Below are positions 1 to 51,906 of a DNA stretch of 51,906 nt, piece by piece. How positions within the stretch are numbered: the stretch's first letter is position 1; each line of letters begins with the position of its first letter. Below the pieces are notes generated by a model. It did not search any database. It was not told the DNA's origin and saw only the letters and a program-made list of their open reading frames with translations. Made by a program: the position numbers and the translations under genes. Source of the stretch: Oscillospiraceae bacterium (GTDB lineage: Bacteria; Bacillota; Clostridia; Oscillospirales; Oscillospiraceae); contig JAFWTG010000041.1 of the NCBI GenBank assembly GCA_017519005.1, positions 1 through 51,906 on the forward strand, written 5' to 3'.

Positions 1-124
1 ACGCAAGTGAAATCGTATAAAGGGATAAGGCGGACACATTGCGATAAATCCTTTGTTTTCAAGCGTTTTGGAGGATTTTATTAAAGCCCTATGAGGGGCA
101 GTAACCACTTATGAAATCGTGGTT

Positions 125-241
125 TTCAAATTCGGATTTGTGTGTCTGTAGCGCGGGCAATCTGCCCGCAATTTCGGCACGCTGAAGCGGGTCGGGCGGG
201 CAGATTGCCCGCGCTACATTCAAATCGACAAATCCCGATTT
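125..241. repeat. Palindromic element with family A core and family F ends
   Basis: A 22-bp perfect inverted repeat (148-169 and 196-217, each beginning or ending with GTAGCGCGGGC or its complement) sits inside outer imperfect inverted repeats AAATTCGGATTTGT (128-141) and ACAAATCCCGATTT (228-241). No coding capacity of note. The 124 bases before it hold nothing I recognise apart from a short GCCC/GGGGC hairpin near 94-108. The same outer motif recurs at 9801, 9918, 10041 and 51766, so this is a dispersed element and not a local accident. Confidence 0.75.
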
Positions 242-285
242 CACCGCTATCATACACCTTAGACGCCGAAAAGACAAGAACGTTC

Positions 286-316
286 AAAAAAACACGCGCC
301 GTTTTTGCGGCGCGTG
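286..316 (-). terminator. Rho-independent terminator of the minus-strand gene pair
   Basis: Read on the minus strand, a 9-bp GC-rich stem CACGCGCCG/CGGCGCGTG (316-308 with 301-293) is followed directly by seven T residues (292-286). It lies 60 bases past the stop of the 376-1221 gene and would end its transcript. Confidence 0.8.
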
Positions 317-375
317 AAGGAATATGGTCCCGTTGCCGGGTCTCTCTGTCTGGCAATAGTATTCGCGGAAACAGC

Positions 376-1221
376 TCAATTATACAAATTTTCGCGTTCC
401 GAGCTCCCGGACGCCTCCGGCGGCACGGGCTCCGGCGCGGGCTCGGCCGGGGGAAGCTCTGCCTGCACCTCGTCCCGCAGAAGATCGAGGGCTGCGGCGG
501 CCCAGCAGAGGGCCAGGCCCAGCAGAGGAAGCAGCTCCGCGATTCCGGTTCTGCTGCTCAGCAGGCAGTCCGGCAAGCTCATGCAGGTAAAGACGGCTGC
601 GGCCAGACCGAAGAGCACGCCGCTGCGACGATGGCCGGCGCCCAGAGAAAAGCCGGCCAGCAGGGTGGCCTCCACCATGCAGCAGGTCCAGGCCAGCAGC
701 ATCGGCAGAACGTGGATGACCAGCGGGTCGTGGCTCCAATCGCGGAAGCGCAGAATCAGGGACGCGCCGGTGTAGAGGGCAATCAGCAGCCTGACCCAGA
801 CGAAGCGGGGCCCGCGTTCCGGGGCCAGGGCAAGCCAGCAGAGCAGCAGCCCGGAGACGACGCCCGCAAGCAGGACCGCCAGCTCGACGGCGCCGGCGTC
901 CGGCTCAGACTTCAGCAGCGGCAGCAGGGAGCCCAGCAAAACCAGCGCTCCGCCGGCCAGACGAAGCGCAGAAAGGACCGGTCCGCCGGGAAAGCAGGCC
1001 TCTGTGCCGGGCAGACGGTTGAGCCGCAGACACAGAACCCACAGCCCGGCAAAGAGACAGGCCGCGGCCAGCACCGTCACGGTCAGCAGCTTGCTGTCAC
1101 GGGGCAGCAGGCCGCTGTCGTCGATGGCGCTCTTCCAGGTGACGACGCGCAGCGCGACCAGCAGCAGCGCGGCCAGGGGCGCGGCCATCCGCAGAAGCTT
1201 GGCGTATTTCTGATGTTCCAT
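376..1221 (-). CDS. Multi-pass membrane protein of unknown function
   Basis: This 281-residue protein is very hydrophobic, with about seven or eight Leu/Ala/Val-rich segments (roughly residues 12-25, 47-67, 86-102, 115-133, 142-160, 165-190, 200-217, 228-247) and a Pro/Glu-rich cytoplasmic-type tail from about 250. No family motif is recognisable and no function is proposed. The start is supported by GGAGGTG seven bases upstream. A promoter lies 50-80 bases upstream, overlapping the end of the next gene, so it can be expressed independently of that gene. The plus strand carries a long open frame across the same interval, but the terminator, promoter and ribosome-binding site all favour the minus strand. 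Confidence 0.7.
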   Translation of the reverse strand: MEHQKYAKLLRMAAPLAALLLVALRVVTWKSAIDDSGLLPRDSKLLTVTVLAAACLFAGLWVLCLRLNRLPGTEACFPGGPVLSALRLAGGALVLLGSLLPLLKSEPDAGAVELAVLLAGVVSGLLLCWLALAPERGPRFVWVRLLIALYTGASLILRFRDWSHDPLVIHVLPMLLAWTCCMVEATLLAGFSLGAGHRRSGVLFGLAAAVFTCMSLPDCLLSSRTGIAELLPLLGLALCWAAAALDLLRDEVQAELPPAEPAPEPVPPEASGSSERENLYN

Positions 1222-1235
1222 TCCGGCACCTCCGG

Positions 1236-1253
1236 GGCGCGGAGCTCCGCGCC
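1236..1253. promoter_or_regulatory. 18-bp perfect palindrome in the 5' leader
   Basis: GGCGCGGAGCTCCGCGCC is a perfect palindrome lying between the minus-strand promoter (1272-1301) and the start codon at 1221. It could be an operator or a leader hairpin. Neither is shown by the sequence alone. Confidence 0.4.
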
Positions 1254-1271
1254 TGATTCTTGTTTCTTTAT

Positions 1272-1301
1272 ATTATAACACCGGCTGCCCGCCCTTGTCA
1301 A
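1272..1301 (-). promoter_or_regulatory. Sigma-A-type promoter for the 376-1221 gene
   Basis: On the minus strand TTGACA (1301-1296), an 18-bp spacer and TATAAT (1277-1272). The -35 box overlaps the TGA stop codon of the upstream gene (1300-1298). Confidence 0.75.
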
Positions 1302-1831
1302 TTTTCATTTTTGGGCTCTGCGTTCCGCAGGGCAGGCAGAAACAGCAGCTTTCCGTCGGAGCGCAGCAGCCCGGCAGCCTCTGCCAGCGCGGCGTTTTCC
1401 AGCAGCCGGAAGCTTCCCAGCTCCGTGCTGCCCCGCCAGATGCCGTAGACGCCCGGGGGAATCGGACCAAGCTGGGCGTCGCCGTCCCGGTCCGGCGCAA
1501 TCTGCTCCAGGGGATTCCCCGACCGGTCGCAGAGGAAGAGCCGTTCTTCCGGGAGCGGCGCCTCCACCCGCAGGGCCACGCGGAAACGGGCCCGATCCGT
1601 CGGCTGCGCCATCACCGGTACCGCGTCCCCGCCCTCCTCCTCAAAATCGCCGGCCTGTCCGCCCGGAGGACCGGCTTCTTGCCGTGAGGACGCCGCCGGG
1701 ACTGTGGCGATCACAGCCGCCGCATCCTCAGGCGGCCTGGGCGGAGCGCTCCCTGCCGCGGCGAAGGCGCTCAGAGCCAGGACCCCGATCAGCGCCCCCG
1801 CCCAGGCCAGCCGGATCGAATCGCTTTTCAT
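1298..1831 (-). CDS. Small secreted or membrane-anchored protein of unknown function
   Basis: The protein has 177 residues. I use the ATG at 1831 instead of an upstream in-frame ATG at 1930, because GGAGA lies just before it and a hydrophobic signal or anchor segment (about residues 8-27) then begins at the N-terminus. A Pro/Ala/Glu-rich linker follows (about 28-75). The C-terminal 90 residues look like a small beta domain, with an Asp-Gly/Gly-Pro-Ile-Pro-Pro-Gly-Val-Tyr segment of the kind found in prealbumin-like or SpaA-like folds. That fold is a guess. No catalytic motif is seen. It lies just upstream of the membrane protein gene on the same strand and may be functionally linked to it. 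Confidence 0.65.
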   Translation of the reverse strand: MKSDSIRLAWAGALIGVLALSAFAAAGSAPPRPPEDAAAVIATVPAASSRQEAGPPGGQAGDFEEEGGDAVPVMAQPTDRARFRVALRVEAPLPEERLFLCDRSGNPLEQIAPDRDGDAQLGPIPPGVYGIWRGSTELGSFRLLENAALAEAAGLLRSDGKLLFLPALRNAEPKNEN

Positions 1832-1959
1832 TCTTCGTCTCCTTTCCCGTTGATGACAACAGTATAGCGCGGCGGAGGGACGGATGCTGTCGATGTGTGG
1901 CCCCAAAAGAGAATAATTCGGAGTCGTCAAAATGGCGGCTCAGCGCCGGATTCAAAGGC

Positions 1960-1988
1960 TTGACAGACAATCCGGAAACGAGTATAAT
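1960..1988 (+). promoter_or_regulatory. Consensus sigma-A promoter for the TPR/LRR gene
   Basis: TTGACA (1960-1965), a 17-bp spacer and TATAAT (1983-1988): both hexamers match consensus. The start codon follows 53 bases later. Confidence 0.9.
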
Positions 1989-2041
1989 ATACAGAACGAA
2001 TTTTCCGGACGATAACAAGCCTGTACGAACGGAGCAAAGCT

Positions 2042-3766
2042 ATGAAAAAAACCTTAAAAACTGTGATTCCGATCCTGCTGGTGCTGGTTTTGCTGGCGGT
2101 CGGCTATTGGTTCTTCTTCCGGGCGCGGGCGGACGTCACCGCGGGACTGCTGCTGGATCTGGCGGAATCCCAGGCCGAATCCGGCCACTATTCCATGGCG
2201 ATCCGCTGCTACCGCTGGGCCAACAGCCTGAACCCCCAGGACGCTGAAATCGCCCTCCGTCTGGCGGAGGTCTACCGACAGAGCGGCAACTATTCCAAGA
2301 CGGAGAGCACCCTGGTCCACGCGATCTACGACGCGCCCTCCGACGTCCGACTCTACGAGGCCCTCTCCCGGGTGTTCGTGGATCAGGACAAGCTGCTGGA
2401 CGCCCAGCAGCTGCTGGACGAGGTCTCCAACCCGGAGGCCAGGGCGGCGCTGGAGGCGAAGCGTCCCGCCGCGCCTACGGTGAACCCGGAGGCCGGCAGC
2501 TACAGCGACTATATCACCGTAGAGCTGGGCGGAATCGAAGAGGGGACCGTTTGCTGCGCTACCCTGGACGGCAGCTATCCCTCCCTGACCGGCGACGTCT
2601 ATGAAGGGGCTTTCAGCCTGCCCGCCGGCGACACCACCGTCCGCGCCGTGATCGTCGGGGAGAACGGGCTGGTCAGCCCGGCACTCTACGCGGAATACAG
2701 GGTGGCCGGTGTGGTGGAGGACGTGGAGTTCCACGACGAGGCGCTGCTGGCCGCCACACAGGAGCTGCTGCACCGGAGCGGCCGGACCCTGCGGACCGAC
2801 GAGCTCTGGGGGATCGAGAGCTTTACACTGCCGGAGGGCCTGACCGACACCACCGACCTGCAGCACTACACCGGAATGAATAAGCTGGTGGGCGCCGGCC
2901 TGGGCGAGTTGGACTACGGCTTTTTGAGCGCCATGCCGGAGCTGCGCTATCTGGAGCTGGAGAACTGCGTCGTCAGCATGGAGAATCTGCAGCAGATCGC
3001 CGCCTGTGAGCAGCTGGAGGTTCTGATTCTGGCAGACTGCGGCATTTCAAACGTGGAGCCCCTGCGGCGGCTGAGCAGCCTGCGGATCCTGGACCTCTCC
3101 GACAACTCCGTCAGCTCGATCTCCGCCCTGACGGCCCTCCGGGCGCTGGACGAGCTCTATCTGGGCCATAACGCCCTGACCTCGCTGCCCATCCTGCGGG
3201 GCATGGATACCCTGCGGATTCTGGACCTCTCCTATAACGCGCTGGACTACGTGGGCGGCATCTCCGCCTGCCCCGCCATCGAGCGGCTGAACCTTTCCCA
3301 CAACCGGCTGAAGACCGTCACCTCCCTGAGCGCCCTTACCAACCTGGTCTGGCTCAACGCCTCCAACAACGCCGTGTCCGACTCCGCGCCGCTGGCGCCC
3401 TGCACGAAGCTGGAGAGTCTGCTCATGTCCAACAATAAGCTGACAGACGTGGACTTCCTGCAGGGCTGTCCCAATATCCGGGAGGTCAATATCGACTACA
3501 ACGACGTGACGAGCGTTCCGGCCTTCCAGCTGGAATGCCCCCTGGAGAGCTTCAGCGCGGCCCACAATTTTCTGGAGAATCTGAGCGGCCTCGGCGGGCT
3601 GAAATCCCTGGCCTACGTAAACGCGGACTACAACAACATCCGCGACATCAACATTCTCACGACCTGTCCTGCCCTGACCCAGGTGAACGTCTACGGCACC
3701 TATATCCGCTCCGGCGGTCCGCTGGCGGAGAACGGCGTCGTCGTCAACTTCACGCCCGGCTTCTGA
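2042..3766 (+). CDS. Membrane-anchored TPR and leucine-rich-repeat surface protein
   Basis: The 574-residue protein is built from recognisable modules. An N-terminal uncleaved signal anchor (about residues 5-27) is followed by TPR-like helices (about 32-130). A chitobiase-type C-terminal/FN3-like beta domain (about 140-222) carries the usual pattern of a Pro-x-Val-x-Pro start, a Tyr-Thr-like Asp-Gly-Ser-Tyr-Pro turn and a Val-Arg-Ala-Val-Ile strand. From about 285 to 565 there are roughly twelve 21-22-residue leucine-rich repeats of the SDS22/internalin type (L-x-x-L-x-L-x-x-N). This architecture suggests an extracellular protein- or glycan-binding scaffold. The ligand is unknown. It is probably monocistronic or co-transcribed with the protease 60 bases downstream. 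Confidence 0.8.
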   Translation: MKKTLKTVIPILLVLVLLAVGYWFFFRARADVTAGLLLDLAESQAESGHYSMAIRCYRWANSLNPQDAEIALRLAEVYRQSGNYSKTESTLVHAIYDAPSDVRLYEALSRVFVDQDKLLDAQQLLDEVSNPEARAALEAKRPAAPTVNPEAGSYSDYITVELGGIEEGTVCCATLDGSYPSLTGDVYEGAFSLPAGDTTVRAVIVGENGLVSPALYAEYRVAGVVEDVEFHDEALLAATQELLHRSGRTLRTDELWGIESFTLPEGLTDTTDLQHYTGMNKLVGAGLGELDYGFLSAMPELRYLELENCVVSMENLQQIAACEQLEVLILADCGISNVEPLRRLSSLRILDLSDNSVSSISALTALRALDELYLGHNALTSLPILRGMDTLRILDLSYNALDYVGGISACPAIERLNLSHNRLKTVTSLSALTNLVWLNASNNAVSDSAPLAPCTKLESLLMSNNKLTDVDFLQGCPNIREVNIDYNDVTSVPAFQLECPLESFSAAHNFLENLSGLGGLKSLAYVNADYNNIRDINILTTCPALTQVNVYGTYIRSGGPLAENGVVVNFTPGF

Positions 3767-3783
3767 CGAAGCATCATCCCCGC

Positions 3784-3810
3784 GTAGGGTATGCGCCCTT
3801 GCGCGTGCGC
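3784..3810 (+). repeat. Family A hairpin between two genes
   Basis: GTAGGG followed by a GC-rich imperfect inverted repeat around GCGC. It ends just before the ribosome-binding site of the protease gene. A diverged copy. Confidence 0.45.
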
Positions 3811-3825
3811 ACGGAGGAACCTCCC

Positions 3826-4956
3826 ATGGAAGTAAACGACTGGCATCCCGGCGGGAAGGAGAGCTTTACCACGCCGGGCGGACGTTTCCGGCCCCCCGCC
3901 GACGGCAGCGGCAAAAGCTATTCCTTTGAGCGGCCCGGCGCAGCGCGGCGGACGGAGCCTGTGCGACCCGCGCCCCGGGAGCCGGAGCCGGAGCGCCGGA
4001 CGGCCCCCGCCTCGCCGTTTCTGCCCACCCCGCCCCGGACCGTCCGGCCCGCGGCGGCGTCTCAGGGAAGCGGGGCGTCGTCCGCAGCTCCCGAGCCGGA
4101 CGGCAGCGCGGTCCGGGTCCTGGGCCCCGCTCCCGGCGGCGCGCCGGTCTATACGATCCAGCTTCCCGGCGCCGCCCCCCGGCAGGCGGCGAAGCGCCGC
4201 GGCTCCCTCTGGTGGGTCCCGGTGCTGCTGCTGACAGCCCTGCTGCTGGGCCTGCTGCTGGGCGTGCTGCTCTATTCCGTGATGCGGTCCTCCGCCGCGG
4301 CCGCCAGGCCCACGGAGCCCGCGGCTGGCGGACTGACGGAGCAGCAGATCTACCGGGAGAACCTGCCGTCGGTGGTCACCGTCACCGCCGTCAAGGCCAC
4401 TTCCGGCGGAACGGGCAGCGTGGGCTCCGGCTTCATCATCAGCGCGGACGGCTACGTGCTCACCAGCGGCCACGTGGCGGCAGAGGCAGAAAGCCTGCTG
4501 GTCACCCTCAGCAGCGGGCAGCGCTATCTGGCCCGTCTGGTGGCCCTGGAGCGGGAGCACAGCGACCTGGCCCTGCTGAAAATCCCGGCCGGCGGCCTGA
4601 AGACCGTCACAATCGGGAATTCCGACGCCCTGGAGGTGGGCGAGCGCATCTGCACCATCGGCAATCCCACGGGAAATCTGGAATTCTCCCTGAGCACCGG
4701 CGTCGTCAGTGCGACGGCGCGGGAAATCCAGGCCGGGACCGCGGCGCTGAGCATGTTCCAGACCAACGCCGCCTTCAACAAGGGCAACTCGGGCGGCCCC
4801 GTCTTCGACGGCTCCGGCCGGGTGGTGGGCGTGGCCACCGCCAAGCTTTCCTCCTCCGGCACGGAGACCCTGGAGGGCCTGGGCTTCGCTCTTCCCATCA
4901 ACGAGGTGATGGAGCTGGCCGAGCCCTGGATGCGCGCGGACCGCGCGCCGCAATGA
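3826..4956 (+). CDS. Membrane-anchored HtrA/trypsin-like serine protease without PDZ domain
   Basis: I start this at ATG 3826 (376 residues), which has GGAGG eight bases upstream. The open frame runs further back only because of GC-rich composition. The first about 125 residues are Pro/Ala/Arg-rich and probably cytoplasmic. One membrane segment (about 126-150) follows, then a chymotrypsin-fold domain outside. The catalytic triad is visible: His216 in TSGHV, Asp247 in HSDLALLKI and Ser322 in GNSGGP. The sequence ends shortly after the protease domain, so the PDZ domain usual in HtrA/DegP is absent. The likely role is envelope protein quality control or processing. It precedes a terminator, so it closes the LRR-protease unit. 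Confidence 0.85.
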   Translation: MEVNDWHPGGKESFTTPGGRFRPPADGSGKSYSFERPGAARRTEPVRPAPREPEPERRTAPASPFLPTPPRTVRPAAASQGSGASSAAPEPDGSAVRVLGPAPGGAPVYTIQLPGAAPRQAAKRRGSLWWVPVLLLTALLLGLLLGVLLYSVMRSSAAAARPTEPAAGGLTEQQIYRENLPSVVTVTAVKATSGGTGSVGSGFIISADGYVLTSGHVAAEAESLLVTLSSGQRYLARLVALEREHSDLALLKIPAGGLKTVTIGNSDALEVGERICTIGNPTGNLEFSLSTGVVSATAREIQAGTAALSMFQTNAAFNKGNSGGPVFDGSGRVVGVATAKLSSSGTETLEGLGFALPINEVMELAEPWMRADRAPQ

Positions 4957-4959
4957 ATA

Positions 4960-4994
4960 CAGCGCCTTTTCCGCAGGGAAGAGGCGCTGTTTTT
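4960..4994 (+). terminator. Rho-independent terminator after the protease gene
   Basis: Stem CAGCGCCTTTT / AAGAGGCGCTG (one G-T pair) with a GC-containing loop, followed by TTTTT. Confidence 0.85.
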
Positions 4995-5025
4995 ATCGAA
5001 ATGAGAACAAATATGGTTGACGGGC

Positions 5026-5054
5026 TTGCGAAACGGGAAAAACTATGCTACAAT
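5026..5054 (+). promoter_or_regulatory. Extended -10 promoter for the M50-scp operon
   Basis: TTGCGA (5026-5031), a 17-bp spacer and TACAAT (5049-5054), with a TGC extension directly before the -10 box. The M50 start codon is 62 bases further on. Confidence 0.75.
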
Positions 5055-5115
5055 CATAAACTGTAAATCTGTAATATGGCAGAATTGCATTCTTTTGCGG
5101 AACAGGAGCAGACAA

Positions 5116-5841
5116 ATGACTGGATTTCAAAGCTGGTTTCACGCGATTGACACGAGCAGGATCATCGAATGGCTGATGTTCGCCGCGGCGGCGCTGCTGG
5201 CGATTTCGGTCCATGAGAGCAGTCACGCCCTGTCCGCCTTCTGGCTGGGGGACGACACCGCCAAGCGCATGGGCCGCATCAGCCTGAACCCCCTGCGGCA
5301 TCTGGACGTGGTGGGCTTCATCATGATGGTGGTGGCCCACTTCGGCTGGGCCAAGCCCGTGCCCATCAACCCTTACCGGATGACGAAGATCAACAACCCC
5401 AAGCTGGGCATGGCCCTCACCGCCGCGGCGGGACCCCTCTCCAACCTGCTGCTGGCCCTCCTGTTCGGAATCGGCTTTTATATTTCCCTCTACGCCGGGG
5501 GCGAGGCGCTGTGGGTGAAATGGCTCGGCTATCAGGACCCCTCGGGCTGGCACTACTATCTGACGCTGTTCCTCTCCCGATGCCTGACCCTCAACGCCGG
5601 TCTGGCGGTCTTCAATCTGATTCCCATCTCCCCGCTGGACGGGTCCAAAATTCTGGCCATCGTCCTGCCCCAGAGGACCTACGTCCAGCTGATGCGCTAC
5701 GAGCGCTACGGCTTTGCCATCCTGGCGCTGCTGCTCTTCACCGGCCTGCTGGACGGCCCCCTGAACACGCTGGTGAGCGGGCTGCTCAAGGGCGTCGCCG
5801 CCGTGGCCCAGCCCATCGCCCGGGCGGTCACCGGAATATAA
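5116..5841 (+). CDS. Site-2-protease-family (M50B) membrane metalloprotease
   Basis: This 241-residue integral membrane protein starts at ATG 5116, preceded by AGGAG. An upstream TTG in the same frame lies inside the promoter and is rejected. The zinc motif HESSH (residues 33-37) is in the first membrane helix. The second metal-ligand motif, in the form [12 protein letters not shown] with Asp175, lies near the fourth. Hydrophobic segments at about 12-30, 60-80, 95-120, 140-165 and 195-215 match the short M50B subgroup, which lacks PDZ domains and is usually found beside scpA/scpB in Clostridia. Its substrate is not known. It is first in a tight operon with scpA. Confidence 0.85.
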
Positions 5842-5874
5842 AACGAAGAACGAAAGACGAAAAACGAAGAACGA
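5842..5874 (+). repeat. Family B heptamer array directly before scpA
   Basis: Five tandem 7-nt units of the form AACGAAG/AACGAAA/GACGAAA fill the whole gap between the M50 stop and the scpA ATG. There is no room for a proper Shine-Dalgarno sequence, so scpA may depend on translational coupling. Only one arm is present here. Confidence 0.7.
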
Positions 5875-6657
5875 ATGGACGAACCGAAATACCACCTCAC
5901 AGGCGTGGTGAAGGCCCGGGACGAGACCTCCGAGGACTTCGACGGCCCCCTGGACCTGATCCTGCTGTTGCTGAGCAAGAATAAAATCGAAATCCAGGAC
6001 GTGTCCATCACCGCCATCCTGGAGCAGTATCTGGCCTGGATGGAAGAGATGAAGCGGATGGACATGGAGATCGCCAGCGAGTTCATCGCCATGGCCTCCC
6101 ACCTGATGCTCATCAAAACCAAGATGCTGCTCTCCGCCGCCGAGCAGGCGGAGGCGATGTCGGAGATGGAGCTGCTGATCCAGTCCCTCCAGGAGCGCCA
6201 GCGCCAGGAGGCCTTCGACCGGATCAAGACCGCCGCCGCCTTCCTGGAGCAGCGGAACGAACTGGGCCTGGGCCTCTTTACCAAGGAGCCGGAGCCCTTT
6301 GAGCGGGACAGGACCTACCGCTACCGCCACGAGCCCGCCGACCTGCTGCGGGCTTTCGAGACCATGAGCGAGCGGAACAAAAAGCTCCTGCCCCCGCCCC
6401 GGGCCAGCTTCGAGGGCATCGTGGGCCGGGAGCCCTATCCCGTCACCAAAAAGACCGGCGAGCTGCTGAAGAAGCTGCTGCTGCGGGGCGTCAGCGCCCT
6501 GCGCCGCCTGTTCGCGGGCAGCCGGAGCCGGTCCGAGATCGTGGCGACCTTTCTGGCCGTGTTAGAGCTGTGCAAATCCAACGCCGTGGAGCTGGGCGAG
6601 GAGGGCGGCGAGACCACCGTCCGCCTGCTGAAGGTTCCGGAAAAGGAAAACCCGTAG
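5875..6657 (+). CDS. scpA: Segregation and condensation protein A
   Basis: ScpA is the kleisin subunit of the SMC-ScpA-ScpB condensin that compacts and separates chromosomes. The 260-residue length is normal. The N-terminal kleisin motif begins DFDGPLDLILLLL (about residues 22-34), followed by the helical N-terminal domain that binds the SMC neck. The C-terminal winged helix (about 190-255, with a RSEIVATFLAVLELCK segment) binds the SMC head. The ATG directly follows a heptamer array with no good ribosome-binding site. scpB follows 48 bases downstream. Its TAG stop codon is part of a family A repeat. Confidence 0.93.
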   Translation: MDEPKYHLTGVVKARDETSEDFDGPLDLILLLLSKNKIEIQDVSITAILEQYLAWMEEMKRMDMEIASEFIAMASHLMLIKTKMLLSAAEQAEAMSEMELLIQSLQERQRQEAFDRIKTAAAFLEQRNELGLGLFTKEPEPFERDRTYRYRHEPADLLRAFETMSERNKKLLPPPRASFEGIVGREPYPVTKKTGELLKKLLLRGVSALRRLFAGSRSRSEIVATFLAVLELCKSNAVELGEEGGETTVRLLKVPEKENP

Positions 6658-6677
6658 GGGACGGGTTCTCCGTCTCG
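6654..6677 (+). repeat. Family A hairpin that supplies the scpA stop codon
   Basis: GTAGGGGACGG, loop GTTCT, then CCGTC. The TAG at 6655-6657 is the scpA stop. Confidence 0.6.
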
Positions 6678-6705
6678 CTGCACCCTGCAGGAAAGGAGTG
6701 AGTCC

Positions 6706-7455
6706 ATGGACCATAAGGAGCTGGCCCGCATCTGCGAGGCCATCCTCTTTGCCGCCGGGGAACCGGTGGAGACCGAGCGGCTGAGCTTCGCCGCCGAGAC
6801 CGACCCCGACGAGGTCCGGGCCGTCATGAAGGAGCTCATGGACCTCTACGCCTACGAGCGCCGGGGCATCCGCATTCTCCGGCTGGAGGACAGCTGGCAG
6901 ATGTGCTCCCGGAACGACCTGGCTCCCTGGGTCACCAAGGCCCTGGAGACCCGCAAGCCGCCCAAGCTCTCGGCTTCCCAGCTGGAAACCCTGACGATTA
7001 TCGCCTACTACCAGCCCGCCACCAAGGCCTTCGTGGAGAAGCTCCGGGGCGTGGACAGCAGCTATTCCGTCTCCGCCCTGCTGACCAAGAAGCTGATCGA
7101 GGAGTGCGGCCGCCTGGAGGCTCCGGGCCGCCCCATCCTCTATCGCACCACCCCGGACTTCCTCCGTACCTTCGGCCTGGAGTCCCTGGAGGAGCTGCCC
7201 GAAATGGAGAAGGTGAACTTTGCCGCTTCCCCTGACGAGGCAGCGGAGGGAACGGGGAACAGGGAACAGGCAACAGGGGACGGGGAGACGGATTCTTCGG
7301 CTCCGCTGCGCTCCGCTCAGAATGACAGCGTAGGGAGCGATGCCCACATCGCTCCTGTCATTGCCGCAGGCAATGACGCCGCCGGTACGGCAGCGGAGGC
7401 ATCTGGGGATGCCTCCCTATGGAAGCGCGCACCGGGAGAGGGGGCCAAAGCATGA
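6706..7455 (+). CDS. scpB: Segregation and condensation protein B with a repeat-derived tail
   Basis: ScpB forms a dimer that binds the ScpA linker in the SMC complex. The start has a GGAGTG-type site. Residues 1 to about 175 form the two winged-helix domains, with the family segment SASQLETLTIIAYYQPATKAFVEKLRGVDS split around residues 90-120 and RPILYRTTPDFLRTFGLESLEELP-type sequence at about 143-166. The family normally ends soon after. Here about 65 further residues (about 183-249) are encoded by repeat DNA (families B, D and A in series), giving a low-complexity Gly/Ala/Asp-rich tail. The stop overlaps the next start (ATGA, 7452-7455). Confidence 0.93.
   Translation: MDHKELARICEAILFAAGEPVETERLSFAAETDPDEVRAVMKELMDLYAYERRGIRILRLEDSWQMCSRNDLAPWVTKALETRKPPKLSASQLETLTIIAYYQPATKAFVEKLRGVDSSYSVSALLTKKLIEECGRLEAPGRPILYRTTPDFLRTFGLESLEELPEMEKVNFAASPDEAAEGTGNREQATGDGETDSSAPLRSAQNDSVGSDAHIAPVIAAGNDAAGTAAEASGDASLWKRAPGEGAKA
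7248..7377 (+). repeat. Composite repeat (families B, D, A) inside scpB
   Basis: In order: GGGAACA-type heptamers (about 7252-7280); the family D unit (7291-7326), identical over 36 bases to the copy in plsC at 14052-14087; a family A hairpin GTAGGGAGCGATG with its complement (7330-7355); and the palindrome GTCATTGCC/GGCAATGAC (7357-7377). All are read through in the scpB frame. Confidence 0.8.
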
Positions 7456-8180
7456 AGGTACTGCTCATTATCCTCAGCGTCCTCTTTCTGATCGGCTGCA
7501 TTCCGGTGGGCGTGCGCTTCCGATACCATGAGGAGATCGAGCTGAAGCTGCTCGTCCTCTTCTTCAAGATCGGCATTCTGCCAAAGAAGCCCCTGCCTCG
7601 CAAAAAGCGGGAGAAGGCCGAGGCGAAAAAGGCCGCCAAGGACGCCAAAAAGGCGGAGAAAAAGGAGAAAAAGAAGAAGCAGAAGCAGGCCGAGAGCCTG
7701 ATCGCAAAACCGCCCGAGCCCCCCAAGCCCAAGAAGCCCCTGCGTGACAAGATTTCCGAGTTGATCCCCTGGGCGAAGCTGGCCGTCCGCTTCGTGGGCG
7801 AGTTCTTCCACAAAAAGCTGACGGTGAAGCGCCTGCGGATTCGGGCCGCGCTGGCGGGAGGCGACCCTGCCAAGACCGCTCAAAGCGTGGGCAAGGCTTG
7901 GGAGACCATCGGCGTCGCCCTGCCGATCCTGGAGCGGGGCTTCCGCATCAAGGAGCGTCGGATCGCGGTGTACCCCGACTTTAACGCCTCCAAGACCGAT
8001 CTGGAGGCGGAGCTGGAGCTTCGGCTCCGGGTGGGCGGCGTGGTGCTGCTGCTGTTGAAATTCGCGGGCAAGGCCGTCGCCCTGCTCCTGCGGCAAAAGA
8101 GAGAAAAGAAGGCAAAGCGCAAAGAAAACGCGGAACAAACGGCAAACGAAGCTGAAAACGATATTGAAAAGGTGGGTTAA
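7452..8180 (+). CDS. DUF2953-type membrane-associated protein
   Basis: This 242-residue protein starts at the ATG that overlaps the scpB stop codon, which implies translational coupling. One N-terminal membrane segment (about residues 3-22) is followed by a highly charged Lys/Ala/Glu helical stretch (about 48-90). A domain with alternating basic and hydrophobic strands (about 105-215) matches the small DUF2953 proteins that usually sit between scpB and gerW/ytfJ in Clostridia. In spore formers this pair is typically expressed around sporulation. No enzymatic motif is seen. A Lys/Glu-rich tail ends the protein. Confidence 0.75.
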   Translation: MKVLLIILSVLFLIGCIPVGVRFRYHEEIELKLLVLFFKIGILPKKPLPRKKREKAEAKKAAKDAKKAEKKEKKKKQKQAESLIAKPPEPPKPKKPLRDKISELIPWAKLAVRFVGEFFHKKLTVKRLRIRAALAGGDPAKTAQSVGKAWETIGVALPILERGFRIKERRIAVYPDFNASKTDLEAELELRLRVGGVVLLLLKFAGKAVALLLRQKREKKAKRKENAEQTANEAENDIEKVG

Positions 8181-8183
8181 TCA

Positions 8184-8579
8184 ATGAATACGAACATTTC
8201 CGAAATGCTGACCTCCGCCATGGAGAAAATGCAGAAGATGGTGGACGTGAACACCATCATCGGCCAGCCTGTGCATCTGGGCGACGGCGTGACCATCATT
8301 CCCATCACCAAGGTCCACATCGGGATGGGCGGCGGCGGCACCGACTTTGCCACCAAGAGTGCGCTCAACGCCAAGAAGGACCCCTTCGGCGGCGGCCTGG
8401 GCGCCGGCGTCAGCATTGACCCCGTGGCATTTCTGATCTTTAAGGGCGACACCGTGCGGATGATGCCCGTGGCGGAGCCCGCCTCCACCACCGTGGATCG
8501 CATCGTGGAGCAGGCCCCGGACCTGATCGACAAGCTGGCCGACTTTCTGGACACTCGGAAGACCAAGGAAGAGGCGTAA
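8184..8579 (+). CDS. gerW: GerW/YtfJ-family sporulation protein
   Basis: The 131-residue protein has the family layout: an N-terminal helix (about 5-22), a VDVNTIIGQPVHLGDGVTIIP-like segment (about 24-44), a Gly-rich stretch with GMGGGG (about 51-60) and a C-terminal helix after VDRIVEQAPDLIDKL. In Bacillus, GerW is a spore protein needed for normal germination, particularly with L-alanine. Its presence is one of the better pieces of evidence that this organism makes spores. AAAAGGTGGG lies before the ATG. It follows the DUF2953 gene by three bases and ends the M50-to-gerW run. Confidence 0.9.
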   Translation: MNTNISEMLTSAMEKMQKMVDVNTIIGQPVHLGDGVTIIPITKVHIGMGGGGTDFATKSALNAKKDPFGGGLGAGVSIDPVAFLIFKGDTVRMMPVAEPASTTVDRIVEQAPDLIDKLADFLDTRKTKEEA

Positions 8580-8606
8580 GGGCGCCGCCGCTTCCGGCCC
8601 GGAGCA

Positions 8607-8672
8607 AAGTAATAAGGAATAAGTTCCGATTGTTTTTTCTTATTACTTATTACCTGTTACCTGTTGCCGGGA
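8607..8672. repeat. Family B hairpin (TTATTAC-type heptamers)
   Basis: Left arm AGTAATAAGGAATAAG and right arm CTTATTACTTATTACC followed by CTGTTAC units, around a short T-rich loop. It fills the gap between gerW and dacF. Confidence 0.75.
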
Positions 8673-8737
8673 CGCCCCGCACCTAAAAAACGCATATTTC
8701 GTCACGGTTCGGGCAAACTGTCCGCGGGTGATGAAAC

Positions 8738-9760
8738 GTGAAACGTACGATATCCGTGCTGACGGCGATTCTGCTGGCCGTCGGCTGTCTCGGCCTGCCC
8801 GCTTCCGGGGCGGTAAGCCCGGCCTGCTCCGCCGGCCGGGGCGTCCTGATGGACGCCGACACCGGGGCGCTGCTCTGGTCCCGGCACCCGGATACCCCCG
8901 GGTTGATTGCCTCCACCACGAAGATTATGACCGGCTGGCTGGCCTGCGAGGCCGGCGAGCTGGACCGCGCCGTGCGGGTTCCGGCCGAGGCAGTGGGCCT
9001 GGAGGGCTCTTCCCTCTATTTAAAGGAAGGGGAGGTCCTGACCCGACAGGAGCTGCTCTACGGGGCCATGCTCCAGTCCGGCAACGACGCCGCCCTGGCT
9101 CTGGCCATCGACACGGCGGGCAGCGAGGCGGCCTTCGTGGAAAGCATGAACGAGAAAGCCCGGAGCCTCGGCCTGCAAAACACCCATTTCGCCAACCCTC
9201 ACGGCCTGGACAGCGAGGGCAATTACGGCTCCGCCCGGGACCTGGCCCTGCTGAGCGCGGCGGCCCTGCGGAACGGGGATTTCCGCCGCGCCGTCTCCAC
9301 CCGCTCCGCGGTGGCGGCGGGGGACCGGGTGCTGGTCAACCACAACAAGCTGCTCTGGCACTGCGAGGGCTGCATCGGGGTCAAGACCGGCTACACCCGG
9401 GCCGCTGGCCGGCTGCTGGTCAGCGCGGCGCAGCGGCAGGGGAGGACCCTGATCTGCGTCACGGTGAACGACCCCGCGGACTGGAGGGACCACCAGGCCC
9501 TGCTGGACTGGGGCTTCGCGCAGTACGAGCGTCGGGCAGTCTCGGAAAAGGGCAAGCCGCTGACGCGCGCGCCAGACGGTACGCCGCTGATCGCCCGGGC
9601 GGACCTGACGCTGAGCCTTGCCTCCGGCGAGGAGCCGCGGCTGGTTTTCGTGCCGGGCTTCGCCTCCGGGCTGCTCTCCGGCGCCGAGGCGGGAACCGTT
9701 CGGGTCTTCCTGAACGGAAAGGCTGTCGCGGAAATCCCGGTCGCCTGGGGAGCAGGCTGA
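8738..9760 (+). CDS. D-alanyl-D-alanine carboxypeptidase (peptidase S11, DacF/PBP5-like)
   Basis: This penicillin-binding protein removes the terminal D-Ala from peptidoglycan pentapeptides outside the membrane. The 340-residue sequence starts with GTG and a cleavable signal peptide (about 1-25). All three active-site motifs are present: STTK (Ser59, Lys62), SGN (114-116) and KTG (216-218). A C-terminal beta domain (about 265-338) matches the S11 anchor domain, but no clear C-terminal amphipathic helix is visible. Its position beside gerW, scpA and scpB resembles that of dacF, which acts in the spore cortex, so a sporulation role is plausible. The ribosome-binding site is weak. Confidence 0.9.
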   Translation: MKRTISVLTAILLAVGCLGLPASGAVSPACSAGRGVLMDADTGALLWSRHPDTPGLIASTTKIMTGWLACEAGELDRAVRVPAEAVGLEGSSLYLKEGEVLTRQELLYGAMLQSGNDAALALAIDTAGSEAAFVESMNEKARSLGLQNTHFANPHGLDSEGNYGSARDLALLSAAALRNGDFRRAVSTRSAVAAGDRVLVNHNKLLWHCEGCIGVKTGYTRAAGRLLVSAAQRQGRTLICVTVNDPADWRDHQALLDWGFAQYERRAVSEKGKPLTRAPDGTPLIARADLTLSLASGEEPRLVFVPGFASGLLSGAEAGTVRVFLNGKAVAEIPVAWGAG

Positions 9761-9800
9761 TTGTCAATCGCCGATCATCGGACAGAAACGTGCTCCGCAG

Positions 9801-9934
9801 ATCGGGATTTGTCGATTAGGCAATAGGGATCAGGCAATAGGCAATAGGAGTGCGAAGGATGCGTCGCAGCTCCGTCGTTCTCCTATTGCCTATTCAACTA
9901 TTGCCTATTGCCTCAACCCGACAAATCCCAATTT
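9801..9934. repeat. Nested palindrome: family F ends around a family B heptamer hairpin
   Basis: Outer ends ATCGGGATTTGTCG (9801-9814) and CGACAAATCCCAAT (9919-9932) enclose heptamer arms GGCAATA (about 9818-9850) and TATTGCC (about 9889-9914). An inner TGCGAAGGATGCGTCGCA loop contains a further small palindrome. The 315 bp between dacF and rluB are almost entirely this element and the next one. Confidence 0.8.
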
Positions 9935-9956
9935 GACCGATCACACGAACAGTTGC

Positions 9957-10055
9957 GTAGGGCGGCCAGACCTCTGGCCGCCGCGATAACCACCAGCGTG
10001 TCAGCGGCGGCCTGGGGTCAGGCCGCCCTACGGCGAGAGCCCGACAAATCCGAAT
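9957..10055. repeat. Paired family A hairpins ending in a family F motif
   Basis: GTAGGGCGGCCAG...CTGGCCGCC (9957-9982) faces an inverted copy GGCGGCC...GGCCGCCCTAC (10006-10031). CCGACAAATCCGAAT (10041-10055) follows. The element ends 20 bases before the rluB start, leaving no clear Shine-Dalgarno sequence. Confidence 0.75.
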
Positions 10056-10075
10056 CTGTGAAACACCGATCATCC

Positions 10076-10909
10076 ATGAACGAACGTTTACAAAAGATAA
10101 TCGCCGCCGCCGGGCTCTGCTCCCGGCGCAGGGCGGAGGAATGGATCGCACAGGGCAAGGTCACCGTGAACGGAGGCCTTGCCCGGCTTGGCGATACGGC
10201 GGACCCGGCGCTGGACGAGATTCTGGTGGAGGGCAAGCCCCTGCCGGCGGCGCCGGCAAAAAACACCACGATTCTGCTCTATAAGCCCCGGGGCTGCGTG
10301 ACCACCCTCTCCGACGAGAAGGGCCGGCCCACCGTGGCGGAGCTGCTGCCCCAGGAGCTGGGTCGGCTCTATCCCGTGGGCAGGCTGGATCAGTTCTCCG
10401 AAGGCTTGCTGCTGATGACCAACGACGGAGCCCTTGCCAATCGCCTGACCCACCCCGCCGGGGAGGTACGCAAGACATACCGCCTCTGGGTCTCCGGCTG
10501 GCATGGGGGAGCCCTGGCCCTGTTGCGGAGGCCCATCGAGCTGGACGGCCGCCGCATCGCCCCGCCGCAGGTGCGGCTGCTGTGGGCAAAGGACGGCGGC
10601 GGAATGCAAAATGCAAAATGTAAAATGCAAAATGAGGCGCCCGTAGGGTACGATCATGCCCGCGAAGCGGGACGATCGTACCGCTCCGCCACAGGCGGAG
10701 AACAGAACACCGCCGCCCTGGAAATCACGATCCACGAAGGACGAAACCGCCAGATCCGCCGCATGGCCGAGGCCGCCGGCCTCACGGTCACAAGATTGAA
10801 GCGCGTCGCGGAAGGCCCCCTGACCCTGGGCGAGCTGAAGCCGGGAGAGTGGAGACTGCTGACCGAGGCGGAGCTTCAGAAGTTAATCAATGAAATAATG
10901 AAAATATGA
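10076..10909 (+). CDS. rluB: RsuA/RluB-family rRNA pseudouridine synthase with a repeat-encoded insert
   Basis: This enzyme isomerises a uridine in rRNA, most likely U2605 of 23S rRNA by analogy with RluB. I place the start at ATG 10076 (277 residues), where the S4 RNA-binding domain begins (RLQKIIAAAGLCSRRRAEEWI, split at residues 4-24). The catalytic domain has GRLDQFSEGLLL with Asp105, and the C-terminal motif IHEGRNRQIRRM. Between about residues 177 and 211 the family's short loop is replaced by about 35 residues encoded by a heptamer array plus family A hairpin DNA. The frame stays open and the catalytic motifs are intact, so activity is likely kept. The next gene, a flavoprotein, is its usual neighbour. 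Confidence 0.88.
   Translation: MNERLQKIIAAAGLCSRRRAEEWIAQGKVTVNGGLARLGDTADPALDEILVEGKPLPAAPAKNTTILLYKPRGCVTTLSDEKGRPTVAELLPQELGRLYPVGRLDQFSEGLLLMTNDGALANRLTHPAGEVRKTYRLWVSGWHGGALALLRRPIELDGRRIAPPQVRLLWAKDGGGMQNAKCKMQNEAPVGYDHAREAGRSYRSATGGEQNTAALEITIHEGRNRQIRRMAEAAGLTVTRLKRVAEGPLTLGELKPGEWRLLTEAELQKLINEIMKI
10603..10700 (+). repeat. Families B and A inserted in frame within rluB
   Basis: AAAATGC heptamers (10603-10634), then GTAGGG (10643) with the stem GTACGATC...GATCGTAC around CCCGC/GCGGG, and a second small stem GCTCCGCC/GGCGGAG (10683-10700). All are translated. Confidence 0.8.
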
Positions 10910-11030
10910 AACTATGAAAATATTGAGGTGTCGCTTCGCGACGAATTTGAACTCATTTTTCATATCGCAGATATGAAAAATACCATAATAGTTTCATAAT
11001 TTCATAATTTCATAGTTTCATAGTTTCATT
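10895..11030. repeat. Family B hairpin with 8-nt units and a central hairpin
   Basis: Left arm ATGAAAAT-type octamers (10895-10925) and right arm ATTTCATA/GTTTCATA octamers (10988-11030) flank GTCGC/GCGAC and a near-perfect TTTTTCATAT/ATATGAAAAA hairpin (10956-10980). It overlaps the end of rluB slightly and fills the gap to the next gene. Confidence 0.78.
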
Positions 11031-11056
11031 CAAGGCACGGAAGGGGGTCGAACAGC

Positions 11057-12484
11057 GTGGAACATTACGATGTAATCGTGATCGGCGGCGGCGCCGCCGG
11101 AATGTTCGCCGCCATCCAGGCGGGCTACGCCGGGGCGAAGGTCCTCCTGCTGGAGCCCAACGAGCGCCTGGGGAAGAAGCTGTACATCACCGGCAAGGGG
11201 CGCTGCAATCTGACCAACGCCTGCTCCTGGCAGGAGGTTCTGAAAAACGTCCCCCGGAATCCCCGCTTTCTCTACTCCGCCCTCTCGGGCTTCACGCCGG
11301 AGGACGCCGTGACTTTTTTTGAATCTCACGGCTGTGAGACCAAGGTGGAACGGGGCAGCCGGGTCTTCCCGGTGTCAGACAAGTCCGCCTCCGTGGTGGA
11401 CGCCCTGAAAACCGCCCTGGGTTACGCCGGGGTGGAGCTCCGTCGGGCAAGGGCGAAGGAGATTTTGACGTCTGCCGCGGACGGGAGGAACCCCTCCACC
11501 GGCCTTGAGGCCGGTCCCCCTCCCATGCAAGCAGGGGAGGTTTTGGCCGCCCCTGCGGGCAGGCGCGTGACCGGTGTCCGCACGGACCGGGGAGAATTCT
11601 TTGCCCCCGCCGTGATTCTGGCGACGGGGGGCAAGTCCTACCCCGCCACCGGCTCCACCGGCGACGGCTACCGGATGTCGAAGGCCCTGGGCCACAGCAT
11701 CGTGCCCCCGGTGGGCTCCCTGGTTCCCCTGGTGGAGGACGGAGACTGCTGCGCCAAAATGCAGGGCCTGGCCCTTCGCAACGTCAACGTGCGGCTGTAC
11801 GAGGCCGTAGGGGGCGGCGTCCTCCGAAGCAAAGCGAGTCCTTTAGGAGACGCCCCGAACCCTCCGAAACCGGATACGTCCGGGCTGTCGGGGATGCCGG
11901 CCCCTACGATTCCTTTCGGCAAACCCGTGTTTGAGGAATTCGGCGAGCTGCTCTTCACCCACTTCGGCCTCTCGGGGCCGGTGATCCTCTCGGCCTCGGC
12001 CCACATGGAGCAGGGAAAGCGGTATATTGTCTCCATCGACCTCAAGCCCGCCCTGGATGAGGCCACCCTGGACGCCCGGATCCTCCGGGATTTCTCGGAG
12101 AGCAAGAATCGGGCCTTTGAGAACGCCCTTTCGGGCCTCTACCCCAAGACCATGATCCCCGTCATGGTGGAGCGCTCCGGCATCCCCGGCGACACCAAGG
12201 TGAACGCCGTCACCCGGGAGCAGCGGCGGGCGCTTCTGGAGCTGACCAAGCACTTTACCGTGAAAATCGACCGCCGCCGCCCCGTGGAGGAGGCCATCGT
12301 CACCTCCGGCGGCGTCAGCACCAAGGAGATCGACCCGAAAACCATGGAGAGCAAGCTGGTCCCCGGCCTCTATTTCGCCGGAGAACTCATTGACGTGGAC
12401 GCCTACACCGGCGGCTTCAACCTGCAAATCGCCTGGAGCACGGGTTACGCCGCCGCGCAGGCGGCGGCGCAAACAGCCCTGTAG
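11057..12484 (+). CDS. HI0933/YhiN-family FAD flavoprotein (BaiN-like) with two repeat-encoded inserts
   Basis: A 475-residue FAD-dependent oxidoreductase of the family annotated as aminoacetone oxidase or BaiN. The substrate here is unknown. The N-terminal dinucleotide fold has VIVIGGGAAGMFAA (about 6-19), the family segment GKGRCNLTN (about 48-56) and VILATGG (about 189-195). The C-terminus carries AGELIDVDAYTGGFNLQIAWSTGYAA-type sequence (about 438-465), typical of the family. Two segments interrupt it: about residues 142-163 (family E DNA) and about 250-285 (family A DNA). Both are in frame and lie where homologues have short loops, as far as I recall. Its TAG stop belongs to a family A repeat. 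Confidence 0.88.
   Translation: MEHYDVIVIGGGAAGMFAAIQAGYAGAKVLLLEPNERLGKKLYITGKGRCNLTNACSWQEVLKNVPRNPRFLYSALSGFTPEDAVTFFESHGCETKVERGSRVFPVSDKSASVVDALKTALGYAGVELRRARAKEILTSAADGRNPSTGLEAGPPPMQAGEVLAAPAGRRVTGVRTDRGEFFAPAVILATGGKSYPATGSTGDGYRMSKALGHSIVPPVGSLVPLVEDGDCCAKMQGLALRNVNVRLYEAVGGGVLRSKASPLGDAPNPPKPDTSGLSGMPAPTIPFGKPVFEEFGELLFTHFGLSGPVILSASAHMEQGKRYIVSIDLKPALDEATLDARILRDFSESKNRAFENALSGLYPKTMIPVMVERSGIPGDTKVNAVTREQRRALLELTKHFTVKIDRRRPVEEAIVTSGGVSTKEIDPKTMESKLVPGLYFAGELIDVDAYTGGFNLQIAWSTGYAAAQAAAQTAL
11491..11544 (-). repeat. Family E element inserted in the flavoprotein gene
   Basis: CCCCTCCACCGGCC, loop, GGCCGGTCCCCCTCCC and GGGGAGG. Its reverse complement matches the copy at 51811-51863 closely. 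It is translated in frame. Confidence 0.75.
11807..11907 (+). repeat. Family A element inserted in the flavoprotein gene
   Basis: GTAGGGGGCGGCGTCCTC at the left end and the near-complement GTCGGGGATGCCGGCCCCTAC at the right, around an AGTCCTTTAGGAGAC-like centre. Same subtype as the insertion in rimM (22856-22932). Confidence 0.8.
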
Positions 12485-12620
12485 GGGCGGCCACTGGCCG
12501 CCCTGGCCCCGCCGTAGGGGTGGTCATCGGCCGCCCTATCCCCCCGTAGGGGCGATCATTGATCGCCCGCCGACGAGCACCCATGTCGTAGGGGCGGCCA
12601 CTGGCCGCCCGCCCGAGGCA
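12481..12620 (+). repeat. Four tandem family A hairpins after the flavoprotein gene
   Basis: Copies start at 12481, 12514, 12546 and 12598. Each reads GTAGGGGCGGCCACTGGCCG or a variant with compensating changes in both stem halves (for example CGATCATTGATCG). The first supplies the flavoprotein TAG stop (12482-12484). Confidence 0.85.
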
Positions 12621-12635
12621 ACGACCTGCCAATGC

Positions 12636-12676
12636 TGTCATTGCGAGGCCAATCCGCAGACTGGCCGTGGCAATCT
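12636..12676 (+). repeat. Family C palindromic repeat
   Basis: TGTCATTGCGAGGCC, an internal stem, and GGCCGTGGCAATCTG. It matches the copy at 22373-22412. Confidence 0.75.
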
Positions 12677-12728
12677 GTTTCTTCCTCTGTTTCATTCATT
12701 CAATGTCATTGTTGAAAGGAAGAACAAT

Positions 12729-13229
12729 ATGGAAGCTCGTGTATTATATGAGGCGTCTGTTTCCGTCAATCCGATGTTGTTCCTGTTTCTTCCCATGACT
12801 GCGGTTGGGATTTTCCTGACGATCCGGAATATCCAAACCGCAAGGGAGACGGGCGGCTTTGAAGAGAAGCGCAGGGCGGTGATTTTTGGGCTTGTTTCGG
12901 GTGCCTTTTTGCTGAGTTCCGTGTTCATGATGGTGCACACAATCAGAATGAACGACGCCGTGGTCGGCGCCTATCGGCGCGGGGAATACCGGACCGTGGA
13001 GGGCTATGTAGAGCAATTTCATCCGATGCCGCGGACAGGGCATGATTCCGAGCACTTTTTCATCGACGGAGTTTGGTTTCAGTACAGTGATTACAGTCTG
13101 CAGGCAGGCTATCACAACGCTGCCTCCCTCGGCGGCGTTATCACCGGCGACGGCCAGCATCTGAAAATCGGGTACACAGAATATGGCAATTACGGCAACG
13201 TGATCGTGTATATTGAAGAGCTGCCTTAA
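12729..13229 (+). CDS. Membrane protein of unknown function, possibly DUF3592-like
   Basis: This 166-residue protein starts at ATG 12729, with AAGGAAG upstream. Two hydrophobic segments (about 14-32 and 48-68) are separated by a short basic loop. An extracytoplasmic domain of about 95 residues follows, rich in Tyr/Gly/His and probably beta-structured. The two-helix-plus-beta layout recalls DUF3592 proteins, but no firm family assignment is possible. Base composition is clearly lower in GC and codon choice less biased than in its neighbours. Together with the repeats on both sides this suggests a later insertion between the flavoprotein gene and cmk, which are often adjacent in Clostridia. Confidence 0.65.
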   Translation: MEARVLYEASVSVNPMLFLFLPMTAVGIFLTIRNIQTARETGGFEEKRRAVIFGLVSGAFLLSSVFMMVHTIRMNDAVVGAYRRGEYRTVEGYVEQFHPMPRTGHDSEHFFIDGVWFQYSDYSLQAGYHNAASLGGVITGDGQHLKIGYTEYGNYGNVIVYIEELP

Positions 13230-13238
13230 TTCAACGGC

Positions 13239-13310
13239 GGACAAGCACGGCTTGTCCCTACATAATGGATAATTCTTACTTCTCACTTCTTAATTCTCAA
13301 TTTTTTCACA
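13239..13310. repeat. Family A hairpin (inverted) followed by a family B arm
   Basis: GGACAAGCACGGCTTGTCC then CTAC (13239-13261) is a family A copy in reverse orientation. TTCTTAC/TTCTCAC/TTCTTAA heptamers (about 13270-13304) follow, ending just before the cmk ribosome-binding site. Confidence 0.7.
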
Positions 13311-13323
13311 GGAGGTTGTACAT

Positions 13324-14004
13324 ATGGACAACTACATTTCCGTCGCCATCGACGGGCCCGCCGGGGCGGGGAAGAGCACCATCGCCAGGCGAGTGGCTCA
13401 GGAGCTGGGCTTTCTCTACGTGGACACCGGGGCAATCTACCGCACCGTGGGCTATCACATGAGTCTCATGGGCATCGGGCCCAAGGACAAGGACGGCATC
13501 GAGCGCTGCATCGACGACGTGAACATCCAAATCGAGTACCAGGCTGACGGGGTCCAGCACATGATCCTCAACGGTCAGGACGTGACCGACCTGATTCGCA
13601 CCCCGGAGATGTCCATGATGGCCTCCGGCGTCTCGGCCCAGCCCTGCGTCCGGGCCTATCTGCTGGACATGCAGCGGGAGTTGGCCCGGACCCACAACGT
13701 GGTCATGGACGGCCGGGACATCGGCACCGTGGTCCTGCCCCACGCCCAGGTGAAGGTCTATCTCACCGCCTCCGCCGAGATCCGGGCGGAGCGCCGCTAT
13801 AAGGAGCTGATCGCCAAGGGCGAGCAGGTCCGCTACGAGGACGTCTATCTGGACGTGGTCAAGCGGGACGAGCAGGACATGAACCGGAAGATCGCCCCCC
13901 TCAAGTGCGCCGACGATGCGGAGGTCCTGGACGCCTCTTACCTGACCATCGACCAGGTGGTGGCCGAGATGAAGGCCATCATCCGAAAGAAGGCGGGCAT
14001 ATGA
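13324..14004 (+). CDS. cmk: Cytidylate kinase
   Basis: Cmk phosphorylates CMP and dCMP with ATP in pyrimidine salvage. The 226 residues match the long bacterial type. The P-loop GPAGAGKSTIARR lies at about 10-22, and the CMP-specific insert and the GRDIGTVVLPHAQVKVYLTAS-type segment at about 130-150. The start is well defined by AGGAGG seven bases upstream. Its stop overlaps the plsC start (ATGA, 14001-14004). The cmk-plsC-ispH order is conserved in many Clostridia. Confidence 0.95.
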   Translation: MDNYISVAIDGPAGAGKSTIARRVAQELGFLYVDTGAIYRTVGYHMSLMGIGPKDKDGIERCIDDVNIQIEYQADGVQHMILNGQDVTDLIRTPEMSMMASGVSAQPCVRAYLLDMQRELARTHNVVMDGRDIGTVVLPHAQVKVYLTASAEIRAERRYKELIAKGEQVRYEDVYLDVVKRDEQDMNRKIAPLKCADDAEVLDASYLTIDQVVAEMKAIIRKKAGI

Positions 14005-14738
14005 ACCAGGGAACAGGGAACAGGGAACAGGGAACAGGGGACCGGAGGACGGATTCTTCGGCTCCGCTGCGCTCCGCTCAGAATGACGGCCCTCGCTCCG
14101 ATCCGGCGAAACACCCGGAGAAACAGAAAACCGAGCCGGGACGGGGCTTTGGGGCGAAGTATATCTATCCGATCCTGTGGTGGATTCTGCGAATCTTTCT
14201 GCCCCTCTATCACTGGCCGACCTTCATAGGCCGGGAGAAGCTGCCCGAGGGGCCCTGCGTGATCTGCGGCAATCACTCCGGCTTCGCGGACCCGCTCTGG
14301 GTCTTCCTGCTGATGAAGACACGCTTCCCGCCCTGGACCATGGCCCGCAAAAGCCTCTTCGAGAAGCCGGTCTTCGGCCGCTTCCTGCTGTCCATGCGCG
14401 CCTTCCCGGTGGACCGGGACAACGTGGATCTGGCTGCGGTGAAGAAATCCCTCTCCGTGCTGAAAAACGGGGAGAAGCTGCTGATTTTCCCCGAGGGGAC
14501 CCGGGTGAAGAAGGGCAAGAAGTCCGAGCCCAAGTCCGGCGCGGTTCTGCTGGCCCAGCGGGCTGGCGTGCCGCTGGTGCCGGTCTACGTCACCCACGGC
14601 CGCAAGCCCTTCCAGCCCATCAAGGTCGTCATGGGCGAGGCCTACACACCCAATTACAGCTCCCGCCGCCCAGACGCCGCGGAGCTGGAGACTCTGACGG
14701 CGGAGCTGATGGAAAAGGTCTACGCCCTGGGGAAGTAA
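14001..14738 (+). CDS. plsC: 1-acyl-sn-glycerol-3-phosphate acyltransferase with repeat-derived N-terminus
   Basis: PlsC adds the second acyl chain to make phosphatidic acid at the membrane. Catalytic motif HSGFAD (HX4D: His92 and Asp97), substrate motif FPEGTR (163-168) and VPLVPVYV (about 193-200) are present. The family core begins near residue 50 (KYIYPILWWILRIFLPLYH, a membrane-associated helix). The preceding about 45 residues are encoded by heptamer and family D repeat DNA, so the gene seems to have gained its present N-terminus, or its start codon, from the repeat. An internal start near the core is an alternative, but no good ribosome-binding site is seen there. 245 residues in total. 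Confidence 0.9.
   Translation: MNQGTGNREQGTGDRRTDSSAPLRSAQNDGPRSDPAKHPEKQKTEPGRGFGAKYIYPILWWILRIFLPLYHWPTFIGREKLPEGPCVICGNHSGFADPLWVFLLMKTRFPPWTMARKSLFEKPVFGRFLLSMRAFPVDRDNVDLAAVKKSLSVLKNGEKLLIFPEGTRVKKGKKSEPKSGAVLLAQRAGVPLVPVYVTHGRKPFQPIKVVMGEAYTPNYSSRRPDAAELETLTAELMEKVYALGK
14007..14087 (+). repeat. Families B and D forming the plsC 5' coding end
   Basis: GGGAACA heptamers (about 14008-14040) run into the family D unit (14052-14087), which is identical over 36 bases to the scpB copy at 7291-7326. The order and orientation are the same in both genes. Confidence 0.82.
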
Positions 14739-14739
14739 G

Positions 14740-14998
14740 AGTTAAGATTTCAGCTTGCGCTGAAAGTTAAGATTGCCCTTCGGGCAAGTTATGATTTGCC
14801 TGCGGCAAAGTTATGATTGCCCTGCGGGCAAGTTGAGGTATGCCTTCGCATGATTTGAAATCATTTTTCAGATTGAAAATCTGAAAAATTCCGAAACGCG
14901 CGAAGCGCTCATAACTTCCGCACAGCGGAATCATAACTTTTGCGAAGCAAAATTATCACTTGCGAAGCAATCATAACTTCGCAAAACTGGAGGCTGTC
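14740..14998. repeat. 260-bp array of mini-hairpins separated by GTTATGA / TCATAAC heptamers
   Basis: The left half repeats a small hairpin (for example TTGCCCTTCGGGCAA, TTTGCCTGCGGCAAA, TGCCCTGCGGGCA) separated by GTTATGA or GTTAAGA. The right half repeats small hairpins (TTCCGCACAGCGGAA, TTTTGCGAAGCAAAA, TTGCGAAGCAA) separated by TCATAAC, the complement. The centre is an 11-bp perfect hairpin TTTTTCAGATT/AATCTGAAAAA (14864-14888). It fills the whole plsC-ispH gap. Confidence 0.82.
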
Positions 14999-15000
14999 GA

Positions 15001-16980
15001 ATGAAAGTAACCGTTGCCGATCCTGCAGGCTTCTGCTTCGGCGTCCGCCGGGCGGTGGAGCTGGTCGAGCAGACCGCCGCCGGGGGGAAGCCCGTCGTCA
15101 CGCTGGGGCCCATCGTCCACAACCGGCACGTGGTGGAGCGTTTCAACGCGCTGGGGGTCCGGGAGGCCGCCGAGGTGGCTGAAATCCCTGACGGCGCCAC
15201 GGTCATCATCCGGGCCCACGGGGTGGGCCGGGCGGTCTACGAGGCCCTGGAGGCCCGGGGACTGACGGTGGTGGACGCCACCTGTCCCTTCGTGGACCGC
15301 ATCCACAAGCTGGTCCGCCGGGCGGAGGCGGAGGGCCGCAAGCCCGTAATCTACGGAACGCGGACCCATCCCGAGGTGATCGGAATCTCCGGCTGGTGCG
15401 CCGATCCGCTGGTGGTGGAGAGCCCCGAGGAGTTCGAGCAGTGGCTGTCGGAGGAGCCGGAGCGGGGAAAGCTGCCCCTGGCCCTGGTGGCACAGACCAC
15501 GTCCAACCAAAAAATTTGGAAAAAATTTGAGGAAATCGTAAATTTCCACTGTACAAATTGCAAAAAATTTGATACAATATGTGAAGCGACTGAAAATCGG
15601 CAGACTGCCGCCGCGCTTCTGGCGGCCCAAAGCGACGCCATGATTGTGGTGGGCGACCGCACCAGCTCCAATACCCGGCAGCTGGCCGCCATCTGTGCGG
15701 CCCACTGCGGTCGGGTCTTCGCGGTGGACAATGCCGCCGAGCTGGCGGACTGCAATTTTTCAGGTATTCATACCATCGGTATCACGGCAGGGGCATCGAC
15801 GCCTGCGTGGATAATAAAGGAGGTCAATCAAACCATGGATGAAATCAAAACAGTAGAAAATGCTGCAACGGAGGAGAGCTTCGAGGCGCTGCTTGACGCC
15901 AGTATCAAGACGCTGAATACGGGAGATACGGTCACAGGCACAGTCGTCGCCATCGGCACCACCGAAGTCCAGGTTGATCTTGGGACCAAGCACGCCGGTT
16001 ATATCCCCTGTGATGAAGTCAGCGCAGATCCCAACGTCAAGCCTGAGGACGTGCTCCACGTCGGCGACGAGATCAAGGTCTTCGTCGTTCGCGTCAACGA
16101 TCAGGAAGGCACCGTGCAGCTGAGCCGCAAGAAGCTGGACGGCATGCGCGTCTGGGACGAGCTGCAGGAAGCTGCCGACAATAAGACTCCCGTCGAGGCC
16201 AAGATCACCGAGACCAACAAGGGCGGTCTGGTGGCCAACGTCAAGGGCGTCCGGGTGTTCATCCCCGCTTCCGCCTCCGGCGTGGCCCGCGGCGGCAACC
16301 TGGAAGAGCTGAAGGGCGAGACCGTCAAGATCCGCATCACCGAGGTCAACCGCGAGCGCCGCGGCGGCCGCGTGGTGGGCTCCATCCGCGCCGTGGCCAA
16401 CGAGATGCGCAAGGCGGCCCAGGAGAAGATCTGGTCCGAGATCGAGGTCGGCAAGAAGTACACCGGCACCGTCAAGTCCCTGACTTCCTACGGCGCTTTC
16501 GTGGACATCGGCGGCGTGGACGGCATGGTTCACGTTTCCGAGCTCAGCTGGCGGCGGATCAAGAACCCCGCCGAGGTGGTCAAGGTCGGCGACGTCATCG
16601 ACGTCTACGTCATCGCCCTGGATCCCGAGAAGCGCAAGATTTCCCTGGGCTACAAGACCGCGGAGATGAACCCCTGGAACCAGTTCACCGCCAAGTACAG
16701 CGTGGGCGACGTGGCCAAGGTCAAGATCGTCAAGATGATGACCTTCGGCGCCTTCGCCGAGATCGTCCCCGGCGTGGACGGCCTGATCCACATCTCCCAG
16801 ATCGCGGACCGCCGCATCGGCAAGCCCGAGGACGTGCTGACCGTCGGCCAGGAAGTGGACGCCAAGATCATCGACATCGACGCCGAGAACAAGCGCATCT
16901 CCCTCTCCATCCGGGCCCTGCTGGAGCCCACCGTGGAGGAGCAGGCCAAGGCTCTGGCCGAAGAGGCCGACGCCGAGTAA
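15001..16980 (+). CDS. ispH: IspH (HMB-PP reductase) fused to ribosomal protein S1
   Basis: The N-terminal about 275 residues are IspH, the last enzyme of the MEP isoprenoid pathway, an iron-sulfur protein. The cluster ligands Cys12 (GFCFGV), Cys95 (DATCPF) and Cys194 (FDTIC) are all present. Residues 279-659 are S1-like with four S1 RNA-binding domains (about 303-370, 388-458, 482-552, 566-640), the third containing GAFVDIGGVDGMVHVSELSW. This fusion is known in Clostridia. Inside the gene a strong ribosome-binding site precedes Met279, so free S1 could also be made. An AT-rich patch (about 15507-15585) within the ispH part stands out from the surrounding GC-rich codons. A terminator follows. 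Confidence 0.93.
   Translation: MKVTVADPAGFCFGVRRAVELVEQTAAGGKPVVTLGPIVHNRHVVERFNALGVREAAEVAEIPDGATVIIRAHGVGRAVYEALEARGLTVVDATCPFVDRIHKLVRRAEAEGRKPVIYGTRTHPEVIGISGWCADPLVVESPEEFEQWLSEEPERGKLPLALVAQTTSNQKIWKKFEEIVNFHCTNCKKFDTICEATENRQTAAALLAAQSDAMIVVGDRTSSNTRQLAAICAAHCGRVFAVDNAAELADCNFSGIHTIGITAGASTPAWIIKEVNQTMDEIKTVENAATEESFEALLDASIKTLNTGDTVTGTVVAIGTTEVQVDLGTKHAGYIPCDEVSADPNVKPEDVLHVGDEIKVFVVRVNDQEGTVQLSRKKLDGMRVWDELQEAADNKTPVEAKITETNKGGLVANVKGVRVFIPASASGVARGGNLEELKGETVKIRITEVNRERRGGRVVGSIRAVANEMRKAAQEKIWSEIEVGKKYTGTVKSLTSYGAFVDIGGVDGMVHVSELSWRRIKNPAEVVKVGDVIDVYVIALDPEKRKISLGYKTAEMNPWNQFTAKYSVGDVAKVKIVKMMTFGAFAEIVPGVDGLIHISQIADRRIGKPEDVLTVGQEVDAKIIDIDAENKRISLSIRALLEPTVEEQAKALAEEADAE
15816..15837 (+). 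promoter_or_regulatory. Internal Shine-Dalgarno and start for a separate S1 protein
   Basis: AAAGGAGG (15816-15823) stands 11 bases before the in-frame ATG at 15835-15837, exactly at the IspH-S1 junction. It would give a 381-residue S1. Upstream, TGTACA-N17-TACAAT (15550-15578) is a weak promoter candidate within the AT-rich patch. Confidence 0.6.
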
Positions 16981-16995
16981 GCGAAGCAATCGCTG

Positions 16996-17036
16996 TTCCC
17001 CATGCAAGGCCTCCGCTTTGCATGGGGAAGCTTTTT
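16996..17036 (+). terminator. Rho-independent terminator after ispH-S1
   Basis: A 12-bp stem TTCCCCATGCAA / TTGCATGGGGAA with a 10-base loop, followed by GCTTTTT. Confidence 0.88.
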
Positions 17037-17039
17037 CAA

Positions 17040-17097
17040 TTGAGAGTTGAGAAGTGTATCAGACGGATTTCAATTCTCAACGCTCAATTCTCAATTC
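17040..17097. repeat. Family B hairpin (ATTCTCA heptamers)
   Basis: Left arm TTGAGAGTTGAGAA (about 17040-17053) pairs with right arm TTCTCAACGCTCAATTCTCA (about 17075-17094). Confidence 0.7.
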
Positions 17098-17116
17098 CGA
17101 AGAAAGGAGCCGCTCC

Positions 17117-18890
17117 GTGAAAAAGACGATTTGCCTGATATTGGCGCTGATCCTCCTGACGGCGAGCCTCTCCGCCTGCGGCGGAGACGAGGTCGGCGAG
17201 CCCCTCTTTGCCCAGCGGGGCGACGCGGCCCGGGAGCCCCTGGGCGAGCTGCGGCCCGCCGAGGACGCGGAAGCCATTCTGGAGGCCCTTTCCGCCGCGG
17301 GGCAGACCCACGGCGGGGACCTGGACGATGACGACCCGGAGGGACCCGGAACGGGAATCCTGCTGGAGCGCAGCGTAATCCCGGCGGGGGACCCCGTGGT
17401 CACCGACGGCAGCTATATCTATATGTCCGACCGCTACGGCCTGATTATCCTCTCCGCCGCCGGCGACCGGAGCGAGATCCTCTCCTACACCCGCGTGGAG
17501 CGGGAGAACAGCCTGGGCCGAGCGTCTCTTCCTGGACCGGGACCGGGTGGCCGTGGTCTACACGGCGGAGGACGCGAGCCGGGAGGACGCGCTCTGGAAC
17601 GACGAGGCCGCAGTCCACGTGGTTCTGCTGGACGTGAGCAACAAGCGCGCGCCCAAGAAGCTGACGGAGACCGTCGTGGAGGGAAGCTGGGTGGATGCCC
17701 GGATGATCGGCGGCAAGCTCTGCCTGGTGACCCAGCGGAGCTACCTCTCCCTGCCTGAGCAGAAGGAGGCCGAGCGCCTGCTGCCCCGGCTCTGGGAGGA
17801 CGGCAAGGAGCTGGCCCTGCGGGCCGACGAGCTCTATCTCAGCCCCGCGCCGGAAAAGGCGGCGGTCACGCTGGCCGCAGCCATTCGTCTGACGGACGGC
17901 AGGGTGGCGGACGCCCTGGCCTTCACCGGCGGCGTCGAGGCCGTCTGCGGGGAGGGAGACTGCATCTACCTGAGCCGGACACTCTGGGACGAGACCGCCT
18001 CCGAGCCCTATCGGGAGGAGCCCTATACCGTGGTGGATTACGGCAGCACCGCCCGCACGGAGATCAAGCGCCTGCGGCTCTCCGGCGGTCTGCGGCTGGA
18101 CGGAGGCTGCGTCGTGGACGGCGCGCTTCGGGACGCCGCCGCGATGGAGCTCCAAAACGGCAGCCTTCGCCTGGTTTTGAAGACCGACAGCCGCCGCTTC
18201 TCCGCCTATACCGACGAGAAGCACGGCTGGACCAACTATGAGACCCACTCCCACGAGCGGGACAGCCGTCTGGTCCTGCTGGACGGGGAGCTGCAGAGCG
18301 TGGCGGCCCTCACCGGTGTCGGCGGCAAAAGCGGCGTCAGCGCCAGCGTGTTCGCAGGCGGCGCCGCCTGGTTCAGCGCCGCGGGGCGGGTGCTCTATAC
18401 CGCGGATCTCAGCGACCCCGCGGAGCCCAGGATGAACGGGAGCCTGCCCACGGAGGGGGAGCGGACCCTGCTGCGCTCCTTCGGCGAGGAGCTGGCTCTG
18501 GCTGTGGAGGCCCCCGCTCCGGGGACGCCCTGGCAGCTGGTGATGTACGATCTCAGCGACCCGGCGAATCCCAGAGCCTCCGACCGCCTGACCCTCAAGG
18601 ATTGGAGCCCTGCCTCGGATCTCTCCGACGCCGGCGCGCTCTTTACGGACCCGGGCAACTGCCTGATCGGCTTTCCTGCCGTGGGGAAGGGCCGGACCGA
18701 ATACCTGCTGGTCCGCTGGACCGGCAGCGAGCTGAAGCAGAAGGGCGCGCTGGCCCTGGAATACGTTCCCGCGGACGCCCGGGCTCTGCTGCTGGACGGC
18801 CTGCTGTACGTGTGCAGCCCCGGCGCGGTCTACGTGGCCGACCCGGAGACCATGAGCGTTCTGGCAACGGTCTCCAACGCCGTGGGATAA
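17117..18890 (+). pseudogene. Beta-propeller lipoprotein gene with a one-base frameshift
   Basis: Translation from GTG 17117 (GAAAGGAG upstream) gives a lipoprotein signal ending LSAC. The product resembles the secreted beta-propeller family of Firmicutes (PF09826-like), with repeated LLDVSN and MYDLSDPANPR blade motifs. The reading frame is lost at the GGG run 17515-17517. Dropping one G restores continuous coding from 17117 to the TAA at 18888-18890 (about 590 residues) with conserved-looking sequence on both sides (RVERENSL, then AERLFLDRDRVAVVYTAED). Both halves keep coding character, so the lesion is recent, a programmed shift, or a sequencing error. It lies between terminator-flanked housekeeping genes, with ynzC 45 bases downstream. 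Confidence 0.75.
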
Positions 18891-18935
18891 TCGAATTTCG
18901 GCGGCGCAGCCCGCCGCCATTCATGGAGAAGTAGG

Positions 18936-19145
18936 ATGAATCAAATACAAATCGACCGCATCAACGCCCTGGCCCGGAAGGCCAAAGCCGAGGGCCTGAC
19001 CCCCGAGGAGACCGCCGAGCGGGACGAGCTGCGCAGGCAGTACGTGGCCGCCGTCAAGGCCAGCCTGACCGGACACCTGGACAACACGTACCTCGTGGAC
19101 GAGAAGGGCAACAAGCGGCCCCTGCCCCGGAAGGATCGCCGGTAG
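18936..19145 (+). CDS. ynzC: DUF896 / YnzC-family protein
   Basis: The 69-residue protein matches the small DUF896 family throughout: a helical hairpin with INALARKAKAEGLTPEE (about 7-23), then LRRQYVAAVKASLTGHLDN (about 31-49). The Bacillus member is in the LexA/SOS-regulated region but its biochemical role is not established. The conserved helix-turn-helix shape suggests a protein- or nucleic-acid-binding part. GGAGAAG precedes the start. The TAG stop is the first part of a diverged family A repeat. Confidence 0.88.
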   Translation: MNQIQIDRINALARKAKAEGLTPEETAERDELRRQYVAAVKASLTGHLDNTYLVDEKGNKRPLPRKDRR

Positions 19146-19161
19146 GGCGAACTGCCGTCCG
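19142..19161 (+). repeat. Diverged family A repeat supplying the ynzC stop
   Basis: GTAGGGCGAACTGCCGTCCG. It resembles the copy at 22288 with part of the left stem lost. The TAG is at 19143-19145. Confidence 0.5.
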
Positions 19162-19211
19162 CTTTCCCGCGCCGGGAAAGCGCTGGAAGGAACAATCAGG
19201 AGGTACGACAC

Positions 19212-19643
19212 ATGAAATACACGCGAATCATTGCCTTGCTGCTGGCGCTGGCGCTCTGCGCGGGGCTTCTGACGGCCTGCGACCCCAAGGGCGGGGACGC
19301 CGAATCCCAGCAGTCCGCCAGCCTGCCCGTCCCGGACGCCCCCGACAATCCCGGGGGCACCGTCCCCGCCGCCCCCGGGGAGACCGCCCCGGCGGACACC
19401 GACGCCGAGCCTGCTTCCAATGCCGGGAAGGAGACGCAGCCTGCCGACGAGAGCGGCAGCCCCCGGCCCATTCCCGACGGAACCGCTCCGAACGGAGCCG
19501 CCGAGAGCTCAGAGCCCCGGACCACGGAGCCGCACGTCCAGCCCACGCCCACCCAGCCCACGCCTACCCAGCCCGCCTACTCCGCCTCCAACGAGGATCT
19601 GGTCCCGGAGACGCTCCACGACAGCTCGGAGGACCTGCATTAA
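19212..19643 (+). CDS. Small Pro/Thr/Ala-rich lipoprotein of unknown function
   Basis: This 143-residue protein has a clear lipoprotein signal (hydrophobic 5-19, lipobox LTAC with Cys22) and then only low-complexity sequence rich in Pro, Ala, Thr, Ser and acidic residues, ending with two copies of PTPTQ. Such tails act as spacers or are surface-exposed and glycosylated. No domain follows, so it may be a degenerated solute-binding or wall-associated lipoprotein. GGAGG lies eight bases before the ATG. It is isolated between ynzC and the ylxM promoter. Confidence 0.7.
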   Translation: MKYTRIIALLLALALCAGLLTACDPKGGDAESQQSASLPVPDAPDNPGGTVPAAPGETAPADTDAEPASNAGKETQPADESGSPRPIPDGTAPNGAAESSEPRTTEPHVQPTPTQPTPTQPAYSASNEDLVPETLHDSSEDLH

Positions 19644-19676
19644 GCGGAAAACGATGGATCTGTCAAAACTTTTCCC

Positions 19677-19705
19677 TTGACAAAGCGCGGAGTCTGTGCT
19701 ATACT
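19677..19705 (+). promoter_or_regulatory. Strong promoter for the ylxM-ffh operon
   Basis: TTGACA (19677-19682), a 17-bp spacer and TATACT (19700-19705), with a TGC extension directly upstream of the -10 box. Confidence 0.9.
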
Positions 19706-19748
19706 GTGCAAGCTGTCAATGGAAAAGCTTTGACAAGGAGGGAGCTCC

Positions 19749-20087
19749 ATGAAGCCGGACAAGCCGACCATGTCGCTTCTGCTTGACGCTTATGGGGAGC
19801 TGCTCACCGAAAAGCAGCGCGAGTGCTTTGAGCTCTACTGTAATCAGGATCTGACCCTGGCGGAGATCGCGGAGCTCATGGGCGTCAGCCGCCAGGGCGT
19901 GCACGACGCCGTCACCCGGGCCGAGGCCCAGCTCCTCCGCCTGGAGGAGATCACCCACTGCGCCGCGCGGGAACGCCGCGACGCAGGCGTGGCCGCAGAG
20001 CTGGAAGCCCTGGCGGCAAAGCTGCCTGCGGAACAGAACGAGACAGCAACGATCCTCGCCGAACTGGCGCGGACCCTGAAGGAGTAA
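19749..20087 (+). CDS. ylxM: YlxM/p13-like helix-turn-helix protein
   Basis: The 112-residue protein has a sigma-70 region-4-like helix-turn-helix: LTEKQRECFELYCNQDLTLAEIAELMGVSRQGVHDAVTRAE (spread over about 18-58). YlxM (p13 in Streptococcus) sits upstream of ffh in most Firmicutes and is reported to modulate SRP function. The length and order fit exactly. A strong AGGAGGG ribosome-binding site is present. ffh begins four bases after its stop, so the two are translationally coupled. Confidence 0.92.
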   Translation: MKPDKPTMSLLLDAYGELLTEKQRECFELYCNQDLTLAEIAELMGVSRQGVHDAVTRAEAQLLRLEEITHCAARERRDAGVAAELEALAAKLPAEQNETATILAELARTLKE

Positions 20088-20091
20088 AAAC

Positions 20092-21455
<1,364 letters not shown>

Positions 21456-21456
<1 letters not shown>

Positions 21457-21619
21457 GTTGAAAATGGAAAATGGAAAATTGAAAGTTTCGGTATCGTTCA
21501 AATTGCCATTTGAACGATGGAAAAGAGAAAACAGCTTTCAATCCGTTCCTATTTCCGTTTTTCAGATGGCAATCTGAAAAACTCCTCCATTTTCAATTTT
21601 CAACTTTCAATTTTCAATT
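21456..21619. repeat. Family B element (GAAAATG / TTTTCAA heptamers) with two inner hairpins
   Basis: Left arm GAAAATG units (21461-21487), right arm TTTTCAA units (about 21589-21619). Inside are ATCGTTCAAAT...ATTTGAACGAT (about 21493-21519) and TTTTTCAGATGGCAATCTGAAAAA, a 10-bp perfect stem (21558-21581). It separates ffh from rpsP. Confidence 0.8.
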
Positions 21620-21681
21620 CGACCCGCACAGGGTTTCGATAAAACAAAAACATATTATTATTAAATTAAGGAGATATTACC

Positions 21682-21921
21682 ATGGTTAAAATCAGACTGA
21701 GAAGAATGGGCGCCAAGAAGAACCCCTACTACCGCATCGTTGTCGCTGACTCCCGCAGCCCCCGCGACGGCCGCTGCATCGAGGAGATCGGCTCCTATGA
21801 TCCCGTTGCCAACCCCGCCGAGATCAAGGTAGACGCGGAGAAGGCCCAGAACTGGATCAAGAACGGCGCTCAGCCCACCGATACTGTCAGAGGACTGCTC
21901 AAGAAGGCCGGCGTTCTGTAA
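21682..21921 (+). CDS. rpsP: 30S ribosomal protein S16
   Basis: The 79-residue sequence starts [20 protein letters not shown] and contains [19 protein letters not shown] (about 24-42), the S16 signature. S16 binds 16S rRNA and is needed for small-subunit assembly. It has a strong AAGGAG site. Placement between ffh and the KH/rimM/trmD genes is the standard Firmicutes order. Codon use is strongly biased, as expected for a highly expressed gene. Confidence 0.98.
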
Positions 21922-21938
21922 GAACAGAGGGCTGAACA

Positions 21939-22166
21939 ATGAAAGAACTGTTGCTCTATATCGCCCGCAACCTGGTGGAGCATCCGGAGCAGGTCACGGT
22001 GGAGTCCTTTGAGGGCGACCCCCTGGTCCTGGAGCTTCGTGTTGCCCCCGAGGATATGGGCAAGGTCATCGGCCGCGGCGGCCGGATCGCCAAGGAGATC
22101 CGCGCCATCATGAAGTCCGTGGCACAGCGCCAGGGCGTTCGCGTCAGCGTCGAGATCGTAGATTGA
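21939..22166 (+). CDS. khpA: KH-domain RNA-binding protein (KhpA/YlqC)
   Basis: The 75-residue protein is a single type-II KH domain with the GKVIGRGGRIAKEIRAIM-type loop (the GxxG-containing VIGRGG at about 45-50). KhpA works with KhpB/EloR in several Firmicutes to bind RNA and influence cell elongation and division. It follows rpsP by 17 bases and ends at a bidirectional-type terminator, so the operon may be split here and rimM-trmD expressed separately or by read-through. Confidence 0.92.
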   Translation: MKELLLYIARNLVEHPEQVTVESFEGDPLVLELRVAPEDMGKVIGRGGRIAKEIRAIMKSVAQRQGVRVSVEIVD

Positions 22167-22170
22167 AAAC

Positions 22171-22210
22171 CCAAAAAGGGCTGCTGCTGAGAGGCAGCGG
22201 CCCTTTTTGG
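22171..22210 (+). terminator. Terminator-like hairpin after khpA
   Basis: A 17-bp stem CCAAAAAGGGCTGCTGC / GCAGCGGCCCTTTTTGG. The descending arm contains TTTTT. It may work in both directions. Confidence 0.8.
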
Positions 22211-22412
22211 AATGAAAAATGAAGAATGAAGAATGAAGAATTGTGGAGTTTTCCAATTCTGCGAATTGGAAAACGGAAACAATTCCTGTAGGGACGGCAC
22301 TCTGCCGTCCGCCGACACGCAGCCGCTGGGGTAGCGGCGCACAGTGTGCGCCATTGCATAGCTTTCCAGATCTGTCATTGCGAGCCAGTGCGCATACTGG
22401 CGTGGCAATCCG
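22211..22412. repeat. Repeat cluster: family B arm, inner hairpin, two family A and one family C copy
   Basis: GAAGAAT heptamers (about 22216-22243), an 11-bp perfect hairpin TTTTCCAATTC/GAATTGGAAAA (22249-22273), family A GTAGGGACGGCACTCTGCCG (from 22288), a second GTAGCGGCGCACAGTGTGCG (22331-22352), and family C TGTCATTGCGAGCCAGTG...GTGGCAATC (22373-22412). Confidence 0.78.
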
Positions 22413-22443
22413 TCCTCTTTCCGGACGACGAGAGCATGAAAGG

Positions 22444-22761
22444 ATGAACCGTAACAACATGAAAAGAATGGTGCTGATCCTGTGCAAAGCGCTTCATTGG
22501 ACTGCGCTTGCGGCGGTGCTGTTAATCGGCGTCCTGGGGGTTCTGTATGAGATTCTGGACTACCCGCTATGGGAGAAGCTTGTAAGGAAATTCGGTATCT
22601 CCGACGGCATTGGCTTTTGCTGGATTGTCGCCGCCTGCGGCATTGTCATTTTTTTGCTGACTGACTGGCTGGAGGGGAAGCTTCCCGCAGTCGATGCAAG
22701 CCCTGAAAAAACTCCGGAGGGAGAAAAAGCAGATGAATCAAACATTTCTGGAAGCCGGTAA
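22444..22761 (+). CDS. Small two-helix membrane protein of unknown function
   Basis: The 105-residue protein has two hydrophobic segments (about 18-36 and 57-75) and a charged Glu/Lys/Ser-rich tail. The start could be ATG 22444 or ATG 22459. AAAGGA lies just upstream and fits the second spacing slightly better, so the N-terminus is uncertain by five residues. It overlaps the first 29 bases of rimM in another frame. GC content and codon bias are lower than in rimM, and it sits directly behind a repeat cluster, which suggests an accessory insertion into the ribosomal cluster. No family recognised. Confidence 0.55.
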   Translation: MNRNNMKRMVLILCKALHWTALAAVLLIGVLGVLYEILDYPLWEKLVRKFGISDGIGFCWIVAACGIVIFLLTDWLEGKLPAVDASPEKTPEGEKADESNISGSR

Positions 22762-23299
22762 AATCGTCTCCACGCATGGCATCAAGGGCGAGGTCAAGGT
22801 GCTGCCCTGGGCGGACAGCCCGGAGTTTTTGACCCGGTTCAAGACCTTTTATCTCGTAGGGGGCGGCGTCCTCGACGCCCCGAACGTGTCGATTTCTGAT
22901 ACCCGCGGGCCGTCGGGGACGCCGGCCCCTACGGCGCTGGCGGTGGAATCGAGCCGCGTGCAGAAGACCTGCGTGCTCGTCAAGTTCAAGGGGATCGACA
23001 CCGTGGAGGATGCGGCGAAGCTGCGGGACCGGGTGATCTCCATCGCCCGGGACGATCCCCGCATTCCCGCCGGGACCGTGTTCCAGGCGGACCTGATCGG
23101 GATGCCCGTCTTCGCCGAGGGGGCGGAGATCGGAAAGATCACCGAGATCCTCTCCATGCCCGCCTCCGACGTCTGGGTCGTGAAAGGGGAGAAGGAGTAC
23201 ATGATCCCCAACGTCAAGGCCTTCGTTCCGGAAATCGACCTGTCCCTGGGCTACGTCAACGTGAACCTGATCGAGGGGATGGAGACGGACAAGGAATAA
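22733..23299 (+). CDS. rimM: Ribosome maturation factor RimM with a repeat-encoded insert
   Basis: RimM binds S19 and helps mature the 30S head. I use ATG 22733 (188 residues; GGAGG 12 bases upstream). The N-terminal barrel begins FLEAGKIVSTHGIKGEVKVLPW (split over about 5-26). The PRC-barrel half has GTVFQADLIGMPVF (about 119-132), SMPASDVWVVKG and YMIPNVKAFVPEID. At about residues 42-67 a stretch GGGVLDAPNVSISDTRGP and GTPAPTA replaces what is normally a few residues between the FKTFYL strand and the VESSRVQKTCVLVKF strand. That insert is exactly a family A palindrome read in frame. trmD follows. Confidence 0.92.
   Translation: MNQTFLEAGKIVSTHGIKGEVKVLPWADSPEFLTRFKTFYLVGGGVLDAPNVSISDTRGPSGTPAPTALAVESSRVQKTCVLVKFKGIDTVEDAAKLRDRVISIARDDPRIPAGTVFQADLIGMPVFAEGAEIGKITEILSMPASDVWVVKGEKEYMIPNVKAFVPEIDLSLGYVNVNLIEGMETDKE
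22856..22932 (+). repeat. Family A palindrome inserted in rimM
   Basis: Left end GTAGGGGGCGGCGTCCTCGA and right end, whose complement reads GTAGGGGCCGGCGTCCCCGA, agree at 24 of 27 positions over the full arms. Same subtype as 11807-11907. Confidence 0.85.
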
Positions 23300-23359
23300 G
23301 TAACAGGTAAAGGTTTCGATACGGATACTTATTACTTGTTACCTATTACTTATTACTTT
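23297..23359. repeat. Family B hairpin (TTATTAC/CTATTAC heptamers) between rimM and trmD
   Basis: Left arm AAGTAACAGGTAAAGG directly follows the rimM stop. Right arm is four units TTATTAC, TTGTTAC, CTATTAC and TTATTAC (about 23328-23357). Confidence 0.75.
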
Positions 23360-23391
23360 GCTGCCAACCGCCTGATCGAAAGGACAAACCT

Positions 23392-24177
23392 ATGCGAATT
23401 GACATCATGACGCTCTTTCCCGATACTGTGGGCGACGTGCTTTCGGAGTCCATCCTGGGCCGGGCCCAGGAGCGGGGCTTCATCGCCGTTCGCACCCACC
23501 AGATCCGGGACTACACCACCAACAAGCAGAACCAGGTGGACGACTACCCATACGGCGGCGGCCGCGGGGCCGTGATGCAGGCGGACCCTCTCTACCGCTG
23601 CTGGGCCCATATCTGTGAAGAAACCGGCGTCCGCCCGCATACGATTTATATGTCCCCCTGCGGTCAGGTCTTCGACCAGGGCCAGGCCCGCCGCCTGGCT
23701 GCCGACTATGAGAACCTGATCCTGGTCTGCGGCCACTACGAGGGGATCGACCAGCGCTTCATCGACGAGTGCGTGGACGAGGAGCTCTCCCTGGGCGATT
23801 TCGTCCTGACGGGCGGAGAGATCGCGGCCATGGCGATCACCGACGCGGTCTGCCGTCTGCTGCCGGGCGTGCTCTCGGACCCGGAATGCTTCGAGGAGGA
23901 GAGCCACTGGAACGGCCTGCTGGAATATCCCCAGTACAGCCGCCCCGCCGTCTGGCACGACCGCCCCGTGCCGGAGATCCTGACCTCCGGCGACCACGCC
24001 AAGGTGGCCCGCTGGCGGCGAAAGCAGTCCATTCTCCGCACCATGCGCCGCCGGCCGGACCTGTTTTCCAAGCTGCGCCTGCCCGACAAAACGAAAGCCG
24101 AAAAGAAATTCATTCAGGAACTGGAGGAGGAAGACCATGAATTCAAAGCTCGATACGCTGAAAACCTGGGTCGATGA
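23392..24177 (+). CDS. trmD: tRNA (guanine37-N1)-methyltransferase
   Basis: TrmD methylates G37 next to the anticodon using SAM and prevents frameshifting. The 261-residue length is normal. The trefoil-knot SPOUT domain contains MRIDIMTLFPD at the start, PYGGGRGAVMQADPLY (about 47-62), VCGHYEGIDQRFID (about 113-126) and the SLGDFVLTGGEIAA segment (about 133-146). The C-terminal helical domain holds HWNGLLEYPQYSRP (about 173-186). The final about 13 codons overlap the start of the Sir2 gene. In most Firmicutes rplS follows trmD. Here it is not present in the window. Confidence 0.97.
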   Translation: MRIDIMTLFPDTVGDVLSESILGRAQERGFIAVRTHQIRDYTTNKQNQVDDYPYGGGRGAVMQADPLYRCWAHICEETGVRPHTIYMSPCGQVFDQGQARRLAADYENLILVCGHYEGIDQRFIDECVDEELSLGDFVLTGGEIAAMAITDAVCRLLPGVLSDPECFEEESHWNGLLEYPQYSRPAVWHDRPVPEILTSGDHAKVARWRRKQSILRTMRRRPDLFSKLRLPDKTKAEKKFIQELEEEDHEFKARYAENLGR

Positions 24178-24853
24178 GGCCCAACGAATCGTCTTCTTCG
24201 GCGGCGCCGGGGTCTCCACCGAGAGCGGCATCCCCGATTTCCGCTCCGTGGACGGTCTCTACAACCAGAAGTTCAAGTATCCGCCGGAAACCATCATCTC
24301 CCACAGCTTCTTTGAGCGCAGGCCCGAGGAGTTCTTCGACTTCTACAAGGAGAAGATGCTGCCCCTGGGCTTCGAGCCCAACGTGACCCACAAGGTCCTG
24401 GCCCGCTGGGAGCGGGAGGGGAAGCTGCTGGCCGTGGTCACCCAGAACATCGACGGCCTGCACCAAAAGGCCGGCAGCCGGAACGTGCTGGAGCTCCACG
24501 GCTCCGTGCTGCGGAACTACTGCGTCCGCTGCCATAAGAGCTATTCCGCCGAGTTCGTCAAGAACAGCAAGGGCGTGCCCCTCTGTGACTGCGGCGGCGT
24601 CGTCAAGCCCGACGTGGTGCTCTACGAGGAGAGCCTGGACCAGGACGTGATGTACCGGGCCGCCCGGGCCATCTCCGAGGCGGACATGCTGATCGTGGGC
24701 GGTACCTCCCTGACCGTCTGGCCTGCGGCGGGCATGATCCGCTATTACCGCGGCAGCCGCCTGGTGCTGATCAACCGGGACGCCACGCCCTACGACGACG
24801 AGGCCGACCTGGTTCTCCACGAAAGCCTGGGCGAGGTCTTCCGGCAGCTTTAG
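24137..24853 (+). CDS. cobB: NAD-dependent protein deacylase, Sir2 family
   Basis: Sirtuin that removes acyl groups from lysines, using NAD. The 238 residues contain GGAGVSTESGIPDFRS (about 18-33), TQNIDGLHQKAG (about 100-111), the catalytic His in ELHGS (about 118-122) and a zinc site formed by CVRC and a CDC pair (about 128-131 and 152-154) in place of the usual second CxxC. The nucleotide-binding GGTSLTVWPAAG (about 191-202) is intact. The start codon lies 41 bases inside trmD, so the two are translationally coupled. No terminator is obvious after it. Confidence 0.93.
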   Translation: MNSKLDTLKTWVDEAQRIVFFGGAGVSTESGIPDFRSVDGLYNQKFKYPPETIISHSFFERRPEEFFDFYKEKMLPLGFEPNVTHKVLARWEREGKLLAVVTQNIDGLHQKAGSRNVLELHGSVLRNYCVRCHKSYSAEFVKNSKGVPLCDCGGVVKPDVVLYEESLDQDVMYRAARAISEADMLIVGGTSLTVWPAAGMIRYYRGSRLVLINRDATPYDDEADLVLHESLGEVFRQL

Positions 24854-25088
24854 AATTCGGATAAAACCAAAATAATTACCGTATATCCGGAAAAAACATA
24901 CATTTATTCATCATTTCGCCCAAAACAGAAGTGAATATTATTTGCGCATAAGTGGATAAAAAGCGACAAAAATGGGGGTTTTCCCTTCAAAACTTGTGGA
25001 AAAGAGCTGAGAACCCCCGAAAACATGCTTCGGAACATAGGAATATTCACAAAAATCCGTTAAATATTAAAAAAGTGTTAAATTGCAA
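24854..25088. other. AT-rich intergenic region
   Basis: This stretch is far richer in A and T than anything nearby and free of the dispersed repeat families. It holds a long-range hairpin GGGGGTTTTC...GAGAACCCCC (about 24974-25018), which could terminate or attenuate transcription, and no open frame of note. A promoter follows. Confidence 0.5.
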
Positions 25089-25117
25089 TTGAAAACCCGG
25101 CGTTTTTGTGCTACAAT
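25089..25117 (+). promoter_or_regulatory. Promoter for the first peptide-transporter operon
   Basis: TTGAAA (25089-25094), a 17-bp spacer and TACAAT (25112-25117), with a TGC extension. It lies 55 bases upstream of the membrane protein gene that leads the operon. Confidence 0.85.
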
Positions 25118-25171
25118 ACAGCATGAAAGTAAGGAAAAGGGGGCAGTCTGCCTCCGCTGCGGAGGGAACTG

Positions 25172-25717
25172 ATGCGCTCGAAACGCTATCTCAAGGACTA
25201 TCAGCTGACGCCGGAGGTCACAGCCAAGGGACGGCTCTCTCCGGTGGCCAGCTACGTGGGCGCGTACCACCGCTTCACCGCCGAGCCTGCGGAGCTGGCC
25301 CGGGCCAGACTGGCCTACGCGCTCCTGACCGCTGCCGCAGTCGTTCTGCTTTTCCTGCTGCTCTGGTTCAGCGACGTGATCGACCGGGAACGGCGTTTTC
25401 TGCTGCTGCCGATCACCTTCAACATCTTCCCGGCCTTCGGCACGGTGATGGGCGTGCTGCGGCTTCGCGGCGCGCCGGAGCGCATGACCCTGCGGCAGCG
25501 GGACCGGATCTGCAACCGGCTTCCGGCCTTCAGCTTCGGCTTTCTCGGGCTGGCGCTCCTGTCCGTTGCGGCCACTGCCGCCCAGCTGATTATCAACGGC
25601 GTCACGCTCCCCACAGCCCTCTACTGCGCCGACACACTGGTCCTCAGCGTGCTGTGCTTCTTCATCTTCCGGCTGCGCCGGGTCCTGAAGACCGAGGTAA
25701 TCACGGCTGCCGAATAA
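25172..25717 (+). CDS. Four-helix membrane protein of unknown function
   Basis: The 181-residue protein starts at ATG 25172, with GGAGG nine bases upstream. Four hydrophobic segments (about 48-68, 77-92, 116-136, 146-165) are preceded by a soluble N-terminus of about 45 residues, and Arg-rich loops suggest cytoplasmic ends. No family is recognised. It is directly followed (83 bases) by the binding-protein gene with only a leader hairpin between, so it is probably the first gene of operon 1 and could have an accessory role there. Confidence 0.65.
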   Translation: MRSKRYLKDYQLTPEVTAKGRLSPVASYVGAYHRFTAEPAELARARLAYALLTAAAVVLLFLLLWFSDVIDRERRFLLLPITFNIFPAFGTVMGVLRLRGAPERMTLRQRDRICNRLPAFSFGFLGLALLSVAATAAQLIINGVTLPTALYCADTLVLSVLCFFIFRLRRVLKTEVITAAE

Positions 25718-25741
25718 GCCCCGAAAGGGGAGACCCCAGCG

Positions 25742-25797
25742 ATATTTACGGCACAAGCGATTGAGCCGATAAATATAAATAATTTTAGGAGGAAACA
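25742..25797 (+). promoter_or_regulatory. Leader hairpin before the first binding-protein gene
   Basis: ATATTTACGGC (25742-25752) pairs with GCCGATAAATAT (25765-25776), one bulged A. Then comes AAATAATTTTAGGAGGAAA, the ribosome-binding site. The same arrangement precedes the second binding-protein gene at 34621-34675. Confidence 0.6.
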
Positions 25798-25800
25798 TCT

Positions 25801-28176
25801 ATGACCAATCTCAAGCGGCTTCTTGCGGTTCTGCTGGTCGTCGTGATGGTTGCCGCTCTGTTCGCAGGCTGCACCGGCGAGACCAAGCCTTCCGACACGA
25901 AACCCCAGGCTGACACCACCCCTGTTGACACGAAGAAGCCTGACGACAGCACCCCCCCTGAAACCACCCCTGCCACCACTGAGCCCGCGCAGCCCAAGAA
26001 CGACACCCTGGTCGTTGCCACCAGCTCCATGGAGCAGAAGTTCAGCCCCTTCTTCTACACCACCGTGTACGACGGAGACATTGCCAATCTGGTTACCGGC
26101 TACCTGCTGAGCTCTGACCGTGAGGGCAACATGCTCCTCAACGCCATGGAGGGTGAGACCCGCGCCTACAACGGCGTCGACTACACCTACTACACCATGG
26201 CCAACTGCGAGGTCACCCAGAACGACGACGGCACCGTTGATTACGACCTGACGATGCGCGACGACATCAAGTTCTCCGACGGCAGCCCCGCCACCATCGA
26301 CGACGTTATCTTCGGCATCTACGTCATGGCTGACCCCACCTATGACGGCTCCTCCACCATCTACTCCATCCCCATCGAGGGCATGGACGAGTACCGCTCC
26401 GGCATGGAAGCCCGCGGCGACGTCATCCTCGCTGCCGGCCCCGACGGCTACACCGAAAACGAGTTCTACACCGAAGAGCAGTACAACGAATTCTGGACCT
26501 ACTACAACGAGAACGCCGGCGCTGATTTCGCCAAGGAAATCTGCGACTACTGCATCGGCCACGGCTACAACGCTCCCGACGACTCCGTCGCCGCCTGCGC
26601 TGCCAACTGGGGCTTTGAGCTGGCTGAAGACGCCGACTACCAGGCCTTCTGGGAAGCCATCGTTGCCGCCTACGACACCGTCGAGGAGGCTGAGGCCACT
26701 GAGTCCGCCGGCTCCGACCGTCTTGGCCTGACCAAGAACGCTCTGGGTGCCGACTACATGGCCGGCGTTGCCACCGGCACCGGCGCCGACAACATCTCCG
26801 GCGTCATCAAGACCGGCGACTACAGCCTGCGCATCCACTGCACCAAGTTCGACGCCACCGCCATCTACAGCATGGGCTTCCCCGTTGCGCCTCTGGCCTA
26901 CTACGGCGACGCCTCCCTGTACAACTACGACGCCAACCAGTTCGGCTTCCCCAAGGGCGACCTCCGCATTGTGAAGGACAAGACCACTCAGCCCATGGGC
27001 TGCGGTCCCTACGTCTACAAGGGCTACGCCAACAGCGTCGCTTCTCTCGAGGCCAACCCCAACTACTTCAAGGGCGAGCCCAAGATCAAGAACGTCAAGT
27101 ATCAGGAATCCGTTGACTCCGACTACATCCCCGGCATCCAGGCCGGCAACTTCGACATCGCTTCTCCCTCTCTGAACGACACTGTCGTGGAGTCCATCAA
27201 GAAGGGCAACTCCAACGGCGAGCTCGAGGGCGACGTCCTCACCACCAAGCTGGTTGACTACCGCGGCTACGGCTACCTGGGCATCAACGGCAACCGCGTC
27301 AGCGTCGGCGGCGACGGCACCAGCCAGGAGTCCAAGTACCTCCGCCTGGCCATCATGACCGTCATGTCCATCTGCCGTGACACCGTCATCGCCTCCTACT
27401 ACGGCGACCGCGCCGCCGTGATCCAGTACCCCATCTCCAACACCTCCTGGGCCGCTCCCCGTCCCACCGACGAGGGCTACCACAACGCCTACTCCCTGGA
27501 CGTGAACGGCGATCCCATCTACACCGACGACATGAGCGAAGAGGATAAGTACGAGGCCGCCACCAAGGCCGCTGCCGCTTACCTCGAGGCCGCCGGCTAC
27601 ACCTTCGGCGAGGACGGCAAGATCACCGCTGCTCCCGAGGGCGCCAAGGGCCTGTCCGAAGAGGACTCCTGGGAAGTCATGATCCCCGGCCAGGGCCAGC
27701 AGGACCACCCCGCCTACGGCATCGCCGTCAAGGCCAAGGAGCTCCTGGGCAACATCGGCTTCGTGATCCGCATCAACGACGTCGGCACCTCCGTCTGGAA
27801 CGCCCAGCTGAACGCCAACACCGCTGATATGTGGGCCGCCGCCTGGCAGTCCAGCGCTGACCCCGACATGTACCAGGTCTACCACAGCTCCAATGCCAAC
27901 GGCCAGGGCACCAACTCCAACCACTACCAGATTCAGGATCCCGAACTGGACGAGATCATTCTCGAGGCTCGTTCCTCCGCTGACAACACCTACCGTAAGG
28001 CCGCTTACAAGGAAGCTCTCGAGATCATCCTCTCCTGGGGCGTTGAGCTGCCTCTGTACCAGAGAAAGGACGCCACCGTCTTCTCCACCGAGCGCGTGAA
28101 CGTTGACACTCTGCCCACCGACCTGACCCCGTTCTACGGCTGGGCTGACGAGATCCAGAACCTGGAGCTCAACTAA
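25801..28176 (+). CDS. Peptide ABC transporter substrate-binding lipoprotein, operon 1
   Basis: This 791-residue SBP_bac_5-family protein captures peptides (or another small solute) outside the membrane. A lipoprotein signal ends at the lipobox FAGC (Cys24). A Thr/Pro/Asp spacer (about 25-62) follows, then the binding fold in normal order, from DTLVVATSSMEQKFSPFFY to WGVELPLYQRKDATVFSTERV near the end. It is longer than typical family members (500-550) because of an acidic insertion near residues 185-325. Codon use is extremely biased, suggesting very high expression. It is followed by two hairpins, then the permeases. Substrate specificity cannot be read from the sequence. Confidence 0.9.
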   Translation: MTNLKRLLAVLLVVVMVAALFAGCTGETKPSDTKPQADTTPVDTKKPDDSTPPETTPATTEPAQPKNDTLVVATSSMEQKFSPFFYTTVYDGDIANLVTGYLLSSDREGNMLLNAMEGETRAYNGVDYTYYTMANCEVTQNDDGTVDYDLTMRDDIKFSDGSPATIDDVIFGIYVMADPTYDGSSTIYSIPIEGMDEYRSGMEARGDVILAAGPDGYTENEFYTEEQYNEFWTYYNENAGADFAKEICDYCIGHGYNAPDDSVAACAANWGFELAEDADYQAFWEAIVAAYDTVEEAEATESAGSDRLGLTKNALGADYMAGVATGTGADNISGVIKTGDYSLRIHCTKFDATAIYSMGFPVAPLAYYGDASLYNYDANQFGFPKGDLRIVKDKTTQPMGCGPYVYKGYANSVASLEANPNYFKGEPKIKNVKYQESVDSDYIPGIQAGNFDIASPSLNDTVVESIKKGNSNGELEGDVLTTKLVDYRGYGYLGINGNRVSVGGDGTSQESKYLRLAIMTVMSICRDTVIASYYGDRAAVIQYPISNTSWAAPRPTDEGYHNAYSLDVNGDPIYTDDMSEEDKYEAATKAAAAYLEAAGYTFGEDGKITAAPEGAKGLSEEDSWEVMIPGQGQQDHPAYGIAVKAKELLGNIGFVIRINDVGTSVWNAQLNANTADMWAAAWQSSADPDMYQVYHSSNANGQGTNSNHYQIQDPELDEIILEARSSADNTYRKAAYKEALEIILSWGVELPLYQRKDATVFSTERVNVDTLPTDLTPFYGWADEIQNLELN

Positions 28177-28216
28177 TCTACGTCCATCTTGCGTAATTCA
28201 TGAAACATAGCGCAGG

Positions 28217-28295
28217 CCGGAGGGGGCCCCGCCCCCTCCGGTTTGCCCAAAAGGGAAGCGCCGATCCCTCTCAGTGAATGATCGGCGCTTTTCTT
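28217..28295 (+). terminator. Two consecutive hairpins after the binding-protein gene
   Basis: CCGGAGGGGG/CCCCCTCCGG followed by TTT (28217-28244), then a classical terminator AGCGCCGATC/GATCGGCGCT followed by TTTCTT (28257-28295). Both lie inside the operon and would limit permease expression relative to the binding protein. Confidence 0.8.
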
Positions 28296-28331
28296 AGCTG
28301 TAAAACAAAGGAAAGAGACGGTGAATCTCAC

Positions 28332-29324
28332 ATGCTGAAGTACTCCCTCAAACGTTTGCTTTACAGCGCGATCATCCTGATCTTCGTCATGTTCATCATC
28401 TATACGCTGATGTACGTGATGCCCGGCAACTACGTGCAGACCAAGGCCATGGAGCTTGCTACGAAGCCCGGCGCCACTAAGAGCGCCGACGAATGGCTGG
28501 AGGACCTGAACCGGCAGTACGGTATGGATCAGGGCTTGATTAAGGGCTACTTTACCTGGCTCAAAAGCGCTGTGCATTTGGATTTTGGCGACAGCTGGAA
28601 GTGGAACAAGGCCTGTACGCAGGTGTTCTCCGAGCGTATCTGGTACAGCTTCGCGCTGAACGTCGTCACCATGTTCCTGGAAATTCTCATTGCCATCCCC
28701 CTCGGCATCCATGCGGCCAGAAACCAGTACGGTTTCTCCGACTATTTCGCCACCGTGTTTTCCATGGTATGTATTTCCATGCCATCCTTCTTCCTTATAA
28801 CTGTCCTGAAGCTGGTCTTCGCCGTGAAGCTCAAATGGGTAGACCTTACCGGCATGATAGACCCACGCATACACGACAGCCTTTCTGACTTTGGAAAATT
28901 CCTCGATATCGCAAAACACTACGTTTTGCCGGTCATAACCATCACGGTCATCTCCATCGGCAGCCTGATGCGTTATACTCGTACAAATATGCTGGAGGTC
29001 CTGTCCTCCGACTACATCCGCACCGCCCGGGCCAAGGGCGTGCCGGAGCGGAAGGTCATCTACTCCCACGCCTTCCGCAACACGCTGATCCCCCTGATCA
29101 CCATTCTGGGCGGCTCCCTGGTGAGCCTCTTCTCCGGCGCCATCATCACCGAGCAGCTCTTCGGTCTCACCGGCATCGGCCAGGCCTCCTATCAATCCAT
29201 GGTGGTGGGCGACATCCCCTTCACCATGTTCTATCTGATGTTCATTTCCATCCTGACGCTTCTGGGCAACCTGCTGGCGGATCTGCTCTACGCCGCGGCC
29301 GACCCCCGCGTCCGTCTGTCCTAA
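28332..29324 (+). CDS. Peptide ABC transporter permease, DppB/OppB type, operon 1
   Basis: This 330-residue inner-membrane permease has a first helix at about 9-29, a soluble loop (about 30-105) and five further helices. The ABC-binding EAA loop is in the form EVLSSDYIRTARAKGVPERKVIYSHAFRNTLIPL (spread over about 220-255). The C-terminal GAIITEQLFGLTGIGQASYQSM is typical of DppB. The length is normal. I start at ATG 28332 instead of the upstream ATG at 28278, because the latter lies within the terminator stem. The next permease starts 12 bases downstream after AAGGAGG. Confidence 0.92.
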   Translation: MLKYSLKRLLYSAIILIFVMFIIYTLMYVMPGNYVQTKAMELATKPGATKSADEWLEDLNRQYGMDQGLIKGYFTWLKSAVHLDFGDSWKWNKACTQVFSERIWYSFALNVVTMFLEILIAIPLGIHAARNQYGFSDYFATVFSMVCISMPSFFLITVLKLVFAVKLKWVDLTGMIDPRIHDSLSDFGKFLDIAKHYVLPVITITVISIGSLMRYTRTNMLEVLSSDYIRTARAKGVPERKVIYSHAFRNTLIPLITILGGSLVSLFSGAIITEQLFGLTGIGQASYQSMVVGDIPFTMFYLMFISILTLLGNLLADLLYAAADPRVRLS

Positions 29325-29336
29325 GGAGGTGCGCTC

Positions 29337-31577
29337 ATGGCTTCTTATAATCTGAATGAGATCCTGAAAAAGCGCGCCGCCCTGAAGAACAAGGACGAGA
29401 AGAAGGAAATGGATCTGGGCGACACCGCCCGCGTCAAGGTCCTGTCCCCCATGCGCCAGGTCATGAAGCGCTTTATGCGCAACCGTCTGGCCATCTTCGG
29501 CACCGTGACCCTGATCATCATGTTCGCCTTCGCCTTCCTGGGTCCCCTGTTCTACGCCTACGGCCAGGACGAGGTCATCTACAAATACGACAGCATGATC
29601 GCACCCTATGCCTTCGTGCAGCAGCGCACCGAATACACCGGCTATACCCTGAATCCGGAGATCAAGTACAACCGTTCCGCCGTGGCCAAGACCAACTCCA
29701 ACATCAACAGCATGGTCAGGGCCGGGCAGACCAGCATGGTCTTCCAGGGGCAGGACGGAAAGCTCTACGTGCTCAACAACGAGGCCGAGAGCACCTACAC
29801 CCTGTCCCAGGGCGAGCCCGCGAAGGCGGCCGCCTTCGGCTCCGGCCCCGTGAAGGTCGGTCTCTACGACGGCGTCAAGAAGACGGTGAAGTACGAGCAC
29901 GAGGACCTGGGCGAGGCCTTCCGTCAGGCCGCGCAGGATAACTGCAAGGGCAAGGGCGGCAGCTTTGAGTTCGAAGGCAAGACCTACAGCTTTAAGCCCG
30001 GCTCCGCCAAAAAGACCTTCGACATCTTCGCGGAGGCCGACGAGAGCTTCCGCTACTACGGCGAGAACCTGGGCACGGCCTTTGAGACCGCCGCGCAGGC
30101 GGCCAAGGTGGGCGAGATCTTCGAGTTCAACGGCAGGAAATACGCGGTCCTCTCCCCCGAGAAGGACAACTATGAGGTCCACACTCTGGATGGGATCGAG
30201 CCCTTCATGGTCTACACGCAGTACGCCTTCGACACCTGCGTCACGTCCCTGCCCCTGAGCGACTCCTTCAAGCTGGGCGCTCTGACGGCGATTTACGGCG
30301 AGGGCAGCTTCGAGGCCGAGGCCATCGTCAACACGGAGGCCTTCCAGAAGGAGCTTGCCGATAAGGCCATCGCGGCCCAGCAGAACACCCACGTGGACGT
30401 GAATCCCGTCGGGGAGGACGAGCCCGCTCCGGAAGCCCAGGATACCGAGGCTCCCGCGGAGACCGGCGAAGGGGAAGTCAGTCCCGAGGGCGCGGTCTTC
30501 GTCAACGCCAGATTCACCGTCGCTCCCTCTGCGGAGCGGGCGGGCGTGCTGGTCATCTCCACCGAGGACGGCACCCCCTACGCCGAGCTGAACACCCTGG
30601 TGGCCCGCCGCTCCAACGGCAACGACACCATGGACCTGGATCTGAAGCATGCCGTGCGCGATCACATCATGCACATGCTGGAGACCAATGCCCAGTCCGA
30701 GAATCTGACCTATCAGATCCCCCGGCAGGACGACAAGGGCAGAAACGTCTACGACGAGGAAGGCAAGCTCCTCTACGAGGAGTCCGAAATGACCGTTGCC
30801 CGCCGCACCGCGAACGAGTTCGTCGTCAACGCCGAGCAGACCCGTCAGTTCATCGATAAGTACGCAAGCCCGTCCTCGGCCCACGTCATGGGCACCGACG
30901 GCGACGGCTTCGACGTTCTGGCCCGTATCATGTACGGCGGCCGGATATCCCTGATGGTCGGCTTCGTGGTCGTGTTCCTGGAGTGCTTCCTGGGCATCAT
31001 CATGGGCGGACTGGCCGGCTTCTTCGGCGGCTGGGTGGACAACCTGGTCATGCGTCTGGTGGATATCTTCTACTGCCTGCCCTTCATGCCCATTATGATC
31101 ATCGTCGGCGCCATGATGGACGCCAGCCGCATGGACGTGTACATCCGCCTCTTCGTCCTGATGGCCGCCATGGGCATCATGGGCTGGGCCGGCATCGCCC
31201 GTCTGGTCCGCGGCCAGATCCTGTCCCTGCGCGAGCAGGAGTTCATGACCGCCGCCGAGGCCACCGGCCTTCCCACCACCCGCCGGATCTTCCGCCACCT
31301 GGTTCCCAACGTCATGCCGCAGCTGATCGTCTCCGCCACCATGGGCCTGGGCTCCACCATCCTTTCCGAGTCCACCCTGTCCTTCCTGGGCCTGGGCGTC
31401 AAGCACCCCATGGCCACCTGGGGCTCGATGATCAACTCCGTTGCCAGCGCCGCTGCCATGGAGCAGTACGCTTACATCTGGATCCCTGTGGGTCTGCTGA
31501 TCTGCTTCACCGTTATCGCCTTCAACTTCGTGGGCGACGGTCTGCGTGACGCCTTCGACCCCAAGGCCAAGCGATAA
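29337..31577 (+). CDS. Peptide ABC transporter permease, DppC/OppC type, with a giant extracytoplasmic insert
   Basis: At 746 residues this is more than twice the usual DppC length (about 300). The first helix (about 53-75) and the C-terminal permease core (about 530-745, with LSLREQEFMTAAEATGLPTTRRIFRHLVPNVMP as the EAA loop) are standard. Between them lie about 440 extra residues that must face outside. They include an internal duplication (LGEAFRQAAQ...SFEFEGKTYSF at about 189-220 and LGTAFETAAQ...IFEFNGRKYAV at about 242-272) and an acidic Pro/Glu/Ala linker (about 360-385). The inserted region may contact the binding protein or the substrate. That is inference. The gene is intact and in operon order. 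Confidence 0.9.
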   Translation: MASYNLNEILKKRAALKNKDEKKEMDLGDTARVKVLSPMRQVMKRFMRNRLAIFGTVTLIIMFAFAFLGPLFYAYGQDEVIYKYDSMIAPYAFVQQRTEYTGYTLNPEIKYNRSAVAKTNSNINSMVRAGQTSMVFQGQDGKLYVLNNEAESTYTLSQGEPAKAAAFGSGPVKVGLYDGVKKTVKYEHEDLGEAFRQAAQDNCKGKGGSFEFEGKTYSFKPGSAKKTFDIFAEADESFRYYGENLGTAFETAAQAAKVGEIFEFNGRKYAVLSPEKDNYEVHTLDGIEPFMVYTQYAFDTCVTSLPLSDSFKLGALTAIYGEGSFEAEAIVNTEAFQKELADKAIAAQQNTHVDVNPVGEDEPAPEAQDTEAPAETGEGEVSPEGAVFVNARFTVAPSAERAGVLVISTEDGTPYAELNTLVARRSNGNDTMDLDLKHAVRDHIMHMLETNAQSENLTYQIPRQDDKGRNVYDEEGKLLYEESEMTVARRTANEFVVNAEQTRQFIDKYASPSSAHVMGTDGDGFDVLARIMYGGRISLMVGFVVVFLECFLGIIMGGLAGFFGGWVDNLVMRLVDIFYCLPFMPIMIIVGAMMDASRMDVYIRLFVLMAAMGIMGWAGIARLVRGQILSLREQEFMTAAEATGLPTTRRIFRHLVPNVMPQLIVSATMGLGSTILSESTLSFLGLGVKHPMATWGSMINSVASAAAMEQYAYIWIPVGLLICFTVIAFNFVGDGLRDAFDPKAKR

Positions 31578-31590
31578 GGAGGTTTTTGAA

Positions 31591-32832
31591 ATGGCGAACG
31601 ACGAAATGAAGAAAACCTCCCAGGTCGGGGAAGCCAAGGCCAAGGAGCCCAAGAAGAAAACTTCTTACATCTCCGCCAAGGAATCCCGCCGCATCACCAA
31701 GTTCAACCGCAAGATCACCAAGAAGCTGGAGCACGACCGCGAGGAGGCCGGCAAGGACCCCGCCTACTACACCACCAGGATGCGCGACCCCAACAACGTG
31801 GTGGAGTTCGACAACATGTGCACCTACTTCTTCTCCGACGTGGGCACCGTCAAGGCCGTGGACGGCATCTCCTTTGACGTCCCCAAGTGCTCCACCGTGG
31901 GCGTCGTGGGCGAGTCCGGCTGCGGCAAGTCCGTCACCTCTCTGTCGCTGATGCAGCTGCTGCAGCGGCCCTCCGGCCAGACGGTCGGCGGCGAGATCCG
32001 CCTCAACATGGGCGACGGCACCGCGCTGAACATCGTCAACACGCCCGTGGAGAAGATGCAGGAGCTCCGCGGCAACTACATCTCCATGATCTTCCAGGAG
32101 CCCATGACCGCCCTGAACCCGGTGTTCCGCATCGGCCGCCAGGTCAACGAGGTCATCGAGCTCCACAACCCCGAAATGTCCGAGGAAGAGGTCAAGGCCC
32201 GCACCATGGAAATGCTGGAGCTGGTCGGCATCGCCAACAAGGAGGGCGTCTATGAGATGTACCCCCACGAGCTCTCCGGCGGCATGCGGCAGCGTGTCTG
32301 CATCGCCATCGCCCTGGCCTGCCGGCCCGGCCTGATCATTGCAGACGAGCCCACCACCGCCCTGGACGTGACCATCCAGGCCCAGATCCTGGACCTGCTC
32401 CAGAACCTGAAGGACAAGATCAACTCCTCCATCATGCTGATTACCCACGACCTGGGCGTCGTGGCCGGCATGGCGGACTACGTGGTGGTCATGTACGCGG
32501 GCCGCGTCATTGAGAAGGGCACCGCCGACGACATCTTCCACCATCCCGCCCACCCCTACACCATCGGCCTGATGAAGTCCAAGCCGGTGGTCGGCAAGAA
32601 GGTGGAGGCGCTCTACAACATCCCCGGCGCGGTTCCCAACCCGGTGGATATGCCCAACTACTGCTATTTCCGGGACCGCTGCGAAATGCACTGCGAGCAG
32701 TGCGCCGGCAAGTACCCCCCCGAAATCCGGATCAGCGATACCCACGTGGTCTCCTGCTACCGCTACATCGATGAGGGCACGGTCCTGGGCTACCCGAAAA
32801 CTGTGGACGTGGAGGGATTGTTAAATGGCTGA
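31591..32832 (+). CDS. Peptide ABC transporter ATPase, DppD/OppD type, operon 1
   Basis: A 413-residue ATP-binding subunit starting at ATG 31591 (AAGGAGG upstream). The Walker A motif GESGCGKS (about 107-114), Q-loop [10 protein letters not shown] (about 167), signature LSGGMRQR (about 228-235), Walker B IIADEPTT and His-loop ITHDLG are all present. The C-terminal OppD/DppD domain has a cysteine cluster ([14 protein letters not shown], about 358-371) typical of the iron-sulfur-type peptide ABC ATPases. An unusual Lys/Glu-rich extension of about 70 residues precedes the domain. The stop overlaps the next start by eight bases. Confidence 0.93.
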
Positions 32833-33943
32833 GAAAACTGTACAGGCCCACGACGCCTATTCCGCGGAGCTCTTCAAGGACGCGGAAAAGAATCCCGAAA
32901 ACCTCCTGGTGGTCAAGAACCTGAAGAAGTACTTTCCCATCAAGTCCAGCTTCTTTAAGATGACCATTGGCAACGTCAAGGCCGTGGACGGCGTCTCCTT
33001 CGTCATCAAGAAGGGCACCACCATGGGTCTCGTGGGCGAGTCCGGCTGCGGCAAGTCCACCATCGGCCGGACCATCCTCCGGCTGATCGAGAAGACGGAG
33101 GGCGAGGTCTTCTTCAACGGCGAAGACATCTTCAAGCTCTCCAAGGCGGAGCTGCGGGCCCACCGTCCCAACATCCAGATCATCTTCCAGGACCCCTATT
33201 CCAGCCTCTCTCCCAGACTTCCCGTGGGCGAGATCATCGGCGAGGCCGTCCGGGAGCACAACATCGTGCCGAAGGAGGAGTTCGACGATTACATCACCCG
33301 CGTCATGGAGGCCTGCGGCCTGGCGGAGTACCACAAGGACCGCTATCCCCATGAGTTCTCCGGCGGCCAGCGTCAGAGAATCTGCATCGCCCGCGCCCTG
33401 GCCCTGAACCCGGACTTCATCCTCTGCGACGAGCCCGTCTCCGCGCTGGACGTGTCCATCCAGGCCCAGATCATCAACCTGCTGCGGGACCTGCAGAAGG
33501 AATTCGGCCTGACCTACCTCTTCATCTCCCACGACCTGTCCGTGGTGGAGCACATCTCCGACACCGTCGGCGTCATGTACCTGGGCAACCTAGTGGAGTA
33601 CGCGGAGACCGACAAGCTCTTCTCCAAGCCGCTGCACCCCTACACCCAGGCCCTGTTCTCCGCCATACCGGTGCCGGACCCCGACTACAAGATGAACCGC
33701 ATCATCCTGGAGGGCAGCATCCCCTCTCCCGCCAATCCCCCCAGCGGCTGCAAGTTCCACACCCGCTGCAAGGACTGCATGGAGATCTGCAAGTACTGCC
33801 GTCCCGATTTCGCGGAAATTGAGCCGGGCCACTACTGCGCCTGCCACCTCTACAACGATCCCGCCCGCAGCGCGGAGCTGTCGAAAATCATGGACGAAAT
33901 GAAGCGGGCTGAGGCCGAAAAGGCGGAAGCGAAGAAGAAATAG
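32825..33943 (+). CDS. Peptide ABC transporter ATPase, DppF/OppF type, operon 1
   Basis: The 372-residue partner ATPase has Walker A GESGCGKS (about 69-76), FQDPYSSLSPRL (Q-loop, about 122-133), SGGQRQR (about 179-185), Walker B ILCDEPVSALD and ISHDLS. A C-terminal Cys cluster (CKFHTRCKDCMEICKYC, about 308-324) again suggests a metal site. The last about 20 residues are Lys/Glu/Ala-rich. It forms the heterodimeric ATPase pair with the preceding gene. The TAG stop is part of a family A repeat. Confidence 0.94.
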   Translation: MAEKTVQAHDAYSAELFKDAEKNPENLLVVKNLKKYFPIKSSFFKMTIGNVKAVDGVSFVIKKGTTMGLVGESGCGKSTIGRTILRLIEKTEGEVFFNGEDIFKLSKAELRAHRPNIQIIFQDPYSSLSPRLPVGEIIGEAVREHNIVPKEEFDDYITRVMEACGLAEYHKDRYPHEFSGGQRQRICIARALALNPDFILCDEPVSALDVSIQAQIINLLRDLQKEFGLTYLFISHDLSVVEHISDTVGVMYLGNLVEYAETDKLFSKPLHPYTQALFSAIPVPDPDYKMNRIILEGSIPSPANPPSGCKFHTRCKDCMEICKYCRPDFAEIEPGHYCACHLYNDPARSAELSKIMDEMKRAEAEKAEAKKK

Positions 33944-33963
33944 GGACGGTTGCTGACCGCCCG
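33941..33963 (+). repeat. Family A hairpin supplying the stop codon of the ATPase gene
   Basis: TAGGGACGGTTGCTGACCGC. The TAG (33941-33943) is the stop. A second small GC-rich stem follows before the next ribosome-binding site. Confidence 0.55.
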
Positions 33964-34029
33964 CCGGAGGCGGCAGCCCGTCTGCCGCGCCGGCAATCCG
34001 CCGGTCCGATCCGGCGAAGGAGGAACGCC

Positions 34030-34281
34030 ATGAAGAAACGGAAGCTGCCGGAGGACGACGACGGCAAGGTCATCGCCGAAATGAACGTGGACGGCATGCC
34101 TTGGTATATCGACAAGCTCCACAAGGACGGCGAGGGCCCCAGAGGCGACGCCTACCAGATGAACCGGAAGGAGCGCCGCTCCTACATGTGGGGCGCCATG
34201 TCCGCCGCCTTTCTGGTCTACGCCATCTTCACCGTGGTGTTCGCCGCCTTTATTCTCCTGCTCCTCTTCGCAATGAAATAG
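34030..34281 (+). CDS. Small single-pass membrane protein at the end of operon 1
   Basis: This 83-residue protein has a charged N-terminus (KKRKLPEDDDGK), an amphipathic stretch around MPWYIDKLHKDGEG and one C-terminal membrane helix (about 54-81). AAGGAGGAA precedes the ATG. It ends at a strong terminator, so it closes the operon and may be a transporter accessory. No family is recognised and no function is proposed. Confidence 0.65.
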   Translation: MKKRKLPEDDDGKVIAEMNVDGMPWYIDKLHKDGEGPRGDAYQMNRKERRSYMWGAMSAAFLVYAIFTVVFAAFILLLLFAMK

Positions 34282-34302
34282 GACCCGATCGACAAGCCAT
34301 TG

Positions 34303-34334
34303 GCCGCCGCTGCCCCGCGCAGCGGCGGCTTTTT
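34303..34334 (+). terminator. Rho-independent terminator of operon 1
   Basis: An 11-bp stem GCCGCCGCTGC / GCAGCGGCGGC with a five-base loop, followed by TTTTT. Confidence 0.92.
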
Positions 34335-34461
34335 CATGTGTTTGTGAGATTATTTTCATTTATTCACGAGCCAAACCCGCGCCTTTTCGTTCATGTTGCA
34401 CAAGTTTCCTTGCGGGAAAGAAAAGAAGTAAATAAATTTGATTAAAAAATTGAATTTGGAA

Positions 34462-34490
34462 TTGAAAATACTTGAAGAACATGGTATAAT
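34462..34490 (+). promoter_or_regulatory. Promoter of the second peptide-transporter operon
   Basis: TTGAAA (34462-34467), a 17-bp spacer and a consensus TATAAT (34485-34490) with TGG before it. The region between the operon 1 terminator and this promoter is AT-rich and holds nothing else I recognise. The transcript would have a leader of about 185 bases. Confidence 0.88.
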
Positions 34491-34547
34491 CATTGCGTTA
34501 GGAGAGGAGTCCGTTTTTTCGTGCGCCCTGACGCCCGAAAAAGCCCT

Positions 34548-34675
34548 CGCATCCCGCCCCTCCGGGGCAGGATGATGCGCCTCCGATTTCCCGCCCCCGC
34601 CGTCCGGCGGAATCCCTTGGGTATTTATGGCGCGGTCTTCCGCGACTGTAAATATAAAATTTTTTAGGAGGAAAG
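34548..34675 (+). promoter_or_regulatory. Structured leader before the second binding-protein gene
   Basis: Contains a long stem around CGCATCCCGCCCC/GGGGCAGGATGATGCG (34548-34579), a smaller CCGCC/GGCGG stem, and the hairpin TATTTA...CGCGG/CCGCG...TAAATA (34622-34654). The ribosome-binding site TTTTTTAGGAGGAAA follows. The last hairpin has the same form as 25742-25776 with different base pairs. No known riboswitch class is recognised. Confidence 0.5.
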
Positions 34676-34682
34676 AAATTCA

Positions 34683-36911
34683 ATGAAGAACCTCAAGAAG
34701 ATCCTTGCTCTTCTGCTGGTCGTCGCGATGGTTGCCGCCATGTTCGTCGGCTGTAACGAGACCACCCAGCCCAGCGAGTCCGGCAAGGACACCACCCCCG
34801 CTACCCAGCCCGCGAAGCCCGATGACACCCAGAAGCCCGACGACACCACCCCGGCTACCGAGCCCGTTGAGCCCGAGGAGTACGAAGGCTTCGTGAGCGA
34901 GCTCGACGCAGACGGCAACTACGTCCGCGCCGACGACGAAGAGATCTATGAGATGATCTACGGCCGCTTTGCTGAGCTGACTGCTGCTGCTCGCGAGGCA
35001 GAGACCAACGATCAGCGCTTCGTTCTCTACGCCCAGGCTGAGGCTGAGCTCCTCGACACCGCCACCATGATCCCCAACACCACCCAGGGCGGCGCCTACA
35101 CCATCTCCCGCATCGCCCCCCGTACCGTTCCCTACGTCCAGTGGGGCAACGACGACGACCGTCTGCACAGCATGGTCATCTCCGACGAGTTCCTGACCCC
35201 CGACGAGCGCAACGAGCTGCTCGACCAGTGGGCCAAGGCTCTGGGCGGAGAGGGCACCTATGACCCCGCCGCCTACCTGACCGGCAAGGGCCACAAGCTG
35301 CTGAGCGACTACACCACCACCTTCTCCACCGCTCCCGTTACCCTGGACTGGCTGAACACCTCCTCTCAGTCCGACACCGAGATCACCGTCAACTGCGTGG
35401 AAGGCCTGGTTGAGTACGACAACCTGAGCCAGCTGCAGCCCGCTCTGGCCGAGTCCTGGGAAGTCTCCGAAGACGGCCTGACCTACACCTTCCATCTGCG
35501 TGACGGCGTGAAGTGGTACACCGCTGAGGGTACCGAGTACGCTCCTGTCACCGCCAACGACTTCGTCGCCGGCTTCCATCACATGATGGACACCAAGGCT
35601 GGTCTGGAAGGCCTGGTTGGCGCTGGCGCCGCTGAGATCGTCGGCACCGACGCTTACCTGTACGAGGGCGGCTCCTTCGACAACGTCGGCTACAAGGCCC
35701 TCGACGAGCACACCCTGCAGGTCACCCTGAACAAGCCCGTTCCCTTCTTCATGACCATGCTCACCTACTCCATCTTCCTGCCCATCTGCGAGCCCTTCTA
35801 TCTGGCTCACGGCGGCGTCTATGGCGCGGATGAGTACGAGGCTGCCGTTTCTGATACCGACAAGTACACCTACGGCTCCAACACCGACGTTTCCTCCCAG
35901 GTCTACTGCGGTCCGTTCCTGCTGCAGAAGCTGCAGGCCGACTCCGAGATTCTCTGCGTGAAGAACCCCAACTACTACAAGGCTGACACCGTGACCCTGA
36001 ACTCCATCAAGTGGGTCTACGACGCTGGCGAGAACCCCAAGGCCACCTACGAAGACACCGTCAAGGGCGTCTACGCCGGTGTGACCCTGGGCCAGGCTTC
36101 CGGTCTGCTGGATATGGCCAAGGCTGACGGCAACTTCGAGAAGTATGCCTACATCTCCGACACCACCTCCACCTCCTACTTCGGCGGTCTGAACGTCAAC
36201 CGCGGCACCTTCGCTCTGGAGTCCGGCGCTGCCACCTCTCCCAAGAACGAGCAGCAGAAGGCTGACACCGTCACCGCTCTGAACAACAAGAACTTCCGTA
36301 AGGCCATGCAGCACGCCTTCGACAAGAAGACCGTGAACGCCACCTCCCGCGGCGAAGACCTGGCCGAGACCAACCTCCGCAACATGTACACCCACCCCGA
36401 GTTCGTGAAGCTCGAGAACGACACCACCGATGCTGACGGCCACACCTTCCCCGCCGGCACCTTCTACGGCGAGATGGTCCAGTACTACTGCGACCAGCTG
36501 GGCTGCAAGGTCATCTGCAAGGACGGCGTTGACGGCTGGTACAATCCCACCGCCGCCAAGGAGTACCTCGAGGCCGCCAAGGCTGAGCTGGGCGATCTGG
36601 TCAGCTTCCCCATCCAGATCGACGTCGTGTACTACTCCCCCTCCGATTCTCAGACTGCGCAGGCCAACGCCTACAAGTCCGTCATCGAGGGCACTCTGGG
36701 CACCGAGAACGTCGTCGTGAACCTGATCGAGACCACCACCGCTGACGACTTCTATGCCTGCGGCTACCGCGCTCCCAACGGCGAGGCCGGCAACTTCGAT
36801 ATGTTCTACGGCTCCGGCTGGGGTCCCGACTACGGCGATCCCTGCACCTACCTCAACACCTTCGATCACGAGATCGACGGCTACATGCTGAAGGTCGAGG
36901 GCCTGTTCTAA
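34683..36911 (+). CDS. Peptide ABC transporter substrate-binding lipoprotein, apparently circularly permuted, operon 2
   Basis: The 742-residue protein has a lipoprotein signal (lipobox FVGC, Cys24) and a Thr/Pro linker (about 25-62). Next comes a segment (about 75-190: AEAELLDTATMIPNTTQGG, YTISRIAP, then LTPDERNELLDQWAKAL) that in ordinary OppA-type proteins forms the C-terminal end. The usual N-terminal start (TFSTAPVTLDWLNTSSQ, LVEYDNLSQLQPALAESWEV) appears only at about residue 206. The protein stops shortly after GWGPDYGDPCTYLNTF, where ordinary members continue for 120-150 residues into exactly the segment found here at the front. Termini of this fold are close in space, so a permuted protein could fold. 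Highly biased codons suggest strong expression. Confidence 0.85.
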   Translation: MKNLKKILALLLVVAMVAAMFVGCNETTQPSESGKDTTPATQPAKPDDTQKPDDTTPATEPVEPEEYEGFVSELDADGNYVRADDEEIYEMIYGRFAELTAAAREAETNDQRFVLYAQAEAELLDTATMIPNTTQGGAYTISRIAPRTVPYVQWGNDDDRLHSMVISDEFLTPDERNELLDQWAKALGGEGTYDPAAYLTGKGHKLLSDYTTTFSTAPVTLDWLNTSSQSDTEITVNCVEGLVEYDNLSQLQPALAESWEVSEDGLTYTFHLRDGVKWYTAEGTEYAPVTANDFVAGFHHMMDTKAGLEGLVGAGAAEIVGTDAYLYEGGSFDNVGYKALDEHTLQVTLNKPVPFFMTMLTYSIFLPICEPFYLAHGGVYGADEYEAAVSDTDKYTYGSNTDVSSQVYCGPFLLQKLQADSEILCVKNPNYYKADTVTLNSIKWVYDAGENPKATYEDTVKGVYAGVTLGQASGLLDMAKADGNFEKYAYISDTTSTSYFGGLNVNRGTFALESGAATSPKNEQQKADTVTALNNKNFRKAMQHAFDKKTVNATSRGEDLAETNLRNMYTHPEFVKLENDTTDADGHTFPAGTFYGEMVQYYCDQLGCKVICKDGVDGWYNPTAAKEYLEAAKAELGDLVSFPIQIDVVYYSPSDSQTAQANAYKSVIEGTLGTENVVVNLIETTTADDFYACGYRAPNGEAGNFDMFYGSGWGPDYGDPCTYLNTFDHEIDGYMLKVEGLF

Positions 36912-36956
36912 GCGAAAAACGCTTCTGAACGGAAGAACTGACTGATTGACTCACGC

Positions 36957-37037
36957 GCCGGGGGGACGCAAGTCCCTCCGGCCGTGACCGGACACCGCAG
37001 ATCCTGCGGGATAATTCCAAAGGGTCTGCGGTGTTTT
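36957..37037 (+). terminator. Two hairpins between binding protein and permease, operon 2
   Basis: CCGGGGGGAC/GTCCCTCCGG (about 36957-36981), then ACACCGCAGATCC/GGGTCTGCGGTGT followed by TTT (36992-37037). Same placement as in operon 1, so permease expression is probably damped here too. Confidence 0.75.
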
Positions 37038-37064
37038 CGCCATTTTGCCCCCGTTCATTGGTGG

Positions 37065-37131
37065 AAAGCTAAGTTCTTTTCCCAGGCAGGGGCGCGCCCC
37101 CGCGTCCTGCGTGGGAGCGGAGCTTAGCTTT
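37065..37131 (+). other. Multi-stem RNA structure upstream of the operon 2 permease
   Basis: AAAGCTAAG (37065-37073) pairs with CTTAGCTTT (37123-37131). Inside, CCCA.GCAGG pairs with CCTGC.TGGG around the palindrome GGGGCGCGCCCC (37089-37100). An AAAAGGAGG site (37155-37163) and a 12-13-codon open frame (TTG 37170 or GTG 37173 to TGA 37208) lie before the permease start. Structure and function are inference. Confidence 0.45.
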
Positions 37132-37216
37132 TCGCGTTTCGCGATACTATTCAGAAAAGGAGGCTGTCATTGGTGCGGCGCCGGGTTCCGGCTTCGCCTC
37201 ATGATTGAACAGATCT

Positions 37217-38797
37217 ATGAAAAAGTACATGTTCAAGCGCATCCTCTTCTCGATCTTTTCACTGCTGGTCGTGGTCATGCTGGTCATGCTTCTGGTCTAC
37301 TCCCTGATTGAACGCAACGTTATCTTTCAGCAGGACGACGTCTGGAACAAGAGAAACAACAACGACCGCAGAATGTACGAGTATGCGCAGTTCCAAAAGT
37401 ATGGATATTTAAATTACGTTGACTATACCAGCTTCCTCCGGGAGAAGTACATGTCTAAATACGGCGAGAGCTACGACAAGGAAGCTGATTTCGCGACGGA
37501 CCGCGGCGTCATCCAGAAGCCTGACGACGTTTGGCAGAACCCCACGGTTCAGGAGTTCAAGGCCAAATATGAGGCCCAGGGCTATAAGCTTGACTACATG
37601 GAGCCCGTCCGCTACAAGTCCGGCAAGCTGAAGGCCGGCGGCAACGGCTATCTCGTGGCTGTCCAGGAGAAGAGCGTGGTCCTCCGCCTGTGGGACTACA
37701 TGAAGAACTTCTTCACCATCGAGACCTCTAAAGACGTGGACGATCCGAATCTGACCGAGCGCTACGTCCACTTTGAGAAGGACCCCTATTCCGGGCTCTT
37801 TGCACTCACCGGCTCCGGCACGACCCACAAGTATCTGCTGTACTTCGACAGCCGCTTCCCCTTCATCCATCAGAACTTCCTGCGCCTGAATCTCGGCACC
37901 TCCTACACCACCTACCGCGGCTCGGAGATCACCCAGGTTATCTCCAGCCCCACCGGCGTAGCGGAAAAGGTCAGGCAGCAGTACCCCGCCATGGTCGGCA
38001 CCGACGAGTACGTGGAGACTGCCATCGATTTCCACTCCGTCACCTACAATCCCAACACCAGCGAGGCGGAGCTGGCCCAGTTCGGCGACAATTACAGCTC
38101 CTACACCACCCGGAAGACCGGCCTCTCCATGCTGGAAACCTCCTTCATCATCGGCATTATCTCCCTGATTATCGCCTACTCCCTGGGCCTGCCCCTGGGC
38201 ATCCTGGTGGCCCGCCGCAAGGACAAGCTGGCCGATAAGCTGGGCAACGCCTACATCATCTTCATCATGGCCGTGCCTTCCCTGGCTTATATCTTCCTCT
38301 TCGCGGCCATCGGCACTACGCTCTTCAACCTGCCCTACAAGTTCGCGAACTCCACGAACAAAGCGCTGGCCTTCGTGCTGCCCGTCATTTCTCTGGCTCT
38401 GCCGCAGATCGGCAGCTTGATGAAGTGGATGCGCCGCTATATGATCGACCAGATGAACTCCGACTACGTGAAGTTCGCCCGGGCCGAGGGCCTGTCCGAG
38501 AAGGAGATCTACCGGATCCACATTTCCCGGAACGCTCTGATCTATCTGGTCCACGGCATCCCCTCCAGCATTCTGTTCTGCCTGACCGGCGCCATCATGA
38601 CCGAGCGTGTCTACGGCGTGCCGGGCGTCGGCAACCTGCTGACCACCGCCATCAACAAGCACGACAACGGCATCATCGTGGCCTGTACCGTGTTCTACAC
38701 CTCGCTGTCCATCCTGGCGGTTATCCTGGGCGACGTGCTGCTGGCCAAATACGATCCGAGAATTTCCCTGTCCAGTGAAGGAGGTGGCGGACGATGA
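37217..38797 (+). CDS. Peptide ABC transporter permease, DppB/OppB type, with a 200-plus-residue insert, operon 2
   Basis: At 527 residues this is well above the DppB norm (about 310-340). The first helix (about 7-29) is followed by about 270 residues of soluble, charged and aromatic sequence before the core helices begin (about 303-325). The usual loop is about 70-80 residues. The core has GLPLGILVARRKDKLADKL, the EAA loop MNSDYVKFARAEGLSEKEIYRIHISRNALIYL (about 412-443) and TGAIMTERVYGVPGVGNLL, all typical. The start at ATG 37217 has no good ribosome-binding site. TTG 37205 is an alternative. The stop overlaps the next start (ATGA). Confidence 0.88.
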   Translation: MKKYMFKRILFSIFSLLVVVMLVMLLVYSLIERNVIFQQDDVWNKRNNNDRRMYEYAQFQKYGYLNYVDYTSFLREKYMSKYGESYDKEADFATDRGVIQKPDDVWQNPTVQEFKAKYEAQGYKLDYMEPVRYKSGKLKAGGNGYLVAVQEKSVVLRLWDYMKNFFTIETSKDVDDPNLTERYVHFEKDPYSGLFALTGSGTTHKYLLYFDSRFPFIHQNFLRLNLGTSYTTYRGSEITQVISSPTGVAEKVRQQYPAMVGTDEYVETAIDFHSVTYNPNTSEAELAQFGDNYSSYTTRKTGLSMLETSFIIGIISLIIAYSLGLPLGILVARRKDKLADKLGNAYIIFIMAVPSLAYIFLFAAIGTTLFNLPYKFANSTNKALAFVLPVISLALPQIGSLMKWMRRYMIDQMNSDYVKFARAEGLSEKEIYRIHISRNALIYLVHGIPSSILFCLTGAIMTERVYGVPGVGNLLTTAINKHDNGIIVACTVFYTSLSILAVILGDVLLAKYDPRISLSSEGGGGR

Positions 38798-39768
38798 ACG
38801 AAAAGAAAAAGGTACCGCAGTCCAGCGAGGATCTGTTCCAATTCATCGACTCCAACTCCATCTCCTCGGAAAAGATCGTCGCGCCCCGCTACTCCTATTG
38901 GAAGTCCGTCTTCCGCGTTTTCTTCCGCAAGAAGATCAATATCTTCCTGATCGCCGCCTTCGTGTTCATTCTGCTGGTGGCCTTCATCATGCCCAACTTC
39001 TGGAAGTACGATCCCAATGAAAACGTCACCAACGCCGCCACCTTCAACCTCAGCCCCGCCAAGGCTCTGAAGTACTTCAACAACGGCGCCTTCTCCCTGA
39101 AGTGGTGCCTGGGCACCGGCGCTCTCGGCAACTCCATCTTCTACGGCATCGTGGCCTCCTCCCAGACCTCTCTGCTGCTGGCCATCATCTGCGCGGCCAT
39201 CAACATGAGCATCGGCATCGTCATCGGCGCCGTCTGGGGCTACTCCAAGAAGCTGGACGCCGTCATGCTGGTGATCTACAACATCATCGCCAACGTGCCC
39301 TACATCCTGCTGATCTCCGTTCTGGTCTACGTCATCGGCTCGGGCTTCTGGAGCTTCATCTTCGCCCTGACGGTGACAGGCTGGCTGGGCATCGCGTACT
39401 TCTTCCGCACGCAGGTCATGGTCATCCGCGACCGCGAGTACTCCCTGGCCTCCCGCTGCCTGGGCACGCCCGTCAACCGCGTGATCTCCAAGAACATCCT
39501 GCCCTTCCTGACTTCCGTTATCGTGACCCTGCTGGCCACGGAGCTGCCCTCCTACATCAACATGGAGGTCTTCCTCTCCTACATCGGCGTCGGTCTGAGC
39601 GCCACCGTCCCCACCCTGGGCCGTATGATCCAGCAGGGACAGACCGCCTTCATGACCTTCCCCCACGCCTTCTGGCCGCCGGTGGCCGTGGCCTCCGCCA
39701 TCACGATCATCCTCTATCTCCTGGGTCAGAACCTGGCTGACGCCTCTGACCCGCGGACCCACATGTAA
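38794..39768 (+). CDS. Peptide ABC transporter permease, DppC/OppC type, operon 2
   Basis: A 324-residue permease of normal length. The first helix is at about 50-69, the remaining helices at about 115-310. The EAA loop reads REYSLASRCLGTPVNRVISKNILPFLTSV (about 213-241). VFLSYIGVGLSATVPTLGRMI matches the DppC C-terminal region. It forms the membrane pore with the preceding, oversized permease. Note the contrast with operon 1, where the C-type subunit carries the insert and the B-type is normal. The ATPase gene follows after AAGGAGG. Confidence 0.93.
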   Translation: MNEKKKVPQSSEDLFQFIDSNSISSEKIVAPRYSYWKSVFRVFFRKKINIFLIAAFVFILLVAFIMPNFWKYDPNENVTNAATFNLSPAKALKYFNNGAFSLKWCLGTGALGNSIFYGIVASSQTSLLLAIICAAINMSIGIVIGAVWGYSKKLDAVMLVIYNIIANVPYILLISVLVYVIGSGFWSFIFALTVTGWLGIAYFFRTQVMVIRDREYSLASRCLGTPVNRVISKNILPFLTSVIVTLLATELPSYINMEVFLSYIGVGLSATVPTLGRMIQQGQTAFMTFPHAFWPPVAVASAITIILYLLGQNLADASDPRTHM

Positions 39769-39780
39769 GGAGGTGCGACG

Positions 39781-41826
39781 ATGGAAAACAACGATAAGAA
39801 AGTCCTGCTCTCCTTAAAGAACGTCGTCGTCAAGTTCAACGTCCGCGGCCGCATCCTGACCGCCATCCGCAACGTCTCTCTGGACGTGTACGAGAACGAG
39901 TCTCTGGCCATCGTGGGCGAGTCCGGCTCCGGCAAATCCGTTCTGACCAAGACCTTTGCGGGCATGCTGGATTCCAACGGCTTCATCCCCGAGGGCACCA
40001 TCATCCTTTCCGACGACGAAATCTCCCGGACGGAAGTGAACCTGACCGGCGCCAACAAGAGCATGTTCGACCGGGTCTACAAGTTCCTCAACAAGCACTC
40101 CAGGCTGGAGCGCGGCGCCGCGGAATACCGTGCCATCCGCGCCAAGGAGGAGGAGATCCGCCACGCCAAGTCTCTGACCGAGGCTGAGGAGTCCGACTTC
40201 GCTCTGCGCATCAAGAGCGTCAAGGACGACTCCGTGGACCTGAACAACTACCTCATGACCCTGGACAAAAAGGCCGACGCGGACGAGTTCGTCAAAACCG
40301 AGGCCCGCATCAAGGAACTGGAAAATCAGCTGGAGTCCCTGGAGAAGGAGAAGGTCGCTGTGGCGAAGAAGCGCGCCCTCGACTATAAGAACCATCCCGA
40401 CCGGGCCGCCAAGGACCAGGAGCTTCTGAAGCAGCTCAACGCCGAGCGCGATCAGAAGATCGCCACAGCCGACAAGGAGGGCAACCCCGAGGGCCTCTCC
40501 GACGAGACCCTGCAGCGCAACAAGATTCTGGCCTATGAGGTCGTTCTCTCCATTGCCCGCTATCCCTGGAAGGACCGGACCCGCTTCCTTGCCAGGCTGA
40601 ACAAGGCCTTCAAGGTCGCCATGTCCGAGGGCGCCGACCTGGACAACCCCGACGTGCGCAACAAGCTCTTTGAGGTGGCCGGCTTCCGGGTGGAGTACCG
40701 CTCCTTTGACCCCGGCACCGAGCTCACCCTCAACGAGAACGGCAGCTACCGCTTCGCGGCTCCCACCGAGTCTGTCGAAGAGACGGGCAGCTACCGCTTC
40801 GAGGGCGGCGTCCTGACGCTGACCGACAAAAACGGCAGACAGATCGTCGGCCAGGGGAATCCGATCCGGCTGAGCTACCCGATCTCCGAGGAAGCGAACC
40901 TGGCCGGCTCCTACGCCATCCCGGCGGACAGCCTTGGGAATTCCGGGCCGAAGGAGCTGAAATCCCAGGCTCAGACCCTCCACGGCTACGCCATCATCGA
41001 CTGCGCCAAGGTCAAGTATACCAACGACTGGCAGCGCATTCGCGGCACCCGGATCGCCACGGTCTTCCAGGACCCCATGACCTCTCTGAACCCCATCATC
41101 CCCATCGGCAAGCAGATCATGACGGTCATTCTGAAGCACCAGAAGTGCTCCAAGGCCGAGGCCCGGCAGCGCACCATCGACATCATGGGCAAGGTTGGCA
41201 TTCCCGATCCGGAGAGCCGCTTTGACGACTATCCCTTCGAGTACTCCGGCGGTATGCGCCAGCGTATCGTCATTGCCATCGCCCTGTCCTGCCAGCCCAA
41301 GATCCTGATCTGCGACGAGCCCACCACGGCGCTGGACGTCACCATCCAGGCGCAGATTCTCCAGCTGATCAAGGACCTGCAGAAGGACCTGGGCTTCACC
41401 ACCGTCTACATCACCCACGACCTGGGTGTCGTGGCCAACGTGGCTGAGCGCGTGGCCGTGCTGTATGCCGGTCAGATCGTGGAGATGGGCACCGTCGAGG
41501 AGATCTTCTACGAGCCCAAGCACCCCTATACCTGGGCCCTGCTCTCCTCTCTGCCCCAGCTCTCCGAGCGCGGCAGCGACCTGTTCTACATCCCCGGCAC
41601 GCCGCCCTCCCTGTATAACAAGCTGGTGGGCGACGCCTTCGCGCCGAGAAGCCAGTACGCCATGGCCATCGACCTGAAGGAGGAGGCCCCGATGATCCAG
41701 GTCAGCCCCACCCACTTTGCCAAGACCTGGCTGCTGGATCCCAGAGCGCCCAAGACCGAGCCCCCTGCAAACATCCAGAATCTTCACGAGAAGATCAAGA
41801 AGACCTACGTCAGCTTTGAGCAGTAA
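39781..41826 (+). CDS. Peptide ABC transporter ATPase, DppD/OppD type, with a 320-residue insertion, operon 2
   Basis: At 681 residues this is twice the family length. Walker A GESGSGKS (46-53), Q-loop Gln430 in [10 protein letters not shown], signature SGGMRQR (489-495), Walker B LICDEP (Asp512, Glu513) and His546 in ITHDLG are all intact. The extra sequence lies between Walker A and the Q-loop, which are normally about 50 residues apart and here about 375. The insertion holds a Lys/Glu-rich coiled coil (about 100-245), a helical part (about 245-305), and a short beta segment with [10 protein letters not shown] and [18 protein letters not shown] (about 317-355) that resembles small lipocalin-like domains. 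Reading frame and codon use continue smoothly through it. Confidence 0.9.
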
Positions 41827-41838
41827 GGAGGCAGCATT

Positions 41839-42780
41839 ATGGAAAATACCGAGAAAAAAGTATTGTTGTCCATCCAGCATCTGGACGTGGTCTTCGGTCA
41901 CGGCAAAAAGGCCTTCAAGGCTGTCAGCGACGTGAGCTTCGACATCTATAAGGGCGAGACCCTGTCTCTGGTGGGCGAGTCCGGCTCCGGCAAGACCACC
42001 ATCGGCCGCGCCATCGTCCGGATCAACCCCTGCTCCGCCGGCGCCATCTACTACGACGGCAAGAAGATCTCCGGCAAGCTCTCCCGCAAGGACGACCGCG
42101 AAGTCATCCGGAAGATCCAGATGATCTTCCAGGACCCCGCCGCCTCCCTGAACGAGCGCGCCACCATCGAGTACATCATCTCCGAGGGCCTGTACAACTT
42201 CCATCTGTACAAGGACGAGAAGGACCGCATGGCGAAGATCGAGAACGTGGTCAAGGAGGTGGGCCTGCTGCCCGAGCATCTGACCCGTTATCCCCACGAG
42301 TTCTCCGGCGGCCAGCGTCAGCGTGTCGGCATGGCCCGCTCCTTCGTCATGGAGCCCGAGTTCATCGTGGCCGACGAGCCCATCTCCGCGCTGGACGTGT
42401 CCATCCGCGCCCAGGTCCTGAACCTGATGAAGAAGTTCCAGCAGGAGCGCGGTCTGACCTATCTCTTCATCGCCCACGACCTCTCCATCGTCCGCTTCAT
42501 CTCCGACCGCATCGTGGTTATCTACAAGGGCCGGATCATGGAGATTGCCGAGACAGAAGAGCTCTTCGCCTACCCGCTGCACCCCTACACCAAGTCCCTG
42601 ATCTCCGCCATCCCCATTCCCGATCCCAGAATCGAGAAGGAGAAGAAGCTCTTCATCTACGACAAGAGCCTGCACGACTACTCCGTGGAGCAGCCCGAGC
42701 TGGTGGATATCGGCAACGGCCACATGGTCTACGGCAGCCCCTCCGAAATCGAGAAGTACAAGAAGATCCGCTTCGGCTAA
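41839..42780 (+). CDS. Peptide ABC transporter ATPase, DppF/OppF type, operon 2
   Basis: The 313-residue partner ATPase is of ordinary length: Walker [10 protein letters not shown] (about 45-53), Q-loop [12 protein letters not shown] (about 98-109), SGGQRQRV (about 156-163), Walker [13 protein letters not shown] and IAHDLS. The C-terminal region is shorter than in the operon 1 homologue and lacks its cysteine cluster. AAGGAGG precedes the start. It pairs with the enlarged ATPase encoded just upstream. Confidence 0.94.
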
Positions 42781-42792
42781 TACACAAGGAAA

Positions 42793-42826
42793 ACGACCGG
42801 GCAGGACGCCTGTCCTGCCCGGTCGT
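42793..42826 (+). other. 15-bp perfect hairpin between the ATPase and the ApbE-like gene
   Basis: ACGACCGGGCAGGAC / GTCCTGCCCGGTCGT with loop GCCT. No T-run follows, so it is more likely an mRNA-stability or attenuation structure than a terminator. It ends 11 bases before the next ATG and leaves no room for a ribosome-binding site. Confidence 0.7.
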
Positions 42827-42837
42827 GGTATCTGCAT

Positions 42838-44115
42838 ATGATGAGACTGCAACGAAACAACGACGATCTGCGGGAGCTGATCGAGGAAAACAAGCCGCTG
42901 GACCGGAAAAAGATCATCCTCCGCTTCACGGCCTTTCTGATCTTCCTCGCCCTGGCCATCACCTTTATCACCATCGGCATCACCAGCGCCGGCAAGCGGA
43001 CGGAGGGCCTCCAGCTCATCGAGGCGGAGGCGGACAAGGAGGTGCTCCGCTACCAGCTGGGGGTCAGCTTTCAGCACTGGTTCACCGGCTCCTCCAGCGC
43101 AATCCGGATGGGCGTCAAGGAGCTGGGTGAGATCTACTCCTCCGCGCTGAAGGACGCCTTCCGGATGCTGGATGCCAGAGAGCGCTACGAGGACTGGGCC
43201 AACCTGGCGACGCTGAACCAAAGCCTGGGCCGGGAGGTGACGCTGAATCAGCCTCTCTACGAGGTCCTGCGCGACGCGGCCCGGCGAACGGCGGCGGGGG
43301 AGGGCTACAGCATGTTTGCCGGCGCTCTCTATGCCGAATGGGAGGGCCTGCGCTACGCGCTGGACCCGGCTCCCGGGGACCCGCTCAACGACCCCGCCGA
43401 GGCCGAACGCCTGGAAAGGCTGCGGACCGCCACCGCTGAGCTCTCCAATTTCTCCCTGGAATTTCTGGACGACGCGGCCTGCACCGTCCGCTTCACCGTG
43501 GACCAGGATTATCTGGAGCTGCTGGCGGAGCTGGAGCTGGAGGACGCGCCCATCCTGGACCTGAACGTGCTCACGGAGGCCTATAAGCTGCAGCTGGTGG
43601 CGCAGCGCCTGGAGGATCGGGGCTACGACCGGGGCTTCCTGCTGACGGACAGCGGGCTTATGCTGGCCCTCTCCGGCTATACCGACGGCGGCGTTTTCCG
43701 GCTTTACGGACTGGACGAGAAGGGCGCAGTCCCCGCCGCGGAGCTGCCGATCGAGGCCGGCTCCTGTACGGTCCAGCTCCGGGCCTTCGGAACGCAGGAC
43801 GAGCCGGGCTACTACGCGCTGGAGGGCGGGAAGACGCGGTACTACCGTCATCCCTGGCTGCCTGCCGACGGGGAATACCGGAACGCCCTGTTGACCGCCC
43901 TGGTCAGCGGCAAGGGCCTCTCGGCCCCCGACGCCTGCTGTGCCGGCCTTCGTCTGCTGGCCTGTGACAGCGCCGAGGAGGCGAAGACCCTGGCGGTCTC
44001 GCTGCCCGGCGACGCCGCGTTCCTCCTCACGGAAGAGCCCCGGACCATCTACAGCGCCGACGAGGCCCTGGCGGCCCTCCCGGACAGCGGCTATCAGACG
44101 GCCTCACTCCCCTGA
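42838..44115 (+). CDS. Membrane-anchored protein with a degenerate ApbE-like domain
   Basis: This 425-residue protein has one N-terminal membrane helix (about 29-49) and a large domain outside. The pattern resembles FAD:protein FMN transferase (ApbE): an initial strand-helix (YQLGVSFQHWFTG then a helix), FRMLDARERYEDWANLATLNQ, LNQPLYEVLRDAARRTAAGEGYSMFAGALYAEW, and ILDLNVLTEAYKLQLVAQRLEDRGYDRGFLLTDSG where ApbE has its LDLGGIAKGYA segment. The glycines and the metal-binding residues of that segment are not preserved, so it is probably catalytically inactive. It is the last gene of operon 2 and ends at a very strong terminator. The function may be structural or flavin/ligand sensing. Similarity is judged by eye. 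Confidence 0.6.
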   Translation: MMRLQRNNDDLRELIEENKPLDRKKIILRFTAFLIFLALAITFITIGITSAGKRTEGLQLIEAEADKEVLRYQLGVSFQHWFTGSSSAIRMGVKELGEIYSSALKDAFRMLDARERYEDWANLATLNQSLGREVTLNQPLYEVLRDAARRTAAGEGYSMFAGALYAEWEGLRYALDPAPGDPLNDPAEAERLERLRTATAELSNFSLEFLDDAACTVRFTVDQDYLELLAELELEDAPILDLNVLTEAYKLQLVAQRLEDRGYDRGFLLTDSGLMLALSGYTDGGVFRLYGLDEKGAVPAAELPIEAGSCTVQLRAFGTQDEPGYYALEGGKTRYYRHPWLPADGEYRNALLTALVSGKGLSAPDACCAGLRLLACDSAEEAKTLAVSLPGDAAFLLTEEPRTIYSADEALAALPDSGYQTASLP

Positions 44116-44119
44116 AAAA

Positions 44120-44167
44120 CGAAGCAAAAAGGCAAGCTTTTCAAAAAAAGCTTGCCTTTTTGCTTCG
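44120..44167. terminator. 22-bp perfect bidirectional terminator
   Basis: CGAAGCAAAAAGGCAAGCTT and its exact complement with a four-base loop (44142-44145). T-runs lie on both strands. It ends operon 2. Confidence 0.92.
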
Positions 44168-44180
44168 AAAGGGCTATAAT
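44152..44180 (+). promoter_or_regulatory. metG promoter overlapping the terminator
   Basis: TTGCCT (44152-44157) in the descending terminator arm, a 17-bp spacer and consensus TATAAT (44175-44180). The metG ATG is 35 bases downstream. Confidence 0.75.
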
Positions 44181-44214
44181 ATAGCTCAATCTTGTTCGCA
44201 GGGAGGAAATCACC

Positions 44215-46191
44215 ATGAGCGATCAGAGCAAAGAGAAATTCTTTATCACAACCCCCATCTATTATCCGTCCAGCCGGCTCCACATCGGCCATGCCTACTG
44301 CACCGTGGCCACGGACGTTATGGCCCGGTATAAGCGAATGCGGGGCGCCGACGTGATCTTCCTCACCGGCACCGACGAGCACGGCCAGAAGATCGAAAAC
44401 AAGGCCAAAGAGGCCGGCCTGACGCCCAAGCAGTTCGTGGACTCCATCGTGGAGGCCCCCAAGGGCGTCAAGGACCTGTGGAAGCTGATGAACGTGTCCT
44501 ATGACCGCTTCGTCCGCACCACCGACGCGTCCCATCTGAAAACCGTCCAGACCGTCTTCCGCACCATGTACGAAAACGGCGACATCTACAAGGGCAGCTA
44601 TGAGGGCCTGTACTGCACGCCCTGCGAGGCCTTCTGGACCCAGAGCCAGCTGAAGGACGGCAAGTGCCCCGACTGCGGCCGGGAGGTCCAGCCCGCCAAG
44701 GAGGAGGCCTACTTCTTCCGGGCCAGCAAGTACGCCGACCGGGTCCGGAAGCTGCTCACCGAGACCGATTTCCTGGAGCCCAAGAGCCGGGTCAACGAGA
44801 TGGTCAACAACTTTATCGACTGCGAGGGCGGCCTGCAGGACCTCTGCGTTTCCCGCACCAGCTTTTCCTGGGGCGTTCCCGTGGACTTCGACGGGAAGCA
44901 CGTGGTCTACGTCTGGCTGGACGCCCTGTTCAGCTATCTGTCCCCTCTGGGCTATCTGAATGAGAACGGCGAGGACTGGAAGCGCTTCTGGCCCGCCGAC
45001 GTACACTTCATCGGCAAGGAGATCGTCCGCTTCCACGCCATCTATTGGCCCGCCTTCCTGATGAGCATGGGTCTGCCCCTGCCCAAGAAGATTTTCGGCC
45101 ACGGTTGGCTGAACTTCAACGGCGATAAGATGTCCAAGTCCAAGGGCAACGTGGTGGATCCCTACCTGCTGGCGGAGCGCTACGGCGTGGACGCCCTGCG
45201 CTTCTTCATGCTGCGGACCTTCCCCTTCGGCTCCGACGGCAACTTCACCAACGAGTCCCTGATCTCCTGCATCAACGTGGACCTGGCCAACGACCTGGGC
45301 AACCTGGTCAGCCGCACCGTCGCCATGGTGGGCAAGTACTTCGGCGGCCGGCTCCCCCTGGAGCAGCAGGAGGATGAAGAGAAGGACGACGAGCTGATTA
45401 CCCTGGCCTGCGATCTGGTCCACGTCTACGAGGAGCAGATGGAGAAGTATGCCTTCCAGAACGCCCTGGGCGAAATCTTCAAGGTCATTTCCCGGGCCAA
45501 CAAGTATATCGACGAGAACGAGCCCTGGAAGCTGGCCAAGGACGAGGCCCTGAAGCCCCGCCTGGCCCGAGTGCTCTACAATCTGCTGGAGACCGTCCGC
45601 ATCTGCGGCGGCCTGCTGCAGCCCTTCATGCCCGCCACTGCCGCCGAGATCATGAAGCGCATCGGCGCCGCGGAGTACGACTGGGATTCCCTGGCCTTCT
45701 TCGGCACCCTCTACCGGGACGCCCAGGTGGAGAACGGCCCCGCTCTCTTCCCCCGCATCGACGCCGCCAAGGAGCTGGAGGAGCTGGAAAAGCTCCAGGC
45801 CGCCCAGGCTGCCGCCGCCAACCCCGCTCCCGCGGAGGAGGAAGCGCCCCTGCCCGAGCCCCTGCCGACCATCGCATTTGACGACTTTACCAAGGTAGAA
45901 ATGACCGTGGTGAAGGTCCTGGCCTGCGAGAACGTGAAGAAGTCCGAGAAGCTACTGAAGTTCCAGCTGGACGACGGAAGCGGTACGCCCCGCCAGATCC
46001 TCTCCGGCATCGCCAAGTTCTACAAGCCCGAGGAGCTGATCGGCAAGACCCTGGTGGCCGTCACCAACCTGGCCCCCCGCAAGATGATGGGCCAGGAGAG
46101 CCGCGGCATGCTGCTCTCCGCCGAGCGCGGCGAGAAGCTCCATCTGCTGATGCTGGACGACGCCATCCCCGCCGGCAGCCGTCTCTGCTGA
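44215..46191 (+). CDS. metG: Methionyl-tRNA synthetase
   Basis: MetG charges tRNA-Met and initiator tRNA with methionine. The 658 residues have the HIGH motif (23-26), one zinc knuckle (Cys134, Cys137, Cys151, Cys154), the KMSKS motif (305-309) and the anticodon-binding helical domain to about 510. A Pro/Ala/Glu-rich linker (about 530-552) leads to a C-terminal tRNA-binding OB domain of the EMAP-II/Trbp111 type (about 555-658). No T-box leader is seen. The short 5' leader makes T-box control unlikely. GGAGG precedes the start. Confidence 0.97.
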   Translation: MSDQSKEKFFITTPIYYPSSRLHIGHAYCTVATDVMARYKRMRGADVIFLTGTDEHGQKIENKAKEAGLTPKQFVDSIVEAPKGVKDLWKLMNVSYDRFVRTTDASHLKTVQTVFRTMYENGDIYKGSYEGLYCTPCEAFWTQSQLKDGKCPDCGREVQPAKEEAYFFRASKYADRVRKLLTETDFLEPKSRVNEMVNNFIDCEGGLQDLCVSRTSFSWGVPVDFDGKHVVYVWLDALFSYLSPLGYLNENGEDWKRFWPADVHFIGKEIVRFHAIYWPAFLMSMGLPLPKKIFGHGWLNFNGDKMSKSKGNVVDPYLLAERYGVDALRFFMLRTFPFGSDGNFTNESLISCINVDLANDLGNLVSRTVAMVGKYFGGRLPLEQQEDEEKDDELITLACDLVHVYEEQMEKYAFQNALGEIFKVISRANKYIDENEPWKLAKDEALKPRLARVLYNLLETVRICGGLLQPFMPATAAEIMKRIGAAEYDWDSLAFFGTLYRDAQVENGPALFPRIDAAKELEELEKLQAAQAAAANPAPAEEEAPLPEPLPTIAFDDFTKVEMTVVKVLACENVKKSEKLLKFQLDDGSGTPRQILSGIAKFYKPEELIGKTLVAVTNLAPRKMMGQESRGMLLSAERGEKLHLLMLDDAIPAGSRLC

Positions 46192-46210
46192 GCCGAATCT
46201 GTCAACGACA

Positions 46211-46249
46211 AAAACCTGGAAGCCGGAATTTCGGCTTCCAGGTTTTTTT
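46211..46249. terminator. Terminator between metG and the converging fbp gene
   Basis: A 15-bp stem AAAACCTGGAAGCCG / CGGCTTCCAGGTTTT followed by further T. On the other strand it also has an A/T-rich edge and may serve both converging genes. Confidence 0.9.
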
Positions 46250-46278
46250 CTGTAAATCGAATTACTCAAAGATCCGGA

Positions 46279-48240
46279 TCAGCCGGGCCTCTGTTCGCGG
46301 GTCAGACCGTCCCGGTAGCTGCGGAGCAGGGCCTCCAGCGCGGCGATCCGGGTCATCAGGGCCTTTCCCTCGTCGGTCTCCGCCATCAGAAGCCGATGCG
46401 GCATGGCCTCCACCACCCGGGTCCTGGTGTTGGTCTGGGCGATGGAGCTGCCGGTGGCCTTCCGGAAGGGCCGGTGCTCCGCCAGGGTCAGGCTGTGGGA
46501 GTTGAAGATCAGGGTGTAGCCTGCGATGCCGGTGGTGGACTGATAGGCCTTGGAGATGCCCCCGTCGATGACGAAGAGCCGGCCGCCGCATTTGATGGGG
46601 CTTTCGCCCTACTTGACGGGGACGTGGCCGTTGATGATGTGCGCATGCTCCGGGTTCAGACCGAAGTCTGTCAGAATGGCCCGCACCGTATCCTCCTGCT
46701 CATAGAGGCTGTAGTAGGGGTCCTTGGGCTCCCGCCGCAGCTCCTCCGCCCCGGGGATATCCTTGGCCGTGAAATAGCGTTCAAAGGTGGTCATCCGCGC
46801 CTTGCCGAAGAGGGGAGACTTAGCTCCGCACCAGAGATACCACATCAGGTCCACGCATGCGGGCTCATGCTGGTAATAGGCCCGGCGGACGATGCTGTCC
46901 AGGGCGTCCAGCATGGCCTTGCCCCGGCAGAGCTTTCCGTCCAGCTCCAGGGCGGAGAAGCTGCCGTCGGCCTCCATGGGGATACAGCCGTGGTAGAGCA
47001 GATTGCCGTTGACCGCCTTGTACATGGAGCCGTTGCGCATCAGGAAATCCATGTGCCGCTTCAGGGCGGCGGAGTGACGGAAGGAGGTGCGGAGCATATC
47101 CGCCAGCGCCTGTTCGCCCTCCGTCAGGGCGTAGGGGTCCGCGGGGTTCAGGGTGGGGAAGTTGGTGTCCGTCAGCGGGTATTCGGTTCCGTTCAGCCGC
47201 AGCACGCCCTTTTCCAGGTCCAGCTTGTCCAGCAACAGCCGGTGCTCCATGCCATAGCCCGGATTCCGTTGAATCAGCTGGCCCTCCAGCTTGAACAGGA
47301 TGATGGCGACCGCCTTGTGCATTTTGGCGGCCAGAGCCGGCGCCACCGGGTCGTATTTGTTTTCGTCGAGGATATGGGGTCGGAAGGCTTCGCAGGGGTC
47401 GTTGGCGTAGACCTCGTCGGCAAACATGGACAGGGGGCGGAGGTTGATGCCGTAGCCGTCCTCCAGCATGTCGAAGTTGTTGTAGCTGATGGCGATCCGA
47501 AGCACCGAGAACAGGCAGACCGGATTGCCTGCCGCCGCGCCGATCCACTCAATGTCGTGGTTGCCCCACTGGATGTCCACGTTGTGATGGAACATCAGCT
47601 CGTCCAGAATCTTATGGGCGCCGGGTCCCCGGTCAAAGATGTCGCCGATGATGTGGAGGCTGTCCACCGCGACCTGCTGGATCAGGTAGCAGAGGTTGGA
47701 AATCAAGCCCTCCCCGATGCCCGCGTCCACGGCGGCGGCGATCAGCTCCCGGTAATAGTCGGATTTCGCCGGGTCTTGGGAGGAGCTCATCAGTTCCCGA
47801 ATCACAAAGCGGAATTTGTTGCTGCTCAGCGCGTCCACGTGATCGTGGGCGTATTTCCGGCAGACCTCCTGCAAAACGGGCATCAGCCGGAAGATCATCA
47901 GCCGTTCCCATTCGCCGCTGTCTCCCGCGGCCCGGCGGTGGCGGATGACCTGCTCCGGGTAATAGATCAGAGCGGCAAGCTCGTCCAGATCCGTTTCCGG
48001 CAGAGCAGCGCCGTGAATGGCGTTGATCTTGTCCCGAATGGTGCCGGAGGCGGAGCGCAGCAGATGGATAAAGGCCTCGTGTTCTCCGTGCAGATCGCTG
48101 AAATAATACTCCGTTCCCTTGGGCAGCTGCAGGAAGGCGCGCAGCTGTACCAAGGCGGCGGAGGCGGCTTCCACCGTCGGGTACTGTTCAGCCAGCAGAT
48201 CCAGCCAGGACAGCTCGGGCAGTTTTGCGTCAGTTTCCAT
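46279..48240 (-). pseudogene. fbp: Class III fructose-1,6-bisphosphatase gene with an in-frame TAG
   Basis: Fbp hydrolyses fructose 1,6-bisphosphate in gluconeogenesis. Class III is the Firmicutes type, a metallophosphatase-related enzyme of about 640-670 residues. From ATG 48240 the frame shows the metal motifs DLHGEHEAF (about 48-56), GDIFDRG (about 197-203) and GNHDIEW (about 224-230), and stops at codon 544 (TAG, minus strand 46611-46609) directly after INGHVPVK. The same frame continues for 109 more codons to TGA at 46281-46279 with strongly conserved sequence (GESPIKCGGRLFVIDGGISK, then AYQSTTGIAGYTLIFNS), so the full product would be 653 residues. This is a recent nonsense mutation, a sequencing error or an amber codon that is read through. 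Confidence 0.85.
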
Positions 48241-48404
48241 GATTCGGACCCCTTTCTGGATTCTTTGCGTCTATTATACACCAAAGCAGCGTCAAACGCA
48301 CGCTTTTTTTCAGCAAAATACCGGGGATTTCAAAAAAAGGAGGCTGCGGGCTGCGGACGGTAAAGGCGAAACGCGGACAATGGAAGGAACGGGTGAAAAA
48401 TCCC

Positions 48405-48433
48405 TTGCCAGAGCGCAAAATCTTTGATATAAT
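48405..48433 (+). promoter_or_regulatory. Promoter of the HerA-like ATPase gene
   Basis: TTGCCA (48405-48410), a 17-bp spacer and consensus TATAAT (48428-48433). On the opposite strand an ATTATA (48273-48278, a TATAAT read for fbp) has no well-placed -35 box. Confidence 0.8.
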
Positions 48434-48463
48434 AACATAAATACCTTGAACGGAGGCAGGATT

Positions 48464-49993
48464 ATGCTGCAAGACGGGAAACTGCTCATCGGCGTGGGGG
48501 AGAACCCCGCGTATCTGCTGCCCAATATGGCCAACCGCCACGGGCTGATCTGCGGCGCCACCGGCACCGGCAAGACCGTCACCCTCAAGGTGATGGCGGA
48601 GTCCTTCTCGGAGCTGGGCGTCCCGGTCTTTCTGGCGGACGTCAAGGGCGACCTGGCGGGCTGCTGCCGCACCGGGGAACGCAGCGCGGCCATCGACGGG
48701 CGGCTGACGAAGCTGGGCCTGGACCCGGAGAGCTTCGTCTATCATCCCTTCCCGGTCCGCTTCTGGGACGTCTTCGGGGAGATGGGCCATCCCGTCCGCA
48801 CCACCGTCAGCGAGATGGGCGCGTCCCTGCTGGCCCGGCTGCTGGACCTCACCGACGTGCAGGCCGGCGTTCTGGCCATCGTCTTCCGGGTGGCGGATGA
48901 CAAGGGCTGGCTCCTGACCGACCTGAAGGACCTGCGCTCCATGGTGGCCTGGGTGACAGACCACGCCAAGGAGCTGCTGAACGAATACGGCAACGTCTCC
49001 AAGCAGTCCGCTGGCGCGATTCAGCGGGCCCTGCTGCAGCTGGAGGACGCGGGCGGCGACGTCTTCTTCGGGGAGCCGGACATCGATCTGACGGACTGGT
49101 TCCAATGCGACGAGAAGGGGAGAGGCTTCCTCAACGTGCTCCACTGTGAGCGGCTCTACCGCTCGCCGCTGCTGTATTCCACCTTCCTGCTCTGGCTGCT
49201 GGCGGAGCTCTTCGAGCAGCTGCCCGAGGCCGGGGACCCGGAGAAGCCCAAGCTGGTCTTCTTCTTCGACGAGGCCCATCTGCTCTTCAAGGGCGCGCCC
49301 CGGGCGCTGACGGAGAAGGTGGAGCAGGTGGTCAAGCTGATCCGCTCCAAGGGCGTGGGCGTGTATTTTATCACCCAGCAGCCCTCCGACGTGCCGGACG
49401 CCGTTCTGGCCCAGCTGGGCAACAAGGTTCAGCACGCCCTGCGGGCCTACACCCCCAACGAGCAGAAGGCGGTGCGGGCCGCGGCGGACGGCTTCCGCCC
49501 CAACCCCAAATTCGATACCAGGGAGGCCATTCTGGACCTGGGCACCGGCGAGGCCCTGGTGAGCTTCCTGGATGAAAAGGGCCGCCCCTCCGTGGTGGAG
49601 CGGGCCACAATCCTGCCGCCCCAGTCTCTGATGGGCCCCATCGACGACAAGCGCCGGGAGGCGGAAATTCAATACGACGAGCTCTTCGGCAAGTATGAGA
49701 CGGCGGTAGACAACGAATCCGCCTACGAGATCATCCACGCAGATCGGCAGAAGGAGGCCGAGGCCGCCGCCCAGGCCGAGGCGGAGAAGCTGGCCCGGAA
49801 GCAAAAGGAACAGGAAGAAAAGGAACAGGCCAGGGCCCAGCGGGAGAAGGAAAAGGAAGAGCGCGCCAAACAGGCAAAGAGAAAGAGCTCCGCCTCCGCC
49901 AAGGTTGCCAACTCCGCCCTCAACGCCGTCGGCCGGGAGGTCGGCAGGTCGTTTACGAGGGGCGTCCTGGGCGTTCTGAAAAAGTGGTTCTGA
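48464..49993 (+). CDS. HerA/YjgR-type (DUF853) P-loop ATPase
   Basis: The 509-residue protein starts at ATG 48464, with GGAGG seven bases upstream. Walker A GATGTGKT (31-38) and the DVKGDLAG segment (about 59-66) belong to the HerA-FtsK superfamily. Walker B is LVFFFDEAH (about 264-272), followed by YFITQQPSDVPDAVLAQLGNKVQHALRAYTPNEQKAV (about 304-340), which is characteristic of the DUF853/YjgR group. From about 425 to 475 it is a Glu/Lys/Ala/Gln coiled coil, then a short basic tail. The biological role of this family is poorly defined: DNA translocation or remodelling is suspected from the superfamily. Monocistronic by promoter and context. Confidence 0.85.
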   Translation: MLQDGKLLIGVGENPAYLLPNMANRHGLICGATGTGKTVTLKVMAESFSELGVPVFLADVKGDLAGCCRTGERSAAIDGRLTKLGLDPESFVYHPFPVRFWDVFGEMGHPVRTTVSEMGASLLARLLDLTDVQAGVLAIVFRVADDKGWLLTDLKDLRSMVAWVTDHAKELLNEYGNVSKQSAGAIQRALLQLEDAGGDVFFGEPDIDLTDWFQCDEKGRGFLNVLHCERLYRSPLLYSTFLLWLLAELFEQLPEAGDPEKPKLVFFFDEAHLLFKGAPRALTEKVEQVVKLIRSKGVGVYFITQQPSDVPDAVLAQLGNKVQHALRAYTPNEQKAVRAAADGFRPNPKFDTREAILDLGTGEALVSFLDEKGRPSVVERATILPPQSLMGPIDDKRREAEIQYDELFGKYETAVDNESAYEIIHADRQKEAEAAAQAEAEKLARKQKEQEEKEQARAQREKEKEERAKQAKRKSSASAKVANSALNAVGREVGRSFTRGVLGVLKKWF

Positions 49994-50121
49994 TTTCCAG
50001 GCATCAGGGACCAGGCATCAGGCATCAGGCACCGCTCGAAAAGCTGTGCTGTCTCGGTTCCGCTGCGCCCGTTCTCTTGTTGGGAAAGAATCCTTTTGCA
50101 TTCTTGCAAAATCTTCGGTCT

Positions 50122-50150
50122 TGACAAAGACTTCTGGATTGTGTACACTT
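50122..50150 (+). promoter_or_regulatory. Promoter inside the heptamer-bounded island
   Basis: Consensus TTGACA (50122-50127), a 17-bp spacer and TACACT (50145-50150), directed towards the MATE gene, whose leader would be about 230 bases. Confidence 0.75.
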
Positions 50151-50158
50151 TGGTCAGA

Positions 50159-50229
50159 AGGTTCGTCGGGCCGTCTGGTTAATCCGTCTTGAGCGGTAAC
50201 TCCAGTTTTTGAGTTGTTCGACGAGCCTT
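50159..50229 (+). ncRNA. Candidate structured leader RNA upstream of the MATE gene
   Basis: Beginning just after the promoter, AAGGTTCGTCG pairs with CGACGAGCCTT (11 bp, one G-T) and encloses about 50 bases with smaller stems such as AACTCCAG.../...GAGTT. I compared it by eye with ykkC-type guanidine riboswitches, which often precede exporters, and do not see their consensus. It could be a new cis-element or a remnant of a mobile gene read on the other strand. Confidence 0.4.
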
Positions 50230-50389
50230 CGTTTCCTGTCATTTGCCGCGCCCCTATATTATTTGAAGATATTCAACGACAGACATATCGAACGGGGTAA
50301 ACGGTGATCCACCCGGCACGGTAACAGGCGGTGCCTGATGCCTGATGCCTAATGCCTGATGCCTGTTCAACTCGAAAGGAGTATCCCCA

Positions 50390-51757
50390 ATGGACGCCCC
50401 AAAAGGTGATTTTTCCAAGGGCAGGGTCTCAGCCCTGATTATGAAGCTGGGCCTGCCGATTATGCTGGCCGAGCTGGTCCACGTGCTCTACAACATCGTG
50501 GACCGCATGTACATCGGCCACATGCCGGAGCCCACCGGCACCATTGCCCTGACGGGCCTGGGCGTGTGCTTCCCGCTGATCACCCTGATCGGCGCCTTTG
50601 CCAACCTCTGCAGCACCGGCGGCGCGACGCTCTCCACCATCGCCCGGGGCGAGGGTGACGACGAGCGGGCCGGGCGGATCATGGAGACGGCCTTCACCTT
50701 CCTGCTGATTATCGGCGGGATTCTGACGGTCCTGCTCTTCGCGACGGCGCCCTGGACCCTGACCCTCCTGGGCGGCAACGAGACCAGCCTGCCCTACGCC
50801 CTGGATTATTTCCGCATTTACGTGGTCGGGACCATCCCGGTGCTGATCAGCCTGGGAATGAATCCCTTCATCAACGCCCAGGGCTTTCCACGGGTGGGTA
50901 TGGTGACGGTGACCCTGGGCGCGGCTCTGAACATCGTGCTGGACCCCATCTTCATCTACGCCCTGGATATGGGCGTTCGAGGCGCGGCCCTGGCTACGGT
51001 GCTGTCCCAGCTGGCCAGCGCGGTCTGGGTGCTCCGCTTCCTCACCGGGAAGCGGCCTCCGGTCCGCCTGAAGGGCCTGGGAATCGACAGGGTGCAGCTG
51101 GTCAACGTGATGAAGCTGGGCGTCACCGGCTTTATGTTCAAGGTGACGAACTCCGTCACCCAGGCCATCGTCAACGTGATGCTGAAGGCCTGGGGCGGCC
51201 CCCTCAGCCAGCTCTACATCGGCGCCATGAGCCTCATCAACTCCATGCGGGAGATCATGAGCCTGCCCATCAACGGCGTGAGCCAGGGCGGCCAGGCCGT
51301 CATGAGCTACAACTATGGGGCGAAGCTCTACAAGCGGGTCTCCGAGAGCATCCGCTTCTTCCTGCTGGCGGGCCTTGCCATCAACACCCTGATGTGGGCG
51401 CTGGTGATGACCGTTCCCCAGCCGCTGATCCGAATTTTCACCGACGACGAGGACCTGATTTCGCTGACGGTCCGCTGCGCCAGAATCTACTTCGGCGCCT
51501 TCCCCTTTATGGCGCTGCAGGTCACGGGGCAGCACACCTTCGTGGCGCTGAACCACCCCAAGCACGCCCTGTTCTTCTCCACCCTGCGGAAGCTGATCCT
51601 GGTGGCCCCGCTGACCCTGCTGCTGCCCGGCCTGGGCCTGGGCGTCGAGGGCGTCTTCTGGGCCGAGATGATCAGCCAGCTGGTGGGCGCCAGCGCCTGC
51701 TTCACCACCATGTACTTCGTCATCTGGCGGAAGATGAAGCAGCCCCTTGCCGGCTGA
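50390..51757 (+). CDS. MATE-family efflux transporter
   Basis: A 455-residue multidrug/toxin extrusion-type antiporter with about twelve helices in two homologous halves. The N-terminal half begins IMKLGLPIMLAELVHVLYNIVDRMYIGH (spread over about 17-44), typical of MATE proteins, and the second half starts near VMKLGVTGFMFKVTNSVTQAIVNVML (about 240-265). Substrates of clostridial members are mostly unknown: cationic drugs, metabolites or peptides exchanged for Na+ or H+. GAAAGGAGT precedes the ATG. The only promoter seen is inside the heptamer-bounded island upstream, so its expression may depend on that island. Confidence 0.93.
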   Translation: MDAPKGDFSKGRVSALIMKLGLPIMLAELVHVLYNIVDRMYIGHMPEPTGTIALTGLGVCFPLITLIGAFANLCSTGGATLSTIARGEGDDERAGRIMETAFTFLLIIGGILTVLLFATAPWTLTLLGGNETSLPYALDYFRIYVVGTIPVLISLGMNPFINAQGFPRVGMVTVTLGAALNIVLDPIFIYALDMGVRGAALATVLSQLASAVWVLRFLTGKRPPVRLKGLGIDRVQLVNVMKLGVTGFMFKVTNSVTQAIVNVMLKAWGGPLSQLYIGAMSLINSMREIMSLPINGVSQGGQAVMSYNYGAKLYKRVSESIRFFLLAGLAINTLMWALVMTVPQPLIRIFTDDEDLISLTVRCARIYFGAFPFMALQVTGQHTFVALNHPKHALFFSTLRKLILVAPLTLLLPGLGLGVEGVFWAEMISQLVGASACFTTMYFVIWRKMKQPLAG

Positions 51758-51765
51758 AGCCCCCG

Positions 51766-51863
51766 CAATCGGGATTTGTTGAACTGATGCCAGCGGATCG
51801 AGCTTCAGACAAACCTCCCCTGCAAAGGGGAGGGGGACCGCCCGCAAGGGCGGTGGAGGGGTC
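51766..51863. repeat. Family F end followed by a family E element
   Basis: CAATCGGGATTTGTTG (51766-51781) is the left end of a family F-type element whose other end lies beyond the window. AACCTCCCCTGCAAAGGGGA then CCGCCCGCAAGGGCGG and GGAGGGG (51811-51863) form two adjacent hairpins. Inverted relative to the copy at 11491-11544. Nothing further is recognised up to the window end. Confidence 0.75.
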
Positions 51864-51906
51864 GCGTTGGGTCTTGCCGTCGTTGGTTGGGAGCGCGCAA
51901 TCTCCG

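Follow-up and report, generated by a model that had tools for sequence, protein, structure and literature searches.

A re-ordered AmiA/AliC-type peptide-binding lipoprotein in Oscillospiraceae: evidence for natural circular permutation in an oligopeptide ABC importer

Introduction

The best matches to the protein described here among solved structures, both by sequence and by fold, are AmiA, AliB, AliC and AliD, the binding proteins of the pneumococcal Ami importer, which belong to cluster C of the SBP_bac_5 family. In AmiA, W504 and D507 of a motif hold the N-terminus of the bound peptide, and lobe 2 of AliD is formed by residues 297-582 (PMC11192437).

Circular permutation has been described in ABC binding proteins of other kinds. 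Tp0684, also named TpMglB-2, a glucose-binding lipoprotein of Treponema pallidum, is a natural circular permutation for which the authors proposed the term 'type Ic / cluster Bc', with tethering as a possible reason (PMC4990184). The glycine betaine-binding proteins OpuAC and ProX display circular-permutation relations that were found by structure comparison (PMC2395249). In literature accessible as full text, with subscription papers outside this scope, no permuted member of the peptide-binding family was found, and a 2025 preprint on permutation search does not mention ABC transport, solute-, substrate- or peptide-binding proteins, or periplasmic proteins. An earlier note on this DNA had stated that no permuted member was described; this holds for the peptide-binding family as far as was found, but not for ABC binding proteins as a whole.

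Here we describe a lipoprotein gene in a 51,906 nt contig of an Oscillospiraceae bacterium (GenBank assembly GCA_017519005.1, contig JAFWTG010000041.1), termed the window, whose product is very probably a natural circular permutant among the substrate-binding lipoproteins of Ami-type oligopeptide ABC importers.

Results

The window gene and its protein segments

The gene and the parts of its product are as follows.

34683..36911, + strand: ORF of the putative permuted peptide-binding lipoprotein, ATG start, 742 aa
34683..34754, + strand: signal peptide with lipobox FVGC, Cys24 being the predicted lipid-bearing residue (from sequence)
34755..34904, + strand: low-complexity linker rich in Thr, Pro, Asp and Glu, residues 25-74 (from sequence)
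34905..35240, + strand: front segment, residues 75-186, corresponding to the C-terminal part of AliC/AmiA (by sequence comparison)
35241..35309, + strand: new joining linker between the old C-terminus and the old N-terminus, residues 187-209
35310..36908, + strand: core, residues 210-742, from the old N-terminus through lobe 2 (by sequence and model comparison)
36816..36842, + strand: GWGPDYGDP motif, residues 712-720

The segment that closes ordinary relatives, with AEAELL at residues 119-124, YTISRI at 139-144 and the QW-containing helix ERNELLDQWAKA at 175-186, is found ahead of the usual N-terminal start YTTTFSTAPVTLDWLN (residues 210-225), which is followed by LVEYDNL at 242-248. The chain ends at residue 742, 22 residues past GWGPDYGDP. 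This arrangement, together with the lipoprotein signal, had been proposed in the earlier note from inspection of the sequence, and it was found as described. With domain borders taken from PMC11192437, the front segment comprises the end of lobe 2, the return crossover, the last part of lobe 1 and the first half of the C-terminal helix. The joining linker has no counterpart in the aligned ordinary-order operon mates.

Relatives with the permuted order vary at their N-terminal ends. In 67 of 95 such proteins a lipobox was found by script, and the linker that follows it is 3-61 residues long (median 42). A Sec signal without a lipobox, as judged by a home-made pattern, is present in 18-19 of the 95, and 9 rows are unclear; one protein (L135) was scored as a non-lipoprotein by the script, yet displays a lipobox visible by eye. 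Thus tethering as the sole reason for the permutation is weakened. Loci with a Sec signal and no lipobox by this pattern are L099-L104, L108, L117, L119, L127, L131, L132, L138, L150 and L151.

Swapped order relative to AliC and AmiA

When the window protein was compared with sequences of solved structures, AliC matched in two stretches in swapped order: residues 210-730 align with AliC 14-496 (266 bits), and residues 99-186 align with AliC 527-616 (24.7 bits, i-E 6e-5). AmiA shows the same swapped pattern more weakly, the second stretch scoring 18.7 bits (i-E 0.0038). As a positive control, an ordinary-order operon mate from the genus is colinear with AliB (86-706 to 7-608).

A profile was also built from the front segments of permuted proteins only (31 rows). 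At E < 0.001 it matches solely C-terminal parts of the four Ami/Ali proteins: AliC 511-617 (E 1e-12), AliB 514-609 (1e-8), AmiA 520-623 (2e-8) and AliD 503-610 (3e-7). The next rows are DppE 451-489 (0.027), also near the C-terminus, and an unrelated protein (0.13). These E values, with the next rows only at 0.027 and 0.13, exclude chance similarity of the front, and the alignment of the front to the relatives' C-terminal part, which the earlier note had made a point of, is borne out. Ami/Ali proteins have a C-terminal extension beyond OppA; the front profile reaches chain residues 609-623, and of the extra helix the alignment takes in just the first half. The loss of the second half is not due to the permutation, since it is also missing in ordinary-order proteins of the same bacterial family.

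When the window protein was re-rotated and aligned with four ordinary relatives, no part was missing or doubled. The end GYMLKVEGLF falls on GDMLxYSGI of the relatives and the front continues from there, and the helix ERNELLDQWAKA falls on their C-terminal end. At the old termini there is an additional linker of about 20-25 residues. The permutation proposed in the earlier note is thus upheld by the swapped AliC/AmiA matches and by the completeness of the rotation. At the level of sequence comparison it is confirmed that the window protein is an AmiA/AliC-type peptide-binding lipoprotein in which the usual C-terminal stretch of about 110 residues precedes the usual start.

Domain models do not make the swap visible. 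The Pfam SBP_bac_5 model matches with 170.5 bits against a cut-off of 32.4, at residues 251-730 and model positions 2-363 of 368; two other Pfam matches on the window protein are both below their cut-offs. As the match covers 251-730 only and the moved part lies outside the model, SBP_bac_5 is blind to the swap, and the swap is not seen in the window protein with either the Pfam or the NCBIfam models. The two hits in swapped order that the earlier note expected are therefore obtained against AliC and AmiA but not with the SBP_bac_5 profile. The ordinary N-to-C segment order of the SBP_bac_5 family and of cluster C is not that of the window protein, and because of the swapped order it is filed here as a permuted variant of both.

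Predicted fold, lobes and ligand residues

Residues 75-742, modeled with AlphaFold2 together with 56 permuted proteins, give one confidently predicted fold (pLDDT 93.1, pTM 0.89). Model positions 132-668, the core, superimpose on AmiA 33-533 with 1.8 A over 494 residues, and the predicted structure displays the two-lobe fold of three domains that characterizes cluster C. The earlier note had anticipated a single closed two-lobe fold with its new termini about where they are found, and the model is in agreement. It should be noted that Foldseek and VIA-align are sequential aligners and did not place the front segment; its position in three dimensions is a prediction from the confidence of the model.

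The borders published in PMC11192437 and the match ends, combined through an inferred offset in numbering, place the break within lobe 2, near AliD residues 526-530; the window protein connects the old termini, which belong to lobe 1. The break being inside lobe 2, the new, lipid-anchored N-terminus would emerge from the other lobe.

Trp713 and Asp716 (W639 and D642 in alignment numbering) are the counterparts of AmiA W504 and D507 as these are given in PMC11192437. Both are invariant in the permuted proteins aligned, 12 of 12 in one set and 56 of 56 in another. The structural matches listed are cluster C proteins. No sugar-binding rows are among them, and no sugar-binding Pfam family matches the window protein at E up to 1; neither absence excludes anything.

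Occurrence in other genomes

In a sample of 24 genomes of the genus, 10 have the permuted protein whole and one (G020) has it split over two contig ends. Three (G001, G002 and G023) have the ordinary order, and the other 10 display short or weak matches only. Identity to the window protein is 39-87% over the 12 genus rows aligned. In the family sample, permuted matches over nearly the whole model are found at no fewer than 27 places in at least 25 of 300 genomes, with one place (G123) beginning at a contig edge. The order sample has the permuted protein in at least 24 of 394 genomes at E up to 1e-90, and the phylum sample in at least 2 of 398, these being the window's own genome and G809; G958 has the ordinary order. 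Among plasmids, nine records show partial matches at E up to 1e-20 and none covers 80% of the query.

Of 256 related loci in public species genomes, the best 80 were considered: 79 have the permuted order, and the remaining one (L158) is cut off before the front. The 79 include L123, which has an in-frame stop, L156, in which 17 front residues lie at a contig edge, some that are cut at the C-terminal end, and some that come from one genome or repeat loci of the genus sample. Since the query was itself permuted and these loci are the top 80 of 256, the count speaks for the consistency of the form and not for the frequency of the ordinary order. By title, the records are bins of Oscillospiraceae, Lachnospiraceae, Erysipelotrichaceae, Christensenellaceae, Spirochaetales and further groups, with rumen or gut as a frequent source. 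All these public records are titled as metagenome bins or uncultured, and since bin names may be wrong, the wide taxonomic spread is a lead. At one locus (L123, 1904-3961) a permuted gene with one in-frame stop is followed by four transporter genes; this may be a pseudogene or a sequencing error.

For front and core, dN/dS is 0.24-0.46 in three pairs, with 0.19-0.67 for the joining linker. Front and core are under purifying selection. The re-ordered form is very likely a real variant that has been kept.

The permuted module is also found at the ends of some large surface proteins. The gene at L038 6704-10840 (- strand), which equals L136 5844-9980, encodes a protein of 1379 aa that combines LRR_5 repeats with three SLH domains and has a complete permuted module at its C-terminus; no transporter genes were found behind this gene. 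An SLH protein of at least 825 aa with the module at its end is at L039 8851-11325 (- strand), and another SLH protein with a terminal permuted module is at L120 2-2374, on a 3256-base contig binned as Victivallales and possibly mis-binned. Three genomes have SLH proteins of this type. A different arrangement is seen at L152 109-2691, an 861 aa frame in which an N-terminal part of 200 residues, with no Pfam match at E up to 0.01, precedes the permuted module. No transporter genes were found downstream of L152, and the same isolate has an operon copy at L155.

The operon and exchange of cassettes

The genes downstream in the window are as follows.

37205..38797, + strand: permease 1, AmiC-like, with a large extra part before BPD_transp_1 (BPD_transp_1 match)
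38794..39768, + strand: permease 2, AmiD-like (BPD_transp_1 and OppC_N matches)
39781..41826, + strand: ATPase 1, AmiE-like, 681 aa, with a lineage-specific insertion (ABC_tran and oligo_HPY matches)
40024..40992, + strand: insertion of ATPase 1, between Walker A region and Q loop (by alignment, profile and model)
41827..42780, + strand: ATPase 2, AmiF-like (ABC_tran and oligo_HPY matches)

The operon thus has the two permeases and two ATPases that characterize Ami/Ali, and the order permease 1, permease 2, ATPase 1, ATPase 2 is found after most permuted genes. Where more than 6 kb of downstream sequence is available (related loci and the window), 61 of 64 loci have the complete set of four transporter genes behind the permuted gene; none was found at L136 and L152, and at L147 no permease 1 was found. 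In three species of the genus (G001, G002 and G023) an operon of this kind begins with an ordinary-order gene. A seventh ordinary locus, L212 in G958, has no such operon behind it, except for one distant ATPase match.

Comparison of the window around 25801-33943 with L043, L044 and L046 shows two peptide-importer operons in tandem; species that are alike in the first differ in the second, which varies as an entire cassette. The second permease of the upstream operon (29325-31574) is about 750 aa long, and its residues ~88-556, between OppC_N and BPD_transp_1, have no Pfam match at E up to 0.01. The upstream binding protein (25801-28170) was considered as a donor and rejected: this SBP_bac_5 protein has the ordinary order, and AppA, rather than Ami/Ali, is nearest to it.

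One site, directly 3′ of the upstream peptide-importer operon, is occupied by differing cassettes within the genus. G023 has neighbors 92-93% identical to those of the window and yet an ordinary-order cassette; G022 has neighbors about 90% identical and yet a distant permuted cassette; and G019 has distant neighbors with a permuted cassette close to that of the window. This mismatch suggests that whole cassettes have been exchanged at the site 3′ of the upstream importer operon, which looks like an exchange point.

An insertion in ATPase 1 of permuted operons

Permuted operons have in common an insertion of ~230-240 aa in ATPase 1, and the window copy has about 82 aa more. Judged by frame length, ATPase 1 has 583-770 residues in 81 of 81 permuted operons in which ATPase 2 also follows, and 359-399 residues in 6 ordinary-order operons, L212 being outside the six. 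The insertion itself was aligned in 6 permuted and 3 ordinary ATPases, and separately in 43 permuted ones. No convincing Pfam match to it was found (best E 0.041, below the cut-off). Residues 90-297 of the window ATPase, within the insertion, are predicted to form long helices (block-mean pLDDT 87-97), with a low-confidence prediction for the extra ~82 residues of the window copy. The model of the whole ATPase 1 is weak (pLDDT 74.3, pTM 0.65), and the 50 Foldseek matches listed for it, nearly all ABC ATPases, are uninformative on the insertion.

A profile of the insertion finds 26 of the 394 genomes of the order sample, including all 24 with the permuted protein. In the other two the ATPase gene lies ~1.9 kb (G646) and a few bases (G385) from a contig end. 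The permuted profile gives weaker partial matches elsewhere in G646 and none in G385. With the ATPases so near contig ends, these two genomes neither support nor break the link between permutation and insertion.

Origin of the permuted form

A whole-chain tree was made of 127 proteins set in ordinary order (103 permuted and 24 ordinary), with incomplete permuted rows and three frames that have no front match left out, and it was midpoint-rooted. The permuted proteins form one group (SH-aLRT 99), which adjoins nine ordinary proteins, including Ami-type ones of the same bacterial family. A tree of the core only (82 rows, with 58 of the 103 permuted rows picked by hand) also has one permuted group, at SH-aLRT 91, under the 95 mark, with two deep subgroups within it. 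Both are quick trees for which the tree program gave long-branch warnings. Permease trees separate permuted from ordinary operons with support of 100/100, there being only 3 ordinary rows. From the single permuted group in both trees, it is likely, as far as the sequences can tell, that the permutation arose once and that the cassette then spread.

Permuted genes usually come about through tandem duplication, after which the outer parts are lost, and this route, with an in-frame duplication and both outer parts lost, is a plausible origin here. No frame with two core copies, as a duplication intermediate would have, was found among the 142 listed frames, which include repeats of the same gene. 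The 1379 aa and 825 aa frames were considered as intermediates and rejected, as they encode the SLH proteins described above (one with LRR_5), each with a single permuted module at its end.

Discussion

Alternative explanations

Several other explanations of the data should be considered. An assembly artefact, in which two binding-protein genes or fragments were misjoined, might be raised because the window is from a draft genome of 141 contigs. However, the same order recurs in 79 of the best 80 related loci from many projects, in most cases with the operon behind it. Misassembly is thus rejected on the strength of independent assemblies, with next to no chance of being correct, and the check on related genomes proposed in the earlier note comes out against it. 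A chimera is unlikely but has more in its favor. The front would then be the tail of some other, paralogous binding-protein gene, placed before a truncated gene, with the same fold reached by convergence, and an idea of this type has been raised for MglB-2 (PMC4990184). The two AliC matches are very unequal in strength (24.7 bits for the front against 266 bits for the core), partly from length, and the tail of a sister paralogue would look alike. On the other hand, front and core both point to one narrow Ali/Ami group, and relative to ordinary relatives the chain is rotated with neither gap nor overlap.

It is also quite improbable that independent events at one loop gave rise to the permutation repeatedly. 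The support of 91 in the core-only tree does not reach 95 and there are two deep permuted subgroups, but these share the break, a similar C-terminal ending and the long ATPase, and the whole-chain support is 99. That the permuted protein now serves as a surface receptor or scavenger rather than as a transport component is very improbable. The modules of L038/L136 and L039 stand behind SLH or LRR_5 domains and have no transporter genes behind them where this is visible, and that of L120 is also behind a surface domain, on a contig too short to show transporter genes. Against this, most copies head a transporter operon (61/64), and the peptide-gripping Trp and Asp are kept in 56 of 56 proteins aligned.

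A natural circular permutation of the Ami-type binding protein thus remains, with high confidence, the preferred explanation. According to the sequence matches, the chain begins inside what is lobe 2 of an ordinary AmiA/AliD protein and continues to the old C-terminus in lobe 1; the new linker leads into the old N-terminus, and the chain ends 22 residues past GWGPDYGDP. With this break position, linker and end point, the entire ordinary chain is present in rotated form. On folding it is predicted to give a single two-lobe protein, with the lipid tether presumably on lobe 2 and not on lobe 1. Trp713 and Asp716 would grip the peptide N-terminus, and the peptide would be passed to the permeases encoded alongside. 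The trees point to a single origin, probably in an ancestor within Clostridia, and probably by in-frame tandem duplication with both outer parts lost, after which the protein, its own permeases and the ATPase with the helical insertion would have spread together in a cassette of five genes.

Wherever an operon could be checked, rotation and insertion go together (81 permuted operons with the insertion, 6 ordinary ones without it). This raises the possibility, put forward tentatively and with considerable doubt, that the permuted cassette is an importer with changed docking of the binding protein or changed ATP coupling, in which the tether has moved from lobe 1 to lobe 2, the former chain ends have become an internal link and the ATPase has gained an insertion.

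Comparison with known systems

OpuAC and ProX are small-molecule binders of another cluster. They resemble the present case as an instance of circular permutation among ABC binding proteins, but their relation is not that of two alternatives in one kind of operon (PMC2395249). The likeness to TpMglB-2 is closer, since it too is a permuted binding lipoprotein of an ABC system and has relatives among spirochaetes and Gram-positive gut bacteria; it differs in having a type I sugar fold, another break and a fourth lobe crossing (PMC4990184). From the position of the break, the permuted peptide protein should keep the two crossings of the ordinary fold.

To our knowledge, there are few natural cases in which a single genus has both a permuted and an ordinary version of one binding protein at the head of like operons. 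Here close relatives carry either form with its own permeases, so that a direct comparison is possible, and it makes testable the role of the membrane-attachment site and of chain direction in a binding-protein-dependent importer. There is also an annotation blind spot, in that the SBP_bac_5 domain model calls the permuted protein normal.

As in Ami/Ali, the operon encodes two permeases and two ATPases, the Trp and Asp for the peptide N-terminus are present, and there is an N-terminal lipobox; the permuted protein would appear to bind and deliver oligopeptides as AmiA does. Unlike in Ami/Ali, the chain is rotated, its termini are in lobe 2 and not in lobe 1, a linker of ~23 residues joins the old ends, and the first half of the Ali C-terminal helix is internal. 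The AmiE-like ATPase of the permuted operons differs in its insertion. Thus the permuted protein belongs to the family by its content, and its chain order makes it a variant. Far from being a lone oddity, it represents a permuted lineage that is established within the Ami-type family and is linked to an unusual ATPase.
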